This document shows, piece by piece, positions 1 through 64,000 of a stretch of 64,000 nt of DNA (the stretch's first letter is position 1; each line of letters starts with the position of its first letter). Source of the DNA: Chitinivibrionales bacterium (lineage in GTDB: Bacteria > Fibrobacterota > Chitinivibrionia > Chitinivibrionales > WJKA01). The position numbers were made by a program, and so were the translations under genes. The stretch covers positions 35,272 through 99,271 of the forward strand of contig WJLW01000024.1 in assembly GCA_014728295.1 (NCBI GenBank), read 5' to 3'. The notes under the pieces are model-generated. The model saw nothing but the letters and a program-made list of their open reading frames with translations, was not told where the DNA came from and ran no database searches.

Positions 1-2
1 AT

Positions 3-1532
3 CTGGCAGCTTCGGCATTTGAGCAATTACCGGTCAAATTCACGAAATCGACATTGCGCGAGAAGTCTTTTGTACGCGCAGCCGAAAATTATAAGAAAAT
101 GAAAAAGTGGGAACTTGCCGCCGGCGCTTACGCAAAAGGCGCTCAGGCGATTCCCAAAGCCGATTTTGCTATTCCCAGTCTCTCCTCCGCCGCGGACTGT
201 TATGACTCGGCAGGCAATGCTGATATGGCCGGGAAAATGAATGAACTTATTTTCGAGCGCTATGCGGATGACTCGCGAGCACCGCAGGCATTGTATACCG
301 CCGGCTACATCTACGAAAAAGGCAAAATTTATCACAAAGCTATCAAGGCCTATCTGCTGCTTTCCGAGAAGTATCCTAAATCCGAATTTTCGGAAGATGC
401 AGGCTACTCAATCGGTATTTGCTATGAAAAACAGGACAAGTGGGCGGAAGCCGCCAATGCATTCATGGATTTTGCCAAGAAATTTGAAAATAAGGCGAAA
501 CAGGTTGAAGCACTTAAAAAGGCCGGCGACGCTTACAAGAAGGTCAATGATATCAAGGGCGCTGAAAACGCGTACTTGAGTGCAACGACGTTGTACGAAA
601 AATTTAAGAAAAAGGCCGAATTCAATATCGGCACTATTGCGAAAGCGTATGCGGAAGTTGGCGCCATTTACCAGAAAGAATATGCATCTGTCAAGTTGAC
701 CGGCCGCAGAGAAAGAGATGTAAAAAAGCAGGTAAAGGAAAAAGAAAAGGCGCTTAAGAAGGTGCTTGAGCAATATGCAAAAGCCATTGAAACCGGTGTT
801 GAAGACGCTGTGCTAAAATCAACCTGGCTAATTGGTCAGGCGTATGTTGACTTTGCCGAGGCGCTGGCGAATCAAAAGCTGTTTGGTTCGCAGGAGCAGC
901 GTATCGCATCGCGCATCAGAATCGTTTCAAGCCTTGAAAAATATTATGATAAAGCCCAGGAGAAATTTTACTGGAATATCAACAAAGCGCGCGAACAGAA
1001 TCTCACGGGTGAGTATATTGATAGATCAATAGAGTCCTTCATGGAAATGGCATATCGCAAGGGCCGTTTGTTTGAAATGGTAGGAGAAATTTTTGCGGGT
1101 GCCCCCATTCCACGCGGGCTGGCTCCGGAAGAAGAACGCGCCTATAAAGAAATTCTGGAAGAGAAGAAACTGGAAGCAATGGATAAATCTCTTCCTAAAT
1201 ATATCGGCGCAATGAAAGCCGCCTCAGATTTAGGTATTGCCAAAAGCTCCTATCTCGACAGTATTCGCAGCCGGATCAGCATAATCGATCCAACCTCGGA
1301 GTGGCTGACCAAGGAGATCACTGCCTGGACGCCGGATGCGTCGCCTGAAGCGAATGCAGCCACGGTTGAGGAAGGCGAAGTAAGCAAGTCTGTGGCTAAG
1401 GCTGAAGAGGCCCCGTCCAACGAGACGCGCGCTGATCCTACTAAAATGCATAATGAAATGAAAGATGAGCCTGACGATGATTCTGGTGAAAAAAAGAAGG
1501 AACGGCGCAAGAAAAGAAGGAAACGCAGATAA
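3..1532 (+). CDS. TPR-repeat protein, 5' truncated by window edge
   Basis: Frame stays open to base 3 (LAASAFEQLPVKFTKSTLREKSF...); repeated TPR-like helices (ALYTAGYIYEKGKIYHKAIKAYLLLSEKYPKS); Lys/Arg-rich C-terminus. Confidence 0.8.
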   Translation: MAASAFEQLPVKFTKSTLREKSFVRAAENYKKMKKWELAAGAYAKGAQAIPKADFAIPSLSSAADCYDSAGNADMAGKMNELIFERYADDSRAPQALYTAGYIYEKGKIYHKAIKAYLLLSEKYPKSEFSEDAGYSIGICYEKQDKWAEAANAFMDFAKKFENKAKQVEALKKAGDAYKKVNDIKGAENAYLSATTLYEKFKKKAEFNIGTIAKAYAEVGAIYQKEYASVKLTGRRERDVKKQVKEKEKALKKVLEQYAKAIETGVEDAVLKSTWLIGQAYVDFAEALANQKLFGSQEQRIASRIRIVSSLEKYYDKAQEKFYWNINKAREQNLTGEYIDRSIESFMEMAYRKGRLFEMVGEIFAGAPIPRGLAPEEERAYKEILEEKKLEAMDKSLPKYIGAMKAASDLGIAKSSYLDSIRSRISIIDPTSEWLTKEITAWTPDASPEANAATVEEGEVSKSVAKAEEAPSNETRADPTKMHNEMKDEPDDDSGEKKKERRKKRRKRR

Positions 1533-1719
1533 AAAGCATCTTTTTTCACATATTTCCGGTAGCAGTCACCGATAACTCGGAAAGGAGCGCGCGGACTGAG
1601 GAGCAAAAAGATATGCTTTAAGTACACAATAAACCGTTTTGTCGCTTTAACTTTTTACTGCATGAAAAAAATTGTAACAAACACAATATTCAAACCGTTT
1701 TCCGTGAAAGGAGTTGAGG

Positions 1720-2340
1720 ATGCTAAAGTTCATCGTTGATGGTTTCAGATCACCTGGTTCATGGGTTATGTGGATCATCCTGTTACTTGCATTCGTCATC
1801 CTGGGTCTTATTATCGAGAGAGTCTGGTACCTGTTTCTTAAGTGCGGTACCGGAACAGGAACTTTTATGTCAGGAATCGCCAAATATCTTAAAGCTGGCG
1901 ATTATGAGAAAGCTATTAAGTATGCAACCTCTGTTAAGACGCCTTTGGCTAAAGGTGTAACGGCTATTCTGGAAAACCGTGGCAAAAGTGCAAAAGCGGT
2001 ACAGAAGGCAATTGACGAGGTATTCTTGACGGAAACCCCGAAGATCGGGCGTTTCATTCCGATTTTGAATACGCTTGCCAACCTTTCAACGCTCCTTGGT
2101 CTGACGGGTACCATCCTGGGCCTTATGATCGCCTTTGACGCTGTTGCCAATGTTCCTGCAGCACAAAGAGCTCAGGCGCTTGCTACCGGTATTTCGGTTG
2201 CTATGTCAACCACGCTTTTTGGACTTATCGTAGCCGTTCCCACCATGCTGGCCCATGGTCTTATCAGTGCAAAGTCTGATTCAGTCATCGAAGAGATGGA
2301 TGAGAAGACTGCGAAACTCGTTAACTTAATAGAAGAGTAA
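1720..2340 (+). CDS. MotA/TolQ/ExbB proton channel family protein
   Basis: ATG at 1720 after AAAGGAG; ExbB/TolQ pattern 'LNTLANLSTLLGLTGTILGLMIAFDAVA...ALATGISVAMSTTLFGLIVAVPTMLAHGLI'. Confidence 0.92.
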   Translation: MLKFIVDGFRSPGSWVMWIILLLAFVILGLIIERVWYLFLKCGTGTGTFMSGIAKYLKAGDYEKAIKYATSVKTPLAKGVTAILENRGKSAKAVQKAIDEVFLTETPKIGRFIPILNTLANLSTLLGLTGTILGLMIAFDAVANVPAAQRAQALATGISVAMSTTLFGLIVAVPTMLAHGLISAKSDSVIEEMDEKTAKLVNLIEE

Positions 2341-2368
2341 TAATCAAAGAATAACAAGGATTGTTGGA

Positions 2369-3160
2369 ATGGCAGCAAAGAAGAAGCTTGCAGCGGATGT
2401 AAAAGAGCTCAACCTGCAGCCGTTTATGTGTCTGATGGTTGTGCTTATTCCAATGCTTTTATTGTCGGCTGAGTTTGCTAAAATAGCGATTATCGATCTG
2501 AAATTGCCGGAAGCCCGCGGTTCGCAAACGCAAAAGACAGTAAAGAAACGTAAGCAGGAAGAAGAAAACAAGTTGTTGCTTACTGCCATAATAACAGACT
2601 CTGTTTTAACTCTTGGCGCAAAAGGTGGTTTCCTGCCCTCGCTCTTTTACAAAGAATTCCACAAATACATTGCAAAAGATGACGGTACGGAGACCATTGT
2701 TCCTTTTGATCCTTCTTCCGAAGAAAAGCCAAAGCATCCCAAAACGGGAAGACCGCTTGATATTTACGAGCGCTATGATATTCTGCTGTATGCCTGTGAT
2801 CAGGAATTTCAGAATATCAAAAAAGTGCTCTATACAAATTATGGCGAAATGTTGACCGATGCTCAGAACAAGCCTGTAGAGGAAGTATCGGTTGGCGATT
2901 CCGTATATGCTTTGAGCAATCCTCGAAGATTGATTGTTGTTAAGGACCCTTCTGAGTTTTCGCTCAAGAGCATGTCTGTATATGATGAGCTACGCAACAG
3001 ACTTATGAATGTAAAGGAACGGTTCAAAGAGGCCGACGATGGGGATGATATCATCATCGCGGCCGAGAATGAAGTCTTGTATGATAAGATTATCCAGATT
3101 ATGGATGCAGCAAGACTTGCCGATTTCCCCAACATCTCAATAGCGAAGCTAAGAGGTTAA
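2369..3160 (+). CDS. ExbD/TolR-like biopolymer transport protein lacking the canonical TM Asp
   Basis: Short cytoplasmic N-terminus, single TM 'LNLQPFMCLMVVLIPMLLLSAEF', periplasmic domain; sits between ExbB and ExbD genes. Confidence 0.75.
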   Translation: MAAKKKLAADVKELNLQPFMCLMVVLIPMLLLSAEFAKIAIIDLKLPEARGSQTQKTVKKRKQEEENKLLLTAIITDSVLTLGAKGGFLPSLFYKEFHKYIAKDDGTETIVPFDPSSEEKPKHPKTGRPLDIYERYDILLYACDQEFQNIKKVLYTNYGEMLTDAQNKPVEEVSVGDSVYALSNPRRLIVVKDPSEFSLKSMSVYDELRNRLMNVKERFKEADDGDDIIIAAENEVLYDKIIQIMDAARLADFPNISIAKLRG

Positions 3161-3161
3161 T

Positions 3162-3665
3162 ATGCCTAAAAAACGTGGAAGATATGTAAAAGGTCCCAAA
3201 CGCGAAGGCTTGCAAATCACTTCCATGATGGACATGTTTACCATTATTCTAGTCTTTCTTCTCAAGCAGTTTTCTGCAGAGGGAAAAATCTTGACCAACG
3301 CGGACAATCTGGTGCTTCCCAACTCTTCTTCTAAAAAGAAGCCGAAGGATGTAACGCTCCAGATTGCGGTAACCAATGACATGATCCTGGTTGATAATGC
3401 ACCGGTTGTGCCGACTCAGATTATGCGTGATATCCCACAGGAGAACATGGACCAGTCAGATCCCAAGCTGGTTCAGACGCTTGCTGAGAATTTTGCGCAA
3501 GAAGAAGAGATGGTACGACTCGGCGCCCTTAACAAGGTTGAGGGCAAGGTCGTGATCCAGGTAGACAAGAATATGGAATTCGATGTTCTTTATAAAGTGA
3601 TGAATTCATGCGGCAAAGTAGGATATAATAATATGAACTTTGCAGTTATGGAAAGAGAAGGTTGA
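3162..3665 (+). CDS. ExbD/TolR family protein
   Basis: 'LQITSMMDMFTIILVFLLKQF' TM with Asp; C-terminal 'VVIQVDKNMEFDVLYKVMNSCGKVGYNNMNFAV'. Confidence 0.85.
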   Translation: MPKKRGRYVKGPKREGLQITSMMDMFTIILVFLLKQFSAEGKILTNADNLVLPNSSSKKKPKDVTLQIAVTNDMILVDNAPVVPTQIMRDIPQENMDQSDPKLVQTLAENFAQEEEMVRLGALNKVEGKVVIQVDKNMEFDVLYKVMNSCGKVGYNNMNFAVMEREG

Positions 3666-5053
3666 GCGTGAAATATAAAGTTTTAATTCAAAAATGCTCA
3701 GAACCCGAACGAGCTGCGAAAATTGCCGAAGAAGTTGCCAAGCTCTCCGGAAGCAGTGTCGCTGTTGTAATAGCGGCTATTGTGCAAAAAACAGTCTGTA
3801 TTAAAAAAGAGGCTGAGGAAAGCGAAGCGCAGCGACTGAAGCAACAATTCGAAGCCGTGGGCGCTGAGGTGATTTTAGAAGAACTCGATATTCCTGAAGA
3901 AAAACCTGTTGCGGCACCTGCTCCGCCAGCGGCACCGGTTGCTGCAGCAGCAACAACTGCAAGCGCGCAGCCTCCGCCACAACCGGCGGCTCCTCAGCAG
4001 CCGGCAGCAGCTTCGCCAAAATCATACGATGATGATGAGTATGATGAAGACGAAGAACCGGGCCGCATACGCAGTCCTGAAGAATATTCTGAAATATTGA
4101 AAACGCGTAACGATATTTTTATTGTCGATCGCAGCAAAAAGATTCATGTTATTCAGGCGATCTGTTTTGTCTGCGCCCTGGTTGCCGGGTTCGTATTGAA
4201 TACCTATGAATATGCCGATGTAGCAACAGATTTTTTCGAAAAGATCCCCGAAGAGCGTGTCGCCAAGTTGGTTAAAGATCTTCCCGAAACACTTCAGAAG
4301 AAAAAAGAAGATGAAAAGAAGGAAGATATTAAAACCGATAAGAAAAAGCTCAAGCCGAAAAAGAAGAAAGGCGCGGGCGGTCGTACCGGTGGTGGCGGGG
4401 ATCCTCGCGCTCGGGTCACGCGCAAAGGCGTGCTCGGTATTATTTCCGGTCAGATCAAAGGAAAAACCGTTGCGTCTGCAGATGTATTCGGTAAAGGCGG
4501 ATTCGCTTCCGGCATCGATGCTATTTTGCAGGGTGTCGGCGGATTGAAAGCAGGCGGCAGCGGGGGTGTCGGGCGCAAAGGCGCAGCCGGTATCGGTTAC
4601 GGAGCCGGCTACGGAAGCGGTTTCGGCGGTGGCGGCGGTGGTATTGACGACCTCATCGGCGGCCTGATGGGTGGCGATGACGGCAGTGCGCTTGGCTTAA
4701 AAAAGCGCGGCAGCCTGAAAATCTCCGCTCCCAAGTTTGTTAAGGGTGGAGCCTTGACAGGCGGTAGAAGTATGGCCAGCATTCGCCGTGTTGTTATGCA
4801 GAACCTGGCGGCACTGAGGTATGCGTACAACAAGCGCTTGAGAGAAAAACCTGGACTTAAGGGAAAGATAACTGTAAAATGGGCTATTGATGAATTTGGT
4901 AAAGTCATTTTTGCCCAGGTTGTTTCATCCACAATCAAAGATTCCCAATTGGAAGCTACGGTTGTCAGCAAGATTAAACGCTGGGCATTTGGAAAAATCG
5001 ATAAACCCGGAGATGTTACGGAAGTCGTTTATCCATTTGTTTTCTCTCAATAG
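3662..5053 (+). CDS. AgmX/PglI-type (TonB-like C-terminus) protein
   Basis: Pro/Ala-rich linker, one TM, Gly-rich region, C-terminal 'MASIRRVVMQNLAALRYAYNKRLREKPGLKGKITVKWAIDEFGKV' typical of AgmX/PglI C-terminal domains; N-terminus resembles L7/L12 C-terminal domain. Confidence 0.8.
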   Translation: MSVKYKVLIQKCSEPERAAKIAEEVAKLSGSSVAVVIAAIVQKTVCIKKEAEESEAQRLKQQFEAVGAEVILEELDIPEEKPVAAPAPPAAPVAAAATTASAQPPPQPAAPQQPAAASPKSYDDDEYDEDEEPGRIRSPEEYSEILKTRNDIFIVDRSKKIHVIQAICFVCALVAGFVLNTYEYADVATDFFEKIPEERVAKLVKDLPETLQKKKEDEKKEDIKTDKKKLKPKKKKGAGGRTGGGGDPRARVTRKGVLGIISGQIKGKTVASADVFGKGGFASGIDAILQGVGGLKAGGSGGVGRKGAAGIGYGAGYGSGFGGGGGGIDDLIGGLMGGDDGSALGLKKRGSLKISAPKFVKGGALTGGRSMASIRRVVMQNLAALRYAYNKRLREKPGLKGKITVKWAIDEFGKVIFAQVVSSTIKDSQLEATVVSKIKRWAFGKIDKPGDVTEVVYPFVFSQ

Positions 5054-5119
5054 TTTTAAGTATATTACTGAGTGCACTTAAAAACAGGTCCTTTCCAACT
5101 TTACATGGGGGAGATGTAC

Positions 5120-6361
5120 ATGAGGAGAACCCTTGTATGCCTTGTTATTGGTTTAGTAGGATTGGTTGCTCATCTTAATGCAACTGATTCCCGTATTATT
5201 GCGCTAGGTCGGCATGATAATTTCTTCATGGATGACTACAGCATTTTTCGTAATCCTGCTAATATCAGCATCTACCCTAATTTACTTATAGGATCGGGTG
5301 GATACTTTGCGCAGGAAGATGATCCCGAAGAGCTTCAAAATACCGCTAATCCTGCACTCAAGCGAGTAAACAGAGATCCTGTCAGCCCATATGCCGGGGG
5401 GATCATTTCTTATTCGTTCAATCAGTCAACCGAAAGTGGCAGTCAGTATCCCATGTTCTCGATTGGCGCCGTTTTTAATCGGTATGATCGGTTTATGGAC
5501 TATTTGCTGCAGGATACCGAAGAATTCGCAGAAGCCTTTAGGGAAGATAGTGCGCTGATATTGCCTACTCCGGTCGGCAAATTCGATGTCCTTGCCGGCT
5601 GGGCTTTGAAGAACGGGTCGATGTTTGGCGTAGGAGCGTACCTTGCTTTTCAAAAAGAAAGCTACGGCACCCTTCCCAAAGAAATCGAATCAAGTCTTTT
5701 CCGCTTGAATCTTGGCGCAAATATTCCCGTGGCTCAAGCTATTGATTTTGAAGCATCGCTTGGGGTGGGCGGCATGAATTTGATAGGTGTAGATACGTCT
5801 GGCGGCACTCAGCAAATAAAAACCCTGGCCGACATCGGTGAAAGCGATTTTATTTTGAATGCAGACTTGCGTCTGTTCTCTGCGCTGGCGAGTATCAATG
5901 GAGAATTTGTCCCGCATTTCGGTTTGACCTACATAGATATTACCCAGTATGATATGTTTGAAGCCGAGTTCGGGTTGGGCGCCACGATCAACATAGATAA
6001 AGGATTTGGCTGGGCCGGACTTGACATTATCTATTTGCAGGAAGATAATGACGGTATTGGCGGCAGAATTAGCTTCGGATTGGAGAGAAATCTGCTCTGG
6101 GACTGGTTTTTGTTAAGAGCAGGTGTTTCAAAGAAGCTTATGTTTGTCGAAACAGCCGACGGCGATGGAAAATGGATCGAAAATGCCGAAGCGGATGCTT
6201 CTGATGATGACTTTCTGGGAATTGGCATTGGATTCAATGTTGAAAATCGCCTGAAGATCGATTGTGTTATCGCCGAAGATGTCTTTTATACCTTCACCAA
6301 CCTGATTTCAGCACCTCAGCATCATTTGCTGACGCGATTTTCAATCTCCTACAGTTTCTAG
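5120..6361 (+). CDS. Predicted outer-membrane beta-barrel protein
   Basis: ATG 5120 after GGGGGAG; signal peptide MRRTLVCLVIGLVGLVAHLNA; beta-rich body ending in aromatic 'RFSISYSF'. Confidence 0.7.
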   Translation: MRRTLVCLVIGLVGLVAHLNATDSRIIALGRHDNFFMDDYSIFRNPANISIYPNLLIGSGGYFAQEDDPEELQNTANPALKRVNRDPVSPYAGGIISYSFNQSTESGSQYPMFSIGAVFNRYDRFMDYLLQDTEEFAEAFREDSALILPTPVGKFDVLAGWALKNGSMFGVGAYLAFQKESYGTLPKEIESSLFRLNLGANIPVAQAIDFEASLGVGGMNLIGVDTSGGTQQIKTLADIGESDFILNADLRLFSALASINGEFVPHFGLTYIDITQYDMFEAEFGLGATINIDKGFGWAGLDIIYLQEDNDGIGGRISFGLERNLLWDWFLLRAGVSKKLMFVETADGDGKWIENAEADASDDDFLGIGIGFNVENRLKIDCVIAEDVFYTFTNLISAPQHHLLTRFSISYSF

Positions 6362-6388
6362 CAGGAATCAAAAAATCATATACTATAC

Positions 6389-6418
6389 GGCGAGTGATAT
6401 CGGTCACTCGCCTTTTTT
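6389..6418 (+). terminator. Rho-independent terminator
   Basis: Perfect 9-bp stem ggcgagtga/tcactcgcc, 6-nt loop, followed by T6. Confidence 0.9.
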
Positions 6419-6530
6419 ATTGTGCAAAGGGATGAAAAAAGCTCAGAGAAAATAGTATCTTATAGTGTTCTTAGAGCCAAAAATGATTATAAATGCCACC
6501 CATAAAACTTAATTGTGCAGGAGGAGGAGT

Positions 6531-7991
6531 ATGAAACTCAGCAAAATGTTTGCGGCAGCAATTGCGGTAGTACTGGGCATGAGCGGGTGCGCCCGGAAGA
6601 CGGATACGCCGACAATCACGATACTGCTCAGGATGATGCCCGCACAGGAAAGGTTTTTGCGCGATGAAATAGTGCCGGCCTTCGAGAAGGAGCATGATTG
6701 CAAGGTGCAAATAGCCAATTTTGATAATCAATGGGATATTGAAAGGCTCCTTAGGCTTGAAAATGAAAAGAAAAATCCCGAAATTGATATTGTAAAAACT
6801 CCCTTTGAAATGACAAGAGTACTCGTGGATAAGGGCTACATTCAGGAATTGACAACGGTAACCGATTCTCCAACGGCAATGCAGGATCTGGCCGAGTATC
6901 ATCAATTGGCGAGCGGGCTGGGATACATTGACGGAAAGCCTTTTTATATTCCCAGAAAGCTTGAATCCCGAATTCTGTTTTACCGTAAGTCAATGGTTGC
7001 CGACGCCATAGCCAAATATGCGGCGCATAAGCAGGATATCGACACACGCTTGAAAGCACTCAATGGGAAGGGGTTTCCTGCCGATTATCAGCTCGAAGCC
7101 GAACCGGGAGAATGGGATTTTTTTGACTTGTTTGCCGTGGGCCACATCTGGGCCAATGAAACATACAATGGAGTAAAAATGGGTCGCATTGCCCATCGGG
7201 GCGCCCCCTATGGGGGAACGGCGCTGTTTTTGATCGATCGTGCGTTACAACTGGGAGCATCCAAAGAAAAGATTCTCGAGTTTACTGCCGATGAGGTCTC
7301 TGAAATGTTTATGTGGGAGCATGTTTTCGTAAAAGAAGGGCTCTACAATATGAGCATGTGGCAGGACAAATGGAAAGGTTCGGATATATACAACGGAATC
7401 AAGGACGGAAAAGTTTTTCTTGCCTACCTTCAGCAAATTGACTGCTTCAATGTGCACGGGTGGGAGGACGATCTGGGAATGCCGGGTTACCTGCCGGAAA
7501 AAGGGGATATGGGGCTGGCTGTCGTGCCCCAGGCTGTTTCGCTTGATTTAAATGACGAAGGTGAGCCGCAGATCAGCGGTTCGCGTGCAATCTCTACCGG
7601 TGGATGGTGGTGGGGAATACCTCAAACGAGTTCACATAAGAGAATCGCATATAAACTGATACGCTACATAACCAACAAAGAAAATCAGGCAAATGAGTGT
7701 TCAAAGTTTGGAATGATTCCTGTACGTAAAGATCTGCTTGCCAATGTTCCAGAAGTGTTTGAGCAAGGCTGGGTTGGTGATATTTACCGGACATCCGTTG
7801 AGCAGTTGAAAATTAATGAGCTAACGACTGTGCCGCTCGTTGAAAACTATGCAGACGTAGCCAGGCGGTATGTTGACGCATGGCAGAAGCTTTGCATCGA
7901 GTATGATGAGCAAAAAGACGGAGAAATGAACGTGTCAACCATGAAAATGCGGCTTGCCAGCGATTTCGCAAGCTCGATGGAGACCCCGTAA
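6531..7991 (+). CDS. Extracellular solute-binding lipoprotein (family 1), ABC transporter
   Basis: AGGAGGAGGAG before ATG 6531; lipobox 'LGMSGC'; SBP_bac_1-like body; followed by two permeases and an ATPase. Confidence 0.88.
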   Translation: MKLSKMFAAAIAVVLGMSGCARKTDTPTITILLRMMPAQERFLRDEIVPAFEKEHDCKVQIANFDNQWDIERLLRLENEKKNPEIDIVKTPFEMTRVLVDKGYIQELTTVTDSPTAMQDLAEYHQLASGLGYIDGKPFYIPRKLESRILFYRKSMVADAIAKYAAHKQDIDTRLKALNGKGFPADYQLEAEPGEWDFFDLFAVGHIWANETYNGVKMGRIAHRGAPYGGTALFLIDRALQLGASKEKILEFTADEVSEMFMWEHVFVKEGLYNMSMWQDKWKGSDIYNGIKDGKVFLAYLQQIDCFNVHGWEDDLGMPGYLPEKGDMGLAVVPQAVSLDLNDEGEPQISGSRAISTGGWWWGIPQTSSHKRIAYKLIRYITNKENQANECSKFGMIPVRKDLLANVPEVFEQGWVGDIYRTSVEQLKINELTTVPLVENYADVARRYVDAWQKLCIEYDEQKDGEMNVSTMKMRLASDFASSMETP

Positions 7992-8010
7992 CCGAAAACC
8001 TTGACACCCA

Positions 8011-8904
8011 ATGATTGCTTTCGGCCGAAAGCTTAAACTGCTAAAAAAAATGTGGCCGCTCATCCCGGCGGCCCTTTATCTGATTGGTTTTCTGGTAATC
8101 GTCTCCCTGTTTTTGCTGGGTTTGAGCTTGTCGGTTACCTCACGTGGCCAGACAACTTTTCCCGCGTTGCAAACGTATCAGGCGATATTCTCGGATAGTG
8201 AATTCTGGGTTGCACTTGTCAACTCAACCATATTCGTTATAATCGGCACACCCCTTGAATTACTTACCGGATTGATATTGGCAGTCATTTTATACAAGCG
8301 CTTTATCATGCGAAATGCCGTACGCAGCCTTTTGCTGATTCCTCTGGCGATACCGGCACTGGTAACTGCAATTTTGCTCTTGATTTTATTCGATTATCCA
8401 GGGGGCCACATCAACCATTTGCTGATGGGCAATTATTCTCTATTACCCGGAGTAATACAGCATCCGGTAAACTGGCGCGGCTCGACGCTTTTTGCGCTTG
8501 GTGTTTCTATGCTGGGCAAAATCTGGCGCGACATGCCAATATCGATGCTTATCATTATTGCCGGACTAAACGCGATCGATCCACTGCTCTTTGATGCGGC
8601 ACGAACGATGGGCGCTGGATGGCGCAAACAGCTTACCAGTGTTATCATCCCGCTGATATTGCCCTCTATCTCCGCAGTTTTACTGCTGAGATCAATTGAA
8701 ATGTGGAAGGAATTCATCTTTCCTTTTGTGCTGGCGGGAAGGTTTAACCTGCTGGGAACGTTGATTGAATTGTTTTATAACGACTGGAGTAATCCGCACA
8801 AGGCTGCCGCTGTTGCCGTAGTGCTTGTGGTTTGTATTTCCTTGACTGCCGTTGTGCTGTTTGTACTGACAGAACTTACCAGACGCTTGTTGACAGGACG
8901 TTGA
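8011..8904 (+). CDS. Sugar-type ABC transporter permease (MalF/UgpA-like)
   Basis: Multiple TMs and EAA-type loop 'LFDAARTMGAGWRKQLTSVIIPLILPSI'. Confidence 0.9.
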   Translation: MIAFGRKLKLLKKMWPLIPAALYLIGFLVIVSLFLLGLSLSVTSRGQTTFPALQTYQAIFSDSEFWVALVNSTIFVIIGTPLELLTGLILAVILYKRFIMRNAVRSLLLIPLAIPALVTAILLLILFDYPGGHINHLLMGNYSLLPGVIQHPVNWRGSTLFALGVSMLGKIWRDMPISMLIIIAGLNAIDPLLFDAARTMGAGWRKQLTSVIIPLILPSISAVLLLRSIEMWKEFIFPFVLAGRFNLLGTLIELFYNDWSNPHKAAAVAVVLVVCISLTAVVLFVLTELTRRLLTGR

Positions 8905-8906
8905 AC

Positions 8907-9752
8907 GTGCATGCGCGTGTGTTATTCTTTAAGAATGTAAAAAAAAGCATATGGCTGCTTGCAATTCTCAGTGTGGTTCTGATGGTTGCCGTGCCGCTTT
9001 TTCTGCTTTTTAAGTATGCCGTGAGTGATATCAGCAGTATAAATACCGGCGGCAAGCCTATCCCGATCTGGCCGCATCAACCTACGCTGCAAAATTTTAT
9101 GTATCTGTTCTCGGACGGCCAGTTTTACAAGGTTATTCTTAACAGCTTAATCATAGCAAGCTCAACGGTGGGACTTTCAATGGTTCTGGGCGTACCGGCA
9201 GCATATGTACTCAGCAGGCACAATATTCCCCTGAAGCGAGCATTGCTGCTTGGATTGATATCAGTACGATTGTTTCCGGACATAGCATCGGTAATTCCGA
9301 TAACGGAATTTTTTATCCACATGAATGCTCACAACACATACTGGGGAGTGGTTATGGCGCATACGCTTCTGTCCCTTCCCTATGTCATCTTTATCGGCGT
9401 CAGCGCTTTTGAACCGATTCCCGTGGATCTTGAGCAGCAGGCAATGGTAATGGGGGCTAATCAGTTTCAAATCTTTTTTTTGATTCTACTCCCCCTGGCA
9501 ATACCCGGCCTGATTGCTGCGGGCATTTATACTTTTTTATTGTCATGGGATGAATTTATCTTTTCTTATTTTTTATTAGGATTAGGCAAGATATCTACCT
9601 TGACATTGTATTTAAAACAAAAACTTGCATATTCACCACCTCAGAATCTGCTTGCAACTATCTCGGTTTGCCTGAGCTTGCCGGTTATCATTTTTTCGCT
9701 GTTGCTGCAAAAGTATATGCAGGCAGGCATCACAACCGGTGCGGTAAAATAA
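8907..9752 (+). CDS. Sugar-type ABC transporter permease (MalG/UgpE-like)
   Basis: EAA loop 'DLEQQAMVMGANQFQIFFLILLPLAIPGLIAAGIY'; GTG start at 8907 next to the upstream stop is inferred. Confidence 0.88.
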   Translation: MHARVLFFKNVKKSIWLLAILSVVLMVAVPLFLLFKYAVSDISSINTGGKPIPIWPHQPTLQNFMYLFSDGQFYKVILNSLIIASSTVGLSMVLGVPAAYVLSRHNIPLKRALLLGLISVRLFPDIASVIPITEFFIHMNAHNTYWGVVMAHTLLSLPYVIFIGVSAFEPIPVDLEQQAMVMGANQFQIFFLILLPLAIPGLIAAGIYTFLLSWDEFIFSYFLLGLGKISTLTLYLKQKLAYSPPQNLLATISVCLSLPVIIFSLLLQKYMQAGITTGAVK

Positions 9753-9767
9753 CAGACGTAATAAATC

Positions 9768-10892
9768 ATGGCTGACGTTCGTTTACATAATGTCACAAAG
9801 TTGTATAGCAAGCATACGGTAATTGAAAAATTGTGCCTTGACATAAAGCACGGTGAATTTCTTACATTGCTCGGCCCATCCGGATGCGGCAAGACCACTC
9901 TTCTGAGGATGATTGCCGGGCTGGAGGAAATCGACGGTGGGGAGCTCCTGATTGACGGAAAGAATTATACCAATGTACCGGCTCAACATCGCAAAATAGC
10001 AATGGTTTTTCAAAGCTATGCACTTTTTCCACATATGACGGTTCGGTCAAATATTCTTTTTGGCCTCAGAATCCAGAATCAGAGCCGCGCCTTAATGGAA
10101 GAAAAGCTCGATTGGGCGATGTCAATGCTGCATTTATGCGGCCTTGAGAATCGTCTACCCAGGGAAATTTCGGGAGGACAACGGCAAAGGGTGGCGCTTG
10201 CACGCGCTCTGGTACTTGATCCGGAGGTTTTGCTGCTCGATGAACCGCTGAGCAATCTCGATGCGGCACTACGTGAAACTGCCACCGATGAGCTGAAACG
10301 TATCCATCGTCAAGTCGGCAAGACCATAATTTATGTGACGCATAATCAGGTCGAGGCAATGACCATGAGTGGACGAATTGCATTGCTGAATGCCGGCAGG
10401 CTTGAACAGTTTGGTGAGCCGCGTATCGTTTATGATCATCCCAAATCGGTTTTTGCCGCAAAGTTTATCGGCAGTCCGGCAATGAATTTTTTCAACGGCG
10501 TGATAGCGGAACAGGGAGAGTCGGTCGGCATTGCAACAGATTTGGGATTTCTTTTACTTGACAAAGACCGAAGCACTCTGGTGCGGGCCATGATCGGCAA
10601 GGAGGTTACGGTTGGCATTCGGCCGCAAAATGTTTCCTACACTGAGCATCGCGCGGCCAGGAGGTTCACCGATACGTGCCTGGAGGTGACGGTCGAGCTT
10701 ATCGAAACAATGGGCGACCGGAGTCTGATTGTCGGCAAAAGCGACAGAGGTATCATTCTGCGCTTTTTAATAACACGGGAAGCCAACCTGGTGCTTGATC
10801 AAAAAGTGAAAGTCTTTATCGATGGCCGGCGCCTGCATTTGTTCGATGCGGATAATCAAATGAATATTTTCCAGGCGCATAATTTTTATTGA
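9768..10892 (+). CDS. ABC transporter ATP-binding protein (MalK/UgpC-like)
   Basis: Walker A GPSGCGKTT, signature SGGQRQRVALARAL, Walker B VLLLDEPLSNLD, C-terminal TOBE-like region. Confidence 0.95.
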   Translation: MADVRLHNVTKLYSKHTVIEKLCLDIKHGEFLTLLGPSGCGKTTLLRMIAGLEEIDGGELLIDGKNYTNVPAQHRKIAMVFQSYALFPHMTVRSNILFGLRIQNQSRALMEEKLDWAMSMLHLCGLENRLPREISGGQRQRVALARALVLDPEVLLLDEPLSNLDAALRETATDELKRIHRQVGKTIIYVTHNQVEAMTMSGRIALLNAGRLEQFGEPRIVYDHPKSVFAAKFIGSPAMNFFNGVIAEQGESVGIATDLGFLLLDKDRSTLVRAMIGKEVTVGIRPQNVSYTEHRAARRFTDTCLEVTVELIETMGDRSLIVGKSDRGIILRFLITREANLVLDQKVKVFIDGRRLHLFDADNQMNIFQAHNFY

Positions 10893-11024
10893 ACCGCAGA
10901 GTATCGAGAGGAAGCAATCCCCTTGTTCGAGTGGAATTTTGCGTCTTACTTTTATTGCCCCTGCAATGAACCATACTTACCGGATACTCAATTTGCATTT
11001 GCTTTTTAGAAAGGATCTGGCGCT

Positions 11025-11399
11025 ATGCGATCGAATTACGGCTCGTTTCGAATGGTTATCGGGTTGCTGGTGGCCGGCAGCTTCATGGGCGCCGCCTGCA
11101 CCGGAGATTCTGACAAGACCGTCAAAAGCAAGCTCCGCGTTATTTTGAAAGGTGATCTAAAGGAGATTACCCATAGCATAAATTCGGCAGGCTTACTTGA
11201 TGAACCCCATTACAGGATAATAGAATATAAGAGATTCAGCGAGGGTAAATATACCGCGAAAGCTGTTGTCGATTTTTACTTTTTTAGAACGATCAATAAG
11301 AAAATAAGACGGAAATATCGCTATTATCGCCCGTTAGGGATGTGGGATCGATACTACAATGAGTATCAAACAATTATTGATTCGACCCTCAGCAAGTAG
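11025..11399 (+). CDS. Small putative lipoprotein
   Basis: Signal with 'SFMGAAC' lipobox; no recognised domain. Confidence 0.6.
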   Translation: MRSNYGSFRMVIGLLVAGSFMGAACTGDSDKTVKSKLRVILKGDLKEITHSINSAGLLDEPHYRIIEYKRFSEGKYTAKAVVDFYFFRTINKKIRRKYRYYRPLGMWDRYYNEYQTIIDSTLSK

Positions 11400-12417
11400 A
11401 GTTGCCTGTCTCTTTGTTATAATTTCTCTCCTGATTCCCTGCTGTTTCGCGCAATCTTCCTTAAGCGGTTCAATGCATACCAATGCTCTGGGTTGCATTA
11501 ATCTCGTATTTAAAGAAGATTTCAAGGAGGCAGAGAAAAAAGCGAAAAGCTTGATTCGCGAAAATCCCGATCATCCGTCCGGCTACTTTTTCTACGCTTC
11601 GGTACTGAACTACTGGATGATTTACTATCAATCGACACGCAAAGAAAATCTCTTCTACCAGCAATGCGACCGAGCGATCGAGAAGGCTAACATATTGCTC
11701 AAAAAGAATAAGCATGACTACTGGGCGCTATTTTTCAAGGGCGGTGCGGAGGGCATCAAGGGTACCTATGAAGCAAGATTTGAGCGCTGGATTACTGCCT
11801 TTCGCAACGGCTGGAAGGGATACTCCTTGCTAAGCGAGCTTGCAGAGAAAAACAATAAGATTTTCGACGCCCATTACGGCCTGGGGAGTTACGAATACTG
11901 GCGCAGCAGCATGACCAAAAAACTCAAATGGATGCCCGGTATTGGTGATAAGCGGGCGGAAGGGATGCAAAAAATTAAAATTGCCATGTCAAGGGGCAAG
12001 TACACCCGGCTCACCGCACATGAGGAAATGATAAAAGTTTATCTCAATGAGAAGGCGTGGAGCAAGGCCGAGCAGCTATCGATTGACATGCTTGAAAAAT
12101 ATCCGGGAGCAGTGCTTTTCACCTGGTATCTGGCCGAAGCACAGTATCATCTGGGCAAGCTGGAAAAGGCGGAAGACAGGTACAAATACCTGCTGGGCCG
12201 TGTCGAAGCCGAATCATATGACAATCATTACAACGCAGCATTATGCCATTATTGGCTGGCAAAGATTTATTACAATCTGAAGCGATACACGCAATGCGTT
12301 GCTGAGTGCAACCGGATGCGGTACTACAAATTCACCGTGGATATACAAAAGCGCTTGGAGTCTGAACTGGCTGAGGCTGATAAATTGCGCAAGCAAGCTG
12401 AGCAGGCACGCAAATAA
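11359..12417 (+). CDS. TPR-repeat secreted/periplasmic protein
   Basis: Signal-like N-terminus followed by TPR-like repeats; overlaps the preceding ORF by 41 nt. Confidence 0.75.
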   Translation: MSIKQLLIRPSASRVACLFVIISLLIPCCFAQSSLSGSMHTNALGCINLVFKEDFKEAEKKAKSLIRENPDHPSGYFFYASVLNYWMIYYQSTRKENLFYQQCDRAIEKANILLKKNKHDYWALFFKGGAEGIKGTYEARFERWITAFRNGWKGYSLLSELAEKNNKIFDAHYGLGSYEYWRSSMTKKLKWMPGIGDKRAEGMQKIKIAMSRGKYTRLTAHEEMIKVYLNEKAWSKAEQLSIDMLEKYPGAVLFTWYLAEAQYHLGKLEKAEDRYKYLLGRVEAESYDNHYNAALCHYWLAKIYYNLKRYTQCVAECNRMRYYKFTVDIQKRLESELAEADKLRKQAEQARK

Positions 12418-12486
12418 ACTTTTTTCCGAACCAAACTGTAACTGGCTCCAATCGCTGCGGATAATTATTTTTTGTACACTTTTTCA

Positions 12487-12558
12487 GCCGGGATGGCTCA
12501 GTGGTAGAGCAGCTGATTCGTAATCAGCAGGTCGGCGGTTCGAATCCGCCTCTCGGCT
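12487..12558 (+). tRNA. tRNA-Thr (anticodon CGT)
   Basis: Full cloverleaf by eye: acceptor gccggga/tctcggc, D stem gctc/gagc, anticodon stem gctga/tcagc with loop ttcgtaa, T stem ggcgg/ccgcc with ttcgaat. No encoded CCA. Confidence 0.93.
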
Positions 12559-12735
12559 TAAGCTATAATATGCGGGTTCGAACCGCCGACCTGCGATATA
12601 ATAGATGCGGTTTGACCACGGAGCGTAGCGTAGTAGCGGGCAGTGCCCAATCCGCCTCTCGGCTTAAGTTATAATATGCGGGTTCGAACCGCCGACCTGC
12701 GATATAATAGATGCGGTTTGACCACGGAGCGTAGC
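12543..12735 (+). repeat. Two tandem copies of an 87-bp tRNA-derived unit (12543-12629 and 12649-12735)
   Basis: Units are 106 bp apart and differ at one position (12563 c / 12669 t); each starts with the tRNA 3' end 'aatccgcctctcggctta' and contains an inverted copy of the tRNA 3' half. Confidence 0.9.
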
Positions 12736-12864
12736 AACCTGCACATGCTATAACTGTTTGGCCCCCCAAAAAATAAATCCAATTGAAAAGCGTAATTTTG
12801 TCTGGGTTGATCGCGTACGCTCCAGCATACTCCTGAAAATCGGATTTGATGCGTGGATGCAGGT

Positions 12865-12904
12865 GGAATTCTGCCTTTTGCCACCGGCCGGAATGCAGAA
12901 TTCC
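12865..12904. repeat. Inverted repeat / stem-loop upstream of the pilO-like gene
   Basis: ggaattctgc (12865-12874) and gcagaattcc (12895-12904), 20-nt spacer. Confidence 0.6.
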
Positions 12905-12935
12905 CTTACGAAATAGCTAATCGATTTCTATTCCG

Positions 12936-13505
12936 TTGTGTATATTTACTGATATGAAAGAAACCTTGCTTAATCGAATGGAACACGAATTCAAACCGTT
13001 TCTGGTGGTTTCTGCAGCGGTATTGGTTGCACTGTTTGCCGCCTATCGCTATGGCATTCCGCAGTTGCATGAATACCTCGAAAATCGACAGAAACTTGTC
13101 TCATACAAGGAATTCATCTCTCAAAAAGATAATGAAGCTTCTATACGCGAATCTCTGAAAGCGCAGAATGACCGGCTGACCGCCAAACTCGAGGACATAT
13201 CCTATGGTCTGGCAAATGCCGAGGAAACACCCGACCTGCTCCAAATGCTGATAACCAAAGCACGTAATGCCGATATCTCTTTCACGCGTATTGAACCGGA
13301 AGCAAAAACCCACGGTACGGATTTCATACACTATCCGGTAATTCTTGAAATGAGCACGCGATTTCATTCGCTGGGCAAATTTATCGCGTCACTTGAAGAG
13401 ATGCCGCAGGTCGTGCGTGTTGATCGACTGAGCATCGGGGCGGAGGCGGCAAACAAAATCAATGTCTTGTTGAACATCACCTGCTTTTTTCAACTGGAAG
13501 CATAG
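12936..13505 (+). CDS. PilO/GspM-like type IV pilus assembly protein
   Basis: Single N-terminal TM, coiled coil, small alpha/beta domain; followed by PilP-like and prepilin genes. Confidence 0.65.
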   Translation: MCIFTDMKETLLNRMEHEFKPFLVVSAAVLVALFAAYRYGIPQLHEYLENRQKLVSYKEFISQKDNEASIRESLKAQNDRLTAKLEDISYGLANAEETPDLLQMLITKARNADISFTRIEPEAKTHGTDFIHYPVILEMSTRFHSLGKFIASLEEMPQVVRVDRLSIGAEAANKINVLLNITCFFQLEA

Positions 13506-13512
13506 CACCTCT

Positions 13513-14007
13513 ATGGATAAGAAATTTTTACGCATACTTTTTATTGCCATACTGGGAATACTGTGGCTGGCCAGTGCCAACTATATTGTCAAACTTGCCG
13601 GTTCTGCAGGCTTGCCCGGAGGAGCCCGGTCCGATATCAATGAATCCATGTCTTTTTTGTCCGACAGCAGCATAGATTTAGCGTTAAACAGCAACAAGGT
13701 AGAATCAAAAGCGGCATATGAAGGCGATTTTGGCAATCCATTTCGGAGTCTGAATAAGAAAGCGTCCGCTCGTAATCCCCGCTATCCTTTTGCGCGCAAA
13801 ACCGAACCGGTGCGCGAAAAGCTGATTGCAAAGGGCATTCTTTACAAAAAAAAGAAACCGCTTGCAATTCTCGAAGATATACGGGGTAAAACGCATATTG
13901 TCGCTCGTGGAGATTCTATCGGCAACCAACAGGTTGACGATATCAAGGATAATTCAATAGTGATCAAGGATCACCGGGGTGAATATGAAATACCGGTGGG
14001 AGAATGA
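13513..14007 (+). CDS. PilP/GspC-like protein
   Basis: N-terminal TM and C-terminal HR-like beta domain 'LIAKGILYKKKKPLAILEDIRGKTHIVARGDSIGNQQVDDIKDNSIVIKDHRGEYEIPVG'. Confidence 0.65.
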   Translation: MDKKFLRILFIAILGILWLASANYIVKLAGSAGLPGGARSDINESMSFLSDSSIDLALNSNKVESKAAYEGDFGNPFRSLNKKASARNPRYPFARKTEPVREKLIAKGILYKKKKPLAILEDIRGKTHIVARGDSIGNQQVDDIKDNSIVIKDHRGEYEIPVGE

Positions 14008-15622
14008 TAAACCGCAATCACTGCTGCAGTCGCTCTGTTCCACAAACGGGTCCGCACTTTACATTGTATTGATTTTTTCGGTGGTCGTATTCGTTGCCGG
14101 ATCAACCTACCTCTGGCGCCAGTTTGCTTATAGCCAGGAGTTTCAGAGGGAACCCAAGCAGCTTCAGGCGCTGCTCAATGCCCGGTCGGGCATCTGGAAA
14201 GGGCTGGAGATGCTCGAAGATACCACCCTTGAAGATACGCTGTCTACGATAGATGGATCCGAGGTTGGCTTTGGCGCCGGCCTGTTTGACGAAAGCGCAG
14301 ATTCTATAAATTTTTTGGAGGGCATGCTGACGCCCGACGGAACTCCCGTTGAGGTTCAGCCGTATCTGACGGATTCGTACGGCTATTGCGATGTCGCGCT
14401 TGTCAATCGTCGACTCAGACAGGAATTAACATCGGTGGGCCATTATGAGGACTACACCCAGCGCGTCAAGGTAATTATCGCTGGCCTGTTACCTTTTGGA
14501 CCCGATACGGTGCTGTATCATGAACATGGAACAGAACCGGCCGGTGGGATGATTGAAGGGCGGGTTGTGAGTGTGGGGCAATTGAGTACCACGATGCCGG
14601 GTACAGAGCTGGACAGTGCCTTGAAAATTCACAAAGGCGAGCTTTCCGAATATGTAAATTATCTCCAACAGGGCATAACCGATATCAGTGACACGCTGTT
14701 GCCGGACGTACCGCTTACCATACAGTATGCAGAGGATTTCGATAAGATTGTCGACGTTGTAAATGGTCCTCTCTTCATTGACGGAGGGATTTATGAGCTG
14801 GAACACAGATTCACACAGCCGGTGCTGGTGCTGGGGGATTTACAGATCACGGGCGACGTCAAACTGATCGATGCAGAATTTACCGTAACCGGTGAAGTGA
14901 AAATACTTGACGAATGCGCGTTCGAAAACGGATCAATTTTCTCGCAGGGAACCATATTCATAGGCAATAGTGCCTCTTTTTCGGGTGCGGCATTTGCGTT
15001 ATCGAAAATAATCGTATATGACGAAGCGTCGGTGCTTAATAGGAGCACATTAATATCGTATAAAAAAGCGAAGAATACCGCTACTAACAATAATGATACC
15101 GCAAATATAGCTGAAGCGGGATTTGCATCACTGTCGGAAGCAGCATCAACCGCTCTGGATACCACCGAAAAATTTCTCTCAATTGAGCTGGCAAATTCGG
15201 TGACCATGGACGGCGTGATCGTTGCTGTCGGAAAACCGGGCGGCGTCAAAATCGACCGGGGGGTTGTTATGAGCGGCGTCGTCTGGGCTGAGGGGATGGT
15301 TTGTCTGGAAGGAGAGTTCTATGGCGTTATGAAAGCTAAGCAGCTTTTCAATTGCCGGCCTGAGGCAATGACGGCACGCAATTCTCAACAATCATTTGCC
15401 TCGCAGGGGCAATATCAAAGCACCTTGATTCATGAAGACGGAGCTGCGCCCGATCCCGGTGGCCGGCCCCCGCCGGTTGATTCGAGCAAAGCAGGCGGCA
15501 GCACATCGAAACAATCCCCCAGCGAGTTGCTCGGATCGATTAGAGCGCTTTACCATGTGCGTGACTACTACCTGCCGTTCTTCATGGGTACGCGTTCGAT
15601 TATCGCCTGGCGGGAGCAGTGA
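13985..15622 (+). CDS. PilX-like / pilus-associated protein with bactofilin-like beta region
   Basis: Hydrophobic N-terminal segment 'NGSALYIVLIFSVVVFVAGSTYLWRQ'; adjacent to two prepilins. Confidence 0.5.
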   Translation: MKYRWENDKPQSLLQSLCSTNGSALYIVLIFSVVVFVAGSTYLWRQFAYSQEFQREPKQLQALLNARSGIWKGLEMLEDTTLEDTLSTIDGSEVGFGAGLFDESADSINFLEGMLTPDGTPVEVQPYLTDSYGYCDVALVNRRLRQELTSVGHYEDYTQRVKVIIAGLLPFGPDTVLYHEHGTEPAGGMIEGRVVSVGQLSTTMPGTELDSALKIHKGELSEYVNYLQQGITDISDTLLPDVPLTIQYAEDFDKIVDVVNGPLFIDGGIYELEHRFTQPVLVLGDLQITGDVKLIDAEFTVTGEVKILDECAFENGSIFSQGTIFIGNSASFSGAAFALSKIIVYDEASVLNRSTLISYKKAKNTATNNNDTANIAEAGFASLSEAASTALDTTEKFLSIELANSVTMDGVIVAVGKPGGVKIDRGVVMSGVVWAEGMVCLEGEFYGVMKAKQLFNCRPEAMTARNSQQSFASQGQYQSTLIHEDGAAPDPGGRPPPVDSSKAGGSTSKQSPSELLGSIRALYHVRDYYLPFFMGTRSIIAWREQ

Positions 15623-16029
15623 TTATGCGAATAGCAAGACGCAGTGGCTTGAGTGTTCTGGAAGTCTTAGTTGCCATGGCGATTTTGAGCGGGCTTCTGG
15701 TTGCAATCGCCGGCTACCTGTCGTCGGGGGATCGCTTCAGAGCCATGCGCAGCCGGCATTCATATACGGTCATCGCTGCTCAAAACCAAATCGAATACAT
15801 GCGCACCAATGCCGCGTATACCAAATATTTCGAAGATACGCTCTACGAAACAGCCATCAACAATCGAATCTATGAAGTCTCGCGCACGCGAATTTTATCC
15901 GAAGAAGACGCATATGGATTAGTTGATGAAGAACCCGAAACGTTGCATGAATATGAAATATCGGTTCGCCACATCGATTCAAATGCAAAACCATTGAAGG
16001 TAAGATTCATCCAGGGGTTTGGCAAATGA
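15619..16029 (+). CDS. Prepilin-type N-terminal cleavage/methylation domain protein (PilV-like)
   Basis: 'RRSGLSVLEVLVAMAILSGLLVAIAGYL'; TGATTATG junction with upstream gene. Confidence 0.8.
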   Translation: MIMRIARRSGLSVLEVLVAMAILSGLLVAIAGYLSSGDRFRAMRSRHSYTVIAAQNQIEYMRTNAAYTKYFEDTLYETAINNRIYEVSRTRILSEEDAYGLVDEEPETLHEYEISVRHIDSNAKPLKVRFIQGFGK

Positions 16030-16619
16030 TCTGTCGGGGCGGCATCAACACACTGTGCGGGAAGCGGCTTGGTTCACAACGAGGGTTTACCATTCTCGAA
16101 CTGGTTATGGCAGTGAGCATGAGCATGCTGGCCGTAGCTGTGATTTTTGCCGCATGGCGCTATTTTAGTGTGCATACCATCAGCAATCAACGGACAAGCA
16201 CGTTTAATGTCGAAGTTGACAGACTGGCAAAAAGCCTGGCCGGGCGCGTGCGAAGATCACCGGAAATTCTGGCCTGGAATGAAAGCGGCATTGCCTTTAT
16301 CGATCGCCATACGAATGATACGGTTGCACTGGCTTTTTACAACGATTCGCTCTATTTCGCAGAAAAAACAGTTAAACTGGCAAGCCATGGCGCCGGGATT
16401 GTGAAATTTGAAATAGAAAAAGTGTCCGAAGACAAACTTCTTGAGACCGCTAATCTCTTGCTCAAGTTTGCGCTGGGTGTGGAGGATGGCTATTCGAATA
16501 CCAGTGAAATCAGCGTGAATGTGATGGTTCTCAATCCGGGGGATGCGCTGAATTCCAGAGACGATCTGGCCTGGGATACAGAATGGTGGTACGATCTAGC
16601 TGATTCCTATTACTATTGA
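16026..16619 (+). CDS. Prepilin-type N-terminal cleavage/methylation domain protein (PilW-like)
   Basis: 'SQRGFTILELVMAVSMSMLAVAVIFAAWRYF'; ATGA overlap with upstream gene. Confidence 0.85.
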   Translation: MICRGGINTLCGKRLGSQRGFTILELVMAVSMSMLAVAVIFAAWRYFSVHTISNQRTSTFNVEVDRLAKSLAGRVRRSPEILAWNESGIAFIDRHTNDTVALAFYNDSLYFAEKTVKLASHGAGIVKFEIEKVSEDKLLETANLLLKFALGVEDGYSNTSEISVNVMVLNPGDALNSRDDLAWDTEWWYDLADSYYY

Positions 16620-17624
16620 AACATCAGCCTTGCACTGTGGGCAAATTGCTTTTTCTGAATTGTGGCTTTCGCTAATTTTGCTGAATTTGCACTTTGTCAC
16701 GTAGCCGTTGCGCATGATCAGCAACTCGTTGCAGGCGGGGCAGTGCGTGTTGGCCTTGTCTCCGGCAGGCATGTTGCCGATGTAGACAAAGTCAAGATGC
16801 TCGCGCGCACACGTCCAGGCGTCAAGCAGGGTTTTCTGTGCTGTTGCACGATGCGTCAGGTTGTAGCGTGGAAAATATCGTGAAATGTGCAGCGGAGTGT
16901 CACCGCCCAGGTTATGTGCAATATAGCGAGCGAGCTGCCGCACTTCATCTGCGGAATCATTTTCATCGGTGATGAGCAGGTTGGTAATTTCGAGATGACG
17001 TTTTTTTTTGATGGCTTCACAGGCCTGCAGGACCGGCCCGAGTGAGGCTTTGCACAATCGCCGGTAAAATGATTCCTGCATGGATTTGATGTCGATGTTG
17101 AATGCGTCAACTACCGACAATAAGTCGTTTAGTGGCTGCGGATTGTAGAAGCCGTTGCTGACCATGACATTTGCGAGCCCGCTTGCCTTGATGCGTGCTC
17201 CAACCGCCATGATCGTTTCGAACCAGATAAAGGGCTCCGAGTAGGTGTAGGCAATACCTGCCGAAGCGCTCTGTACGACCTGGTCGACTAGTGCATTAGG
17301 TGAAACTTCAGGGATGTGCCGGGGCTGCTGGGAGATGTCGCAGTTCTGGCAGAAAGCGCATTTGAACGTACAGCCGTTGGGGCCGGTCGAGTAGATGGAT
17401 GATCCGGGCAGGAAGTGGTACAATGGTTTTTTTTCGATCGGGTCGAGTGCTGTTGATACCGGTCGGCAATAATTCAGCGAGTGTAACGTCCCCCCGCGAT
17501 TGCCCCGGGTCAGGCAAATGCCGTTTTTGCCCGGCTGTATGCGACAATGGTGGGGGCATAATTCGCACAGCACAGCGTTATCGTGGGTGGCGGTGTACCA
17601 GGCGGCTTCTTTCATGACAATCAC
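16596..17624 (-). CDS. amrS: AmmeMemoRadiSam-system radical SAM enzyme
   Basis: 'CELCPHHCRIQPGKNGIC' N-terminus and CxxxCxxC in 'GCTFKCAFCQNCDIS'; start probably at internal Met 17612. Confidence 0.88.
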   Translation of the reverse strand: MIVMKEAAWYTATHDNAVLCELCPHHCRIQPGKNGICLTRGNRGGTLHSLNYCRPVSTALDPIEKKPLYHFLPGSSIYSTGPNGCTFKCAFCQNCDISQQPRHIPEVSPNALVDQVVQSASAGIAYTYSEPFIWFETIMAVGARIKASGLANVMVSNGFYNPQPLNDLLSVVDAFNIDIKSMQESFYRRLCKASLGPVLQACEAIKKKRHLEITNLLITDENDSADEVRQLARYIAHNLGGDTPLHISRYFPRYNLTHRATAQKTLLDAWTCAREHLDFVYIGNMPAGDKANTHCPACNELLIMRNGYVTKCKFSKISESHNSEKAICPQCKADVSIVIGIS

Positions 17625-17686
17625 TATCGTTTATGGAGACGGCCTTTTGGAAAAATGCTTTGTGCTCATGCGGCGTGCAATCGCCT

Positions 17687-18364
17687 CTAAGTTCGCTCGA
17701 ATTTTGTCTTAACCCCAATGCGCTTGCAACAGGCGTAAATTGGACATTCGTTGCACCGGGGATTGAGCGGCGTGCACAGGTGCTGACCAAAAGACACGAA
17801 ATAGCTGTTAAACGTAATCCAGTATTTTTTGGGCATTTTCTTTCTTAGTGCCATTTCCGTTTCAAAGGGCGTGCCGGTTGAAACATACCCCAGCCGGTTT
17901 GAAATACGATGAACGTGAATGTCAACGCACACGGCCGGCTTGCCAAATGCGACGGCAACTACCAGATTGGCCGTTTTGCGCCCGACACCGGGCAGCCTCA
18001 CCAGCTCTTCGACCGTATCCGGAATTCTTCCCTGAAACCCGGTATGCAGCTCCTCAGGGAGCGCTTTGAGATATTTGGCCTTGTTTTTGTAGAAGCCGAC
18101 CGGAAAAATGATTTTCTCGATCTGTGTGAGAGACAGGTCGTGCAGATCTGCCGGTATCGTGACATGCTCGAACAATCGTTGTGATGCCCGGACGGTCGTT
18201 TCATCCTTCGTGCGGGCGCTGAGGATTGTCGAAACCAGTACTTTGAAGGGATTTTTTGTCTGGAACTGGATTAAATCGACAACCGGCATTTTGTGTTTGG
18301 CGAATTCTTTTTCAAGAATATCGTGAATCCGGTCTATGCTAACGATCGGCTTTTTCCGTTTCAT
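17687..18364 (-). CDS. nth: Endonuclease III
   Basis: HhH 'LPGVGRKTANLVVAVAF', catalytic Asp in 'VCVDIHVHRISNRLG', [4Fe-4S] motif C-x6-C-x2-C-x5-C. Confidence 0.95.
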   Translation of the reverse strand: MKRKKPIVSIDRIHDILEKEFAKHKMPVVDLIQFQTKNPFKVLVSTILSARTKDETTVRASQRLFEHVTIPADLHDLSLTQIEKIIFPVGFYKNKAKYLKALPEELHTGFQGRIPDTVEELVRLPGVGRKTANLVVAVAFGKPAVCVDIHVHRISNRLGYVSTGTPFETEMALRKKMPKKYWITFNSYFVSFGQHLCTPLNPRCNECPIYACCKRIGVKTKFERT

Positions 18365-19613
18365 CCGTTACTGGTTCCTTGCGGGGGGAGGGGGCGGTGC
18401 TGCGTGGTGATGGTGATGCTACCTCGATTTGCGGAGGTCTTTTACCTTTAAGTAGCTGAAATTCCAGTACGAACCTGTGGGAGAGAGAGGTGAGGGCTTT
18501 TGCGGAACCGGCCTGGGGATTGATATCAGATCTGACAATTCGTTCGCCGCCATCATAGAAATAGCCAAACCACTGTCCGGCGTAATAGATACCGGCTTCG
18601 ATTCCGGAAGCATTTTCAAGCCTTCTCAGGGAGGTCATCCCGATTCGCCAGCTTACACCTGCTCCAAAACCCAGAGCGTCTGAAGCATACCCGTCTGCCT
18701 GGGTACCGATTAACGTGTATACGCTTTTGTAGCCGCCCGGCATCGATCCCGGCATGTCTGCAGTAGTCTTCAATCGCACAATACTGAGCGGATGGACCCG
18801 GACACCGGCATTGATCGAGGTTACATCCGAATTGGTGATAGTGAAATATTTCGTGCTGATGTGTTGTTTGTAGGTTGCTCCCAGCGAAAACGAATAGAGC
18901 GTCAATCGCTGGCTGTATTCTACAAGCTGCTCGAAGGCGGTAGCGGTTCCCGGCAGGGTAATACTCGTGTCTACCTGTACCGAAGCGACAAAAGATTTGA
19001 GCATGAAGAAAAAGGTGGCATCAATGGACAGTCGCTGTTTTGTTGCTGCGTATGGCGTGTACGAAACAGCAATCGGGAAATTGATCGAATAGGCATCGGG
19101 CTGCTCACGTGCCCGGTACACAAACGCTACCGTGTCCGTCAGCGTATCCACACCCGCTATCCGGGAAAAAACAACAGAAGCCGGCAACGCAAAAGAACCC
19201 AATGAATCCGGCAGACCATCTTTCCACAAATCGAAAAGAGGAAAGCTGCCCAGAGACCATCCCGCACCGAATCCCCAGAACGGTTTCTGCCAGAATCGAT
19301 ACGAGGTGTCGGCGGCATAAACCGGTCCGCTTTCGCTCACCGCATCGCCGAGCGTGTCGTGCGCCTGTTTCGGGATTATCAGCAGGGAATCTTTGCCGTG
19401 GAGGCTATCCGCTGAAATTCGTGTTCCCGGCGAGTCTTCGACCGGCAGTGAATCTGCTTCGCCTTCCGATAACGCCACGGCAGATTCGCCCGGCATGACG
19501 TTGGTTGTATCGGCATGCGGGAGGTGGTCGGTGACTCTGCCGGCATGTTGCGCCGGCGCCGCGATCGTAAAGCACATCAGTATCAACCGGCTGTACGCTA
19601 TGAGTTCGGGCAT
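18339..19613 (-). CDS. Predicted outer-membrane / secreted protein of unknown function
   Basis: Signal-like N-terminus, beta-rich C-terminal half; overlaps nth by 26 bp. Confidence 0.6.
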   Translation of the reverse strand: MPELIAYSRLILMCFTIAAPAQHAGRVTDHLPHADTTNVMPGESAVALSEGEADSLPVEDSPGTRISADSLHGKDSLLIIPKQAHDTLGDAVSESGPVYAADTSYRFWQKPFWGFGAGWSLGSFPLFDLWKDGLPDSLGSFALPASVVFSRIAGVDTLTDTVAFVYRAREQPDAYSINFPIAVSYTPYAATKQRLSIDATFFFMLKSFVASVQVDTSITLPGTATAFEQLVEYSQRLTLYSFSLGATYKQHISTKYFTITNSDVTSINAGVRVHPLSIVRLKTTADMPGSMPGGYKSVYTLIGTQADGYASDALGFGAGVSWRIGMTSLRRLENASGIEAGIYYAGQWFGYFYDGGERIVRSDINPQAGSAKALTSLSHRFVLEFQLLKGKRPPQIEVASPSPRSTAPSPRKEPVTDETEKADR

Positions 19614-19614
19614 A

Positions 19615-20868
19615 TCAGTCTATCTCCACCACCACCAGGGTATAATCGTCTTCGTAGGTAAATTGTGATAATTGTTGCTTAATAGCCGGAATCACTTTGT
19701 CAAATTCAAACCGATTGCACTCTTGCAATATTTTTGCGAATTGACGATATCCAAGTACTTTATAATGCTTATCCTGTTGCCCCATTATTTCATATATACC
19801 GTCGGTGAAAAAGTAGAAACGTTCTCCTTTAGTGTAACGGTACCACTGTTGCTCGTATTCCGGATTGTCAATTATACCGACAAAGGTCCCCGCAGCCTCA
19901 AGTGTCGAGACCTTGTGTTCGGCATTCATTGCCAGAGGCTTGGGATGACCTGCCCGTGCGAAATTTATCGTTTTGTTGTGAATGTCAAAAATAGCCCAGA
20001 AGCATGTCAGATAATGATTGGTATTAATATTTGTGTTGAGATCTTTGTTCAAAATGCTGAGCAATTCGTGTGGCGGCATGATGCTCTTCGTGTGATTAAA
20101 AAGGGCCATTTTTGAAATAGTACCGATGAATGCCGAGGCCAGACCATGACCCGATGCATCGCCGATGAATAGGCCAATTTGGCTTTCGCTGAAACGAATA
20201 AAATCATACACATCTCCTCCAACCGCTTCAACCGGATGATACGTCGCGTCTATTTTCAAGCCGGGAACAACGGGGAGTTTTTGTGGCAGCAAGCCCAATT
20301 GTATTTGTCTGGCCAACTCCAATTCCTCTGAAGTCTTGACTTGCTCAATTTGCAGTCGTTTGGTTGTCTGTGCCAGATCAACATTTTGTTGTTCAAGCTC
20401 TATTTTCAATCGCTCGAGTTCGGTGATGTCGCGAACATTCTCTACGATTGCGTCGGATCTCACTTTTTGTTCGCTGAAAGGGTAGAACGTCAACGTTACA
20501 AAACCGGACCCGGGATTGCGCGGGTGCGGCGAGCGTTCCGCAAAACGCTTTGCTCCGGTATCCAAAACTTCGAGCATGCGACAATCTTCGCAGGGGGTTT
20601 TTCTCTCACGCAATACCTGGTAGCAACGTTTGTGCAATACCTCCCAATATGATTTTCCGACCAATTCTGTGTATGCCCGGTTGACTCGCAATATGCGGTA
20701 GTCGCTGTCGATAATTGCAAGCGGGTCGATGATTGAGTCGAATGCCGCTTCAAGGTGAAGCTTGCTTTTGTAAATAAGGTGCAACGGATATTTGCGGTAC
20801 AGGAAAACGCCCATTACGGCTGCAACCACTAAACCCGCACACAGCGTGTAAAATAATACCACAATCAT
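19615..20868 (-). CDS. PAS domain + SpoIIE/PP2C-type serine phosphatase
   Basis: PAS region 'FDSIIDPLAIIDSDYRILRVNRAYTELVG'; RsbU/SpoIIE body 'VGGDVYDFIRFSESQIGLFIGDASGHGLASAF...FYFFTDGIYE'; ATGA overlap with tsaB stop. Confidence 0.88.
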   Translation of the reverse strand: MIVVLFYTLCAGLVVAAVMGVFLYRKYPLHLIYKSKLHLEAAFDSIIDPLAIIDSDYRILRVNRAYTELVGKSYWEVLHKRCYQVLRERKTPCEDCRMLEVLDTGAKRFAERSPHPRNPGSGFVTLTFYPFSEQKVRSDAIVENVRDITELERLKIELEQQNVDLAQTTKRLQIEQVKTSEELELARQIQLGLLPQKLPVVPGLKIDATYHPVEAVGGDVYDFIRFSESQIGLFIGDASGHGLASAFIGTISKMALFNHTKSIMPPHELLSILNKDLNTNINTNHYLTCFWAIFDIHNKTINFARAGHPKPLAMNAEHKVSTLEAAGTFVGIIDNPEYEQQWYRYTKGERFYFFTDGIYEIMGQQDKHYKVLGYRQFAKILQECNRFEFDKVIPAIKQQLSQFTYEDDYTLVVVEID

Positions 20869-21557
20869 GCAAGAGACGCTTTCGACATTTTTGTAAAATT
20901 TGGCATAGCCAGGTAACACGGCTCAATTGCAGACGGGAGGAGCCAGGGTGTATTCTTGTGTTGACTTGCACGAATACACCCCCAGCCGCGCTGCAGGCCC
21001 GACGTCTCGGCCCGCAAGACGCGTGGCGATTCGGCAAGAAAATCGAAACACGTGCTTTTGGCGTATCCCAGGATATCGATAATTATGCGGTCTTCGGGGC
21101 CGATGTGCTGTTTGAATTGGTCTCCATCGGTAAGGCGATCCGGGCTCAGGCGTTTGGTTTGCCCGTTGCTTCTCTCGAATCGGGCCCAGTAAATTGTGCC
21201 CTTGCGTGCATCAAAGGCAACGGTGAGAGGGCCATCTTCCGCAAGCGATGCGCAGGCGACACTCTGCAATGATGAAACACCCGCAACCTTCAGAGCGGTG
21301 TTGCAGGTGAAGCCCTTCACAAATGCAATCCCTATGCGCAGACCGGTGAACGATCCAGGCCCGATTGCCAGCGCGATATGCTTTATGCGATCCGCTCCAA
21401 CGCCGTGTGCATTGAGCATAAACGCCACGGCTTGCGTGATCTGTTCTGCATGTGAATTGCGAACATACCGTGAATAGGTTGCTATGAGTTGCCTCTCCGC
21501 GGCCAGGGCGATGCTTAATTCAACCGAAGATGTATCAATTCCCAGTATCAAGCTCAT
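20865..21557 (-). CDS. tsaB: tRNA threonylcarbamoyladenosine biosynthesis protein TsaB
   Basis: 'LGIDTSS...HAEQITQAVAFML...AIGPGSFTGLRIGIAFVKGF'. Confidence 0.93.
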   Translation of the reverse strand: MSLILGIDTSSVELSIALAAERQLIATYSRYVRNSHAEQITQAVAFMLNAHGVGADRIKHIALAIGPGSFTGLRIGIAFVKGFTCNTALKVAGVSSLQSVACASLAEDGPLTVAFDARKGTIYWARFERSNGQTKRLSPDRLTDGDQFKQHIGPEDRIIIDILGYAKSTCFDFLAESPRVLRAETSGLQRGWGCIRASQHKNTPWLLPSAIEPCYLAMPNFTKMSKASLA

Positions 21558-21587
21558 AGAAGCAATCCTGGTAGTTGCGCAGGATGG

Positions 21588-22610
21588 TTATCCGGCAAGT
21601 GCAGTGTGTATGAGTAGGTCAAGCAGTTCACGGTATGTCCCGCCCCGGGCCTGGAAAGCTTTGGGAACCAGGGAGTTCAGGGTCAGTCCAGGTATGGAAT
21701 TTGTCTCAAGAACATAGCAGATGTTTTCGGCCACGATGATATCGGTACGCGACAGACCTGCACATTCGAGCAGAACATGGGCTCTTCGTGCCGAACACTG
21801 AATGCGTTCCAACAGCTCCGGCGAACGGGGCGCGGGTACCAGCTCTTCACATGCGCCGGAATCGTATTTGGCTTCGTAGTCAAAAAAGGCAGATTTCCGG
21901 GGGCGAATTTCCACCACCGGCAGCACGTCAAGGCTGCCGTCGGGCCTTTCCAGTACGGGACACGAAAATTCTATTCCGGAAATAGTCGACTCGATGAGGA
22001 TTGCCTTGGCATGCTGCCGGTATTCGTCGAGCAAACTCTGCAGTTCGCCTCGATTCTCTGCTTTTCCCATCAGTTTGCTGGAGCCGGACTGTGGACATTT
22101 GACGAAGCAGGGATAGCCATGCCTGGCTTCCAGCGTATCGAGAGTATTTTCGGGACAACGTGGGCCGAATATTGACCAGGGGGGGGTGGCTAGTCCATTC
22201 TGCTCGTACAGGTATTTGCAGGCGATTTTATTCAGGGCGAGGGAGCTGGCGAACACGCCGGAACCGGTATAGGGTATGCCGATGGTTTCAAGATACCCCT
22301 GGATGCTGCCGTCTTCGCCGAACTCACCATGCAATGCCAGGAATGCAATGTCGCAGTCCTGCCAGACGTGCCTGGAATCGGCGGGGTGAAATGGTCCGCT
22401 GAAGCATGAAGAGGCATCCGGAGATGAAAATGCATCCGATGGAGGAATTTTATCCCGGCAGTCGCAACAGTAAAATTGCTTTGCCGGTGAAACAACCACG
22501 GCGCGCACGGCGTACGAGCCTGTATTCAGATGGGAGATGACCTGTTGCCCGGAAAGCAGTGATATGTCATGCTCGGCGGACGGTCCGCCCATCACGACTG
22601 CAACGTTCAT
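21588..22610 (-). CDS. ddl: D-alanine--D-alanine ligase
   Basis: 'VVMGGPSAEHDISLLSG', 'HGEFGEDGSIQGYLETIGIPYTGSGV', 'ETNSIPGLT'. Confidence 0.93.
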   Translation of the reverse strand: MNVAVVMGGPSAEHDISLLSGQQVISHLNTGSYAVRAVVVSPAKQFYCCDCRDKIPPSDAFSSPDASSCFSGPFHPADSRHVWQDCDIAFLALHGEFGEDGSIQGYLETIGIPYTGSGVFASSLALNKIACKYLYEQNGLATPPWSIFGPRCPENTLDTLEARHGYPCFVKCPQSGSSKLMGKAENRGELQSLLDEYRQHAKAILIESTISGIEFSCPVLERPDGSLDVLPVVEIRPRKSAFFDYEAKYDSGACEELVPAPRSPELLERIQCSARRAHVLLECAGLSRTDIIVAENICYVLETNSIPGLTLNSLVPKAFQARGGTYRELLDLLIHTALAG

Positions 22611-22622
22611 GTGCTGTTCTCC

Positions 22623-24092
22623 TTACGGGGCCAATTTATCAAGCAGGTAATTGCGCGCATTATCAAGGCCGATGCGTTCCTGTTGCATCGAATCCCGTTC
22701 TCTGACGGTTATGGTATTATCTTCAAGTGTTTGCGAGTCGATTGTCAAGCAGTAGGGCGTACCTATTTCATCCTGACGGCGATAGCGGCGCCCCACGGCC
22801 CCGCTCTCGTCGTAAAAAACCCGAAAAAAGCGTTGCAGATCTGCGGTCAGCTTTCTGGCGATGTCATCCATTCCGTCGCGTTTGACAAGGGGCAATACTG
22901 CGGCTTTCATGGGCGCCAGGCGGGGGTGGAAATGCATGACCGTACGTTTTTCTTCTTTGCCGTCGGCGGCACCAATCTGCTCTTCGGCATAGGCCGCGCA
23001 GATCGCCGCCATGCAGGTGCGACTTGCCCCGATTGAGGTTTCGATTACATAGGGGAGGTAATGTTCTTTAGATGCGTCGTCGAAATACTTCAGCGTCTTG
23101 CCGGAGAACTCCTCATGACGCGACAGGTCAAAATCGGTACGGCTGTGAATGCCTTCCACCTCGCCGAAACCGAAGGGAAAATCAAATTCTAAATCATAGG
23201 CTGCTTTTGCGTAGTGGGCCAGTTTGTCGTGTTGGTGCCACTTGAGCTTGTTTGTGCTGAAGCCGAGGTTGAGAAACCAGTTCATCCGCTGCTCACGCCA
23301 ATATTCAAACCATTCGTCTTCGTCTCCTGGTTTGACGAAGAACTGCATTTCCATCTGCTCGAACTCGCGGGTGCGGAAGAGAAAGTTTTTCGTATTAATC
23401 TCATTGCGAAATGCTTTGCCGATCTGCGCAATGCCGAACGGCAGTTTTTGACGCGTGGAGTTGAGTACGTTGAAAAAATTGACGAAAATACCCTGCGCAG
23501 TTTCGGGACGAAGATAGACTACCGAAGAGGCATCTTCAAGCGGGCCAACGTGGGTTTTGAACATCAGATTGAACTGGCGTGCCGCAGTGAACGACTCGCC
23601 AGCGCCGCAGTTGGGGCAAGCGACCATGGTCGTTATGATTTTTTCAGCAATCTCATCATCTGCAATGCGCCGGGCGAATTCATCGACAACACGACTGTCC
23701 TGCTGCCGGCCTGCGAAAGCCTCCGGCTCCAGGGTGCGCAGAATTTTCTTTTTTGCCTTGAGCGCAAGCTCCTCGAGCAAAATGTCGAGGCGAAATCGCG
23801 CTTTGCACGATTTGCAGTCAACCATCGGGTCGGTAAAATTGGCTACGTGACCGGAAGCTTCCCAGACTTTGGGGTGCATGAGAATCGCGGCGTCGACGCC
23901 TTCGACATCGGCGCGCAGCGTCATGGCGCGCCACCACTCCTGTTTGAGGTTGTTAAGAAGCTCGACTCCCAGCGGGCCGTAATCCCAGCAGCCGTTCAGG
24001 CCGCCATAAATTTCACTGGATTGGAATACGAAGCCCCGCCTCTTGCACAACGATACGATCGTTGACATAAGATCGGGCTGATGCTTGCTCAT
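22623..24092 (-). CDS. glyS: Glycine--tRNA ligase (single-chain type)
   Basis: 'GFVFQSSEIYGGLNGCWDYGPLGVELLNNLKQEWW', 'YLRPETAQGIFVNF', 'REFEQMEMQFF'. Confidence 0.95.
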   Translation of the reverse strand: MSKHQPDLMSTIVSLCKRRGFVFQSSEIYGGLNGCWDYGPLGVELLNNLKQEWWRAMTLRADVEGVDAAILMHPKVWEASGHVANFTDPMVDCKSCKARFRLDILLEELALKAKKKILRTLEPEAFAGRQQDSRVVDEFARRIADDEIAEKIITTMVACPNCGAGESFTAARQFNLMFKTHVGPLEDASSVVYLRPETAQGIFVNFFNVLNSTRQKLPFGIAQIGKAFRNEINTKNFLFRTREFEQMEMQFFVKPGDEDEWFEYWREQRMNWFLNLGFSTNKLKWHQHDKLAHYAKAAYDLEFDFPFGFGEVEGIHSRTDFDLSRHEEFSGKTLKYFDDASKEHYLPYVIETSIGASRTCMAAICAAYAEEQIGAADGKEEKRTVMHFHPRLAPMKAAVLPLVKRDGMDDIARKLTADLQRFFRVFYDESGAVGRRYRRQDEIGTPYCLTIDSQTLEDNTITVRERDSMQQERIGLDNARNYLLDKLAP

Positions 24093-24126
24093 AGATGATT
24101 CCTTGGGTTAATGTGTTCCGGGCCGA

Positions 24127-25095
24127 TCAGGCGCGGTGCTTTGCCATATTTTGCGCCAGGCGAGTCTTGATGGGCGTATGGGAGTCAATGGCAAAATCTT
24201 TACCGGTTATCATTTCGTACAGCCTGATGTAGCGGGACGACAATTCGACCACCAGATCGTCCGGGGCCGGGGGAAGCTCGGGATCATTATACGGATCGCA
24301 ATTGTCTTTGAACCATAGACGCAGAAATTCCTTGTCGATATTTTCGGGCTCTTTTCCTTCTGCGAATCTGGCTTCGTAGGATTCGGCCAGCCAGTATCGG
24401 GATGAATCGGGGGTGTGTATTTCGTCAATCAGGATCAGGTTGTCGCTTTCGTCAATGCCCAGCTCGTATTTGGTGTCGACGAGAATTAATCCGTGCTGCG
24501 CTGCAATTTCGGTTCCGCGCCGGAACAGCGCAAACGCTATTTCAGCCGCATTCTGCCAGACATCCTTTGGAAGAATGCCGCGATCGACAATCTCCCGGGC
24601 CGAAATCGACTCGTCATGCTCTTCGTCTTTGGTGGTAGGCGTAAGAATCGGCGCATCGAAGTTCTGATTTTTCACCATGCCGTCGGGCAGCACATTGCCG
24701 CATATATTGCGGACGCCGTTGCTGTATTGCGTCCATGCCGCGGTTGAGGTCGATCCGGTCAGGTAGCCGCGCATGACAAATTCGATGGGCAGGACCGTGC
24801 ATTTTTTGCCGATGGTAACATTGGGGTCGGGAATGTCAAGTACATGGTTGTTGACGATATCGGCCGTCTGTTCGAACCAGAACGCGGAAACCTGATTGAG
24901 CACCTGACCCTTGAAAGGGATGCTGGCCAGAACCCGGTCGAACGCGCTTTGCCGATCGGTAGTGATCAACGCAAGCCTGTCGCCCAGATCGTATATATCT
25001 CTGACTTTACCGACCTGGCGACCGGGCAGATCCAGGAAATCCGTCGTGGTGAGGCAGTTATTCAGATTGGTACGAATGATGTCTTTGGGGATCAT
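24127..25095 (-). CDS. purC: Phosphoribosylaminoimidazolesuccinocarboxamide synthase
   Basis: 'GKVRDIYDLGDRLALITTDRQSAFDRVLASIPFKGQVLNQ', 'VMRGYLTGSTSTAAW'. Confidence 0.95.
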   Translation of the reverse strand: MIPKDIIRTNLNNCLTTTDFLDLPGRQVGKVRDIYDLGDRLALITTDRQSAFDRVLASIPFKGQVLNQVSAFWFEQTADIVNNHVLDIPDPNVTIGKKCTVLPIEFVMRGYLTGSTSTAAWTQYSNGVRNICGNVLPDGMVKNQNFDAPILTPTTKDEEHDESISAREIVDRGILPKDVWQNAAEIAFALFRRGTEIAAQHGLILVDTKYELGIDESDNLILIDEIHTPDSSRYWLAESYEARFAEGKEPENIDKEFLRLWFKDNCDPYNDPELPPAPDDLVVELSSRYIRLYEMITGKDFAIDSHTPIKTRLAQNMAKHRA

Positions 25096-25191
25096 AATTT
25101 AAACCTTCCGCATTAAAAATCTTATCAAAAATGAGCTTGTAAAATAACTTTCGGCGCACCCGATTCCACGCTTTCCGACTTTGACTGCCAA

Positions 25192-26133
25192 TCAAAATAC
25201 CAGGGCGCGATTTGCAATATGCATCACTTGTGCCTTGTAGCTTCGCGCTGCTGCGGGGGAATTTTGCCTGAAATGGCGGATCGGGATATACTTTTGCAGT
25301 TCATACAGCAGGTAGAAAACCGTGCGAGTTTGAGCTGCGGCGCTATTGTCGCGGGCTGATCCGTACCCCTCCCAGAAGGCCGGTTCGGATATGCCGCAGT
25401 AATCAAGCACGGCAAATTCAATTTCGGGGTCGCCCCACACGGCCCGGTCCCAGTCGATCAGTCCGGCTACGCTGTTGTGCCTGTCAATTAGTATGTTCTC
25501 GGCCCACACGTCCATGTGCAGCAGTGAAGATTTTACCGGTCGGTCGAAGAGATGAATGTGGGTGGCCAGCAGCGATTTCATGTGATGGCCTTCCTCCGGG
25601 GAGTAGTGCCCGCTGGCTATGACGTCATCGATGAGTTTATGCCACATCAGATAGAACGCATCGATCCAGCTCCGTTGCGGAGGGTGAGGATGATGCTGGC
25701 CGACATAGCCGTAGCTCTCGGATGTCCGGCCGTGCGCCTGTCGCAGATAATTCCCGATTTCACTGAGCACGTTCGCTTTGGATGCCGGACGCTGACTCAA
25801 CGGGTCGCCGTAAATGCGCTCCATAATCAGATAATCGCTTTCAATCAGTTCATGCGATTCGTCGAATGCAAGTATGCGGGGAACCGGAATTGATGTTGTG
25901 TCGAGCAGCACCTGATGAATGCCGGGCTCCTGTTTCATCATGTTGCGCTCGTAGAACAGGCAGAATGTATCCTGGGGCGGAGCTATGCGCAGGACATATT
26001 CTGCATCCGGCGCGGTAACGAACCAGGAAGTGTTGAATCTGCCCGTCAGAATACGGCTGAAAACCAGCTCGTTTGGATCGTACGGGAGATGACGGGTGAT
26101 ACACTGTGTCAATATTGCGTCGCTGAAGGCCAT
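25192..26133 (-). CDS. Aminoglycoside phosphotransferase-family kinase
   Basis: 'LLHMDVWAENILIDRHNSVAGLIDWDRAVWGDPEIEFA' (APH catalytic and metal-binding motifs). Confidence 0.85.
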   Translation of the reverse strand: MAFSDAILTQCITRHLPYDPNELVFSRILTGRFNTSWFVTAPDAEYVLRIAPPQDTFCLFYERNMMKQEPGIHQVLLDTTSIPVPRILAFDESHELIESDYLIMERIYGDPLSQRPASKANVLSEIGNYLRQAHGRTSESYGYVGQHHPHPPQRSWIDAFYLMWHKLIDDVIASGHYSPEEGHHMKSLLATHIHLFDRPVKSSLLHMDVWAENILIDRHNSVAGLIDWDRAVWGDPEIEFAVLDYCGISEPAFWEGYGSARDNSAAAQTRTVFYLLYELQKYIPIRHFRQNSPAAARSYKAQVMHIANRALVF

Positions 26134-26261
26134 GCTGTCATTTTTCTTTAGATACCGGCTGCAGCCGATATCTCACAATATAAAAAGGGATCAATTCTGC
26201 CGGGAGCGAAATTGCGGGATGCTGTTGATCCTATGCAAAAAGCAAAGGCAAATCTGTTCGC

Positions 26262-27749
26262 CTACGGCAAGGTATCCGCAATGCCCCAAGCTCCGCTTTT
26301 CGCCATCCAGTTGAACGCCTGTTTCAAGGTGTCAAGCGGTACGGCGCCGGTTGCATCGATGAAATTGTGGTAAATATCACCGATATCCGCCCCCGATTCC
26401 CGTTCGATATGTTCGCGATACTCGCTCCAGGAGAATGCACCCCCCTCATGCTGCTGCACGAACGGGCCGATCACCTCATCGAGGGTCGAGTTTCCCGCGG
26501 TCGCCTGCATAATGCGGGTGTCAAGTAACATGTTGACTTGGGCGCCTTTCATGTAGATTAGCTTGCCGAAACTTGCGCCCTCTTCAAATAAATTGACGCG
26601 TGCATATTCGTCCGTCAATTTATACTTTTTGACTTCATCTCTGCCGGAATAATTTTGCGTGACCAGTTCGTCGATTACGGGAGGCAGTGCCGCAACTTCA
26701 TTGCGTTTGGCAATCAGGTATCCAAGATAGGTTGCCGTGCCTTCTTTCCACCAGGGCATATCGACATCGCCGGTACGCACACCAACCCAGGCATGCGCCA
26801 GCTCGTGGGCCAGAACCATATTGAAAACGTCGAGCGAATCGATATGCGGCGGATCCAGTTGCGTGAACGCGTACATGCCTTCAAGCCCGCCCTTGTTTGC
26901 ACCGCGCAGGATGACGGTTAGCGGGGCGTTGTCGATCGTGCCGAACGATGCGCTCAAATCACCGACAATCTCCGCAAAGTCGTCCGCTATCCGGCGCGCC
27001 AGGTCGCTGTCGATACTGATCGTTGGTTCGATTGACACAAAGCGAAACGCCTGCCCGTTGGCGGTGCGTTGCGAAAGGATTCGTGTATTGGCCTCACTGC
27101 GGTCGATGATTGCCGACATGGAAAAAAGCAGTTGATAAGGGTTGTCAAATGCAACTTGTTGCGGGTCACCCAGAAGCACAAGCTCGTCGGCAATATCCCA
27201 GAACACCTCCAGGTCGAAGGACGTGCGCCATATGTCAATTAAACCGGGGCTGGTGTAAGGAACGATGAACAGGTGGGCGCCCCTGATCCAGCCGCCGGTA
27301 GCCGACACTGCCGGGATACCCATGTAATCGCGCTGGGTGGCATAATTGAGCGTGACATGGTAGCTGATACGCACCGGCACCTCACGTGCTGCAAATGCAA
27401 ATGTCATGCTCGTAATGTTTCCGGTTCGTATGCTGTCGAAGGAAACTGATACCTTTTCATTCGCGCGATTGACTATTTTGATGTTATGAAAATTTCTTCC
27501 CGTTTGGTCAAGCATCGGGTTGTCCGCATACAGCGGCGGCACGATAAATCGCACGGAATCCCCCGCTGGCCGGGAGCCGAGCGTTGCCATAATCGAAATA
27601 CTGTCCCGCGGCAGCCCGGAAATAGAAACTCGATAGTGGATTCCGTCAGTCGGTGCGGTCCATGGGCCCGGCTCTGTCGGTTGCTGACTGCAGCCTATTA
27701 TGACAACTATCGGGAACGCACTGATCAAGCATTTATATCTAAAACGCAC
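26262..27749 (-). CDS. Lipoprotein with gluzincin-type (peptidase MA-like) metallopeptidase domain
   Basis: 'VVIIGCSQQP' lipobox; 'LAHELAHAWVGVRTGDVDMPWWKEGTATYLGY' HExxH plus downstream Glu. Confidence 0.8.
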   Translation of the reverse strand: MRFRYKCLISAFPIVVIIGCSQQPTEPGPWTAPTDGIHYRVSISGLPRDSISIMATLGSRPAGDSVRFIVPPLYADNPMLDQTGRNFHNIKIVNRANEKVSVSFDSIRTGNITSMTFAFAAREVPVRISYHVTLNYATQRDYMGIPAVSATGGWIRGAHLFIVPYTSPGLIDIWRTSFDLEVFWDIADELVLLGDPQQVAFDNPYQLLFSMSAIIDRSEANTRILSQRTANGQAFRFVSIEPTISIDSDLARRIADDFAEIVGDLSASFGTIDNAPLTVILRGANKGGLEGMYAFTQLDPPHIDSLDVFNMVLAHELAHAWVGVRTGDVDMPWWKEGTATYLGYLIAKRNEVAALPPVIDELVTQNYSGRDEVKKYKLTDEYARVNLFEEGASFGKLIYMKGAQVNMLLDTRIMQATAGNSTLDEVIGPFVQQHEGGAFSWSEYREHIERESGADIGDIYHNFIDATGAVPLDTLKQAFNWMAKSGAWGIADTLP

Positions 27750-27849
27750 TTATGGTTGCCTTTCAAAAAAGTCAGCGTATCCGGCTTGCAATAACCCTTG
27801 AGTAATAATATAATTTCAAAGGCTATTCACATTTCCAGCAGACTGATTC

Positions 27850-28581
27850 ATGAGATACGCCATTGTATCCGACATTCACGGGAATAAAGAAGCCCTCCTG
27901 GCAGTAGTCAAGGACACTGAAAAGCGTCTGATCGACGAGGTAATCTGTCTAGGCGATGTCGTCGGCTATTATCCGGATCCGGAAGCCTGTATCGATATCG
28001 TCCGGGAGAGCACTTCTTCCTGCCTGGCGGGAAATCATGATTATGCTGCTATCGGGAGGGTGGATACCAAAACATTTACCTACTACGCCTATACGGCTAT
28101 GGAGTGGACAAAAAAGAATCTTTCCGAAAAATCAAAAGATTATCTTGCATCGTTGCCGCTGACCGTGCGGCGCGAAAATCTCTTTTTCAGCCACTCGTCT
28201 CCCTCGACCCGCGAGCCCTGGGCCTATGTTTTTCCGGACAGCGAACTGGCGGTGTATGAGGCATTCAGCGCGCTTACCTGTCAATTGAGTTTCATCGGCC
28301 ACACGCATTGGCCTTCAATCATGTATCAGGAAGACGAAAAAATTATTCTGCACTCCGATCATTCGATCGACATGAAAGATAACTGTTTTTATCTTGTCAA
28401 CGTAGGATCGGTCGGCCAGCCCCGTGATTTCGATCCGCGTTCCTGTTATGCAATTTTCGACAGTCGCCTCAGACGCATCGAGCTGGTAAGAGTCGAATAT
28501 GATTTTACCCTCACGCAAAGGAAAATTGTCGAGAATAATCTGCCGCTGTTCCTGGCCGAGCGCCTGGAAAAAGGCCGATAA
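27850..28581 (+). CDS. Calcineurin-like metallophosphoesterase (YfcE-type)
   Basis: 'AIVSDIHGNKEALLAVV', 'CLGDVVGYYPDP', 'GNHDYAA', 'FIGHTHWP'. Confidence 0.92.
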   Translation: MRYAIVSDIHGNKEALLAVVKDTEKRLIDEVICLGDVVGYYPDPEACIDIVRESTSSCLAGNHDYAAIGRVDTKTFTYYAYTAMEWTKKNLSEKSKDYLASLPLTVRRENLFFSHSSPSTREPWAYVFPDSELAVYEAFSALTCQLSFIGHTHWPSIMYQEDEKIILHSDHSIDMKDNCFYLVNVGSVGQPRDFDPRSCYAIFDSRLRRIELVRVEYDFTLTQRKIVENNLPLFLAERLEKGR

Positions 28582-28586
28582 CGAAT

Positions 28587-30503
28587 TTAGTCCGGCTGAC
28601 TTACCATAACTCCGTTTTCAAATTCACTTCTGGTAACAAGCTCTCCCTCTTCATCGTAAGTTCTGGTGACACCGATTTTAAGACCGTCGCGGTACTTCAT
28701 TGACGTTTGCACCTTTCCGTCGGGATAGTACCATACGAATTTGCCGTCTTTGCGTCCATCCCGGTATCCCATGCGAAAATGGCGTTGTCCGGATTCGTAG
28801 TAGCCGTGAATTGTCGATCGGTCATTGCGCTTGCTGCGGCTGATTTTTTCGCGAATGCCCCCGGTGCGATAATAGCTGATTTGATCACCGACCGATTTGC
28901 CGTTTACATAGGCGGCGAATTCCTTGAGGGCGCCGTTGGCGTAATATTCCTTGTATTCGCCTTCAAGAACGCCGTTTTTCACGTGCTTTATCGATTGCAA
29001 CTGGCCGTTTTCAAAGTAGCTTTTTACCATGCCCTGCTCTTTGCCGCTTTCGAAATAGACGATTTCCTTTATTTTTCCCGATTCATAATACGTTGTCGTC
29101 GGTCCCTGATTTACACCGTGTTTCATACTGGTTTCTTTGCGTATCTTGCCGCTTTTATAAAAGAGACGGGAGACACCTTCTGGCTGATCGAGCTTGTAGG
29201 TGATTCGTGCCCGTTTATTTCCATTTTCATAATAAAACAATGCCGTGCCGTTCAGCTTACCTTCTTCATACTGCGTTTTTTCGCGAATGGCACCGGTTGC
29301 ATAATACTTCAGCGCCGTGCCGACGGGAACGCCATCTTCAAAATGAATCGATTCCAGCAACTCTCCCTGGGGATGGTACACGCGCGTCGGGCCGTGCCGT
29401 AATCCGTTGTCAAAATCGATTTCCGACCGTATCCGGCCGTTACGATAATAGAGCCTGGCGGTGCCGTCCGGCCGATTGTCGACAAAGTCAAGTTCTCCGC
29501 GTACGCTTCCATTGGGGAAATAATAGACTGAATAACCGTTCCTGACGTCCTCCTTGTAACAGGCTTCCTCCATTTTGGAACCGTTTTCATAGTAGGTTGT
29601 GCGCACATCGCATTCGTCAAATGCCTCTTCGGGAATGTGCACGAGGTGCTTCTCGACCGTCTGGCGGGGTGTCGTAACGGTTGCTGTATCAACTGCCTGC
29701 AGGTCTTCCTCTTCGAAAATGTCGCCAAAATCAACAACTGACGTGTCGCGCTGCTCCGGCGCCGGTTTTTTGGGGATTGCCGGGAAGCCGATTATCTCAT
29801 AGACCATGCGGCGATAGGTTCGGGCCAGCGCGAAGGTGGAATCCGCTTCGAGCGCACGGGTATAGTGTTGCGCCGCCGTATCGAGCGCAACGCTGTCGTG
29901 TATGCCGCGGTGAGCATTGAGGCCTTTACCGAACCCGGCCAGCGCGGCGATATTTTGCGACCCATGCGATTCAACTTTATTGCGCACGTATTCTCCGAGC
30001 GGTACGTCCAGCACGCTGCAGATCGATTGAGTGAGTTCGTTGAGCACCGGCATGATCTCGGCGCCGCGCATAGGCACGTCGCGCTCGAACGTTCGAAAGA
30101 TAAGGCCTGATTCCGTATCAATTACCTTGGCTGAAATACGGCAGGTGTTAAGCGTAATGAGATATTGCCCTTTTATCGTCATGGAAATGCCGAACACATC
30201 ACCGGCCCGGCGCAGTTTGTCTTTGTCGATAATTTGGCTTTCTGCAGAATTGGTTGTTTCGATAAAATCGGCCAGTCTGGTTCTGTCAAGAACTTCAATG
30301 CCGGTTTCCTCAAGCTTGACACTGACCAGTTCGGCCAGTGCATACCCGAAACCGGGCCGCGCCTTGTCGGCAATCATGCTGGTAAAGGGAAGCACGGCAG
30401 TCGAAGTCGGTGTTGGGGATTGCCCGAACACGGTAGCCTTGATGCACACACTTGCTACCAGGGAAAATCGGATCATGCGTTTCATGCTGGTGTTTCTGCT
30501 CAC
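28587..30503 (-). CDS. CsgG/FlgO-like N-terminus fused to a long YwqK/MORN-variant repeat array
   Basis: More than ten 'YY.NG.....F..G...G....Y...G.' repeats; N-terminal 'STAVLPFTSMIADKARPGFGYALAELVSVKL'. Confidence 0.8.
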   Translation of the reverse strand: MSRNTSMKRMIRFSLVASVCIKATVFGQSPTPTSTAVLPFTSMIADKARPGFGYALAELVSVKLEETGIEVLDRTRLADFIETTNSAESQIIDKDKLRRAGDVFGISMTIKGQYLITLNTCRISAKVIDTESGLIFRTFERDVPMRGAEIMPVLNELTQSICSVLDVPLGEYVRNKVESHGSQNIAALAGFGKGLNAHRGIHDSVALDTAAQHYTRALEADSTFALARTYRRMVYEIIGFPAIPKKPAPEQRDTSVVDFGDIFEEEDLQAVDTATVTTPRQTVEKHLVHIPEEAFDECDVRTTYYENGSKMEEACYKEDVRNGYSVYYFPNGSVRGELDFVDNRPDGTARLYYRNGRIRSEIDFDNGLRHGPTRVYHPQGELLESIHFEDGVPVGTALKYYATGAIREKTQYEEGKLNGTALFYYENGNKRARITYKLDQPEGVSRLFYKSGKIRKETSMKHGVNQGPTTTYYESGKIKEIVYFESGKEQGMVKSYFENGQLQSIKHVKNGVLEGEYKEYYANGALKEFAAYVNGKSVGDQISYYRTGGIREKISRSKRNDRSTIHGYYESGQRHFRMGYRDGRKDGKFVWYYPDGKVQTSMKYRDGLKIGVTRTYDEEGELVTRSEFENGVMVSQPD

Positions 30504-30669
30504 TTCAAATATCGTTATCTGACTACAATTGCCTTAATTATACAATACATGCCGGTATGCATACAGTGCTTGCCGTCACAATCTGAAAATGGTATACTCA
30601 AAAATCAGGCCGGGCGCATAAGCTGTGCACCCCGGCTGCTGTTTTGTGGGAATCAACCAAGGCGAGAGT

Positions 30670-31761
30670 ATGTCGATCGGCAATCGCACCTTTTTTACCG
30701 CAGAGCACATTCTGGCTCACAAAGGCAGTGCTCCGGCACAACTGGCCGAGCAGGTGGTATACTGTCTGGAACTGGTTGCCGAGCTGGTAGGGCAGGGGCT
30801 GGACTACCAGTTCAAAGGCGGTAATTCACTGCTGGTTATCTTGCAGGATCCGCAACGCTTTTCGATAGACGTCGATATAGCCACCGATGAGCCGCGGGAG
30901 AAAATTGAAACCTGCCTCTCATCGTTAACGGCGCTTTCGGACGTCTTTTCGCGCTGGGAACCGCGCAAACATAAAACCAAACCCTGGATCCCTCTTGCCA
31001 GCTACTACCTTTATTTCGATTCACGTTTCGTTGCGCCCGAAGATGCGTTTATCATGCTTGACGTTCAGCTCAGCAAAAGCCCCTACGCCACCGAGCCGAA
31101 AAAAATTCAATGCCGTCGTCTCTATACCGCAGACGTGAAGGTCAACGTACCCACACCCGGGGCCATCATCGGCGACAAGCTACTGACTCTGGGACCGTCA
31201 ACTCTAGGCATTCCGATTGGTAAAGGCAAAGATGCTCAGCGCATCAAGCATGCATTTGATGTGAGCCTGCTGCTGGAAACCGGGCCCGCAGCATCAGAAA
31301 TCAGAGAGAGTTTTTGCGCCTGCATCGGTCACGAGGAAGAAATTCAACAGCGAACCATTCCGATTGACGAGGTCGTATTCGATACGCTCAAGCTCTGCGC
31401 GAGCGTCGCCGGATTCGAACACAAACCTCAAGCAGATGCTGATCGCCTGCATCCCTATCTGTACGAAAACTGTATCGGACTGCCGGATTTTATGCCGCAT
31501 GTGTTTGCGCGACCCTACGACTGGGCCACTCTGCAGGTCGACTTTTCGCGCGTTGCCCTCGCCCTGTGCGCCGCACATGATGATAAGCTTGACGAACAGC
31601 AGTTTGCTCTGATGCTCGATCCGGTCTTTGAATCACACTCTCTTCACCTGATCGACGAGGGGATTTTGCATCATAATCAGCTCGCCCGGAATAACTGGGC
31701 GAAGGTCTGCAGCCGAATGGGTCGTCGCTTTGCCGAATTATCCCCCGTCCAGAGTGACTGA
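30670..31761 (+). CDS. AbiEii/AbiGii-family nucleotidyltransferase
   Basis: 'YQFKGGNSLLVILQDPQRFSIDVDIAT' NTase motif; 'PGAIIGDKLLTLGPSTLGI...KHAFDVSLLLE' as in AbiEii family. Confidence 0.8.
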   Translation: MSIGNRTFFTAEHILAHKGSAPAQLAEQVVYCLELVAELVGQGLDYQFKGGNSLLVILQDPQRFSIDVDIATDEPREKIETCLSSLTALSDVFSRWEPRKHKTKPWIPLASYYLYFDSRFVAPEDAFIMLDVQLSKSPYATEPKKIQCRRLYTADVKVNVPTPGAIIGDKLLTLGPSTLGIPIGKGKDAQRIKHAFDVSLLLETGPAASEIRESFCACIGHEEEIQQRTIPIDEVVFDTLKLCASVAGFEHKPQADADRLHPYLYENCIGLPDFMPHVFARPYDWATLQVDFSRVALALCAAHDDKLDEQQFALMLDPVFESHSLHLIDEGILHHNQLARNNWAKVCSRMGRRFAELSPVQSD

Positions 31762-31922
31762 TGAATACTATTCATACTATCGCGCAACTACGTCAGCAGG
31801 CGGCACACATCAAAAAGGCCGCCGGCTCCCGCCTCATCACCCGCCAGGAAGTCATCGTGCTTGCGGCCGAAGAGCTTGCACGAACTTATACCCGTGACGA
31901 AAAACGGGCTTCCGGCTCATGA
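31761..31922 (+). CDS. 53-aa ORF absent from the supplied track
   Basis: Read directly: MNTIHTIAQLRQQAAHIKKAAGSRLITRQEVIVLAAEELARTYTRDEKRASGS*. TGATG overlap with upstream stop and ATGA overlap with downstream start. Confidence 0.7.
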   Translation: MNTIHTIAQLRQQAAHIKKAAGSRLITRQEVIVLAAEELARTYTRDEKRASGS

Positions 31923-33475
31923 ACGCTTCAACTGTCGATAAGACGCTGGTTGTATTGCCCAATAACCTGGGCGATGTCATCATGGCTACGCCTCTGCTCG
32001 AAGGGTTGCGGAAAAATCATGCGCCGGGATTCATTGCCTATCTGGTGGAAGAGGGATTCGAGGCGGGTCTTATCAATAATCCACATGTCGATACCATTAT
32101 CACCTTTCCTCGGCGGCACATACGCAATCTGCTGAATTCCGCCAATTGCCAGGAAGGCATCCAGGATCTGACCAGCACGCTCTATGGCATAGATGGATTG
32201 CAGTTCGATACGATTGTTAATCTCAGCCAGCATCCGTATGTTTCATACCTTGTCTCTGCAATTTACGCCCGCAACAGGATGGGACAGCATTTTCTGCTCG
32301 AAGGCAATCACGCCGTTGACGACGACTGGTCACAGTATCTTTATGCCGTCCCCTTTGCCCGAAGTTGCAACGACCTGCACGCAACGGATGTTTATCGGCG
32401 GATCGCCGGTGCTTGCGAGCATTGCGGCCGGGGAACCATTGTGCTGAGCAAAGATGAACTGCAAGATGCCGGCCGGCTTCTGGCCGAATGCGGCGTTCGG
32501 TCTGAAGCCACAAAACTCATGCTCTTTCAGCCCGGGGCCGCGATGGCGTCGAAGCGATGGGGCGTAGACTCCTTTGTAGCGCTTGGCCGCCGCCTGACGA
32601 ATGTGGGCTGGACCATTGGCGTGATGGGCGCACCATTTGAAAAAGAAGAAGCCGGCGCTATCGTCAACGGTATCGAGCAATCGGCCTTTTTGCTTGCCGG
32701 ACACACCTCATTTCGGCAGGCAATCGGGATAACGGCGCATGCCGGAGGCCTGGTAACCGGCGATACGGCACTGATGCATGCCGCAGCCGCATTGCAGACG
32801 CCGCTTTATGCGCTTTTCGGCTCCACGAGTCCTGTAGAAACCGGTCCTTACGCTTCCGGATGCTGGGTCTTCTCGGCAAGGTGCAAAAAGCGGCCGTGCT
32901 TCAGGGAGAGCTGCGACGCAATGAGTTGCATGAAGTCAATCGCCGCTGACGATGTGTTTCATTGCATTCACCATCAGGCTCCGCCCTCGGGTGCACGGTG
33001 TGACATATTTCGTACGGTTTTGGAACCAAACGGCGATTACAGCCTGATCCCCGTTGCCGGTGCAGAACAGTATTATGTGAACACGGCCGATGCGGTTATA
33101 CTCAGGTCGGCCTTTGAGGAGCACGTACAGGTAGCCCACCTGATAGATGAGCTGGACTTGCAGCAGACTTGCCGCAACGGCGGGCAATTGCTTGAGAAAC
33201 TGCATGCCATGATCGATCTCCTTCAGCAATTCACCGAAAGCAAAGACCGCAGCCATATCACCAACTTTGAGCATATGAAAGGCAGTCTCGAAACTCTGGA
33301 AGGAATCGGCGCGTTCTGGAAGGCGGTGCTCAATATTCGGCTCAACAGCATTACGCTGTGCGATCCGCTCCGGGCAATCACGGCATCATTGCAGGTTTGT
33401 CGGAGGACCGCCCGGCAGATCGAGCAGGCAATCGCCCCTCATACAGCTTCGATCGAAAGCTCAATCACGGAATAA
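31919..33475 (+). CDS. Glycosyltransferase family 9 (heptosyltransferase-like) with long C-terminal extension
   Basis: 'LVVLPNNLGDVIMATPLLEGLRKNHAPGFIAYLVEEGFEAGLINNPHVDTII', 'GLVTGDTALMHAAAALQTPLYALFGSTSPVETGPY'. Confidence 0.88.
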   Translation: MNASTVDKTLVVLPNNLGDVIMATPLLEGLRKNHAPGFIAYLVEEGFEAGLINNPHVDTIITFPRRHIRNLLNSANCQEGIQDLTSTLYGIDGLQFDTIVNLSQHPYVSYLVSAIYARNRMGQHFLLEGNHAVDDDWSQYLYAVPFARSCNDLHATDVYRRIAGACEHCGRGTIVLSKDELQDAGRLLAECGVRSEATKLMLFQPGAAMASKRWGVDSFVALGRRLTNVGWTIGVMGAPFEKEEAGAIVNGIEQSAFLLAGHTSFRQAIGITAHAGGLVTGDTALMHAAAALQTPLYALFGSTSPVETGPYASGCWVFSARCKKRPCFRESCDAMSCMKSIAADDVFHCIHHQAPPSGARCDIFRTVLEPNGDYSLIPVAGAEQYYVNTADAVILRSAFEEHVQVAHLIDELDLQQTCRNGGQLLEKLHAMIDLLQQFTESKDRSHITNFEHMKGSLETLEGIGAFWKAVLNIRLNSITLCDPLRAITASLQVCRRTARQIEQAIAPHTASIESSITE

Positions 33476-34445
33476 ATTTGCGTATTCTCTCCCAGCCTGC
33501 GTCGGGTATCGTTGCGCCGATCACCTGGCAGACTTCATACCCGCAGGCCGAGCCCAGCTTACCGCATGTTTCCAGCGCATAGCCTTTTGCCAGACCATAC
33601 AAAAACCCCGATGCCCATAAATCCCCGGCTCCGGTTGTATCGATTGCGCTGCCGTCACCCATGATTTCGTTGCGAACCACTTCACTGCCGTGAGCTATGA
33701 AGCTGCCGCGCTTGCCTAGTTTCAGCACCGCATATTCGGCATGTTTGCGCAATGCAGCCAGCGTCTGCTGCTCATCATCCATGCCGGTAAAGGCGCGCGC
33801 TTCGTCCTCATTGGCAATCAAAATATCAACGTACTCATCAACCAGCTCGTCAAGGATTTCTTTATTGGCTTCAACGACCGTAAATGCAGCCAGGTCCAAG
33901 GAAACTTTTGCACCGGCCTGTTGTGCCGACTGCAGTGCCTTTTCTATAAGTGGCTTATTAAAGAGCAGATACCCCTCGATATGGACAATGGCCGTGCCGG
34001 AAAACATGTCCGGGCCGATCTCCTCTGCCTGGGCCTCGGATGCTGCGCCCAGAAAGGTAAACATTGTGCGTTGTGCGTCCGGGGTTATAACCGAAAGTAC
34101 GCGCCCGGTGGGAGAGTCGGTTTGCGCCAGAAATGGTTCGACATTGCTTTTTTTCAGGCTTCCCTCAAAGATATCGCCAAGCTCATCCCTGCCGCGTTTG
34201 CCGATGAAGCGTGCGTTGCCGCCCAATCTGCCTGCGCCGACTATAGTATTGCAGGCCGAGCCGCCCGCAACCGTCTCATATTCTTTGCCGGATTTCTGCA
34301 GTATTTCTGCTATGCGCTCGCTGTCGACCAGTGTCATGCCGCCCTTGGGGGCGTTGCAGCTCTTAAGAAACGCATCACTTTCCTGCAGAAGAATGTCAAC
34401 CAACGCCGACCCAATACCGGTAATTGCTTTGCTTGAGGAATTCAT
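33465..34445 (-). CDS. PfkB-family carbohydrate kinase, adenosine kinase-like
   Basis: 'VAGGSACNTIVGAGRLGGNARFIGKRGRDELG' and 'IDTTGAGDLWASGFLYGLAKG'; convergent 11-bp overlap with upstream GT9 gene. Confidence 0.9.
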   Translation of the reverse strand: MNSSSKAITGIGSALVDILLQESDAFLKSCNAPKGGMTLVDSERIAEILQKSGKEYETVAGGSACNTIVGAGRLGGNARFIGKRGRDELGDIFEGSLKKSNVEPFLAQTDSPTGRVLSVITPDAQRTMFTFLGAASEAQAEEIGPDMFSGTAIVHIEGYLLFNKPLIEKALQSAQQAGAKVSLDLAAFTVVEANKEILDELVDEYVDILIANEDEARAFTGMDDEQQTLAALRKHAEYAVLKLGKRGSFIAHGSEVVRNEIMGDGSAIDTTGAGDLWASGFLYGLAKGYALETCGKLGSACGYEVCQVIGATIPDAGWERIRKFIP

Positions 34446-34717
34446 GTGACTCACCTTAGTGTTAATTGTTGCTTATTTTCCGGCCCAAAATATAGTATCT
34501 GACAACTTGCCGGTTTGTTTCCGGCGTAATGCGCAATTTCACAAAGTAATAATAATTGATCGAAAAATGACAAATTATGTGCAAAAAGAATGAATCCATA
34601 AATTTTAGCTGCGCTCCAAGACGCTTACTGCTATATTATAGCCTGCCCTCGAAAAATGACGTTGCTACTACTCGTGTTTGCCGCCGGAAGCGTATAACGG
34701 TTTTCAGGCTATGAGAA

Positions 34718-37330
34718 ATGTGCAGTAATCAAAATTCCAGAATGGCATACCTGCCGTTCGGGCGCGGATGGCTTTTAATTCTGTGCCTGGCAGTGGTGGT
34801 ATATGTCCCCAAAGCCGATGGGCTCAGTGGCATTGCAGTCAGCACGCGCTCGCAGGCAACCCATCCGCTCGGCCATCAGACGGGTGCAATCTATCGGCAT
34901 ATAATCAGTGATGACAGGCTCATCGATCGAACAGCACTCTATGCCGGTGACGATGCACGCGCGGCAACGATCAATCCATCGGGAACCCGGATTGCCTTTT
35001 TGAGACGCGATAATGCCTTATGCATGAAGTCGCTACGCAATCGTGGTGAGGTAATCATCCTGAAACACAACATAGACTGGAAAACCAGCATAGACTGGGC
35101 AGGCGACGAGTGGATTTATTTCATTAAGCGCCGGCAGCACCGCGATCTGATGCGGGTCAATGTCTTATCACGTACCGTTGAAAGGGTAGCGACATTTCCG
35201 TATGAAATCTATTGCATCAGTATTGCGCGTGAGGGCAAAGAGGGCGTTGCCGTTGCCAATAATAACGGGTGGAAGGTATATCTCTTTACGGTGCGCAGCG
35301 CCAAAGCTGTGATTATGGCTGAGGCGCCGGGCAATTGCGCTGCAATTTCACCGGACGGCTCGCACTTTTGCTCCAATGCCAGTACCCATGTGCAGGCCGG
35401 AATCCGGCTGTCGCAGCAAGACACGGCAGTTGCTTCCCTCAAACCGTTGCACAAAGAGGCCGGACACTACCTCAATCGCCTGGTCTGGTCGGCGAATTCG
35501 AAAAACTGGCTCAGCGCAACGCAAGGCGGCAATTCTAACGAAGGCGGGTACCGCAAGCAGGCTTTTCACAACCAGCTCATATACCATCGCAACGGCGCCA
35601 AAGCGGTGCAGGTGACGCATAATTCCAGGAGCAATCCCGGCTACGATGAAGGAAATGATTTCTGGGTTGGCAATCCGAACAATATTACCCTGCCCGCACC
35701 CATGCCGGCGCTTAGTCGCGATTCTCTGCATTTTCTTTCGGAGGCGGGGGATTCCGCCAATCCGCGCACTCAGCAGATCCTGCTTGGCAACTGCGGTGGA
35801 AAAGGAACCATTCTTCCGCCACTGACGACTCGCTGTGCAGCCCCCTGGTTGTCGGCGCGCGTCGAATCCAGCGACGATAGCATCTGGTGCCGGGTGAGCG
35901 TCAGGCGCGAAATCGCCGGAATGGGAAAGAGCGAAGCCCGCGTGATTCTTGAGGGTGACGGCATCGATCCGCACAGTTTTTATGTGGGCTACACGGTTAA
36001 TGGTTTGCCGGTTTTTACTTCTGCGGAAATTTTTCCAGAGTCCGCCTCGGTGCATCCTGGAGACACCTTATACTTTTCTGCCGTTGCCCGGGACCAAAAC
36101 GGGCGGACACTCCAGCAACAACCGTCGTTTAGCTGGCATTGTGACGGCAGTGGGAGCGTATCACCGAACGGCATGTTCGTGGCAGGCAAAAAAACAGGCA
36201 CGTACACCATCTCCGCACGTGCCCGGCAAAACTCGCATAAGCACGAAGCGACTGCGCTGCTGCATAACGCGCATACCCTGTTGCGGATAAATGCCGGCGG
36301 TAAAGCATGGAGAGATTGGATTGGCGCCGAGGATTTTGTCGAGAAGGGCGAACGGTTTGTCCATGTTGTGCAATCCGATACCGTCACGGAAGTACTGGGA
36401 TTGCCTGTTGATATCTGGCAATCGGCACTCGAGCACAATCCGGCGATACGCATTCCCGGCTCGCTGGTGAGCAAGGGTGCCTATCACGTTCGGCTGTACG
36501 TAGCAGATGAAGCAGGATCCGACCGGGTGATGAATATCTATGCCCGCAATGAGCTTATCGTTCCCTATTACCGGCTTGCCGGACTGGATACGTTGCAGGG
36601 TATAGAATTCGGCATCATCGAGTTTGAGCTTGCCGTTACCGACACGCACGGGCTCCTGCTGGAAATCGGAAAAGGCTACGGAAATGACGGGATTATCTCC
36701 GCGGTGGAAATTCTCGATAAAAGCCTTGCAGAACCGGCCCTGACACTGCTTGCGCCCAACGGCAGCGAGCGTGTTCGCCCCGGTGACAGTCTTGAGATTC
36801 GCTGGCAGGCCGATACCAACCGGGTGGATGCGGTTATGCTGTACTATTCGCTTGATAATGGCGCCAACTGGTCACTGCTCACTCCCAATCGGACGCTGGG
36901 TGCCAGCACCGACGGTCGCGGCCTGGGGAAATTTATTTGGCGCCTGCCGTATTCCGGAGCTCGCCGGCTCACGTCGAACGCATGCCGCGTCAAGGTGCAA
37001 CAGTATAATTCGTCACATCAGGACATGTCCGATAACGCGTTTGAAATTATGCGTGCTCAGGCGAGTGAGGATGAACACCCGGCGCCCGGTCCCTTTGGTG
37101 AGTTCGGGATCCATGTGCAAAAGCAGAATAACGTGGTTGCATCGGTTCCCTATGACGGTGGGCATAAAGTCTCGATTGTGGGCATTGACGGCAAGCATCA
37201 CAAAAGTATCAGCGGCAGCGGTCCCCGCAAGTATTTCCTCTCGGATGAAGTGACGACTTCGGGCATTTACCTGATAAAGCTGACTGCGGGCAATCACAAA
37301 GCTTCACGAATTGTGATGATAAGCAATTAG
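34718..37330 (+). CDS. Large secreted protein: beta-propeller-like, malectin-like and C-terminal sorting-like regions
   Basis: Signal peptide; 'LRINAGGKAWRDWIGAEDFVEKGERF' malectin-like; 'LLAPNGSERVRPGDSLEIRWQADTN'; C-terminal 'VTTSGIYLIKLTAGNHKASRIVMISN'. Confidence 0.75.
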   Translation: MCSNQNSRMAYLPFGRGWLLILCLAVVVYVPKADGLSGIAVSTRSQATHPLGHQTGAIYRHIISDDRLIDRTALYAGDDARAATINPSGTRIAFLRRDNALCMKSLRNRGEVIILKHNIDWKTSIDWAGDEWIYFIKRRQHRDLMRVNVLSRTVERVATFPYEIYCISIAREGKEGVAVANNNGWKVYLFTVRSAKAVIMAEAPGNCAAISPDGSHFCSNASTHVQAGIRLSQQDTAVASLKPLHKEAGHYLNRLVWSANSKNWLSATQGGNSNEGGYRKQAFHNQLIYHRNGAKAVQVTHNSRSNPGYDEGNDFWVGNPNNITLPAPMPALSRDSLHFLSEAGDSANPRTQQILLGNCGGKGTILPPLTTRCAAPWLSARVESSDDSIWCRVSVRREIAGMGKSEARVILEGDGIDPHSFYVGYTVNGLPVFTSAEIFPESASVHPGDTLYFSAVARDQNGRTLQQQPSFSWHCDGSGSVSPNGMFVAGKKTGTYTISARARQNSHKHEATALLHNAHTLLRINAGGKAWRDWIGAEDFVEKGERFVHVVQSDTVTEVLGLPVDIWQSALEHNPAIRIPGSLVSKGAYHVRLYVADEAGSDRVMNIYARNELIVPYYRLAGLDTLQGIEFGIIEFELAVTDTHGLLLEIGKGYGNDGIISAVEILDKSLAEPALTLLAPNGSERVRPGDSLEIRWQADTNRVDAVMLYYSLDNGANWSLLTPNRTLGASTDGRGLGKFIWRLPYSGARRLTSNACRVKVQQYNSSHQDMSDNAFEIMRAQASEDEHPAPGPFGEFGIHVQKQNNVVASVPYDGGHKVSIVGIDGKHHKSISGSGPRKYFLSDEVTTSGIYLIKLTAGNHKASRIVMISN

Positions 37331-37543
37331 GGTGAGCACAATTAAACATTTTCACGCATGAGCTTTACACTTTCTCCTCCCCAATGTTAGAATAAGTTAT
37401 TGATTTCATTGTCCACGGCAAACGAAGACCGGCGCCGTTTGAGTTTTTCGTCAGGGCCGGAGACAAACCGTAACCTTGCACTCTTGTCGCGCGGATTTTA
37501 CTTTAGATATTTCTTTTTCCTAGCGAAAGGCAGATTCGCCTGA

Positions 37544-39442
37544 ATGGTTGGCAAGCGCAGAAAAAAAATAGGTGAGATTCTCCTCTCACAGGGACTCATA
37601 GCCCACGAGCAACTCCTGGAAGCTCTGGAAGAGCACAAGCGCACCGGGGTGAGTCTGGGCACCATCCTGGTAAAAAAAGGATTCATCAGTGAAGATGATC
37701 TCAGCGGTGTGCTGGGCCAGCAAATTCAGCTCGAGCACAAAAAACGCATTGGCGAGGTGCTGATCGATCAGGGCCTCATCACGCAGGAACAGCTCGAGGC
37801 GGGGCTGTTGCAGCAGAAAAAAACCGGATGGCGACTGGGCACCTGCCTGGTAAAACTGGGATTTATTACCGAAGAAAAACTGATTGACGCACTAAGCGCT
37901 CAGCTTGACATACAGCATGTTGTACTGGAGAATTTCTCGTTTAATAAAGATCTGCTCAAGCTCGTTCCCGAAGAGATGGTACGCAAATACAAAGTGATTC
38001 CGCTCTTCGAACGTGAAGGCGTGGTCACCTTTGCCATGGCCGACCCCACCAACCTGCGCACGGTCGACCATCTCAAATTCAAAACCGGCATGGAAGTCGA
38101 GCCGGTCATTGCCACCGAGCAGTCAATCATGCAGGCGGTCGACCGGTGCTACAGCGACAATCTCCAGGACATGACCGACCTGCTGGGTTCCCGCGTGGAA
38201 GGGACGCAGGATATCGAGGTTGTCAACGAGGCGGATGAAGATACCCGCATCACCGATGAAGAGGGGCAGCAGGTTGTCAAGATAGTCAACCTTATCGTCA
38301 ACCAGGCCGTACAGCAACGGGCTTCGGATATCCACCTCGAACCGCTTGAAAAATATGTGCGCCTGCGATACCGCATCGATGGTGAGTTGGTCGAGATGAA
38401 CCCGATTCCGCTGCAATTGCGCGCACAGATTACCTCGCGTATTAAAATCATGGCCGGCATGGACATTGCCGAACGTCGCAAGCCGCAGGACGGCCACTTT
38501 CAGATCCGCCATCAGGGACGTGAAATAGATTTGCGTGTATCAACCTTTCCGATCATGACCCGTAAACGCGGTGCAAATGAAAAAATTGTACTGCGTGTCA
38601 TCGATCAGTCGGGAAACCAGTTGGGGCTGGATCAGATCGGCTTCACGGCCGCTCATTTGCGCAATTTTGACGATGCCATCATAAAGCCCGACGGCATTTT
38701 GCTGGTTACCGGTCCTACCGGCAGCGGTAAATCATCCACGCTTTATGCGGCACTGCGCCGCCTGGGCATGCACTACGGAAACAAGAAGAATATCGTAACT
38801 ATGGAGGACCCGGTCGAATACGTGCTTGACGGTTTGGCACAGGGTCAGATAAATCCGAAAGCAGGTTTTACGTTCGCTGAGGGTATCCGGTCGATACTGC
38901 GGCAGGATCCCGACATCATCATGATTGGTGAGATGCGTGATTTTGAGACGTGTGAAATGGCTATCCAGGCTGCCCTCACCGGACACCTGGTTTTTTCCAC
39001 CCTGCATACCAATGATGCAGCCAGCGCCTATACCCGCCTGATGGATATGGGCATCGAGCCGTTTCTGATTGCTTCGACGGTCATCGCCGTACTGGCGCAA
39101 CGACTGGTGCGTCGACTATGTCAGCGTTGCATGGAGCCCTATGTGCCCGAACCCGAAGTGCTGCAAAAGCTGGGATTGCGTCCCGGACTGCAGCTCTATC
39201 GCGGTAAAGGCTGCAGCGCATGCAACAATTCCGGCTACAAGGGCCGGACCGGAATCTTTGAATTTTTGATTCCCGATCAGGAAATAGTGGCAATGGTTCT
39301 CAAACGTGCTTCATCAGATGAAATCAAGCGATACCTGCTTGGTTCGGGCGCCTTCGACTCGTTGCGGCGGGACGGCTTGCGAAAAGTCGTTGAAGGCATT
39401 ACCTCTCTGGAGCAGGTTTTGGGAGCCACACAAAATGAATAA
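37544..39442 (+). CDS. Type IV pilus assembly / type II secretion ATPase (PilB/GspE)
   Basis: 'GPTGSGKSSTLYAAL', 'EDPVEYVLDGLAQGQINPKAGFTFAEGIRSILRQDPDIIMIGEMRD', Cys4 motif 'CQRC...CSAC'; duplicated MshEN-like N-terminus. Confidence 0.93.
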   Translation: MVGKRRKKIGEILLSQGLIAHEQLLEALEEHKRTGVSLGTILVKKGFISEDDLSGVLGQQIQLEHKKRIGEVLIDQGLITQEQLEAGLLQQKKTGWRLGTCLVKLGFITEEKLIDALSAQLDIQHVVLENFSFNKDLLKLVPEEMVRKYKVIPLFEREGVVTFAMADPTNLRTVDHLKFKTGMEVEPVIATEQSIMQAVDRCYSDNLQDMTDLLGSRVEGTQDIEVVNEADEDTRITDEEGQQVVKIVNLIVNQAVQQRASDIHLEPLEKYVRLRYRIDGELVEMNPIPLQLRAQITSRIKIMAGMDIAERRKPQDGHFQIRHQGREIDLRVSTFPIMTRKRGANEKIVLRVIDQSGNQLGLDQIGFTAAHLRNFDDAIIKPDGILLVTGPTGSGKSSTLYAALRRLGMHYGNKKNIVTMEDPVEYVLDGLAQGQINPKAGFTFAEGIRSILRQDPDIIMIGEMRDFETCEMAIQAALTGHLVFSTLHTNDAASAYTRLMDMGIEPFLIASTVIAVLAQRLVRRLCQRCMEPYVPEPEVLQKLGLRPGLQLYRGKGCSACNNSGYKGRTGIFEFLIPDQEIVAMVLKRASSDEIKRYLLGSGAFDSLRRDGLRKVVEGITSLEQVLGATQNE

Positions 39443-41666
39443 TCCAGCCTTCGCCTCGGCGCTCGAGGCAATTGTCCTCAATGATGTTCAGAAAGAAGCT
39501 GTCGCCTGGGATCAGGGTCCGCAGTTGGTATTTGCAGGAGCCGGCACCGGCAAAACCAGAGTGCTGACCGCCAAAATAGCCTTTTTAATTCAGGACAAAA
39601 AAATTTATCCCAATCACATTTTCGCAGCGACCTTTACCAATAAGGCCGCGCGTGAGATGCGGGAACGGGTTGAAGCATTTATCGGCATTCCCTGCGAAGG
39701 CTTGTGGATCGGCACTTTCCATTCGTTGTGTGCACGTATACTGCGCAAAGAAGCAGCCCGGATGGGATATACCTCCAGCTTCTCCATTTATGACCGTGAT
39801 GATCAGATCCGGCAGGTGCGCAAAGTGCTCAAGGAAGAGGAGCTTGACGAAAAGAGCATGCCGCCGCGACAGGTACTGCACAGAATTTCGGGCCTCAAAA
39901 GCCGCTGCATTACGCCTGAAGAATACGATCAGGCTGCTAATAATTTTCTCGAGCGGCAGTTTTCCACCGTTTATACCACCTATTGCAAACAGCTTAAGAA
40001 GCAGAATGCAATGGATTTTGACGACCTGCTGGCCAACACCGTCTACCTCTTTCGCAGCCACGCCGACGTGCTCGAAGCGTATCGCACCTACTTCCACTAT
40101 GTGTTGGTTGACGAATACCAGGATACGAATATCGCCCAGTTCAAGCTGGTGCAGCGACTGGTCGGCAACCGGGGGAATATCTTCGTTGTCGGCGACGACG
40201 ATCAGAGCATCTACGGCTGGCGCGGCGCGCATATCGAAAACATTCTCAATTTCGAACGGCGGTTTCCCGGTACCCGCGTATGCAAGCTCGAACAAAATTA
40301 CCGCTCGACACAGTTGATCCTGGATTTTGCCAATGCGTTGATTTCGCACAATACCAATCGCTCCGACAAAAGCCTCTGGACTGCTGCCGGGGGCAAAGAC
40401 AAATGCAAGCTGATCTGCTACCGTGACGACCGCAACGAAGCCGACGGGGTGGCCCGGCACATTCAGGAACTGAACAAGGCGGGTATGTCTTATGGCACGA
40501 TGTGCGTGCTCTTTCGAACCAATGCACAGTCTCGTGTGTTCGAAGATGTTTTCCGGCGCGCGGGCATCGCCTATGTCCTGGTCGGTTCGGTAAGTTTCTA
40601 CGAGCGCAAAGAGATCAAAGATTGCCTGGCCTTTCTGCGCCTGCTGGTCAATCCGCAGGATGACATCTGCTTCGAGCGCATCATGAATGTCCCCGCCCGC
40701 GGTCTGGGTGATAAGGCCAAGGAGCAGTTGATGCTGCTGGCACTTGCGCGCAAATGCTCGTTGCTGCAGGCACTGCTGGCACATGATGCCGATGCCTTCA
40801 CCGGTCGTGCACGTAAAGGCTTTGCACAACTGCGCGAGCTTTTTGCCTCGGCGCTGGAATTCTACCGCGACGCTGTTGCCCCCGACGCCATGCTGGAATA
40901 CGTGCTTAAAGAGTCGGGCTATCTTGATATGTACGAAAGCGAGGGCTCCGAGGAAGCCGAGTCCCGTATCGAAAACGTAAACGAGCTGCTCAACACCCTG
41001 GCAATTTGGCACGAAGAAAATTCCGGAAAAGGCCTGGCCGATTTTCTCGAAGAAATCTCGCTGGTCACCGATGTTGACAAATGGAACCGTCAGGATGAGT
41101 CGGTCAACCTCATGACCATGCACTGTGCCAAAGGGCTGGAATTTGAGACCGTCTTTCTGGTGGGCCTCGAAGACGGCCTGCTGCCTTCCCAACAGAATAT
41201 CGACGATCCCGCCAAACTCGAAGAAGAACGGCGCCTGCTTTATGTCGGCGCAACCCGCGCCATGAAAAAGCTCTTTTGTTCCTATGTCGAACAGCGCTTT
41301 CGCTTTGGCAGCATTATGCCCATGCTTCCCTCCCGCTTTCTTGACGACATCCCCAAGTCGGTCTATGAATTTGAGCAAATTGACCTGTACACGACCGTCG
41401 CTGCGTTCGGGCAGCAGCCGCAGGCAAAAACAATCCCGCAAAAATCGCGCACCGTGCCCGGAGCCGGCGCTGCGCCAAAGTATGAGGATTATTCGCAGGA
41501 TGATGTGCATTATCGTATGGGACAGTATGTCGTGCATAAAACCTACGGACAGGGACGCATTGTCAATCTGAGCGGCTTTGGGGCCGATCTGCGCCTGACC
41601 GTTCTTTTTCAGGACGGTTCGCGCAAAAAGCTCATTGCCCGACTTGCCAAACTGGAGCTTGCCTGA
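39435..41666 (+). CDS. UvrD/PcrA/Rep-type SF1 DNA helicase
   Basis: 'LVFAGAGTGKTRVLTAKIAF', 'VDEYQDTNIAQF', 'GDDDQSIYGWRGA', 'LMTMHCAKGLEFETVFLVGLEDGLLP'; C-terminal Tudor-like tail. Confidence 0.95.
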   Translation: MNNPAFASALEAIVLNDVQKEAVAWDQGPQLVFAGAGTGKTRVLTAKIAFLIQDKKIYPNHIFAATFTNKAAREMRERVEAFIGIPCEGLWIGTFHSLCARILRKEAARMGYTSSFSIYDRDDQIRQVRKVLKEEELDEKSMPPRQVLHRISGLKSRCITPEEYDQAANNFLERQFSTVYTTYCKQLKKQNAMDFDDLLANTVYLFRSHADVLEAYRTYFHYVLVDEYQDTNIAQFKLVQRLVGNRGNIFVVGDDDQSIYGWRGAHIENILNFERRFPGTRVCKLEQNYRSTQLILDFANALISHNTNRSDKSLWTAAGGKDKCKLICYRDDRNEADGVARHIQELNKAGMSYGTMCVLFRTNAQSRVFEDVFRRAGIAYVLVGSVSFYERKEIKDCLAFLRLLVNPQDDICFERIMNVPARGLGDKAKEQLMLLALARKCSLLQALLAHDADAFTGRARKGFAQLRELFASALEFYRDAVAPDAMLEYVLKESGYLDMYESEGSEEAESRIENVNELLNTLAIWHEENSGKGLADFLEEISLVTDVDKWNRQDESVNLMTMHCAKGLEFETVFLVGLEDGLLPSQQNIDDPAKLEEERRLLYVGATRAMKKLFCSYVEQRFRFGSIMPMLPSRFLDDIPKSVYEFEQIDLYTTVAAFGQQPQAKTIPQKSRTVPGAGAAPKYEDYSQDDVHYRMGQYVVHKTYGQGRIVNLSGFGADLRLTVLFQDGSRKKLIARLAKLELA

Positions 41667-41716
41667 TATACGCGTGTTGCCTATGTATTTTAATGCCGAA
41701 TTGAAAGGGGTGTCGT

Positions 41717-42004
41717 ATGATCACCGGAAAAGATGTTGAATATATCGCTAAGCTGGCGCGCTTGACGGTTGAAGAAGATGAGCAGGAACACTTTGCCGCA
41801 CAATTGAGCTCTATTCTTGAGTATATCGAACAGCTTAACCAGGCCGCTACCGATGACGTCCCGCCGACCGCCTTCGTTTCTCCCGAACATTCACCCATGC
41901 GTGAAGACAGCGAACAACCCTCCCTGTCACGTGAAGATGCCCTGCGCAACGCACCACTGCAGAAGCAGGGGCATTTTGCCGTCCCCAAAGTAATTTCTCA
42001 TTAA
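41717..42004 (+). CDS. gatC: Asp-tRNA(Asn)/Glu-tRNA(Gln) amidotransferase subunit GatC
   Basis: 'VEYIAKLARLTVEEDEQEHFAAQLSSILEYIEQLNQAATDDVPPTAFV'. Confidence 0.93.
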   Translation: MITGKDVEYIAKLARLTVEEDEQEHFAAQLSSILEYIEQLNQAATDDVPPTAFVSPEHSPMREDSEQPSLSREDALRNAPLQKQGHFAVPKVISH

Positions 42005-42027
42005 TCGCGCAAAAGCAAGGAAATCCT

Positions 42028-42783
42028 ATGTCCGGTAGGACAACTGAGCAGGGTATTCTGTGCGTTTTGCCGGCACGGTTTGCGTCGGTGCGTTTGCCCG
42101 GCAAACCGCTTCTTGAAGTCAAAGGAGTTCCGCTCATTATGTGGTCATATCGCAAAGCGCAAGCTGCCGGCGTCTTCGCCGAAGTTGTGGTGGCCACCGA
42201 TGATGAACGTGTTTGCAGATGCGTTTCAGACCATGGTGGAAAAGCGGTCATGACTTCGGCCAATCATGCGACCGGCACCGATCGCGTCAATGAAGTTGCC
42301 GCAATGCTCGCCTTTGGCTGGATTGTCAACCTGCAGGGAGACGAGCCGCTGCTGCCCGAAGCTGCTATTCGCAACTTTGCCGAACAGGTAGTTACCCTTG
42401 ATAATAATAGCTTGCTAACCAGTGTGTCGAATGCTACAATAAGAGAAAAAAATGACCCGAATTGCGTCAAAGCCGTGCTGAACGGACGCAACGAAGCGCT
42501 TTATTTCAGCCGTGCACCCATTCCTTTCGATCGGGGTGGGCAGCATAACCAGGCCTGGCGCCATACGGGTATTTACGGTTTCGGAAGGGAAGCTCTGGCA
42601 ACATTTTGCCAACTTCCGCGCGCAAATCTGGAGCAGCGCGAGCACCTTGAACAGTTGCGCGCGCTGGAACACGGCATGACCATTAAATGCCTGATACACG
42701 ATTACCGGGCATTTGGTATTGATACACCGGAAGATCTGCAGGTGTTTAAAGCACTTGTCAATAAGCAGCACCTTGAACCATAG
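42028..42783 (+). CDS. kdsB: 3-deoxy-manno-octulosonate cytidylyltransferase
   Basis: 'VLPARFASVRLPGKPLLEVKGVPLIMW', 'VNLQGDEPLL', 'YFSRAPIPFDR', 'HTGIYGFGREAL'. Confidence 0.93.
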   Translation: MSGRTTEQGILCVLPARFASVRLPGKPLLEVKGVPLIMWSYRKAQAAGVFAEVVVATDDERVCRCVSDHGGKAVMTSANHATGTDRVNEVAAMLAFGWIVNLQGDEPLLPEAAIRNFAEQVVTLDNNSLLTSVSNATIREKNDPNCVKAVLNGRNEALYFSRAPIPFDRGGQHNQAWRHTGIYGFGREALATFCQLPRANLEQREHLEQLRALEHGMTIKCLIHDYRAFGIDTPEDLQVFKALVNKQHLEP

Positions 42784-42804
42784 CAACCGCCGGTAGCCAC
42801 CTAT

Positions 42805-44241
42805 ATGGGAAACAGCCTTCTCATCGTTGATGACGAAAAGTCCATTTGCGATATACTGAGTCAATATCTGCAACACGAAGGCTACAGCGTTGCCGTAGCA
42901 CGCTGCGCAGAAGAGGCCATGTCGATTATTGAACAGAATGAGCTCGATATGGTGCTCAGTGATATCAAAATGCCCGGCATGTCGGGTGTTGATCTGCTCA
43001 AGTGGATAAAAGAGAAAAATCGCAATCTGCCCGTACTGCTGACTACCGGTTTTCCGACGCTGGATACCGCCATCGAAGCATTGAAACTGGGCGCCTTCGA
43101 TTACCTCACCAAACCATTTCACCTCGAAGAAATCGGTGAAAAAATCAAGCGGGCCCTGGCCAGCCGCCAGTTGGAAGAGGAAAACCTGCTTTTCTCCAAG
43201 CTGGTCTCACTGCACGAAGTTACCAAGATTTTTTCCGCAACCCATAACCTGACCGAGCTTTACGAAAAAATCCTCAATTATTGCAGCAAGCTCAGTAAGG
43301 CCGACGGCGGCTCGTTGATGTTTTTCAACCATCAGGCGCAACTCGGGCTTGTCAAAGTGTACGGTGAAGAATTTCCCGACGCCTACTGGGAGCATCCGAT
43401 ATTTCAAACAATGGGAACGACCGTCAGCAAGGAAGGCGAGCCGCGGATCGTCTCGCGAAATGCTCCCAACGGCAATGACCATCCCGAATCGATGCAATCC
43501 TATATCGCCTTTCCGCTTAAAACCTATCAACGTGTCCTGGGCGTGCTCAATCTGGTGCGCAGGGCGCCGGGAACCGACTTCTCCGGTCTCGATCTGGAAA
43601 TCATCAACGTACTGGCGTCGCAGGCAACCATTGCCATCGAAAACGTGCGCCTGTATCAGAATATCAGAGACAACTATCTGAAAACCATCCGCGCCTTTGC
43701 CCTGGCGGTGGAAGCCAAAGATCGTTATACCCACGGGCATTCCGAAAATGTGATGAATTACACCGTGAAGCTGGCATCGCAGATGGGGCTGAATGATTCG
43801 GAAATCGAAAAAATCAAATATGCCGGGCTATTACACGATATTGGCAAAATTGGTGTCAGTGAACTCATCTTGAATAAACCGGGCAAGCTGACCGGCGCCG
43901 AATTCGAGGAAATCAAGCGGCATCCTGAGCTGGGCGCGCGTATCATCGCCGACGTACCGTTTTTAAAATCGCTGGTTCCCCTGATACTGCATCATCACGA
44001 ATTTTATAACGGCCTGGGCTATCCCGAAGGCATTGCCGGCGACGATATCCCCTATGGTGCACGGATTCTTGCGGTATGCGATTCCTTCGAGGCCATGACT
44101 TCCGACCGCCCGTATCGCACGGCCTTGAGCCGGGAAAAGGCATATAGCATTTTGATGGAGAATAAAGGCATTCAATTCGACCCGAATATTGTGGAAGTAT
44201 TTGCAGATATGATCAGTCAGGGCATCGTCAAGCCGGCATGA
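42805..44241 (+). CDS. Response regulator with GAF and HD-GYP domains
   Basis: REC 'LLIVDDEKSICDILSQYLQ...VLSDIKMPGMSG'; GAF-like middle; 'LLHDIGKIG...HHHEFYNGLGYPEG'. Confidence 0.92.
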   Translation: MGNSLLIVDDEKSICDILSQYLQHEGYSVAVARCAEEAMSIIEQNELDMVLSDIKMPGMSGVDLLKWIKEKNRNLPVLLTTGFPTLDTAIEALKLGAFDYLTKPFHLEEIGEKIKRALASRQLEEENLLFSKLVSLHEVTKIFSATHNLTELYEKILNYCSKLSKADGGSLMFFNHQAQLGLVKVYGEEFPDAYWEHPIFQTMGTTVSKEGEPRIVSRNAPNGNDHPESMQSYIAFPLKTYQRVLGVLNLVRRAPGTDFSGLDLEIINVLASQATIAIENVRLYQNIRDNYLKTIRAFALAVEAKDRYTHGHSENVMNYTVKLASQMGLNDSEIEKIKYAGLLHDIGKIGVSELILNKPGKLTGAEFEEIKRHPELGARIIADVPFLKSLVPLILHHHEFYNGLGYPEGIAGDDIPYGARILAVCDSFEAMTSDRPYRTALSREKAYSILMENKGIQFDPNIVEVFADMISQGIVKPA

Positions 44242-44696
44242 ATATGCGCAGAGTAACCTTTGCAACCCTTGTGGCAGCAGCGGTGATGTGGATCATCGTC
44301 TGGCAGCAACGGGCGCCGTCGCGTGAGGCAACCTACATCTCCCGGGCTGCAGTTACGCCCAAAACCGGCTCGGCGCCGCCCGAGTCTACCGGCACACCGC
44401 AGATCGAATCGCACAACGATGCTCTCCCCGCTTCCTTGCACACATCAGTTGATTCGACAGGCGATACGACTTCCGCTCCGCACACTTCGTCCAATCCCGC
44501 CCGGCAATGCGTCAACGTCAACACTGCCACCGCCGGGAGGTTAGAGGCGCTCAAAGGCATCGGTCCGGCAAAGGCTCAGCGCATTATTGCTCATCGGCAG
44601 GAACATGGGCCATTTGCACATCCCGACGACCTCATGGATGTCAAGGGGATCGGCCCTGCAACCGTGGCGAAGAATAAATCCCGCATTTGCTTTTGA
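44238..44696 (+). CDS. ComEA-like helix-hairpin-helix protein
   Basis: 'VNVNTATAGRLEALKGIGPAKAQRIIAHRQEHGPFAHPDDLMDVKGIGPATV'; N-terminal TM and Ser/Thr/Pro linker. Confidence 0.85.
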   Translation: MNMRRVTFATLVAAAVMWIIVWQQRAPSREATYISRAAVTPKTGSAPPESTGTPQIESHNDALPASLHTSVDSTGDTTSAPHTSSNPARQCVNVNTATAGRLEALKGIGPAKAQRIIAHRQEHGPFAHPDDLMDVKGIGPATVAKNKSRICF

Positions 44697-44900
44697 GCAC
44701 CCGGATGAGTCATTTTATAGCCGATTTTGCACCAGGCGGTGCACAATCAGGTGTTGGAAATCTATTTTATCTTTCGTCCGTGCTTTGACTCGTGCTTTCC
44801 TTTGATGAGAATCAGATGTATACAGGCCAGCGGGGCGGCGGGAGTTGAAGTACAGACATTTCAAAATGCTACTCTGACGTTTTCAAGCTCATGATATCCT

Positions 44901-45815
44901 ATGGCACAGGAAGCTCATGATGTGTATGGAATCGATTTTCGCAAAGATTTCATATTCATTGCTCAATTCTCGCCGGCGACAAATGCCATAACCAGCATTG
45001 CCATACAGCCGTTCAGTGACAGCACCGACGACTGGTGGAGCAAGATCAAATCCGAATTTCGCGAGGTCGTTGACAATGTCGACTTCAAGAGCCGGGACGT
45101 GGTATGCGCGCTGCCCGGCGAATGGGCGATAATCAAAAAGCTCATGCTCGACAGCGACGAAGAGGATGTTGAAAATGCGCTGTCATGGGAGATAAGCCAG
45201 CAAATTCTGGGCTCGCTTGACGATTACGCCTGTGACCATCTCAAGCTGGCCAGTTCTCTGGATAACAGTGTTGATAATTATCTTTCCGTCGCCTATCGTT
45301 GCGATTCCGTCAAACGCCTGACGGACCTTATGCGTCAATACAATCTGAACCAGATTGCCGCGGATCTGGATATCTTTGCCTTGATAAACGTTTATGAACT
45401 CAATTATCCCGACGAATCCTCGGTACCGGCCTATCTTATATACGGCGACTATGACAAAATCCTGATTGTGCTGGCCCAGAAAGATGTGTTCATCGATTTT
45501 GAATGCAGTGACTTTCGCTACGAAAACAGCAGCGCACAGGAGTGTGCGGCCGCCATCAAGCAGAGCAAATCAATTATTGCCCGATCCAATCCTCAACTGA
45601 GCCATGATTCGCTCAATACCTATCTGGCCGGACCTGTTTTCTCCGCCGATGAATATGTGGAAGCTGTCTTGCAGGAAGTGCCGCAGGCCGCGATACTCGA
45701 TCCGTTCAAGCGCATTAATTTTCATGCTCAGAACATCTCCGAGGAAGAGAAAAAGAAATATTCTCCGCAATTGGCGATTGCAGTCGGTCTTGCGGTCCGG
45801 GGGGGAACGGAATAA
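44901..45815 (+). CDS. PilM-like actin-fold pilus biogenesis protein
   Basis: 'YGIDFRKDFIFIAQFS...VVCALPGEWAIIKKLMLDSDEEDVENALSWEISQQI'. Confidence 0.7.
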   Translation: MAQEAHDVYGIDFRKDFIFIAQFSPATNAITSIAIQPFSDSTDDWWSKIKSEFREVVDNVDFKSRDVVCALPGEWAIIKKLMLDSDEEDVENALSWEISQQILGSLDDYACDHLKLASSLDNSVDNYLSVAYRCDSVKRLTDLMRQYNLNQIAADLDIFALINVYELNYPDESSVPAYLIYGDYDKILIVLAQKDVFIDFECSDFRYENSSAQECAAAIKQSKSIIARSNPQLSHDSLNTYLAGPVFSADEYVEAVLQEVPQAAILDPFKRINFHAQNISEEEKKKYSPQLAIAVGLAVRGGTE

Positions 45816-45819
45816 GCGT

Positions 45820-46740
45820 ATGATACGCATCAACCTGCTCAAGGAACAATCGCACAAGCGCCGCAAAAAGCTTGCTATACCCGGAAAACTGCTCGGTATT
45901 GCCGGCGGGATTGTCGCCGTGTGTATTCTGGGCGTCTCGGCAAAAGCCGTGTACGACCGGATGAACCGTCCCGCGCCGCCGGAGCCTGAATTGCCGAAAA
46001 CACACTACGATGTTTCGTCGCATCGCCATGCGCAGGCAACCGAAGATGTCGTGCAGGATTATAAAGTTACCGGCAAAGAAGCAAAACCGCAAAGCACGAT
46101 GACGCTGTCATATGCCGACATGTCCTACGAAGAAAAAGTCAATTACCAGGCCCTTTTTGCCTTGAAAGTATGCGACATTCTGATGCGGGCAACTTCAGCA
46201 GATGTCATGATTTACACCCTGGAGCTAATCGAATTCAAAAATGTGTATGTCGTCGGTATCTGCCCCACCAAAAAGCTGGTTTCGCAAATTCACTCCGCAC
46301 TGGAGCGAGAAAATCTCAAAGTGCTGCCCAAACCCAACTCCTTCATCCGCCCAAACCAGGACGGCGGCTATAAATTCGGGTTTTTATGCGAAGCTCACCT
46401 GGGCCTGGACCGCTCCGACGAGTTTGTGGATGTGTCGCTCTCGTCACTCACCTTTCGGGACGGTCTAAAGATGGCCTTGCGGCAGCTTAAAAAATATGCC
46501 GAGCAATGCGATGTCGCTTTTGCAACCGATTTTGAGCTGAAAAGCGCCGAAAAAGTGGCCACCTACCGGGAATTTATCTATTCGGTCAGGGGAACCGCTT
46601 CGTATGTCAACTTTGTCGCCCTGCTGCAGAAAATTTATGAGCAGCGCAAGATGTGGGCCTTCAAGCAGGTCAGCCTCAAGGCGCAAGCGCAAAATACCGT
46701 TGCCTTCGACGCCCATATACTTTTCGTTACCAAAGATTAG
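45820..46740 (+). CDS. PilN/GspL-like protein
   Basis: 'MIRINLLKEQSHKRRKKLAIPGKLLGIAGGIVAVCILGVSAKAVYDR' typical PilN N-terminus; directly downstream of PilM-like gene. Confidence 0.72.
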   Translation: MIRINLLKEQSHKRRKKLAIPGKLLGIAGGIVAVCILGVSAKAVYDRMNRPAPPEPELPKTHYDVSSHRHAQATEDVVQDYKVTGKEAKPQSTMTLSYADMSYEEKVNYQALFALKVCDILMRATSADVMIYTLELIEFKNVYVVGICPTKKLVSQIHSALERENLKVLPKPNSFIRPNQDGGYKFGFLCEAHLGLDRSDEFVDVSLSSLTFRDGLKMALRQLKKYAEQCDVAFATDFELKSAEKVATYREFIYSVRGTASYVNFVALLQKIYEQRKMWAFKQVSLKAQAQNTVAFDAHILFVTKD

Positions 46741-46749
46741 TCACCGTCC

Positions 46750-47298
46750 ATGAAATTACGCATTGTAGCCGGATCGTTGCGCGGCCGCTATATCACTATC
46801 ACCGGTAAAGCCGCAAGGTGCCGGCCAACCCTTGCGCGAGTGCGTGAGGCAGTGGCAAATATCATCCGGGATGATCTGCCGGGTGCGACGGTGGCCGACG
46901 TCTGTGCTGGTACCGGTGCAATGGGCATCGAGTTTTTCAGCAGAGGCGCCGGGCGGGTGGATTTTGTCGAAAATGACAAGTATCTGGTACGCGCGCTTTA
47001 TCAAACGCTGGAATCATTCGGCATGCAGCAGCACTGCCGCGTTCCGGCCGCTGATCTGCACAAATTCATCTCCGCAAACACGTCAATGTATGATATCGCC
47101 TGGTATGATCCGCCCTATGACCGTGAGGAGTATCTGAAGATTCTGCCGCAATTGCTGCATATTCTCAAGCAGGATGGTATTTTACTGTTTGAGCGACGAC
47201 GTAAATCTATGAAAATGGATCTGCCCGACACCGGCATAATCCCCTGTGACGTGCGGGAATACGGCGGAACAATTGTAGAAATGTATAGAAAATCATGA
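46750..47298 (+). CDS. rsmD: 16S rRNA (guanine(966)-N(2))-methyltransferase
   Basis: 'MKLRIVAGSLRGRYI...CRPTLARVREAVANII', 'VADVCAGTGAMGIEFFSRGA', 'IAWYDPPYD'. Confidence 0.92.
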   Translation: MKLRIVAGSLRGRYITITGKAARCRPTLARVREAVANIIRDDLPGATVADVCAGTGAMGIEFFSRGAGRVDFVENDKYLVRALYQTLESFGMQQHCRVPAADLHKFISANTSMYDIAWYDPPYDREEYLKILPQLLHILKQDGILLFERRRKSMKMDLPDTGIIPCDVREYGGTIVEMYRKS

Positions 47299-47317
47299 AT
47301 TACGCCGGGAGGTAAGC

Positions 47318-47818
47318 ATGCCGGTAGCACTCTATCCCGGCACATTTGATCCGATTACCTATGGGCACATCGACATCGCCAAGCGCGCATCCAAGATGTT
47401 CAACAAAGTATATGCCGTCGTTGCCGATAATCCCAACAAAAATCCGCTCTTTACCGTTGAGGAACGCCTGGACATGGCTCGCGCCGCACTGGAAGGCATT
47501 AAAAAAATCGAAGTGATTCGCTACAACGGACTCATCGTCAATTGCCTGGATGAATACGAAGCAACCTCGATCATTCGCGGCCTGCGCGCTCTGTCAGATT
47601 TTGAATACGAATTTCAAATGGCCTTCACCAACCGCAACATGAACAAAGCTGCCGAAACGGTTTTTCTCATGCCCAACGAAAAGTATACCTACCTCAACTC
47701 GACCATGGTCAAGGAAATTGCCAAACTCCAGGGCGATATCGGCAAGTTTGTGCCCGAATTTGTGAAAGAGAAAGTTGAGGCGAAAATCAGGAAGTTGAGA
47801 CGAAAGAAGCTGGTTTAA
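47318..47818 (+). CDS. coaD: Phosphopantetheine adenylyltransferase
   Basis: 'ALYPGTFDPITYGHIDIAKRA', 'IRGLRALSDFEYEFQMAFTNRNM'. Confidence 0.96.
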   Translation: MPVALYPGTFDPITYGHIDIAKRASKMFNKVYAVVADNPNKNPLFTVEERLDMARAALEGIKKIEVIRYNGLIVNCLDEYEATSIIRGLRALSDFEYEFQMAFTNRNMNKAAETVFLMPNEKYTYLNSTMVKEIAKLQGDIGKFVPEFVKEKVEAKIRKLRRKKLV

Positions 47819-47833
47819 TCGTAATAGCTTACT

Positions 47834-48658
47834 ATGATGATGAATCCCGGAAGAAAAATCTCACCTGCCGTTAAGTGGCTGCTGATCGTCAATATCGGTG
47901 TTTATGTTATTCAGATCGCACCGGTCATTGGCAACTATGTGACGTGGTTTGGATTGCTCAATCCTGCGCTGGTTTTTACCCGGGGACATGTTTGGCGCCT
48001 GGTGACCTATATGTTCCTGCACAGCACCTCGATCTTCCATATCCTGTTCAACATGCTGGCCCTGTGGATGTTTGGTGTCGATCTTGAAAACAAATGGGGG
48101 ACCAGACGATTTGCCTATTTCTATTTCATTGGCGGGGTGGGGGCCGGACTATTCAGCGTGATCATGTGGGATTATCCGATCATCGGAGCATCAGGTGCTA
48201 TCCTTGCCACTCTGACTGCCTACGCCTACTATTTTCCGCATCGGCAGATACTGTTGTTTTTCATCTTCCCCGTGCCGATACGCATTGCTGTCATAATCTT
48301 TGGCGCTATATCGATTATGGGAGCGATGCAGGGAACGGGCGGGATTGCCCACATCACTCACCTGGGCGGAATCGTTGTCGCATTGCTGTACCTGAAATTC
48401 TACGGCCAGGTGGTGAACCTGTTCACTCATATCGATGACCTCAACCGTGAAAAGTGCCAACGCAGGGCCGCCGAAGATAGCCTGCGCCGCGACCGCTACT
48501 TCGAAGCGACTATCGATCCCATTCTCAAAAAAATCTCCGAATCCGGCATGGAATCGCTTACACGCCAGGAAAAAAAAACGCTCGAAAAGGCCTCAAAATC
48601 CGATAAAGAACGCATCAAAAAACGTAAAATCGTACCCTTCAACATATTCAAATCCTGA
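47834..48658 (+). CDS. Rhomboid-family intramembrane serine protease
   Basis: 'PIIGASGAILATLTAYA' (GxSG) and His in 'IAHITHLGGIVVALLYL'; multiple TMs, basic C-terminal tail. Confidence 0.9.
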   Translation: MMMNPGRKISPAVKWLLIVNIGVYVIQIAPVIGNYVTWFGLLNPALVFTRGHVWRLVTYMFLHSTSIFHILFNMLALWMFGVDLENKWGTRRFAYFYFIGGVGAGLFSVIMWDYPIIGASGAILATLTAYAYYFPHRQILLFFIFPVPIRIAVIIFGAISIMGAMQGTGGIAHITHLGGIVVALLYLKFYGQVVNLFTHIDDLNREKCQRRAAEDSLRRDRYFEATIDPILKKISESGMESLTRQEKKTLEKASKSDKERIKKRKIVPFNIFKS

Positions 48659-48668
48659 AGCCCACATT

Positions 48669-49466
48669 ATGAATGTCCTGTTACGCTACGAGTTCTGGTT
48701 AGTTGCCGTTTCTCTGGTGATGATCCTGCTGGAAAGAATATTTGCCTATCGCAGGCAACCCTTCTTGCGTCCGCAGCTAGGACAAGACATTTTCTGGCTT
48801 TTGTTCAACGGCATGGTGTGGGGATACATTTCCGCATTTTTTTTCAACTCCGTTCCCGGAGTTGCGGGCGGATCATTGCATGCATCCCTGGCGAATTTTG
48901 CCGGTGCTTTTCGAAGCCTCAGCCGGCTCCCCTTCATCGTGCAGGCATTACTGTTTCTGGTAGCCGCCGATTTCATCGAATGGCTCGTGCATAATGCCCT
49001 GCATCGCATCGACGCTCTCTGGAAAATCCACCGCGTCCATCACTCCGTGAAAACAATGGACTGGATCTGCAACTTCCGCTTTCACTGGGGCGAAAATATC
49101 GTTTACAAAAGCATCAAATTCCTGCCTCTGGCGCTGCTGGGTGCCAAGTGGGAAGCTATCCTGATTGCCGCGGTGATTTCCATGACGGTGGGATTTCTGA
49201 ATCATTCCAATATCAATGTCTCCTGGGGACCCCTGCGCTACATTTTCAACTCCGCCAACATGCACCTCTGGCACCACGATAAATTTCCCGATAAACCTGC
49301 AGGGTATAATTTTGCAGTCGTCTTCAGTCTCTGGGACTGGCTCTTCGGCACCGCCCTCTTTCCCGATCATCCCCCGAAAGAAATCGGCTATGAAGGCGAA
49401 GAATGGCTTCCGCAGAATTTACTGTGGCGATTCTTCGTGCCGTTTAAGGAACGAGCCAACGCGTAA
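48669..49466 (+). CDS. Sterol desaturase / fatty acid hydroxylase family protein
   Basis: His-box motifs 'HNALHRI', 'HRVHHSV', 'MHLWHHDKFP'. Confidence 0.88.
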   Translation: MNVLLRYEFWLVAVSLVMILLERIFAYRRQPFLRPQLGQDIFWLLFNGMVWGYISAFFFNSVPGVAGGSLHASLANFAGAFRSLSRLPFIVQALLFLVAADFIEWLVHNALHRIDALWKIHRVHHSVKTMDWICNFRFHWGENIVYKSIKFLPLALLGAKWEAILIAAVISMTVGFLNHSNINVSWGPLRYIFNSANMHLWHHDKFPDKPAGYNFAVVFSLWDWLFGTALFPDHPPKEIGYEGEEWLPQNLLWRFFVPFKERANA

Positions 49467-49634
49467 GACTGGAGAAGCAAGAGCAAGCTCGAAGAGTTGG
49501 ATAGAGCTGAATTATTGCTTTTTTCGAACCGGGAATGCTCAGGCTCACGCAGAACCAAAACAATTTTGTGGTATTTTTTCCTTTCCCATAACAGTCACCA
49601 GTCTCTTGGTCCGAAGAGCGTGACGCACAGCAAC

Positions 49635-50639
49635 TCATTCTTCGAAGTACTCGAAAGCATCGATGATGTCAAGATATGCGCCGTCGAAACCACTCGCTAT
49701 TATCTTGTCGAGGTAGGCACTGTCCGAGCCGAAGATGACCGCCTGCCAGTCCTGATCCCAGTACCGGACCTTGTAATTGCCTTCCCAGTCGGGATTTTCT
49801 GCTTCGATGAATGCCGGTGAACCAGCCCCCCAGCCGGACTTCCAGTAGTAACGGTAATCTTCCGCTTCACCGACACTCATGTAACAGAGCACTAAACGGG
49901 TACCACCGTTGGCTTTGGTTTTGAGCAGCGCCATATCGGATGATGTGATCGGGGTGGTTTCGTTATAGAACAGGTCGATAATAAGCACATCATAGTTAGT
50001 TGCTGCCAATGCCGCGACAAAGGTATCCTTCGAAGCAAAGTTTGTTGTAGGATCAAGCAAATAGAGGAAATTCTCAGCGTCCGCGAGACTGGAAACATTC
50101 GAACTGTTCACCTTAGGCGGCGCAGCCGGATGATCAGGTATGTTGTTGAGATCGCGCTCATCGGCAGCAAATGAGATGTATCCTTTGGCTGCGTTTTGTG
50201 AATAAGAATTGTCCATCTTCGTGATAGTCCGGCAGTAATCGGTGACAAGAATTGTTACGCCGTAGTTGCCTGCAGTGTCAAGGAATGCCGAGATCCACTC
50301 CCGTTCCGACGCCGGGGTGGATTCATCATCGCTGTTATACCCGTAGAAGAGATCTTCTCGCCCAATACCGTCAATGGCCCCAAGATAGACCACATCGGCG
50401 GGACCATCCTCGTTGCCGTCGGTAGTGGTTAATTCCTGCCCGTTTTGAGGAACTACAAAGAAATCGGACTTTTTCCCTTTGGCGTAGGAACTGATTGCCT
50501 GCACAAAACCACGCATTTCCTGACGATAGTTCTTCCCGGAAGAGCCGGCGGAAACCGATTGCTCATCATCTGAGCACCTGGTCAGTACCAGACACAGAAG
50601 AACGCCTACGATTACCGATGGAAAGTTTTTCACAGCCAA
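49635..50639 (-). CDS. GH114 / MJ1477-TM1410-like putative glycoside hydrolase lipoprotein
   Basis: 'LVLTRCSDDEQ' lipobox; 'VLCYMSVGEAEDYRYYW...YKVRYWDQDWQAVIFGSDSAYLDKIIASGFDGAYLDIIDAFEYF'. Confidence 0.82.
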   Translation of the reverse strand: MAVKNFPSVIVGVLLCLVLTRCSDDEQSVSAGSSGKNYRQEMRGFVQAISSYAKGKKSDFFVVPQNGQELTTTDGNEDGPADVVYLGAIDGIGREDLFYGYNSDDESTPASEREWISAFLDTAGNYGVTILVTDYCRTITKMDNSYSQNAAKGYISFAADERDLNNIPDHPAAPPKVNSSNVSSLADAENFLYLLDPTTNFASKDTFVAALAATNYDVLIIDLFYNETTPITSSDMALLKTKANGGTRLVLCYMSVGEAEDYRYYWKSGWGAGSPAFIEAENPDWEGNYKVRYWDQDWQAVIFGSDSAYLDKIIASGFDGAYLDIIDAFEYFEE

Positions 50640-50653
50640 CTCCTTTTAGAAAT

Positions 50654-52738
50654 TTACAACCACGGTTTAATTGAATCCCAGTTCTGCTTGACAAGGTCCC
50701 GCATTTCCTTGGGAGTCACTTTCAGATTATTCTCCCACAGAGATTTTTCAAAATCGGCCACAGCGACATTTCTGGGCATGCAGATATTGGTGAAACATTT
50801 TGTGCTTGCTTTGCACAAGTTCACGCAATCTACTGCAGTCTTGCCGAACATATAGCTGTCATGACACACCTGACCGAATGCCAGTACGGTTTTGAGCCCC
50901 TGACACTGAAGCATCTCGACTGTCGGTACTCCCTGTTTGGGACACCATTTGCACATAGCTTCATCTTTCAGGTACGTCCCGATTTGCTTGACCATCCCCT
51001 TAACGGGCTCCGGAACGTAGATCCCCAAAGCGGCGACCGCCCTCGACTTGGCCATTGCCTGGTTTATACCGGATGGTGCAGCCTCCATCGCAGTTATCGA
51101 TGCGCCCATTGCAAGGAATAATGCTGCCGACTGCCACCATATGCGGTTCGAATCGGCATACAGGGCTACCGCAATGAGGTCGTCCCACGTTTTGATATGC
51201 GCATCTTCCAGAGCAAACCACAGGTGGTTGAAACAGTCCCGGTATATGTCACAAAACAGGATATGAAGCGAGTCGATTGCGGCAGAGGGAGTGGACGGAT
51301 AAATGTCCGCAATGAATTCTTTCTCTGTTTGCACGCCGGTTACAAAATGGAAAGCCGTATGCGGATCCCAACTCGAATCTGCTCCGTTGGTCGTATCGGG
51401 TATGATATTGCGCACACTGATGGTAGCAGAGTCCGTAATCCATTGCACAGGCATAAAATCCGCCCGGAATGAAACGACCCCTACGACTTCGCTGTTTTGA
51501 TCCTCAAATATGATGTGATTTGGCACAGTCAGACCATTATCCCGATACCCCATGACATGGATGTATGAACCGTCATCGCAACGAAACCACCACAACAGAT
51601 CGGAACTGGTATCCGGATTGGATGCAATATGATATGCTTGCATATCGGAGGGAACAGACCCAACGGTCTTGTCGTCGATAACCGCTTTGATCAAATGCAT
51701 GCCATCCCAGACGACAGGCCCCCAACCGGGAACAAGAATGGTGTAGAGTGAGTCACCGGAAACGTCTCTTTCACGCAAACCGATGCAGTCGTCTACGTTC
51801 CCGCAAATAAACTGTGTATCGGCCATGTTGCCGACACTCCAGATTGGGTACTTGTTGGTAAGCATCTCAAGACTTCCGGGGATGTACTGGATCCCTGTTT
51901 TCCAATAGGGGTCACCCCCGAGCCCCGGAGCGATTGACGATTCAAAGATTGAGAATTGCATGCTGCCGTTCCAGCAGTCGATGACTGCGCAGTTACTTGA
52001 TCCCCAATCGGTACCAAGGGAATGGGCACGCGATGAATCATCAAGCACCATCAAAAGGTCGTTTGCTATAGTAAACCAGTAGTTGCCCGTGCCGCCGTTG
52101 GAGTCTTCACCGCGAACGTTCCACAGGGTGAATGAATCGACAACAGCCGAATCGACCACTTCAAGTGCCCACCAGGTGTTGAACCAGGTATCCATCCAGA
52201 CCCAACTATTGCCGACAGCCATCGGCCAGAACTCATCGATTGCCCTGCCGGGTGTGTCGGCAGGAATGATAACCTCTATGTAAAGGCTTGTATCTCCGCC
52301 ATTTGAAGCAATGGTAAACGTGTCACGGTATACGCCGGGTGCCATGGCGCTGCGGTCTATTTTGAGCGACACCCGACTATCCCCGGTATCGCTTCTTGGT
52401 GTCATTTCCATCCAGGAAGGCGATCGTATATCCCAAAACAGAGAGCCGGAGCTGTCATTGGAAATCCAAAAACTGGTTGAGTCTCGCCAGGTACTCCAAT
52501 CCCAAGTTCCGATAAAATAAACGTCCAGAGCCTGGGTTACCGTGTATGAAGGAAGCGAATGCTGCAGTGTCGAATCCACAGAACCGCTGTTAATAGTTGT
52601 TGTATCACTATCGAGCGGCTGACCGGAGGGAGTTGCAGGATTTCCCGTATCTTTTGAACACATCATCAGAGGCAGCAGGGAAAGCGCCGCAAAAAGAGAC
52701 CAAAGCAGAACAGGAAAAAATCGTATGCGCTTACCCAT
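50654..52738 (-). CDS. Large lipoprotein of unknown function
   Basis: 'LLPLMMCSKDTGNPATPSG' lipobox; no further domain recognised. Confidence 0.65.
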   Translation of the reverse strand: MGKRIRFFPVLLWSLFAALSLLPLMMCSKDTGNPATPSGQPLDSDTTTINSGSVDSTLQHSLPSYTVTQALDVYFIGTWDWSTWRDSTSFWISNDSSGSLFWDIRSPSWMEMTPRSDTGDSRVSLKIDRSAMAPGVYRDTFTIASNGGDTSLYIEVIIPADTPGRAIDEFWPMAVGNSWVWMDTWFNTWWALEVVDSAVVDSFTLWNVRGEDSNGGTGNYWFTIANDLLMVLDDSSRAHSLGTDWGSSNCAVIDCWNGSMQFSIFESSIAPGLGGDPYWKTGIQYIPGSLEMLTNKYPIWSVGNMADTQFICGNVDDCIGLRERDVSGDSLYTILVPGWGPVVWDGMHLIKAVIDDKTVGSVPSDMQAYHIASNPDTSSDLLWWFRCDDGSYIHVMGYRDNGLTVPNHIIFEDQNSEVVGVVSFRADFMPVQWITDSATISVRNIIPDTTNGADSSWDPHTAFHFVTGVQTEKEFIADIYPSTPSAAIDSLHILFCDIYRDCFNHLWFALEDAHIKTWDDLIAVALYADSNRIWWQSAALFLAMGASITAMEAAPSGINQAMAKSRAVAALGIYVPEPVKGMVKQIGTYLKDEAMCKWCPKQGVPTVEMLQCQGLKTVLAFGQVCHDSYMFGKTAVDCVNLCKASTKCFTNICMPRNVAVADFEKSLWENNLKVTPKEMRDLVKQNWDSIKPWL

Positions 52739-52757
52739 TAGTGTCCTCTACCTCCCC

Positions 52758-53960
52758 CTATTCGAAATACGGCGGCGTTGTTGTTAATTGGGACAACGAG
52801 CGCCTGGTACAATAGGGAACGAAGCCGGTCCCTGGCGCCGTTGACTCATACACATCATCCGCATTGACCAACGCGTACTCGCAGACAAACACCGCAATCC
52901 CCGCTTGCTTGTATGCCGGCAGCCACGTCTCAAGAACGGGACCATACCAATCGGCCCCAAGCTTCTCCCGTGCACTGATATCGTATCCATTGGCATCGTC
53001 CCATTCGGAGTCGCCCCACCCCTCCCACCAGGCGCCTTCTTCGGCAATGCCATCAATTACAGTAAAACGTCGTGGGTCACTCGATTCCGCAAGGTCGGGT
53101 GCATTCTGTTGGATGACAATCCACTCATCCGGGTTGCGCCCCAATGCTACGAATCTATTTCGGCCATACTCGCGCATGGCTTCAATCAGGTCTAACATGG
53201 CCGTCACCGGGTCAATACCTTCCGCATTGGCGGCGGCAATCACCGACTCATCACTGAATGCCTCGACCCAGTCCAGGTATATTCCGTCAAATCCATCCGT
53301 GATAACTTCATCAACGATGCTGCCGTAGCCGGCGCCGCCGTTTTCCACCGATGAGTCCACCACAACAGAGTCTTGTTGCCACACAAATCCACCATCAACG
53401 ACGATCTTGTGCCAATCACTGTGCCAATAAGCAACCGGAAAATTTCCGACCCATTCAGGATCGTGAGTGATTATCCACTCTGGCCAATCTGCGGGCTTTG
53501 ACTCTTTGGAGGGATCCCACTGGCTTTTCTTGGACCATTTCCAGTACCATCGCCAATCCTCTGCCTGTCCGATGTCGATGTAGGCGATTACCATCTTTCG
53601 ATTCACCTCATTTGCCCCGGCCGATTCTTTGAGGGCCGAAACCAAAGCCGCGGTGTTAAATGCGCGCGTTGTCTCGTCGTCGTGAACAGTTCGTGTTGGT
53701 TCGAGTACCAGCATTTCATAGCGACATCGCTCCAGTTCCTCTACATTCCCGGGAACATCTTGAATAACATACGCCCAGTATTCAATCTCAGAAATATCAA
53801 GTGCCGGCGCGGTTGCCACGACTGGTGAAGGGAAAAGTGCATCATGACTTCTGTCTTCTGGCGGCGCTGGATTTTGTAATCCATTTTCCGTACAGAAACA
53901 GATTAACAAAGCTATTGCCGAAAAAACACGAACAACATTTTTCATCGCTTTGAGTATCAA
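52758..53960 (-). CDS. GH114 / MJ1477-TM1410-like putative glycoside hydrolase lipoprotein
   Basis: 'MVIAYIDIGQAEDWRWYWKWSK...FPVAYWHSDWHKIVV...VITDGFDGIYLDWVEAF'. Confidence 0.82.
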   Translation of the reverse strand: MILKAMKNVVRVFSAIALLICFCTENGLQNPAPPEDRSHDALFPSPVVATAPALDISEIEYWAYVIQDVPGNVEELERCRYEMLVLEPTRTVHDDETTRAFNTAALVSALKESAGANEVNRKMVIAYIDIGQAEDWRWYWKWSKKSQWDPSKESKPADWPEWIITHDPEWVGNFPVAYWHSDWHKIVVDGGFVWQQDSVVVDSSVENGGAGYGSIVDEVITDGFDGIYLDWVEAFSDESVIAAANAEGIDPVTAMLDLIEAMREYGRNRFVALGRNPDEWIVIQQNAPDLAESSDPRRFTVIDGIAEEGAWWEGWGDSEWDDANGYDISAREKLGADWYGPVLETWLPAYKQAGIAVFVCEYALVNADDVYESTAPGTGFVPYCTRRSLSQLTTTPPYFE

Positions 53961-54433
53961 ATTTGCACCTTCCCTTACATTTAAATTCCTGCACCTGCGA
54001 ATCGTTGCGCCTTTAGTACACCAGAGTGGCGGCTAAACAACTCTAGTGTAGTGCCAACAGAACCGCCCTTGGGTTGTCAGGAGATGTTCTTCTGGCGTTT
54101 TCTACTATTCACCTCTCAATTTTTCTTTGGGTGGCGATTTTTTTTAATACTTAATGCGATAATGCCTCGAATAAAAGTATTATCCAAACTTTTCGGATCA
54201 TTAGTATCCTTAGTTGGCCATCAAGTTACGGACAAAACGGTCATGAGGATCCGATATGTTTTGTTTTTCATATCGACAAAATACGTTTTGGCCGACGTCC
54301 CGCGGCACGGCGAAGTTGGGGCGTCAATTTGTCGAATGCCAAAGGCGGTACTCCGCCCGGCGCGTGCTTTATGTGTCGACCGATGTTCTCGTGGGAATAC
54401 TCTACTTCCAAGCCGGTGCCCTCTTTCGCCTGA

Positions 54434-55850
54434 TTACCTCGTCAAAGCTTCCTCTATTGCCTTTGCCAGTGTGGCACTCCGGTATGGCTTCTCCATCTTG
54501 CCCGCAAACCCATATTGCTCAGGATGTGAAAGTACAGGGCTGTCCGCATAGCCGCTTGCCACTATGCCGGCCACGCTCTTGTCTATCTCTCTTATTGCCC
54601 GCATGGTTTCTTCTCCTCCCATGCCACCCGGAATGGTGAGGTCAAGCAGTACTATATCAATGGCATTCCCGCTGTTCATATATTCCCTGAATACGTCAAT
54701 GGCCTCTTCGCCGTCACGCGTACAGACCACATCAAATCCAAGCAGTTCAAGCATTCCCTGCGCAACATCCCTCATTACCTCCTCATCATCCATAACCAGT
54801 ATGCGTCCGCCGATCTTTCGCGCTTGCCCACCCTCATCCGGTGCTGTCGCAAGGGCTGCACTCCCGGCCGGCAGGTAGATGGTGACTGTTGTCCCTGCTC
54901 CAACCTGTGAGTCAATCAGAATAACACCGTCATGCTTGCGGACAATGGAGTAGGACGTAGACATCCCCAGGCCTGAACCAGTGTCCTTGGTGGTGAAGAA
55001 CGGATCGAAAATCTTGCTAATGAGAGTATCCGGTATTCCAACGCCGTCATCCTTGATGGCGATTTTGAGGAACTCACCCGATTCAAGACCATGAATCTCT
55101 CCTGTCTTCACTGTACAGTTTTCTACTGATACTTGTAGCTTTCCTCCCGACGGCATTGCCTGCCGGGCGTTTATCATCACATTGTTGAATACCTGGCAGA
55201 GCTGGTTGTCGTCTGCTTCGATGGTGGACACCTCTGGCGCAATGTTAATCGAATAATCGATACTTGAGCCGCTCAGGGAAAGCTGTTGTGATTGTTCCAG
55301 TACCCGGGAAATATCTACCTGTTTCTTGCGGGGGGCACCGCCCTTGGAGAATGTGAGCAACTGCTGGGTAAGGTCTTTTGCTCTTTCCAGAGCCCCGATG
55401 CCTCTTCCCAGATATCGGCTGACACGTTCTCCATCATCGATAGCTTTAAGGGCCAGGTCGATATTGCCGAATATGCCCCCAATTTTCATGACACAGCCAG
55501 TTCCCGCATTCCAATGCTTCACGATTGTCGCTGGTGTTGCATAGCTCTCGTGATGCGTTGTCCATGAACGAGCACCACTCAGAAACAAACGAGCCGAAGG
55601 CGTAATCCCCGTTCTTTTCATACACAGCCACCGATGTGTCCAGAAGAGCCATAATATCTTCGGACAGCATTTGGAGCATTTCCCGTCCTACGCTGTCCAG
55701 TATGGTTCGTTCGGCATTGAGCTCTGTAATGTCACCGTAGGTTGTAGGTTTTGATGGGGCGGGTCCATGGGCCTCGTCCTCCAGAAGCCAGGCAACGTCG
55801 TGGAGGTTGCCTTTGTGCTCTTTTGCTGCATCAATACTTTGCCTTGTCAT
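54434..55850 (-). pseudogene. PocR-type sensor hybrid histidine kinase with C-terminal receiver, disrupted by internal deletion/frameshift
   Basis: 55850->55446 reads 'DTSVAVYEKNGDYAFGSFVSEWCSFMDNASRELCNTSDNREALECGNWLCHE' (PocR-like); in another frame, 'GGIFGNIDLALKAIDDGERVSR...' followed by HATPase and REC domains; no H-box between them. Confidence 0.75.
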
Positions 55851-56300
55851 AGGGCTTCACTCCTAACTTTTCTTTAGGTACGGGCTCCTACGAATTTCTG
55901 TGGTGAAAGCACAAAATGGTTGCCCCGGCTTCTTCTTTGTCTTCATTTCATGCATTTTGCCCGCTTCTTCAAGCCAGCCTACAGGACGAAGGCTGGCGCT
56001 GTTCTGCCTTGTGTTTGTCACGGTCGCTATGCTATTTTTCTACTCATAAAATCGTTCTTCCCACGCCACAAACCAAGGAGTTGCCTGAACGCGACGCATA
56101 CAGGATAAGACCGGTCTGGTAGTGTCCATGTCTGCAAGGTAAACCAACGATGCGAAATCCCACCTCTTGTGCCCGTTCGGGCGTGCTTCATTTCTCCTTT
56201 CCGCCTTATACAGTTTGCTATACCGACTATCCGATTATTCTTGAATTGATAGATTTCTGTCTGTTTTCCTATCTCAAATCTCAACCGAAAGGTGGTCGGC

Positions 56301-57590
56301 ATGTCCGAAGCAACTGTTGATTATCGTCCCATGTGGACAAGTCTGGGGCTCAACCTCGATGCTCATGACGCTCTGCTCGGCGTTTTGTCAAAGGCGTATG
56401 GTGACATCTTCATGTCACAGAAGAATCGTCCCGAAGGAATGGCGTACTTCGATTTCGTTATGTCGGAAATTCATGGCCTTCGCATCAAGGAATTAATGGA
56501 TGCCAAAGCGAAAGGTCGCAAGGTGATAGGCACGTATTGCACATTCGTACCCGAAGAACTGGTGCTTGCGGTCGATTGCATCATGGTCGGTCTTTGTGCT
56601 GGGGCAGACTTCGCGGTCGATGAAGTCGAGAAGCTCCTTCCACGCAATACATGCGCGCTCATCAAGTCCACCTTCGGTTTCAAGCTCGGGCAAGTTTGCC
56701 CATATCTCGAAGCTTGCGACATGGTGATTGGAGAGAATACGTGCGACGGAAAGAAGAAAGCCTACGAGATTCTTGACCGGTTGATACCCAATTTCTACGC
56801 CATGGATATGCCTCAAATGAAGAGTGGCGAAGGGAAGGGACTTCTTCGTGCCGAATATGTGAAACTGAAGGAGCAACTTGAGAACCTGAGCGGTAGAAGA
56901 ATCACGCCAGGAGCGCTGAAGAAAGCAATTGGAACGGTCAATAGAAAAAGACAGGCTGTGCAACGACTCGCCCGGCTGCGGGCGGCAGACCCGGCGCCCA
57001 TTTCCGGTCTTGACAGCCTTCTCGTCAATCAGGTCTTCTTTTACGATAATCCCGAGAGATTTACCGATTCCGTCAACAAGATATGCGATGAACTTGAGAC
57101 GAGAGCCAAAGCACATGAAGGCGTCAAACCCAAGGGCACAAAGCGGCTGTTGATGACAGGCTGTCCCATGGCTGTACCAAACTGGAAAGTTCCTGCCGTT
57201 GTCGAGAGTTTGAATGCAGTAGTCGTCGGAGAAGAGTCATGCGTTGGCGAACGCGGAAGCAGAGGCTGCGTTGATAATTTCGCTGGAGATGTCGACGGGC
57301 TGATTGATGCGATTGTTGAGAGATACCTCGAAATCGACTGTGCTATCTTCACACCGAATATGGAACGTTTGGAACATATCAAGGAAATGGCGAAGGAATA
57401 CAAGGTCGACGGAGTTGTGCTGTATGGTTTGAATTTCTGCTCGCCGTATCTCATTGAGGCGCTGGATGTAGAAAAAGAGCTCGAAAGGGCCGGGATTCCA
57501 GCCATCCGTATTGAAACCGACTACAGCCAGGAAGACACCGGGCAGATAAAGACCCGAATAGAGGCTTTCATAGAACGGTTGAGCGACTGA
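56301..57590 (+). CDS. Double-cubane-cluster-type / 2-hydroxyacyl-CoA dehydratase (HgdB/BcrC)-family reductase
   Basis: 'GTYCTFVPEELVLAVDCIMVGLCAG', 'QVCPYLEACDMVIGENTCDGKKKAYEIL', 'GEESCVGERGSRGC'; RBS aaaggtgg. Confidence 0.88.
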   Translation: MSEATVDYRPMWTSLGLNLDAHDALLGVLSKAYGDIFMSQKNRPEGMAYFDFVMSEIHGLRIKELMDAKAKGRKVIGTYCTFVPEELVLAVDCIMVGLCAGADFAVDEVEKLLPRNTCALIKSTFGFKLGQVCPYLEACDMVIGENTCDGKKKAYEILDRLIPNFYAMDMPQMKSGEGKGLLRAEYVKLKEQLENLSGRRITPGALKKAIGTVNRKRQAVQRLARLRAADPAPISGLDSLLVNQVFFYDNPERFTDSVNKICDELETRAKAHEGVKPKGTKRLLMTGCPMAVPNWKVPAVVESLNAVVVGEESCVGERGSRGCVDNFAGDVDGLIDAIVERYLEIDCAIFTPNMERLEHIKEMAKEYKVDGVVLYGLNFCSPYLIEALDVEKELERAGIPAIRIETDYSQEDTGQIKTRIEAFIERLSD

Positions 57591-57591
57591 C

Positions 57592-58341
57592 ATGGAAAGC
57601 CTTGGAATTGACATTGGCTCAAGAACAATCAAAAGCGTCTTGCTGAGTGATGGCGAAATTCAGGAATGGGAGGTAGTTGAGCCTACCTCCCGTCCGGCTG
57701 AAACAGCCCGCCGTTTTCTCGCGAAGTATGGCAGTATTCCAGTCGTGGCAACGGGCTATGGCAGAAACCTGCTGGAAATCGAAGATGTTCCTTCCGTGAC
57801 TGAAATAAAAGCCTGCGCACGGGGGATTCGCCATTATTCTACGGATGCGTGTACCATTCTTGATATCGGTGGTCAGGATTTGAAAGCCATCCAGTTGGAT
57901 GCAAGCGGAAGAATTGCCAAGTTCGAAATGAACGACCGGTGTGCCGCCGGAACTGGGCAGTTTCTCGAAATCATGGCCGACAAGCTGGGCTTCCCCGTGG
58001 CAGACTTTGGCAGCGCAGCCCAAAACGGGGCGGCAGGGATTAGTATCAGCCCGGTCTGTACCGTGTTTGCGGAATCAGAAGTCATCGGTCTTCTCAACAA
58101 GGGCACACCACCAAACGACATCGCACTGGCTGTTCATCAAAGCGTGGTCAAGAAGATAGCCGGCATGTACAAGCGGTTGAGCACCTCAAACGATACCGTT
58201 CACATCGTTGGTGGCGGGGCCATGAATACATGCGTAAAGGAATTGCTGGAAGATGAGCTTCTGGTCAAGGTTCATGTCCCGGCCAATCCCCAGATTGTTG
58301 TTGCTTTGGGCGCAGCTGTGATTGCTTCCCAAGGTACTTGA
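57592..58341 (+). CDS. Acyl-CoA dehydratase activase (HgdC/BcrA-D-type ATPase)
   Basis: 'LGIDIGSRTIKSVLL', 'DIGGQDLKAIQLD', 'NDRCAAGTGQFLEIMADKLG', 'ISPVCTVFAESEVIGLLNKG'. Confidence 0.92.
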   Translation: MESLGIDIGSRTIKSVLLSDGEIQEWEVVEPTSRPAETARRFLAKYGSIPVVATGYGRNLLEIEDVPSVTEIKACARGIRHYSTDACTILDIGGQDLKAIQLDASGRIAKFEMNDRCAAGTGQFLEIMADKLGFPVADFGSAAQNGAAGISISPVCTVFAESEVIGLLNKGTPPNDIALAVHQSVVKKIAGMYKRLSTSNDTVHIVGGGAMNTCVKELLEDELLVKVHVPANPQIVVALGAAVIASQGT

Positions 58342-58874
58342 TCATCTTCTCTGGTTCTCTCGCCCGGTACGATGACGGGCGCTCTTGCGGGCACGATCCT
58401 TCTGTCTGCTCTGGAATCCCAATTCTGTCTTAAGCCGGTTCTCTATAATTAATCAAGCCTGTTCAATTGCAGCCAACGATTTGCTCCACCGCCCGAAGTT
58501 TGCGATACAAAGTGAAGAAAATTTAGGGCTGGCGCTGTTGTACGATGTGCGGCTACAATATCAAGACGGAGTGGCGTTTGAACGGGCTACGATGAGATTG
58601 TGCCGCCAGGAACGGCGGCGACTACTGTTTTCTTTCACACATGCAAGAGCACGTCCTGAAGAACGTGCCACACGCTTCTTGTTCTTATCAATGTCACACT
58701 GAAAAATAGATCTTCACACATGGGCAGGGCACCCGCGCGCTATGCGAAGTGCCTGTGTTGCGCCTGCGGCGGGCATTTTGTATAGCGGCTGTTGTGCGTT
58801 GAACCACAAGCATCTGCCGATATTGAATACATTCATGACGCTACGCCTGGACGGCGTAGCTATTTATAGGGTAA

Positions 58875-59045
58875 TTAATGGGCTTTTTCTTGTTTCTCAG
58901 TTTTTAGAAACTTATGATTTACTCTTTGGGCAATTTTTTCATTTAATTCACGATATTTTCGAATATCACCCTTTGATTCTTCAAATAGTCTTTTTTGAAC
59001 TTGGTTTTTTTTATCTACCAATGGATCTTCAAATGGTAATATCAT
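58875..59045 (-). CDS. 56-aa ORF absent from supplied track, downstream partner of PIN gene
   Basis: Read directly: MILPFEDPLVDKKNQVQKRLFEESKGDIRKYRELNEKIAQRVNHKFLKTEKQEKAH*; start lies 3 nt after the PIN stop. Confidence 0.65.
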   Translation of the reverse strand: MILPFEDPLVDKKNQVQKRLFEESKGDIRKYRELNEKIAQRVNHKFLKTEKQEKAH

Positions 59046-59048
59046 ATT

Positions 59049-59528
59049 TCACTCTGTTTCGTTAAATAGTTCTAACGGGGTAATAATTTTTGGTGTAGCT
59101 AATCCAAGCTTACCATTTGTGACTCGGATGTGCTGGTCTTTATTAGCATTTGCCAGATGATTACAATTCCAAGTGAGTAAATAATCAATTTTGTGATATG
59201 AGGCCATCGCTAAATGAAATGCATCTCCGAATGAACCTCTGGGCATCACGTATTCTTTTATATAAACTTCGGCAATGCCATCAATTTCCTCATAATATTC
59301 AAGCTGAAAGATTCCATTAAGCAAATTGAGTATATTACCCTTATTAGGGTAATCACCCTGGTCTAATTCAGTTATTGTAAAAAATGAAGTATATAAATCA
59401 AAATGAATTCTTTGTGTATCCCACCATCTTTTTGTAGTCAAGATAAATGCTTGAATAGATTCTCGTTCATCATAATAATGACTGGGAATCGTAGTATCTA
59501 AATACACCGATTTTATTTGTTCAGACAT
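59049..59528 (-). CDS. PIN-domain protein (putative VapC-like ribonuclease toxin)
   Basis: 'SVYLDTTIPSHYYDERES...ELDQGDYPNKG...GDAFHLAMASYHKIDYLLTWNCNHLANAN' with spaced acidic PIN residues. Confidence 0.82.
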   Translation of the reverse strand: MSEQIKSVYLDTTIPSHYYDERESIQAFILTTKRWWDTQRIHFDLYTSFFTITELDQGDYPNKGNILNLLNGIFQLEYYEEIDGIAEVYIKEYVMPRGSFGDAFHLAMASYHKIDYLLTWNCNHLANANKDQHIRVTNGKLGLATPKIITPLELFNETE

Positions 59529-59650
59529 ATAAATACCAAAATTAGAAACTAAACAACTTAAATAAGATTAAATCGCAAAATACATTTTTTCTGGCAACCA
59601 TGGATGGTTTCCTCCATTTTGATAATTTAAGGCAGATGCTTGTGGTTTTG

Positions 59651-59800
59651 CAAACACCGGGTAAGAAGAAGGCTTTTCAGCCTCCCCCTCCCCTCAGAAC
59701 TGTGCATGACAGTTTCCCATCACACAGCTCAAGCACCTGTAAAGCAGTTTTATTCTAAAAACCACCCGGACTCCTCGATAAAGTGCCCATCAATATTTAC
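59651..59800 (-). mobile_element. Group II intron-like RNA fragment
   Basis: Minus-strand 'caggtgcttgagctgtgtgatgggaaactgtcatgcacagttctgaggggagggggaggctgaaaagccttcttcttacccg' resembles the conserved stem-loop region near intron-encoded RT genes; no RT ORF present. Confidence 0.5.
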
Positions 59801-61603
59801 CTACATGCATCAAACCAAGGGTACTGACACGCCAGCAGTCCCAGCCTTCGACAAATTTCTTTGATCCAATAAGCAGGTTTACCGCAGACGAGGAATCCTT
59901 AACGGAATCAAAGGTCGCTTCGGAAAAATCGCTATCCTCAACAGACAGTGATAAACCATCCTGCTTGGCCACGCCTTCAATGTGATCCGCAAGTGCTTTG
60001 GCATCGCCAACGTTAATCAGGCCAAAAGGCGTTTCTGATGTACCGACTCGCAAAGCAATTTCACCGGATTCACCTTTTACGCGTTCAAGGGCCAGATGTC
60101 CGCCGATGTTTGTATTGAATAGGCGCTGCAGGATATTTTTGTAAAGGTCATCATAGGAGAGCCCAGCATTTATTGTTTTAGCCAGCCATGTAAATGGGCC
60201 CTCAAAAATATTTACGCCGTTGCTGTCCAACAGGCCTGTGTCCTGTCCGTTTTCGGTCAGAATTTCCTTCATTCGCTTGCAGGCTTTATCTTTGCTCGAG
60301 AGGAAGTCGGCAATAAATACGATGATCTGGGCAACATCGGTAGCAACAATCTGTTCATCCTTTCCAAGTTTGCCACCGGTTACGGTGCTCCCCACAAATA
60401 CCCATAGTGGCTTCTCAATATTAAAAGGATGCAATGCCTGGCTCTTGTCCTCATAGATATCAAGCTGCTGATAGAATTTGAGCAGACAGGCGGTTAAGTA
60501 GACGGCTTTTGTCTCATCAAATGATTCCGGCATGTTAAGAATCTGGTAGTCTTTGCCGAAGCCATCCTCATAAAACCAACGGTATGAGTAGTCGAAAACC
60601 ACCGTTTTTGCATAGTCGTCTTCGTTACCCGTACCGGAAACGGCCTGATCAAAGGCTGCTGAGCATTCGAAGGTAAATCCTTTTTCACACAGCATGGCGC
60701 GGTTTTTAAACCATGCGTTTTCATCGACCTTGGCATTTTTCCCTGAGAGGCCGCGATGTCCTTCGTCAACAAGCAGCAAGTTCTGATCGCCAAGACTGCG
60801 TGTTGCAATCGTATTCGGACCTTCCTTGTCACCCAGCTTGGTAATTTCCAGAACATCCACTCTGGAAAGCCCTTGAGCCTGCGTGAACAGACTGTGGCCT
60901 TCCTTTGAAAAATTAGATGCTCCAATATTACTTTCAGAAAACTCGGCAATATGTTGTTCGCTCAATCGCTCATTCGGTGAAATCAGTACAACCCGGGAGA
61001 GATCCTTCTCCTTGCCCTGTTTTTTTGAGTAGTGCTTGTACTGCATATAGTTGACATGCATCAGCAGTGTCTTTCCGGAACCGGTGGCATTCTGCAAAGA
61101 GAGCTTGTTCAGCTCATCTTCATTGAAATAATCCATATCGGCATATTCCGGCCAGCGGCTGTTAAACCGGTCAACATACTCATTTAACGCTGCGAGCAAA
61201 GACTCCCGGTCGCTGAAATATCGGTCGAGATAGATTTCAACAAACAGAAGCGAAAGCCACTGCTAATACTTCCAGGTGACTGGGCGATGACGTTTGGCAT
61301 TAATCGCCTGGGTGTGGTGGACAATGTTTTCCTCATACGCGAGCAGTTGCGCTTTGCTCAGTTCCGTTACATCATCCCAAAAGAGGTTACTGTTAACCAG
61401 TGCATGGTAAAAGTTATGCAGATTGTCTTTGTCCAAGCCTTCCAGCCTATGATCACGAATAGGTTCAGCAAGTTTGTGAAAAGTACGCTTTTTTGCGCCT
61501 TCCCGAAGCGGATCAATGCCGAACAAGCTCATCAGCCATTGATTCAGAAGAAGCTTGTCTCTGAATTATGCTGCTTTGGTCCTTTGGATTTGCGTGTAGC
61601 CAC
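59790..61603 (-). pseudogene. res: Type III restriction enzyme Res-like helicase subunit, degraded
   Basis: GTG start at 61603 ([15 protein letters not shown]), frame change near 61545-61566, 'NQWLMSLFGIDPLRE...TWKY' then TAG (61263-61265) then 'QWLSLLFVEIYLDRYF...LQNATGSGKTLLMHVNYM...LLVDEGHRG...KKFVEGWDCWRVSTLGLMHVGKY*' truncated. Confidence 0.82.
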
Positions 61604-62688
61604 TATTTATCCCCCTCTTTTTGGGAGGCTTCGAGTTTTTGTATCATCCGGTCGAAGTCACTTTCAAACAAACGGTCCTGTACAATCCGATATTTTTCAA
61701 ATTCAGTCTCCGCATGTGTTTTTGCCAGCTCTGCGCTAACTCTGCCGGCATCATTGAGAATCTCTCGATCCCATAGTTTCAAAAATCCGGCTAACCTCTT
61801 TTCCCAATCTGCCATGGACATGGGTATTTTGCGCATCGCCTGAATTTCAGCCATATCCAGGTACGCAGAAACTATGCGTTGCATTTGGCTAAGTTCAAAT
61901 TCCGTGAGATAGTTCTTTGCAATCGACACATCGAATTTATGAATCTTTCCCCGGGGAGCGCCATCCCAATTGGTAAGTCCCATATGATTTTTTTGATGGT
62001 CGGCACGGTATATTATCACCTCAGCTGCAGTATTGCCATAAATCGCATAGTGCAATTTATTTTGAACAGCGGCAAAAAAGCGTTCGGTAGCAGTTGCAGA
62101 TGGGTCATAGTCCAGCGCTGTGGCATAAATGTCAGTGATTTTCTGATAAAATTTACGCTCCGACAAACGAATTTCCCGAACTTTTTCCAATTGGCGTTCG
62201 AAAAATTCATCCGTCAACGTTCCACCATTTTTTAACCGCTCAACATCCATGGTCCAGCCTTGGATGGTATAGTCTTTTACGATTTGATTCGCCCATTTGC
62301 GAAACTGAACAGCCCGTTCATTTTCAATTTTAAAACCAACCGCAATGATGGCCTGCAGGTTGTAGTGGTTAGTTTTGTAGGTTTTTCCGTCCGAAGCAGT
62401 TATTAAGTATTTCTTAATAACTGCTTCCTGCTCCAATTCATTATCTGAAAATAGCCGTTTCAAGTGCTGATTTATAGCTGAAACCGAAACATCATACAGA
62501 GTTGCCATAAGCTTTTGGGTAAGCCATATATTTTCGTCTTCATAGCGCATTTCAACGCTTGTCTCTGAGCTACCCGTTGCAGCAACAAAAGACAAGTATT
62601 CGGCAGTTGAAGATCGGATAAGCTCGGTTTTCCCCTTTGAGCGCTGCCTGTGGCTTGCTTTCGTATGCTTGATTTTTTTTTCAGCCAT
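61603..62688 (-). CDS. RhuM-family protein
   Basis: '[87 protein letters not shown]'; intact; shares stop/start bases with both neighbours. Confidence 0.9.
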
Positions 62689-63760
62689 TATGCTGCTCCT
62701 CCTACGTCCCACATTCTTTTATGGAACTCCTCTTCAATACGGCGCACCTTCCAGTTTTCATCATCTTTTCTCAGATTGGGCAGGTTATTGGAGCCGTTGA
62801 CATAGATGGTGTCGTATTCAAAGTCGCGGGTTGAAATACGGTATTTCTCGAACCACTCGTCCAGCATCAGGTTGTCTTTTTCCAGATTGCCGGTGAGCTT
62901 ACGCCACACAATCAGCACACGCTCTTTCTGTCCGTTGGCCCAATAACATCGTTTAAAAAATTAGCCCCATTGGTACCTGCGTTATATTTTTTGTCAGTCC
63001 AGCTACTGAATAAAGCTGTTTTCTTTTCACCATGTTCAATTAGTTGGTAAATGGTAAAATTGGAACTGCATTTCAATTTACCAGCTTCTGCAAGCTTCTT
63101 GCCTGTCTCAAATGCATTTCGCCAGACTCTTTCTGTATTCCCTTTGCCTATCGGATAGACACGCTTGTACCCATCCTGTGTACCCTCAGTGGGAAAGTTT
63201 TTTGCATTCCTTTCCGGCGGCTTCTCAATACCCACAACAGAATAGTTTTCGGGGTTAACAAGGATTGCGTAAAAACTGTTTGGTCGTCCATATCTAAAAC
63301 TACTTTCAGCTGTTCCACTGCGTTTATATGGTCTTTCCTCAACATCGTCATTGACTGCTCTGCCTACTAATGTTCTATCTGAATCTTTATCAACCATCGC
63401 GAGCATATACTCATGGGTATTGGCCAAGGTAACGGCCTTTCCGCCTTGTGGATGATGATTGATGACAATCATTTCCCTCCTGAAAGGCAAATGTGTATCA
63501 ATCATTTCGCACAGAGGCACCATTTCATAGTCATCTATTGCAATGTAATAGACAAAATCAACTGCAAGTAACGGGCAGCTCAGATTAATTCGATTCTCCA
63601 TAAGGGAAAGCCATGCGGAAGAATCAAACACATTTTTATAGAGAATCTTAGAGTCTCCAGTGTTGTATGGAGGATCAATGTACAAACACTTGACTTGTTC
63701 TTTGAATCTCTGCTGCAAAATGTTCAAAGCCTGAACACAGCCATCCCATAGGATTACACT
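62688..63760 (-). pseudogene. mod: Type III DNA methyltransferase Mod, truncated and internally deleted
   Basis: N-part 'QALNILQQRFKEQVKCLYIDPPYNTGDS' (DPPY motif) ... 'NGANFLNDVIG' fused near 62936 out of frame to C-part 'ANGQKERVLIVWRKLTGNLEKDNLMLDEWFEKYRIS...'. Confidence 0.82.
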
Positions 63761-64000
63761 GAACTATTGACAAAAAGGGTTGGATGGTAACATGTTTTGA
63801 TAGTAAACAAATTAGCTCAAAACAAGGAGAGTTACCATGAATCCAACCCGTCATTAATTTACATTACTGAAGCAGGTCATGGATATTATTCCTCAAAATC
63901 TGGTTTCTAAGCTTGCCCGTAAACATGAAGTCGATAAAAAGAGTCGCAGTTTTCGCCCTTGGAGCCATGTGGCATCAATGGTTTTTGCACAGCTTTCTCA
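63755..64000 (+). mobile_element. IS4-family (DUF4372-type) insertion sequence, 5' end only
   Basis: Tnp reading from ATG 63837: MNPTRH*FTLLKQVMDIIPQNLVSKLARKHEVDKKSRSFRPWSHVASMVFAQLS, typical IS4/DUF4372 N-terminus with TAA at codon 7; runs off the window. Confidence 0.75.

Follow-up and report, generated by a model that had tools for sequence, protein, structure and literature searches.

A PIN-domain gene pair between 17-bp inverted repeats as a probable decayed integron-like gene cassette in a Chitinivibrionales genome

The inverted repeat and its cargo

The stretch of 64,000 nucleotides analyzed here (the window) contains an 846-bp AT-rich module bounded by AACCACAAGCATCTGCC and its exact reverse complement. 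The left arm (58802–58818, plus strand) and the right arm (59631–59647, minus strand) represent the 3′ and the 5′ end of the module, respectively, when read along the minus strand. The original prediction had described a perfect 17-bp inverted repeat around a segment of higher AT content, and the coordinates, the exact complementarity and the drop in GC content, from ~0.50 outside the arms to 0.28–0.36 between them, were all confirmed. It had also considered such a repeat unlikely to arise by chance. A scan of 671 kb sampled from the same genome for inverted pairs with a loop of 250–2500 nt ranked the window pair at the top with a score of 17, and revealed eight pairs scoring at least 15, compared to none in the block-shuffled sample. 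A common dispersed repeat as the source of the 17-mer, named in the original prediction as grounds for refutation, was tested and failed: with up to two mismatches allowed, the 5.29-Mb genome contains only two occurrences, the two arms themselves. The arm pair is thus neither a chance match nor a dispersed repeat. A search of a plasmid collection gave no informative match.

Two genes on the minus strand occupy the module: a PIN-domain, toxin-like gene of the VapC fold encoding 159 residues (59049–59528), and downstream of it a 56-residue partner, the probable antitoxin (58875–59045). The Pfam PIN match of the 159-residue protein is sub-threshold (15.2 bits against a cut-off of 23.6). Its AlphaFold2 model, predicted from a 29-sequence alignment, has a pLDDT of 90.7, and a structural similarity search with Foldseek revealed VapC proteins of VapBC complexes as the best matches, with a best E-value of 4.8e-5 and a TM-score of ~0.6. 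Homologues sharing 50–58% identity are scattered over Gammaproteobacteria, Chloroflexi, Chlorobi, Cyanobacteria, Cloacimonadota and other phyla, which suggests horizontal transfer. At most homologous loci a small open reading frame directly follows the PIN gene, often with a 4-nt overlap with its stop codon, and an HMM built from these downstream frames, with the window sequence left out, matches the 56-residue partner at 28.7 bits. Given that the PIN gene and its small partner are conserved together across many phyla, they likely form a toxin-antitoxin operon, in which the PIN protein would be toxic and the partner neutralizing. The pair resembles VapBC systems in the PIN fold, the small partner gene in the operon and the broad horizontal spread. 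However, the antitoxin gene precedes the toxin gene in VapBC, whereas in the window, as in the homologous pairs, the PIN gene leads; moreover, the window toxin falls below the Pfam PIN cut-off and the partner has no known domain.

Among 70 loci tested, a clearly significant terminal inverted repeat brackets the PIN pair at only a handful, the window included. The second condition that the original prediction had named as refuting it, genes without the repeat in relatives, thus applies to most PIN homologues, as would be expected of a pair carried on cassettes only occasionally; the use of the pair as a cassette marker was dropped for the same reason. The 2.7-Mb genome of one relative (G018) holds 24 matches to the window PIN protein. 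In a Thiosymbion genome (L102) the pair is flanked by a canonical-looking attC, and in a Cloacimonadota genome (L142) GTTAGGTG-type ends flank it.

Flanks of the module and sister cassettes

Further analysis of the left flank revealed, in minus-strand order after the arm, the R″-like box GCACAAC (58791–58797), a heptamer common to G000:C49 (G000 being the window genome) and G007:C377, then a 3-nt spacer and an attC-like hairpin (58738–58787) composed of L″ CGCTATACAAAATGCC (58772–58787) and L′ GGCACTTCGCATAGCG (58738–58753), with a score of 17 and a predicted structure. Judged by its sequence, the left flank is the R″-L″-L′ part of an attC-like site and lies 3′ of the genes, as it should. The site ends right after L′, where a dispersed genomic repeat (58598–58741) starts in place of the outer R′, which is absent. 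This repeat has matches of 79–89% identity on contigs C61, C32 and C78 and a weaker one on C46, carries GCGGGTGCCCTG at one end, lies near the contig ends on C61, C32 and C46, and is possibly REP-like. Since the total stability of the window fold is not above that of shuffled sequences, the attC-like assignment draws on comparison with the sister loci. Counting GTTRRRY in the window was uninformative, with fewer occurrences than expected by chance. The attC-like sites were located by a palindrome scan, a stricter attC finder having missed known sites.

On the right, an 8-nt remnant of an R′-like cassette start, GTTTGCAA (59648–59655, minus strand), comparable to GTTGTGCAAAAC and GTTGTGCGCAAT of other cassettes, separates the arm from a 5′-truncated group II intron (59656–59797, minus strand). 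The latter comprises the end of the intron-encoded protein region and domains V–VI, and terminates in CCCGGT. The domain V/VI model RF00029 scores 63.2 bits at 59656–59732 (minus strand; gathering score 40), placing the intron end 8 nt outside the arm and on the strand of the PIN gene. The bounds of the fragment (about 59655–59797) were set by comparison with the copy on C45, and five other copies of the 3′ end occur in the genome. Only ~140 nt of the intron are left in the window; domains I–IV and the intron-encoded protein are missing, and directly upstream lies a type III restriction res gene (59790–61199, minus strand) truncated by the fragment; the PADLOC REase_III profile is matched by this gene only up to position 630 of 1154. 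The res gene is part of a type III restriction-modification region (59790–63727, minus strand) with a RhuM-family gene between mod and the truncated res. The original prediction, which had recognized the repeat and the cargo, overlooked both the intron domain V/VI on the right and the attC-like hairpin on the left. Similar to the window, intron 3′ ends sit at a cassette start on C45 and C102, with a terminal-inverted-repeat cassette next to them, and the C45 intron, oriented like the cassette, follows a stretch similar to the attC-like interior of the G007 cassette. A candidate intron 5′ end starting with TTTGCG was withdrawn, for it resembles the same attC interior.

The same cassette plan is present at four other loci of the genome, on contigs C45, C102, C49 and C87, each with its own arm sequence. 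The C45 cassette contains a second PIN pair between the arms GGTGTCAATATTTTTGGCGATAT and ATATCGCCAAATATACTGCCACC, and its attC-like site is complete, consisting of R″ CACCAAC, 1 nt, an 11-bp stem, 5 nt and R′ GTTGTGAG; the C102, C49 and C87 cassettes carry other cargo. Complete attC-like sites also flank the C87 and G007 cassettes. The motif CAACAGCGGCAAACCG has three exact matches in the six genomes searched, all three of which have a distant matching arm (0 of 100 shuffles each), compared to none of the other matches tested. The motif GTTRTGCGAAATG showed no enrichment in the genome over the reversed control, and among its folded matches only the one in C45 has an attC-like look. In the C87 cassette (L231, 168–1660), which has arms and a complete attC-like site, the cargo is a recombinase-like gene whose catalytic positions, by reading of the residues, are altered; the attC core of this cassette shares 86% identity over 70 nt with that of a PIN cassette on G001:C170.

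Cassette ends and patch-less recombinases

Superposition of each cassette start on its reverse-complemented end revealed a recurring organization: the two match through the R box, diverge in a short mismatch, and then match again over ~10–20 nt, as in GTTGTAAGCAATGCCTGCCGG versus GTTGTAAGCTGTGCCTGCCGG and GTTGTGAGCAATACAGAAACGGG versus GTTGTGAGCTGTACAGAAACGGG. The window ends, GTTTGCAAAACCACAAGC versus the reverse complement GTTGTGCGTTGAACCACAAGC, possess the same features, in that the arms, a terminal inverted repeat of cassette-specific sequence, continue into R-like boxes. None of 306 cross-genome mismatched pairs is as good as the window pair beyond the first 9 nt. The spacers are unequal where measurable, with 1–3 nt at R″ and 4–5 nt at R′, and the attC-like spans range from 79 to 293 nt. 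Neither the window R boxes, GCACAAC and GTTTGCA, nor those of the sister cassettes, GTTGTNNGC, fit the canonical RYYYAAC and GTTRRRY. In the IntI arrays of G010, G083:C53 and G070, the cassette ends share only the 7–10 nt of the R box. A true IntI array on G043:C444 (L070, 105–2097) contains three cassettes with terminal inverted repeats of 21–24 nt or longer, and long arms are therefore not exclusive to the patch-less type described below. In several arrays, among them L317 and L321, the two cassette ends also match over another short block (GGCGCGC-like), located ~35 nt inward from each end.

No protein of the window genome scores above the IntI cut-off, the best TIGR02249 stretch scoring 93.6 against 265 bits, an absence that is not absolute at a genome completeness of 98.8%. 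On C49, a 481-residue tyrosine recombinase reads toward a cassette that starts with GTTGTGC and has an attC-like site reaching the end of the contig. This recombinase matches the XerA/XerD models, and TIGR02249 in two pieces only; its relatives were found in 23 of 151 genomes. Cassettes start 90–450 bp downstream of a same-strand tyrosine recombinase in four genomes (G000:C49, G007, G043 and G083). At G007:C377, G043:C319 and G083:C85, the cassette has matching arms and starts 92–122 nt past the recombinase match, and at G043:C319 an array of four consecutive cassettes, their arms 20–21 nt long, lies behind the recombinase; G026:C121 is a weaker case (p ~0.03). Multiple-sequence alignment showed that a patch of ~35 residues characteristic of IntI is missing from all these recombinases, and the IntI sequences group in a fully supported clade of their own, outside which the patch-less recombinases fall. 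Contig-wide scans of G007, G043 and G083 revealed no inverted repeat around the recombinase itself.

The motif TAGTTGTRNGCAAT, with 17 sites in relatives, served as a specificity check: each of the three sites behind a recombinase marks the start of a cassette with an inverted repeat (0 of 100 shuffles each), compared to a single site with p=0.02 among those tested away from a recombinase. As the motif is not enriched genome-wide, the reversed control having roughly as many matches, it is useful only next to a recombinase. The window holds a single cassette with no array and no recombinase nearby, in contrast to the C49 cassette and those of G007, G043 and G083, and the recombinase is assigned as the moving enzyme by association only. 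Related patch-less recombinases at L323, L325, L326 and L328 are followed by zinc-ribbon transposase genes, IS91-like in look; the family also serves other elements.

Altogether, we propose that the window module is most probably a decayed integron-like gene cassette, in which the 17-bp repeat represents the cassette-specific outer stem of an attC-like site. The earlier suggestion of a non-autonomous mobile cassette with toxin-antitoxin cargo comes near to this reading, the closest system being an integron-like cassette rather than a transposon; an inversion flanked by repeats gained no support, the arms occurring nowhere else and the anatomy being that of cassettes elsewhere. Along the minus strand, the putative cassette would comprise an R′ remnant, the first arm, the PIN toxin gene, the small antitoxin gene, the second arm, an R″ box and the attC-like hairpin. 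In the circular or single-stranded form, the two arms would come to lie side by side in vivo and zip together. The hairpin that a tyrosine recombinase would recognize would thereby gain a stem of ~17 bp, with a small mismatch between this stem and the R box. The mismatch and the spacers may mark the strand and the position for the enzyme, and excision and insertion would occur at G^TTGT. A patch-less tyrosine recombinase, such as the one on C49 and those in related genomes, probably moved the cassette, and its toxin-antitoxin pair would penalize loss and thus favor retention. The upstream site was presumably invaded by a group II intron, the 5′ part of which was then lost along with the 3′ end of res, and the downstream outer R′ was probably lost to the dispersed repeat. 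With the outer R′ lost and the upstream half replaced by a truncated intron, the window copy is probably no longer mobile. For an empty-site comparison, the flanks in G001 were searched against G002 and gave no match to the region.

Alternative explanations

An ordinary integron cassette, moved by a canonical, patch-containing IntI that was later lost, with the patch-less recombinases as bystanders, is an unlikely explanation, albeit one of some weight. True IntI proteins are encoded in relatives, including G002 of the same family (374.8 bits), the IntI array of G043 has the long cassette ends described above, and the Thiosymbion PIN homologues are flanked by a canonical-looking attC. However, no protein of the window genome passes the IntI cut-off, a patch-less recombinase directly precedes the C49 cassette, and only 7–10 nt are common to the cassette ends in the other IntI arrays of the phylum. 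A MITE-like, non-autonomous transposon, in which the 17-bp repeats serve as transposase ends around toxin-antitoxin cargo, appears very improbable: despite the perfect terminal repeats, the lack of a transposase gene and a possible 3-bp TTG beside each arm, the genome has one copy and no multiple copies with the same terminal repeats. In addition, the arms of the sister modules differ in sequence and could not be shared by one transposase, and the arms border on attC-like boxes, with the end of a group II intron alongside at three of the loci.

An Xer dif module as known from Acinetobacter plasmids, with genes between inverse dif sites moved by XerCD, shares its gross plan with the window module, namely toxin-antitoxin cargo between short inverted sites (PMC13141974). 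Such modules, often carrying toxin-antitoxin genes, have near-constant 28-bp XerC-spacer-XerD sites (PMC13141974), whereas each cassette described here has arms of its own, which bear no likeness to a dif site, and a conserved 28-bp dif-type sequence was not seen; we therefore give this explanation even less credence than a transposon. Both window flanks are rearranged, with a truncated res, a truncated intron and a dispersed repeat, as would suit a local scar such as an inverted duplication during insertion of the intron and the dispersed repeat. But the two insertions enclose the inverted repeat from outside, and repeats of other sequence are present at the insertion-free cassettes of C49, G007, G043 and G083, which makes a scar the least credible of these explanations.

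Comparison with known systems

The decayed integron-like cassette of the window may belong to a second integron-like system, a proposal to which we assign roughly even chances, in which patch-less XerA-like recombinases mobilize cassettes and long folded ends replace the structural cues read by the patch. The recombinase would read toward an attachment site consisting of a hairpin and then often ACTAGTTGT, and the folded end would comprise an outer arm, a mismatch, an R box, an asymmetric spacer and an inner stem. If so, a cassette platform can also work without the patch domain, with a folded end that is longer and of a different build, and integrase-based searches would miss such arrays or list them as integrase-less clusters. 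An extra domain near the C-terminus sets IntI apart from other integrases according to the authors of IntegronFinder, and recombination of the folded single-stranded attC has been attributed to it (PMC9024848). The present cassettes raise the question whether the patch is needed for cassette recombination, or whether a longer stem is sufficient. Neither cassette-specific terminal inverted repeats nor patch-less cassette recombinases turned up in searches of the open-access literature.

The right flank resembles the group IIB (CL1) intron UHB.I2, which has a GU 3′ boundary and lies in cassette orientation directly after an attC, and also the truncated introns with only domains V–VI found in integrase-less attC clusters (CALINs) rich in toxin-antitoxin genes (PMC7923331). 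They have in common the GU 3′ boundary, the cassette orientation, the post-attC position, relatives consisting of domains V–VI and toxin-antitoxin cassettes nearby. Compared to UHB.I2, the window copy is reduced to ~140 nt, and its class was assigned from the boundary and the position rather than from a tree of the intron-encoded protein. As for the arrangement of recombinase and cassettes, the Treponema-type integron has an integrase, a true IntI, co-directional with its array; the available part of that report describes no long terminal inverted repeats in its cassettes (PMC3607928).

The closest known system is the integron cassette with its attC, as a CALIN or a single-attC relic. Both consist of one or more genes followed by an attC-like hairpin, with complementary R boxes at the ends, and integron cassettes likewise form arrays behind a tyrosine recombinase, carry toxin-antitoxin cargo and become stranded without an integrase. 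They differ, however, in several aspects. A canonical attC ends at its R boxes and spans 57–142 nt (PMC2727003), whereas here the complementarity extends 10–20 nt past the R box with a recurring mismatch, the spans reach from 79 to 293 nt, the spacers are unequal (1–3 versus 4–5 nt), the R box is often GTTGT instead of GTTRRRY, and the recombinase lacks the IntI patch. A single decayed cassette that carries a toxin-antitoxin pair is nothing out of the ordinary for integrons; the unusual features are the long terminal repeat specific to each cassette and the linkage of such cassettes to recombinases without the IntI patch.
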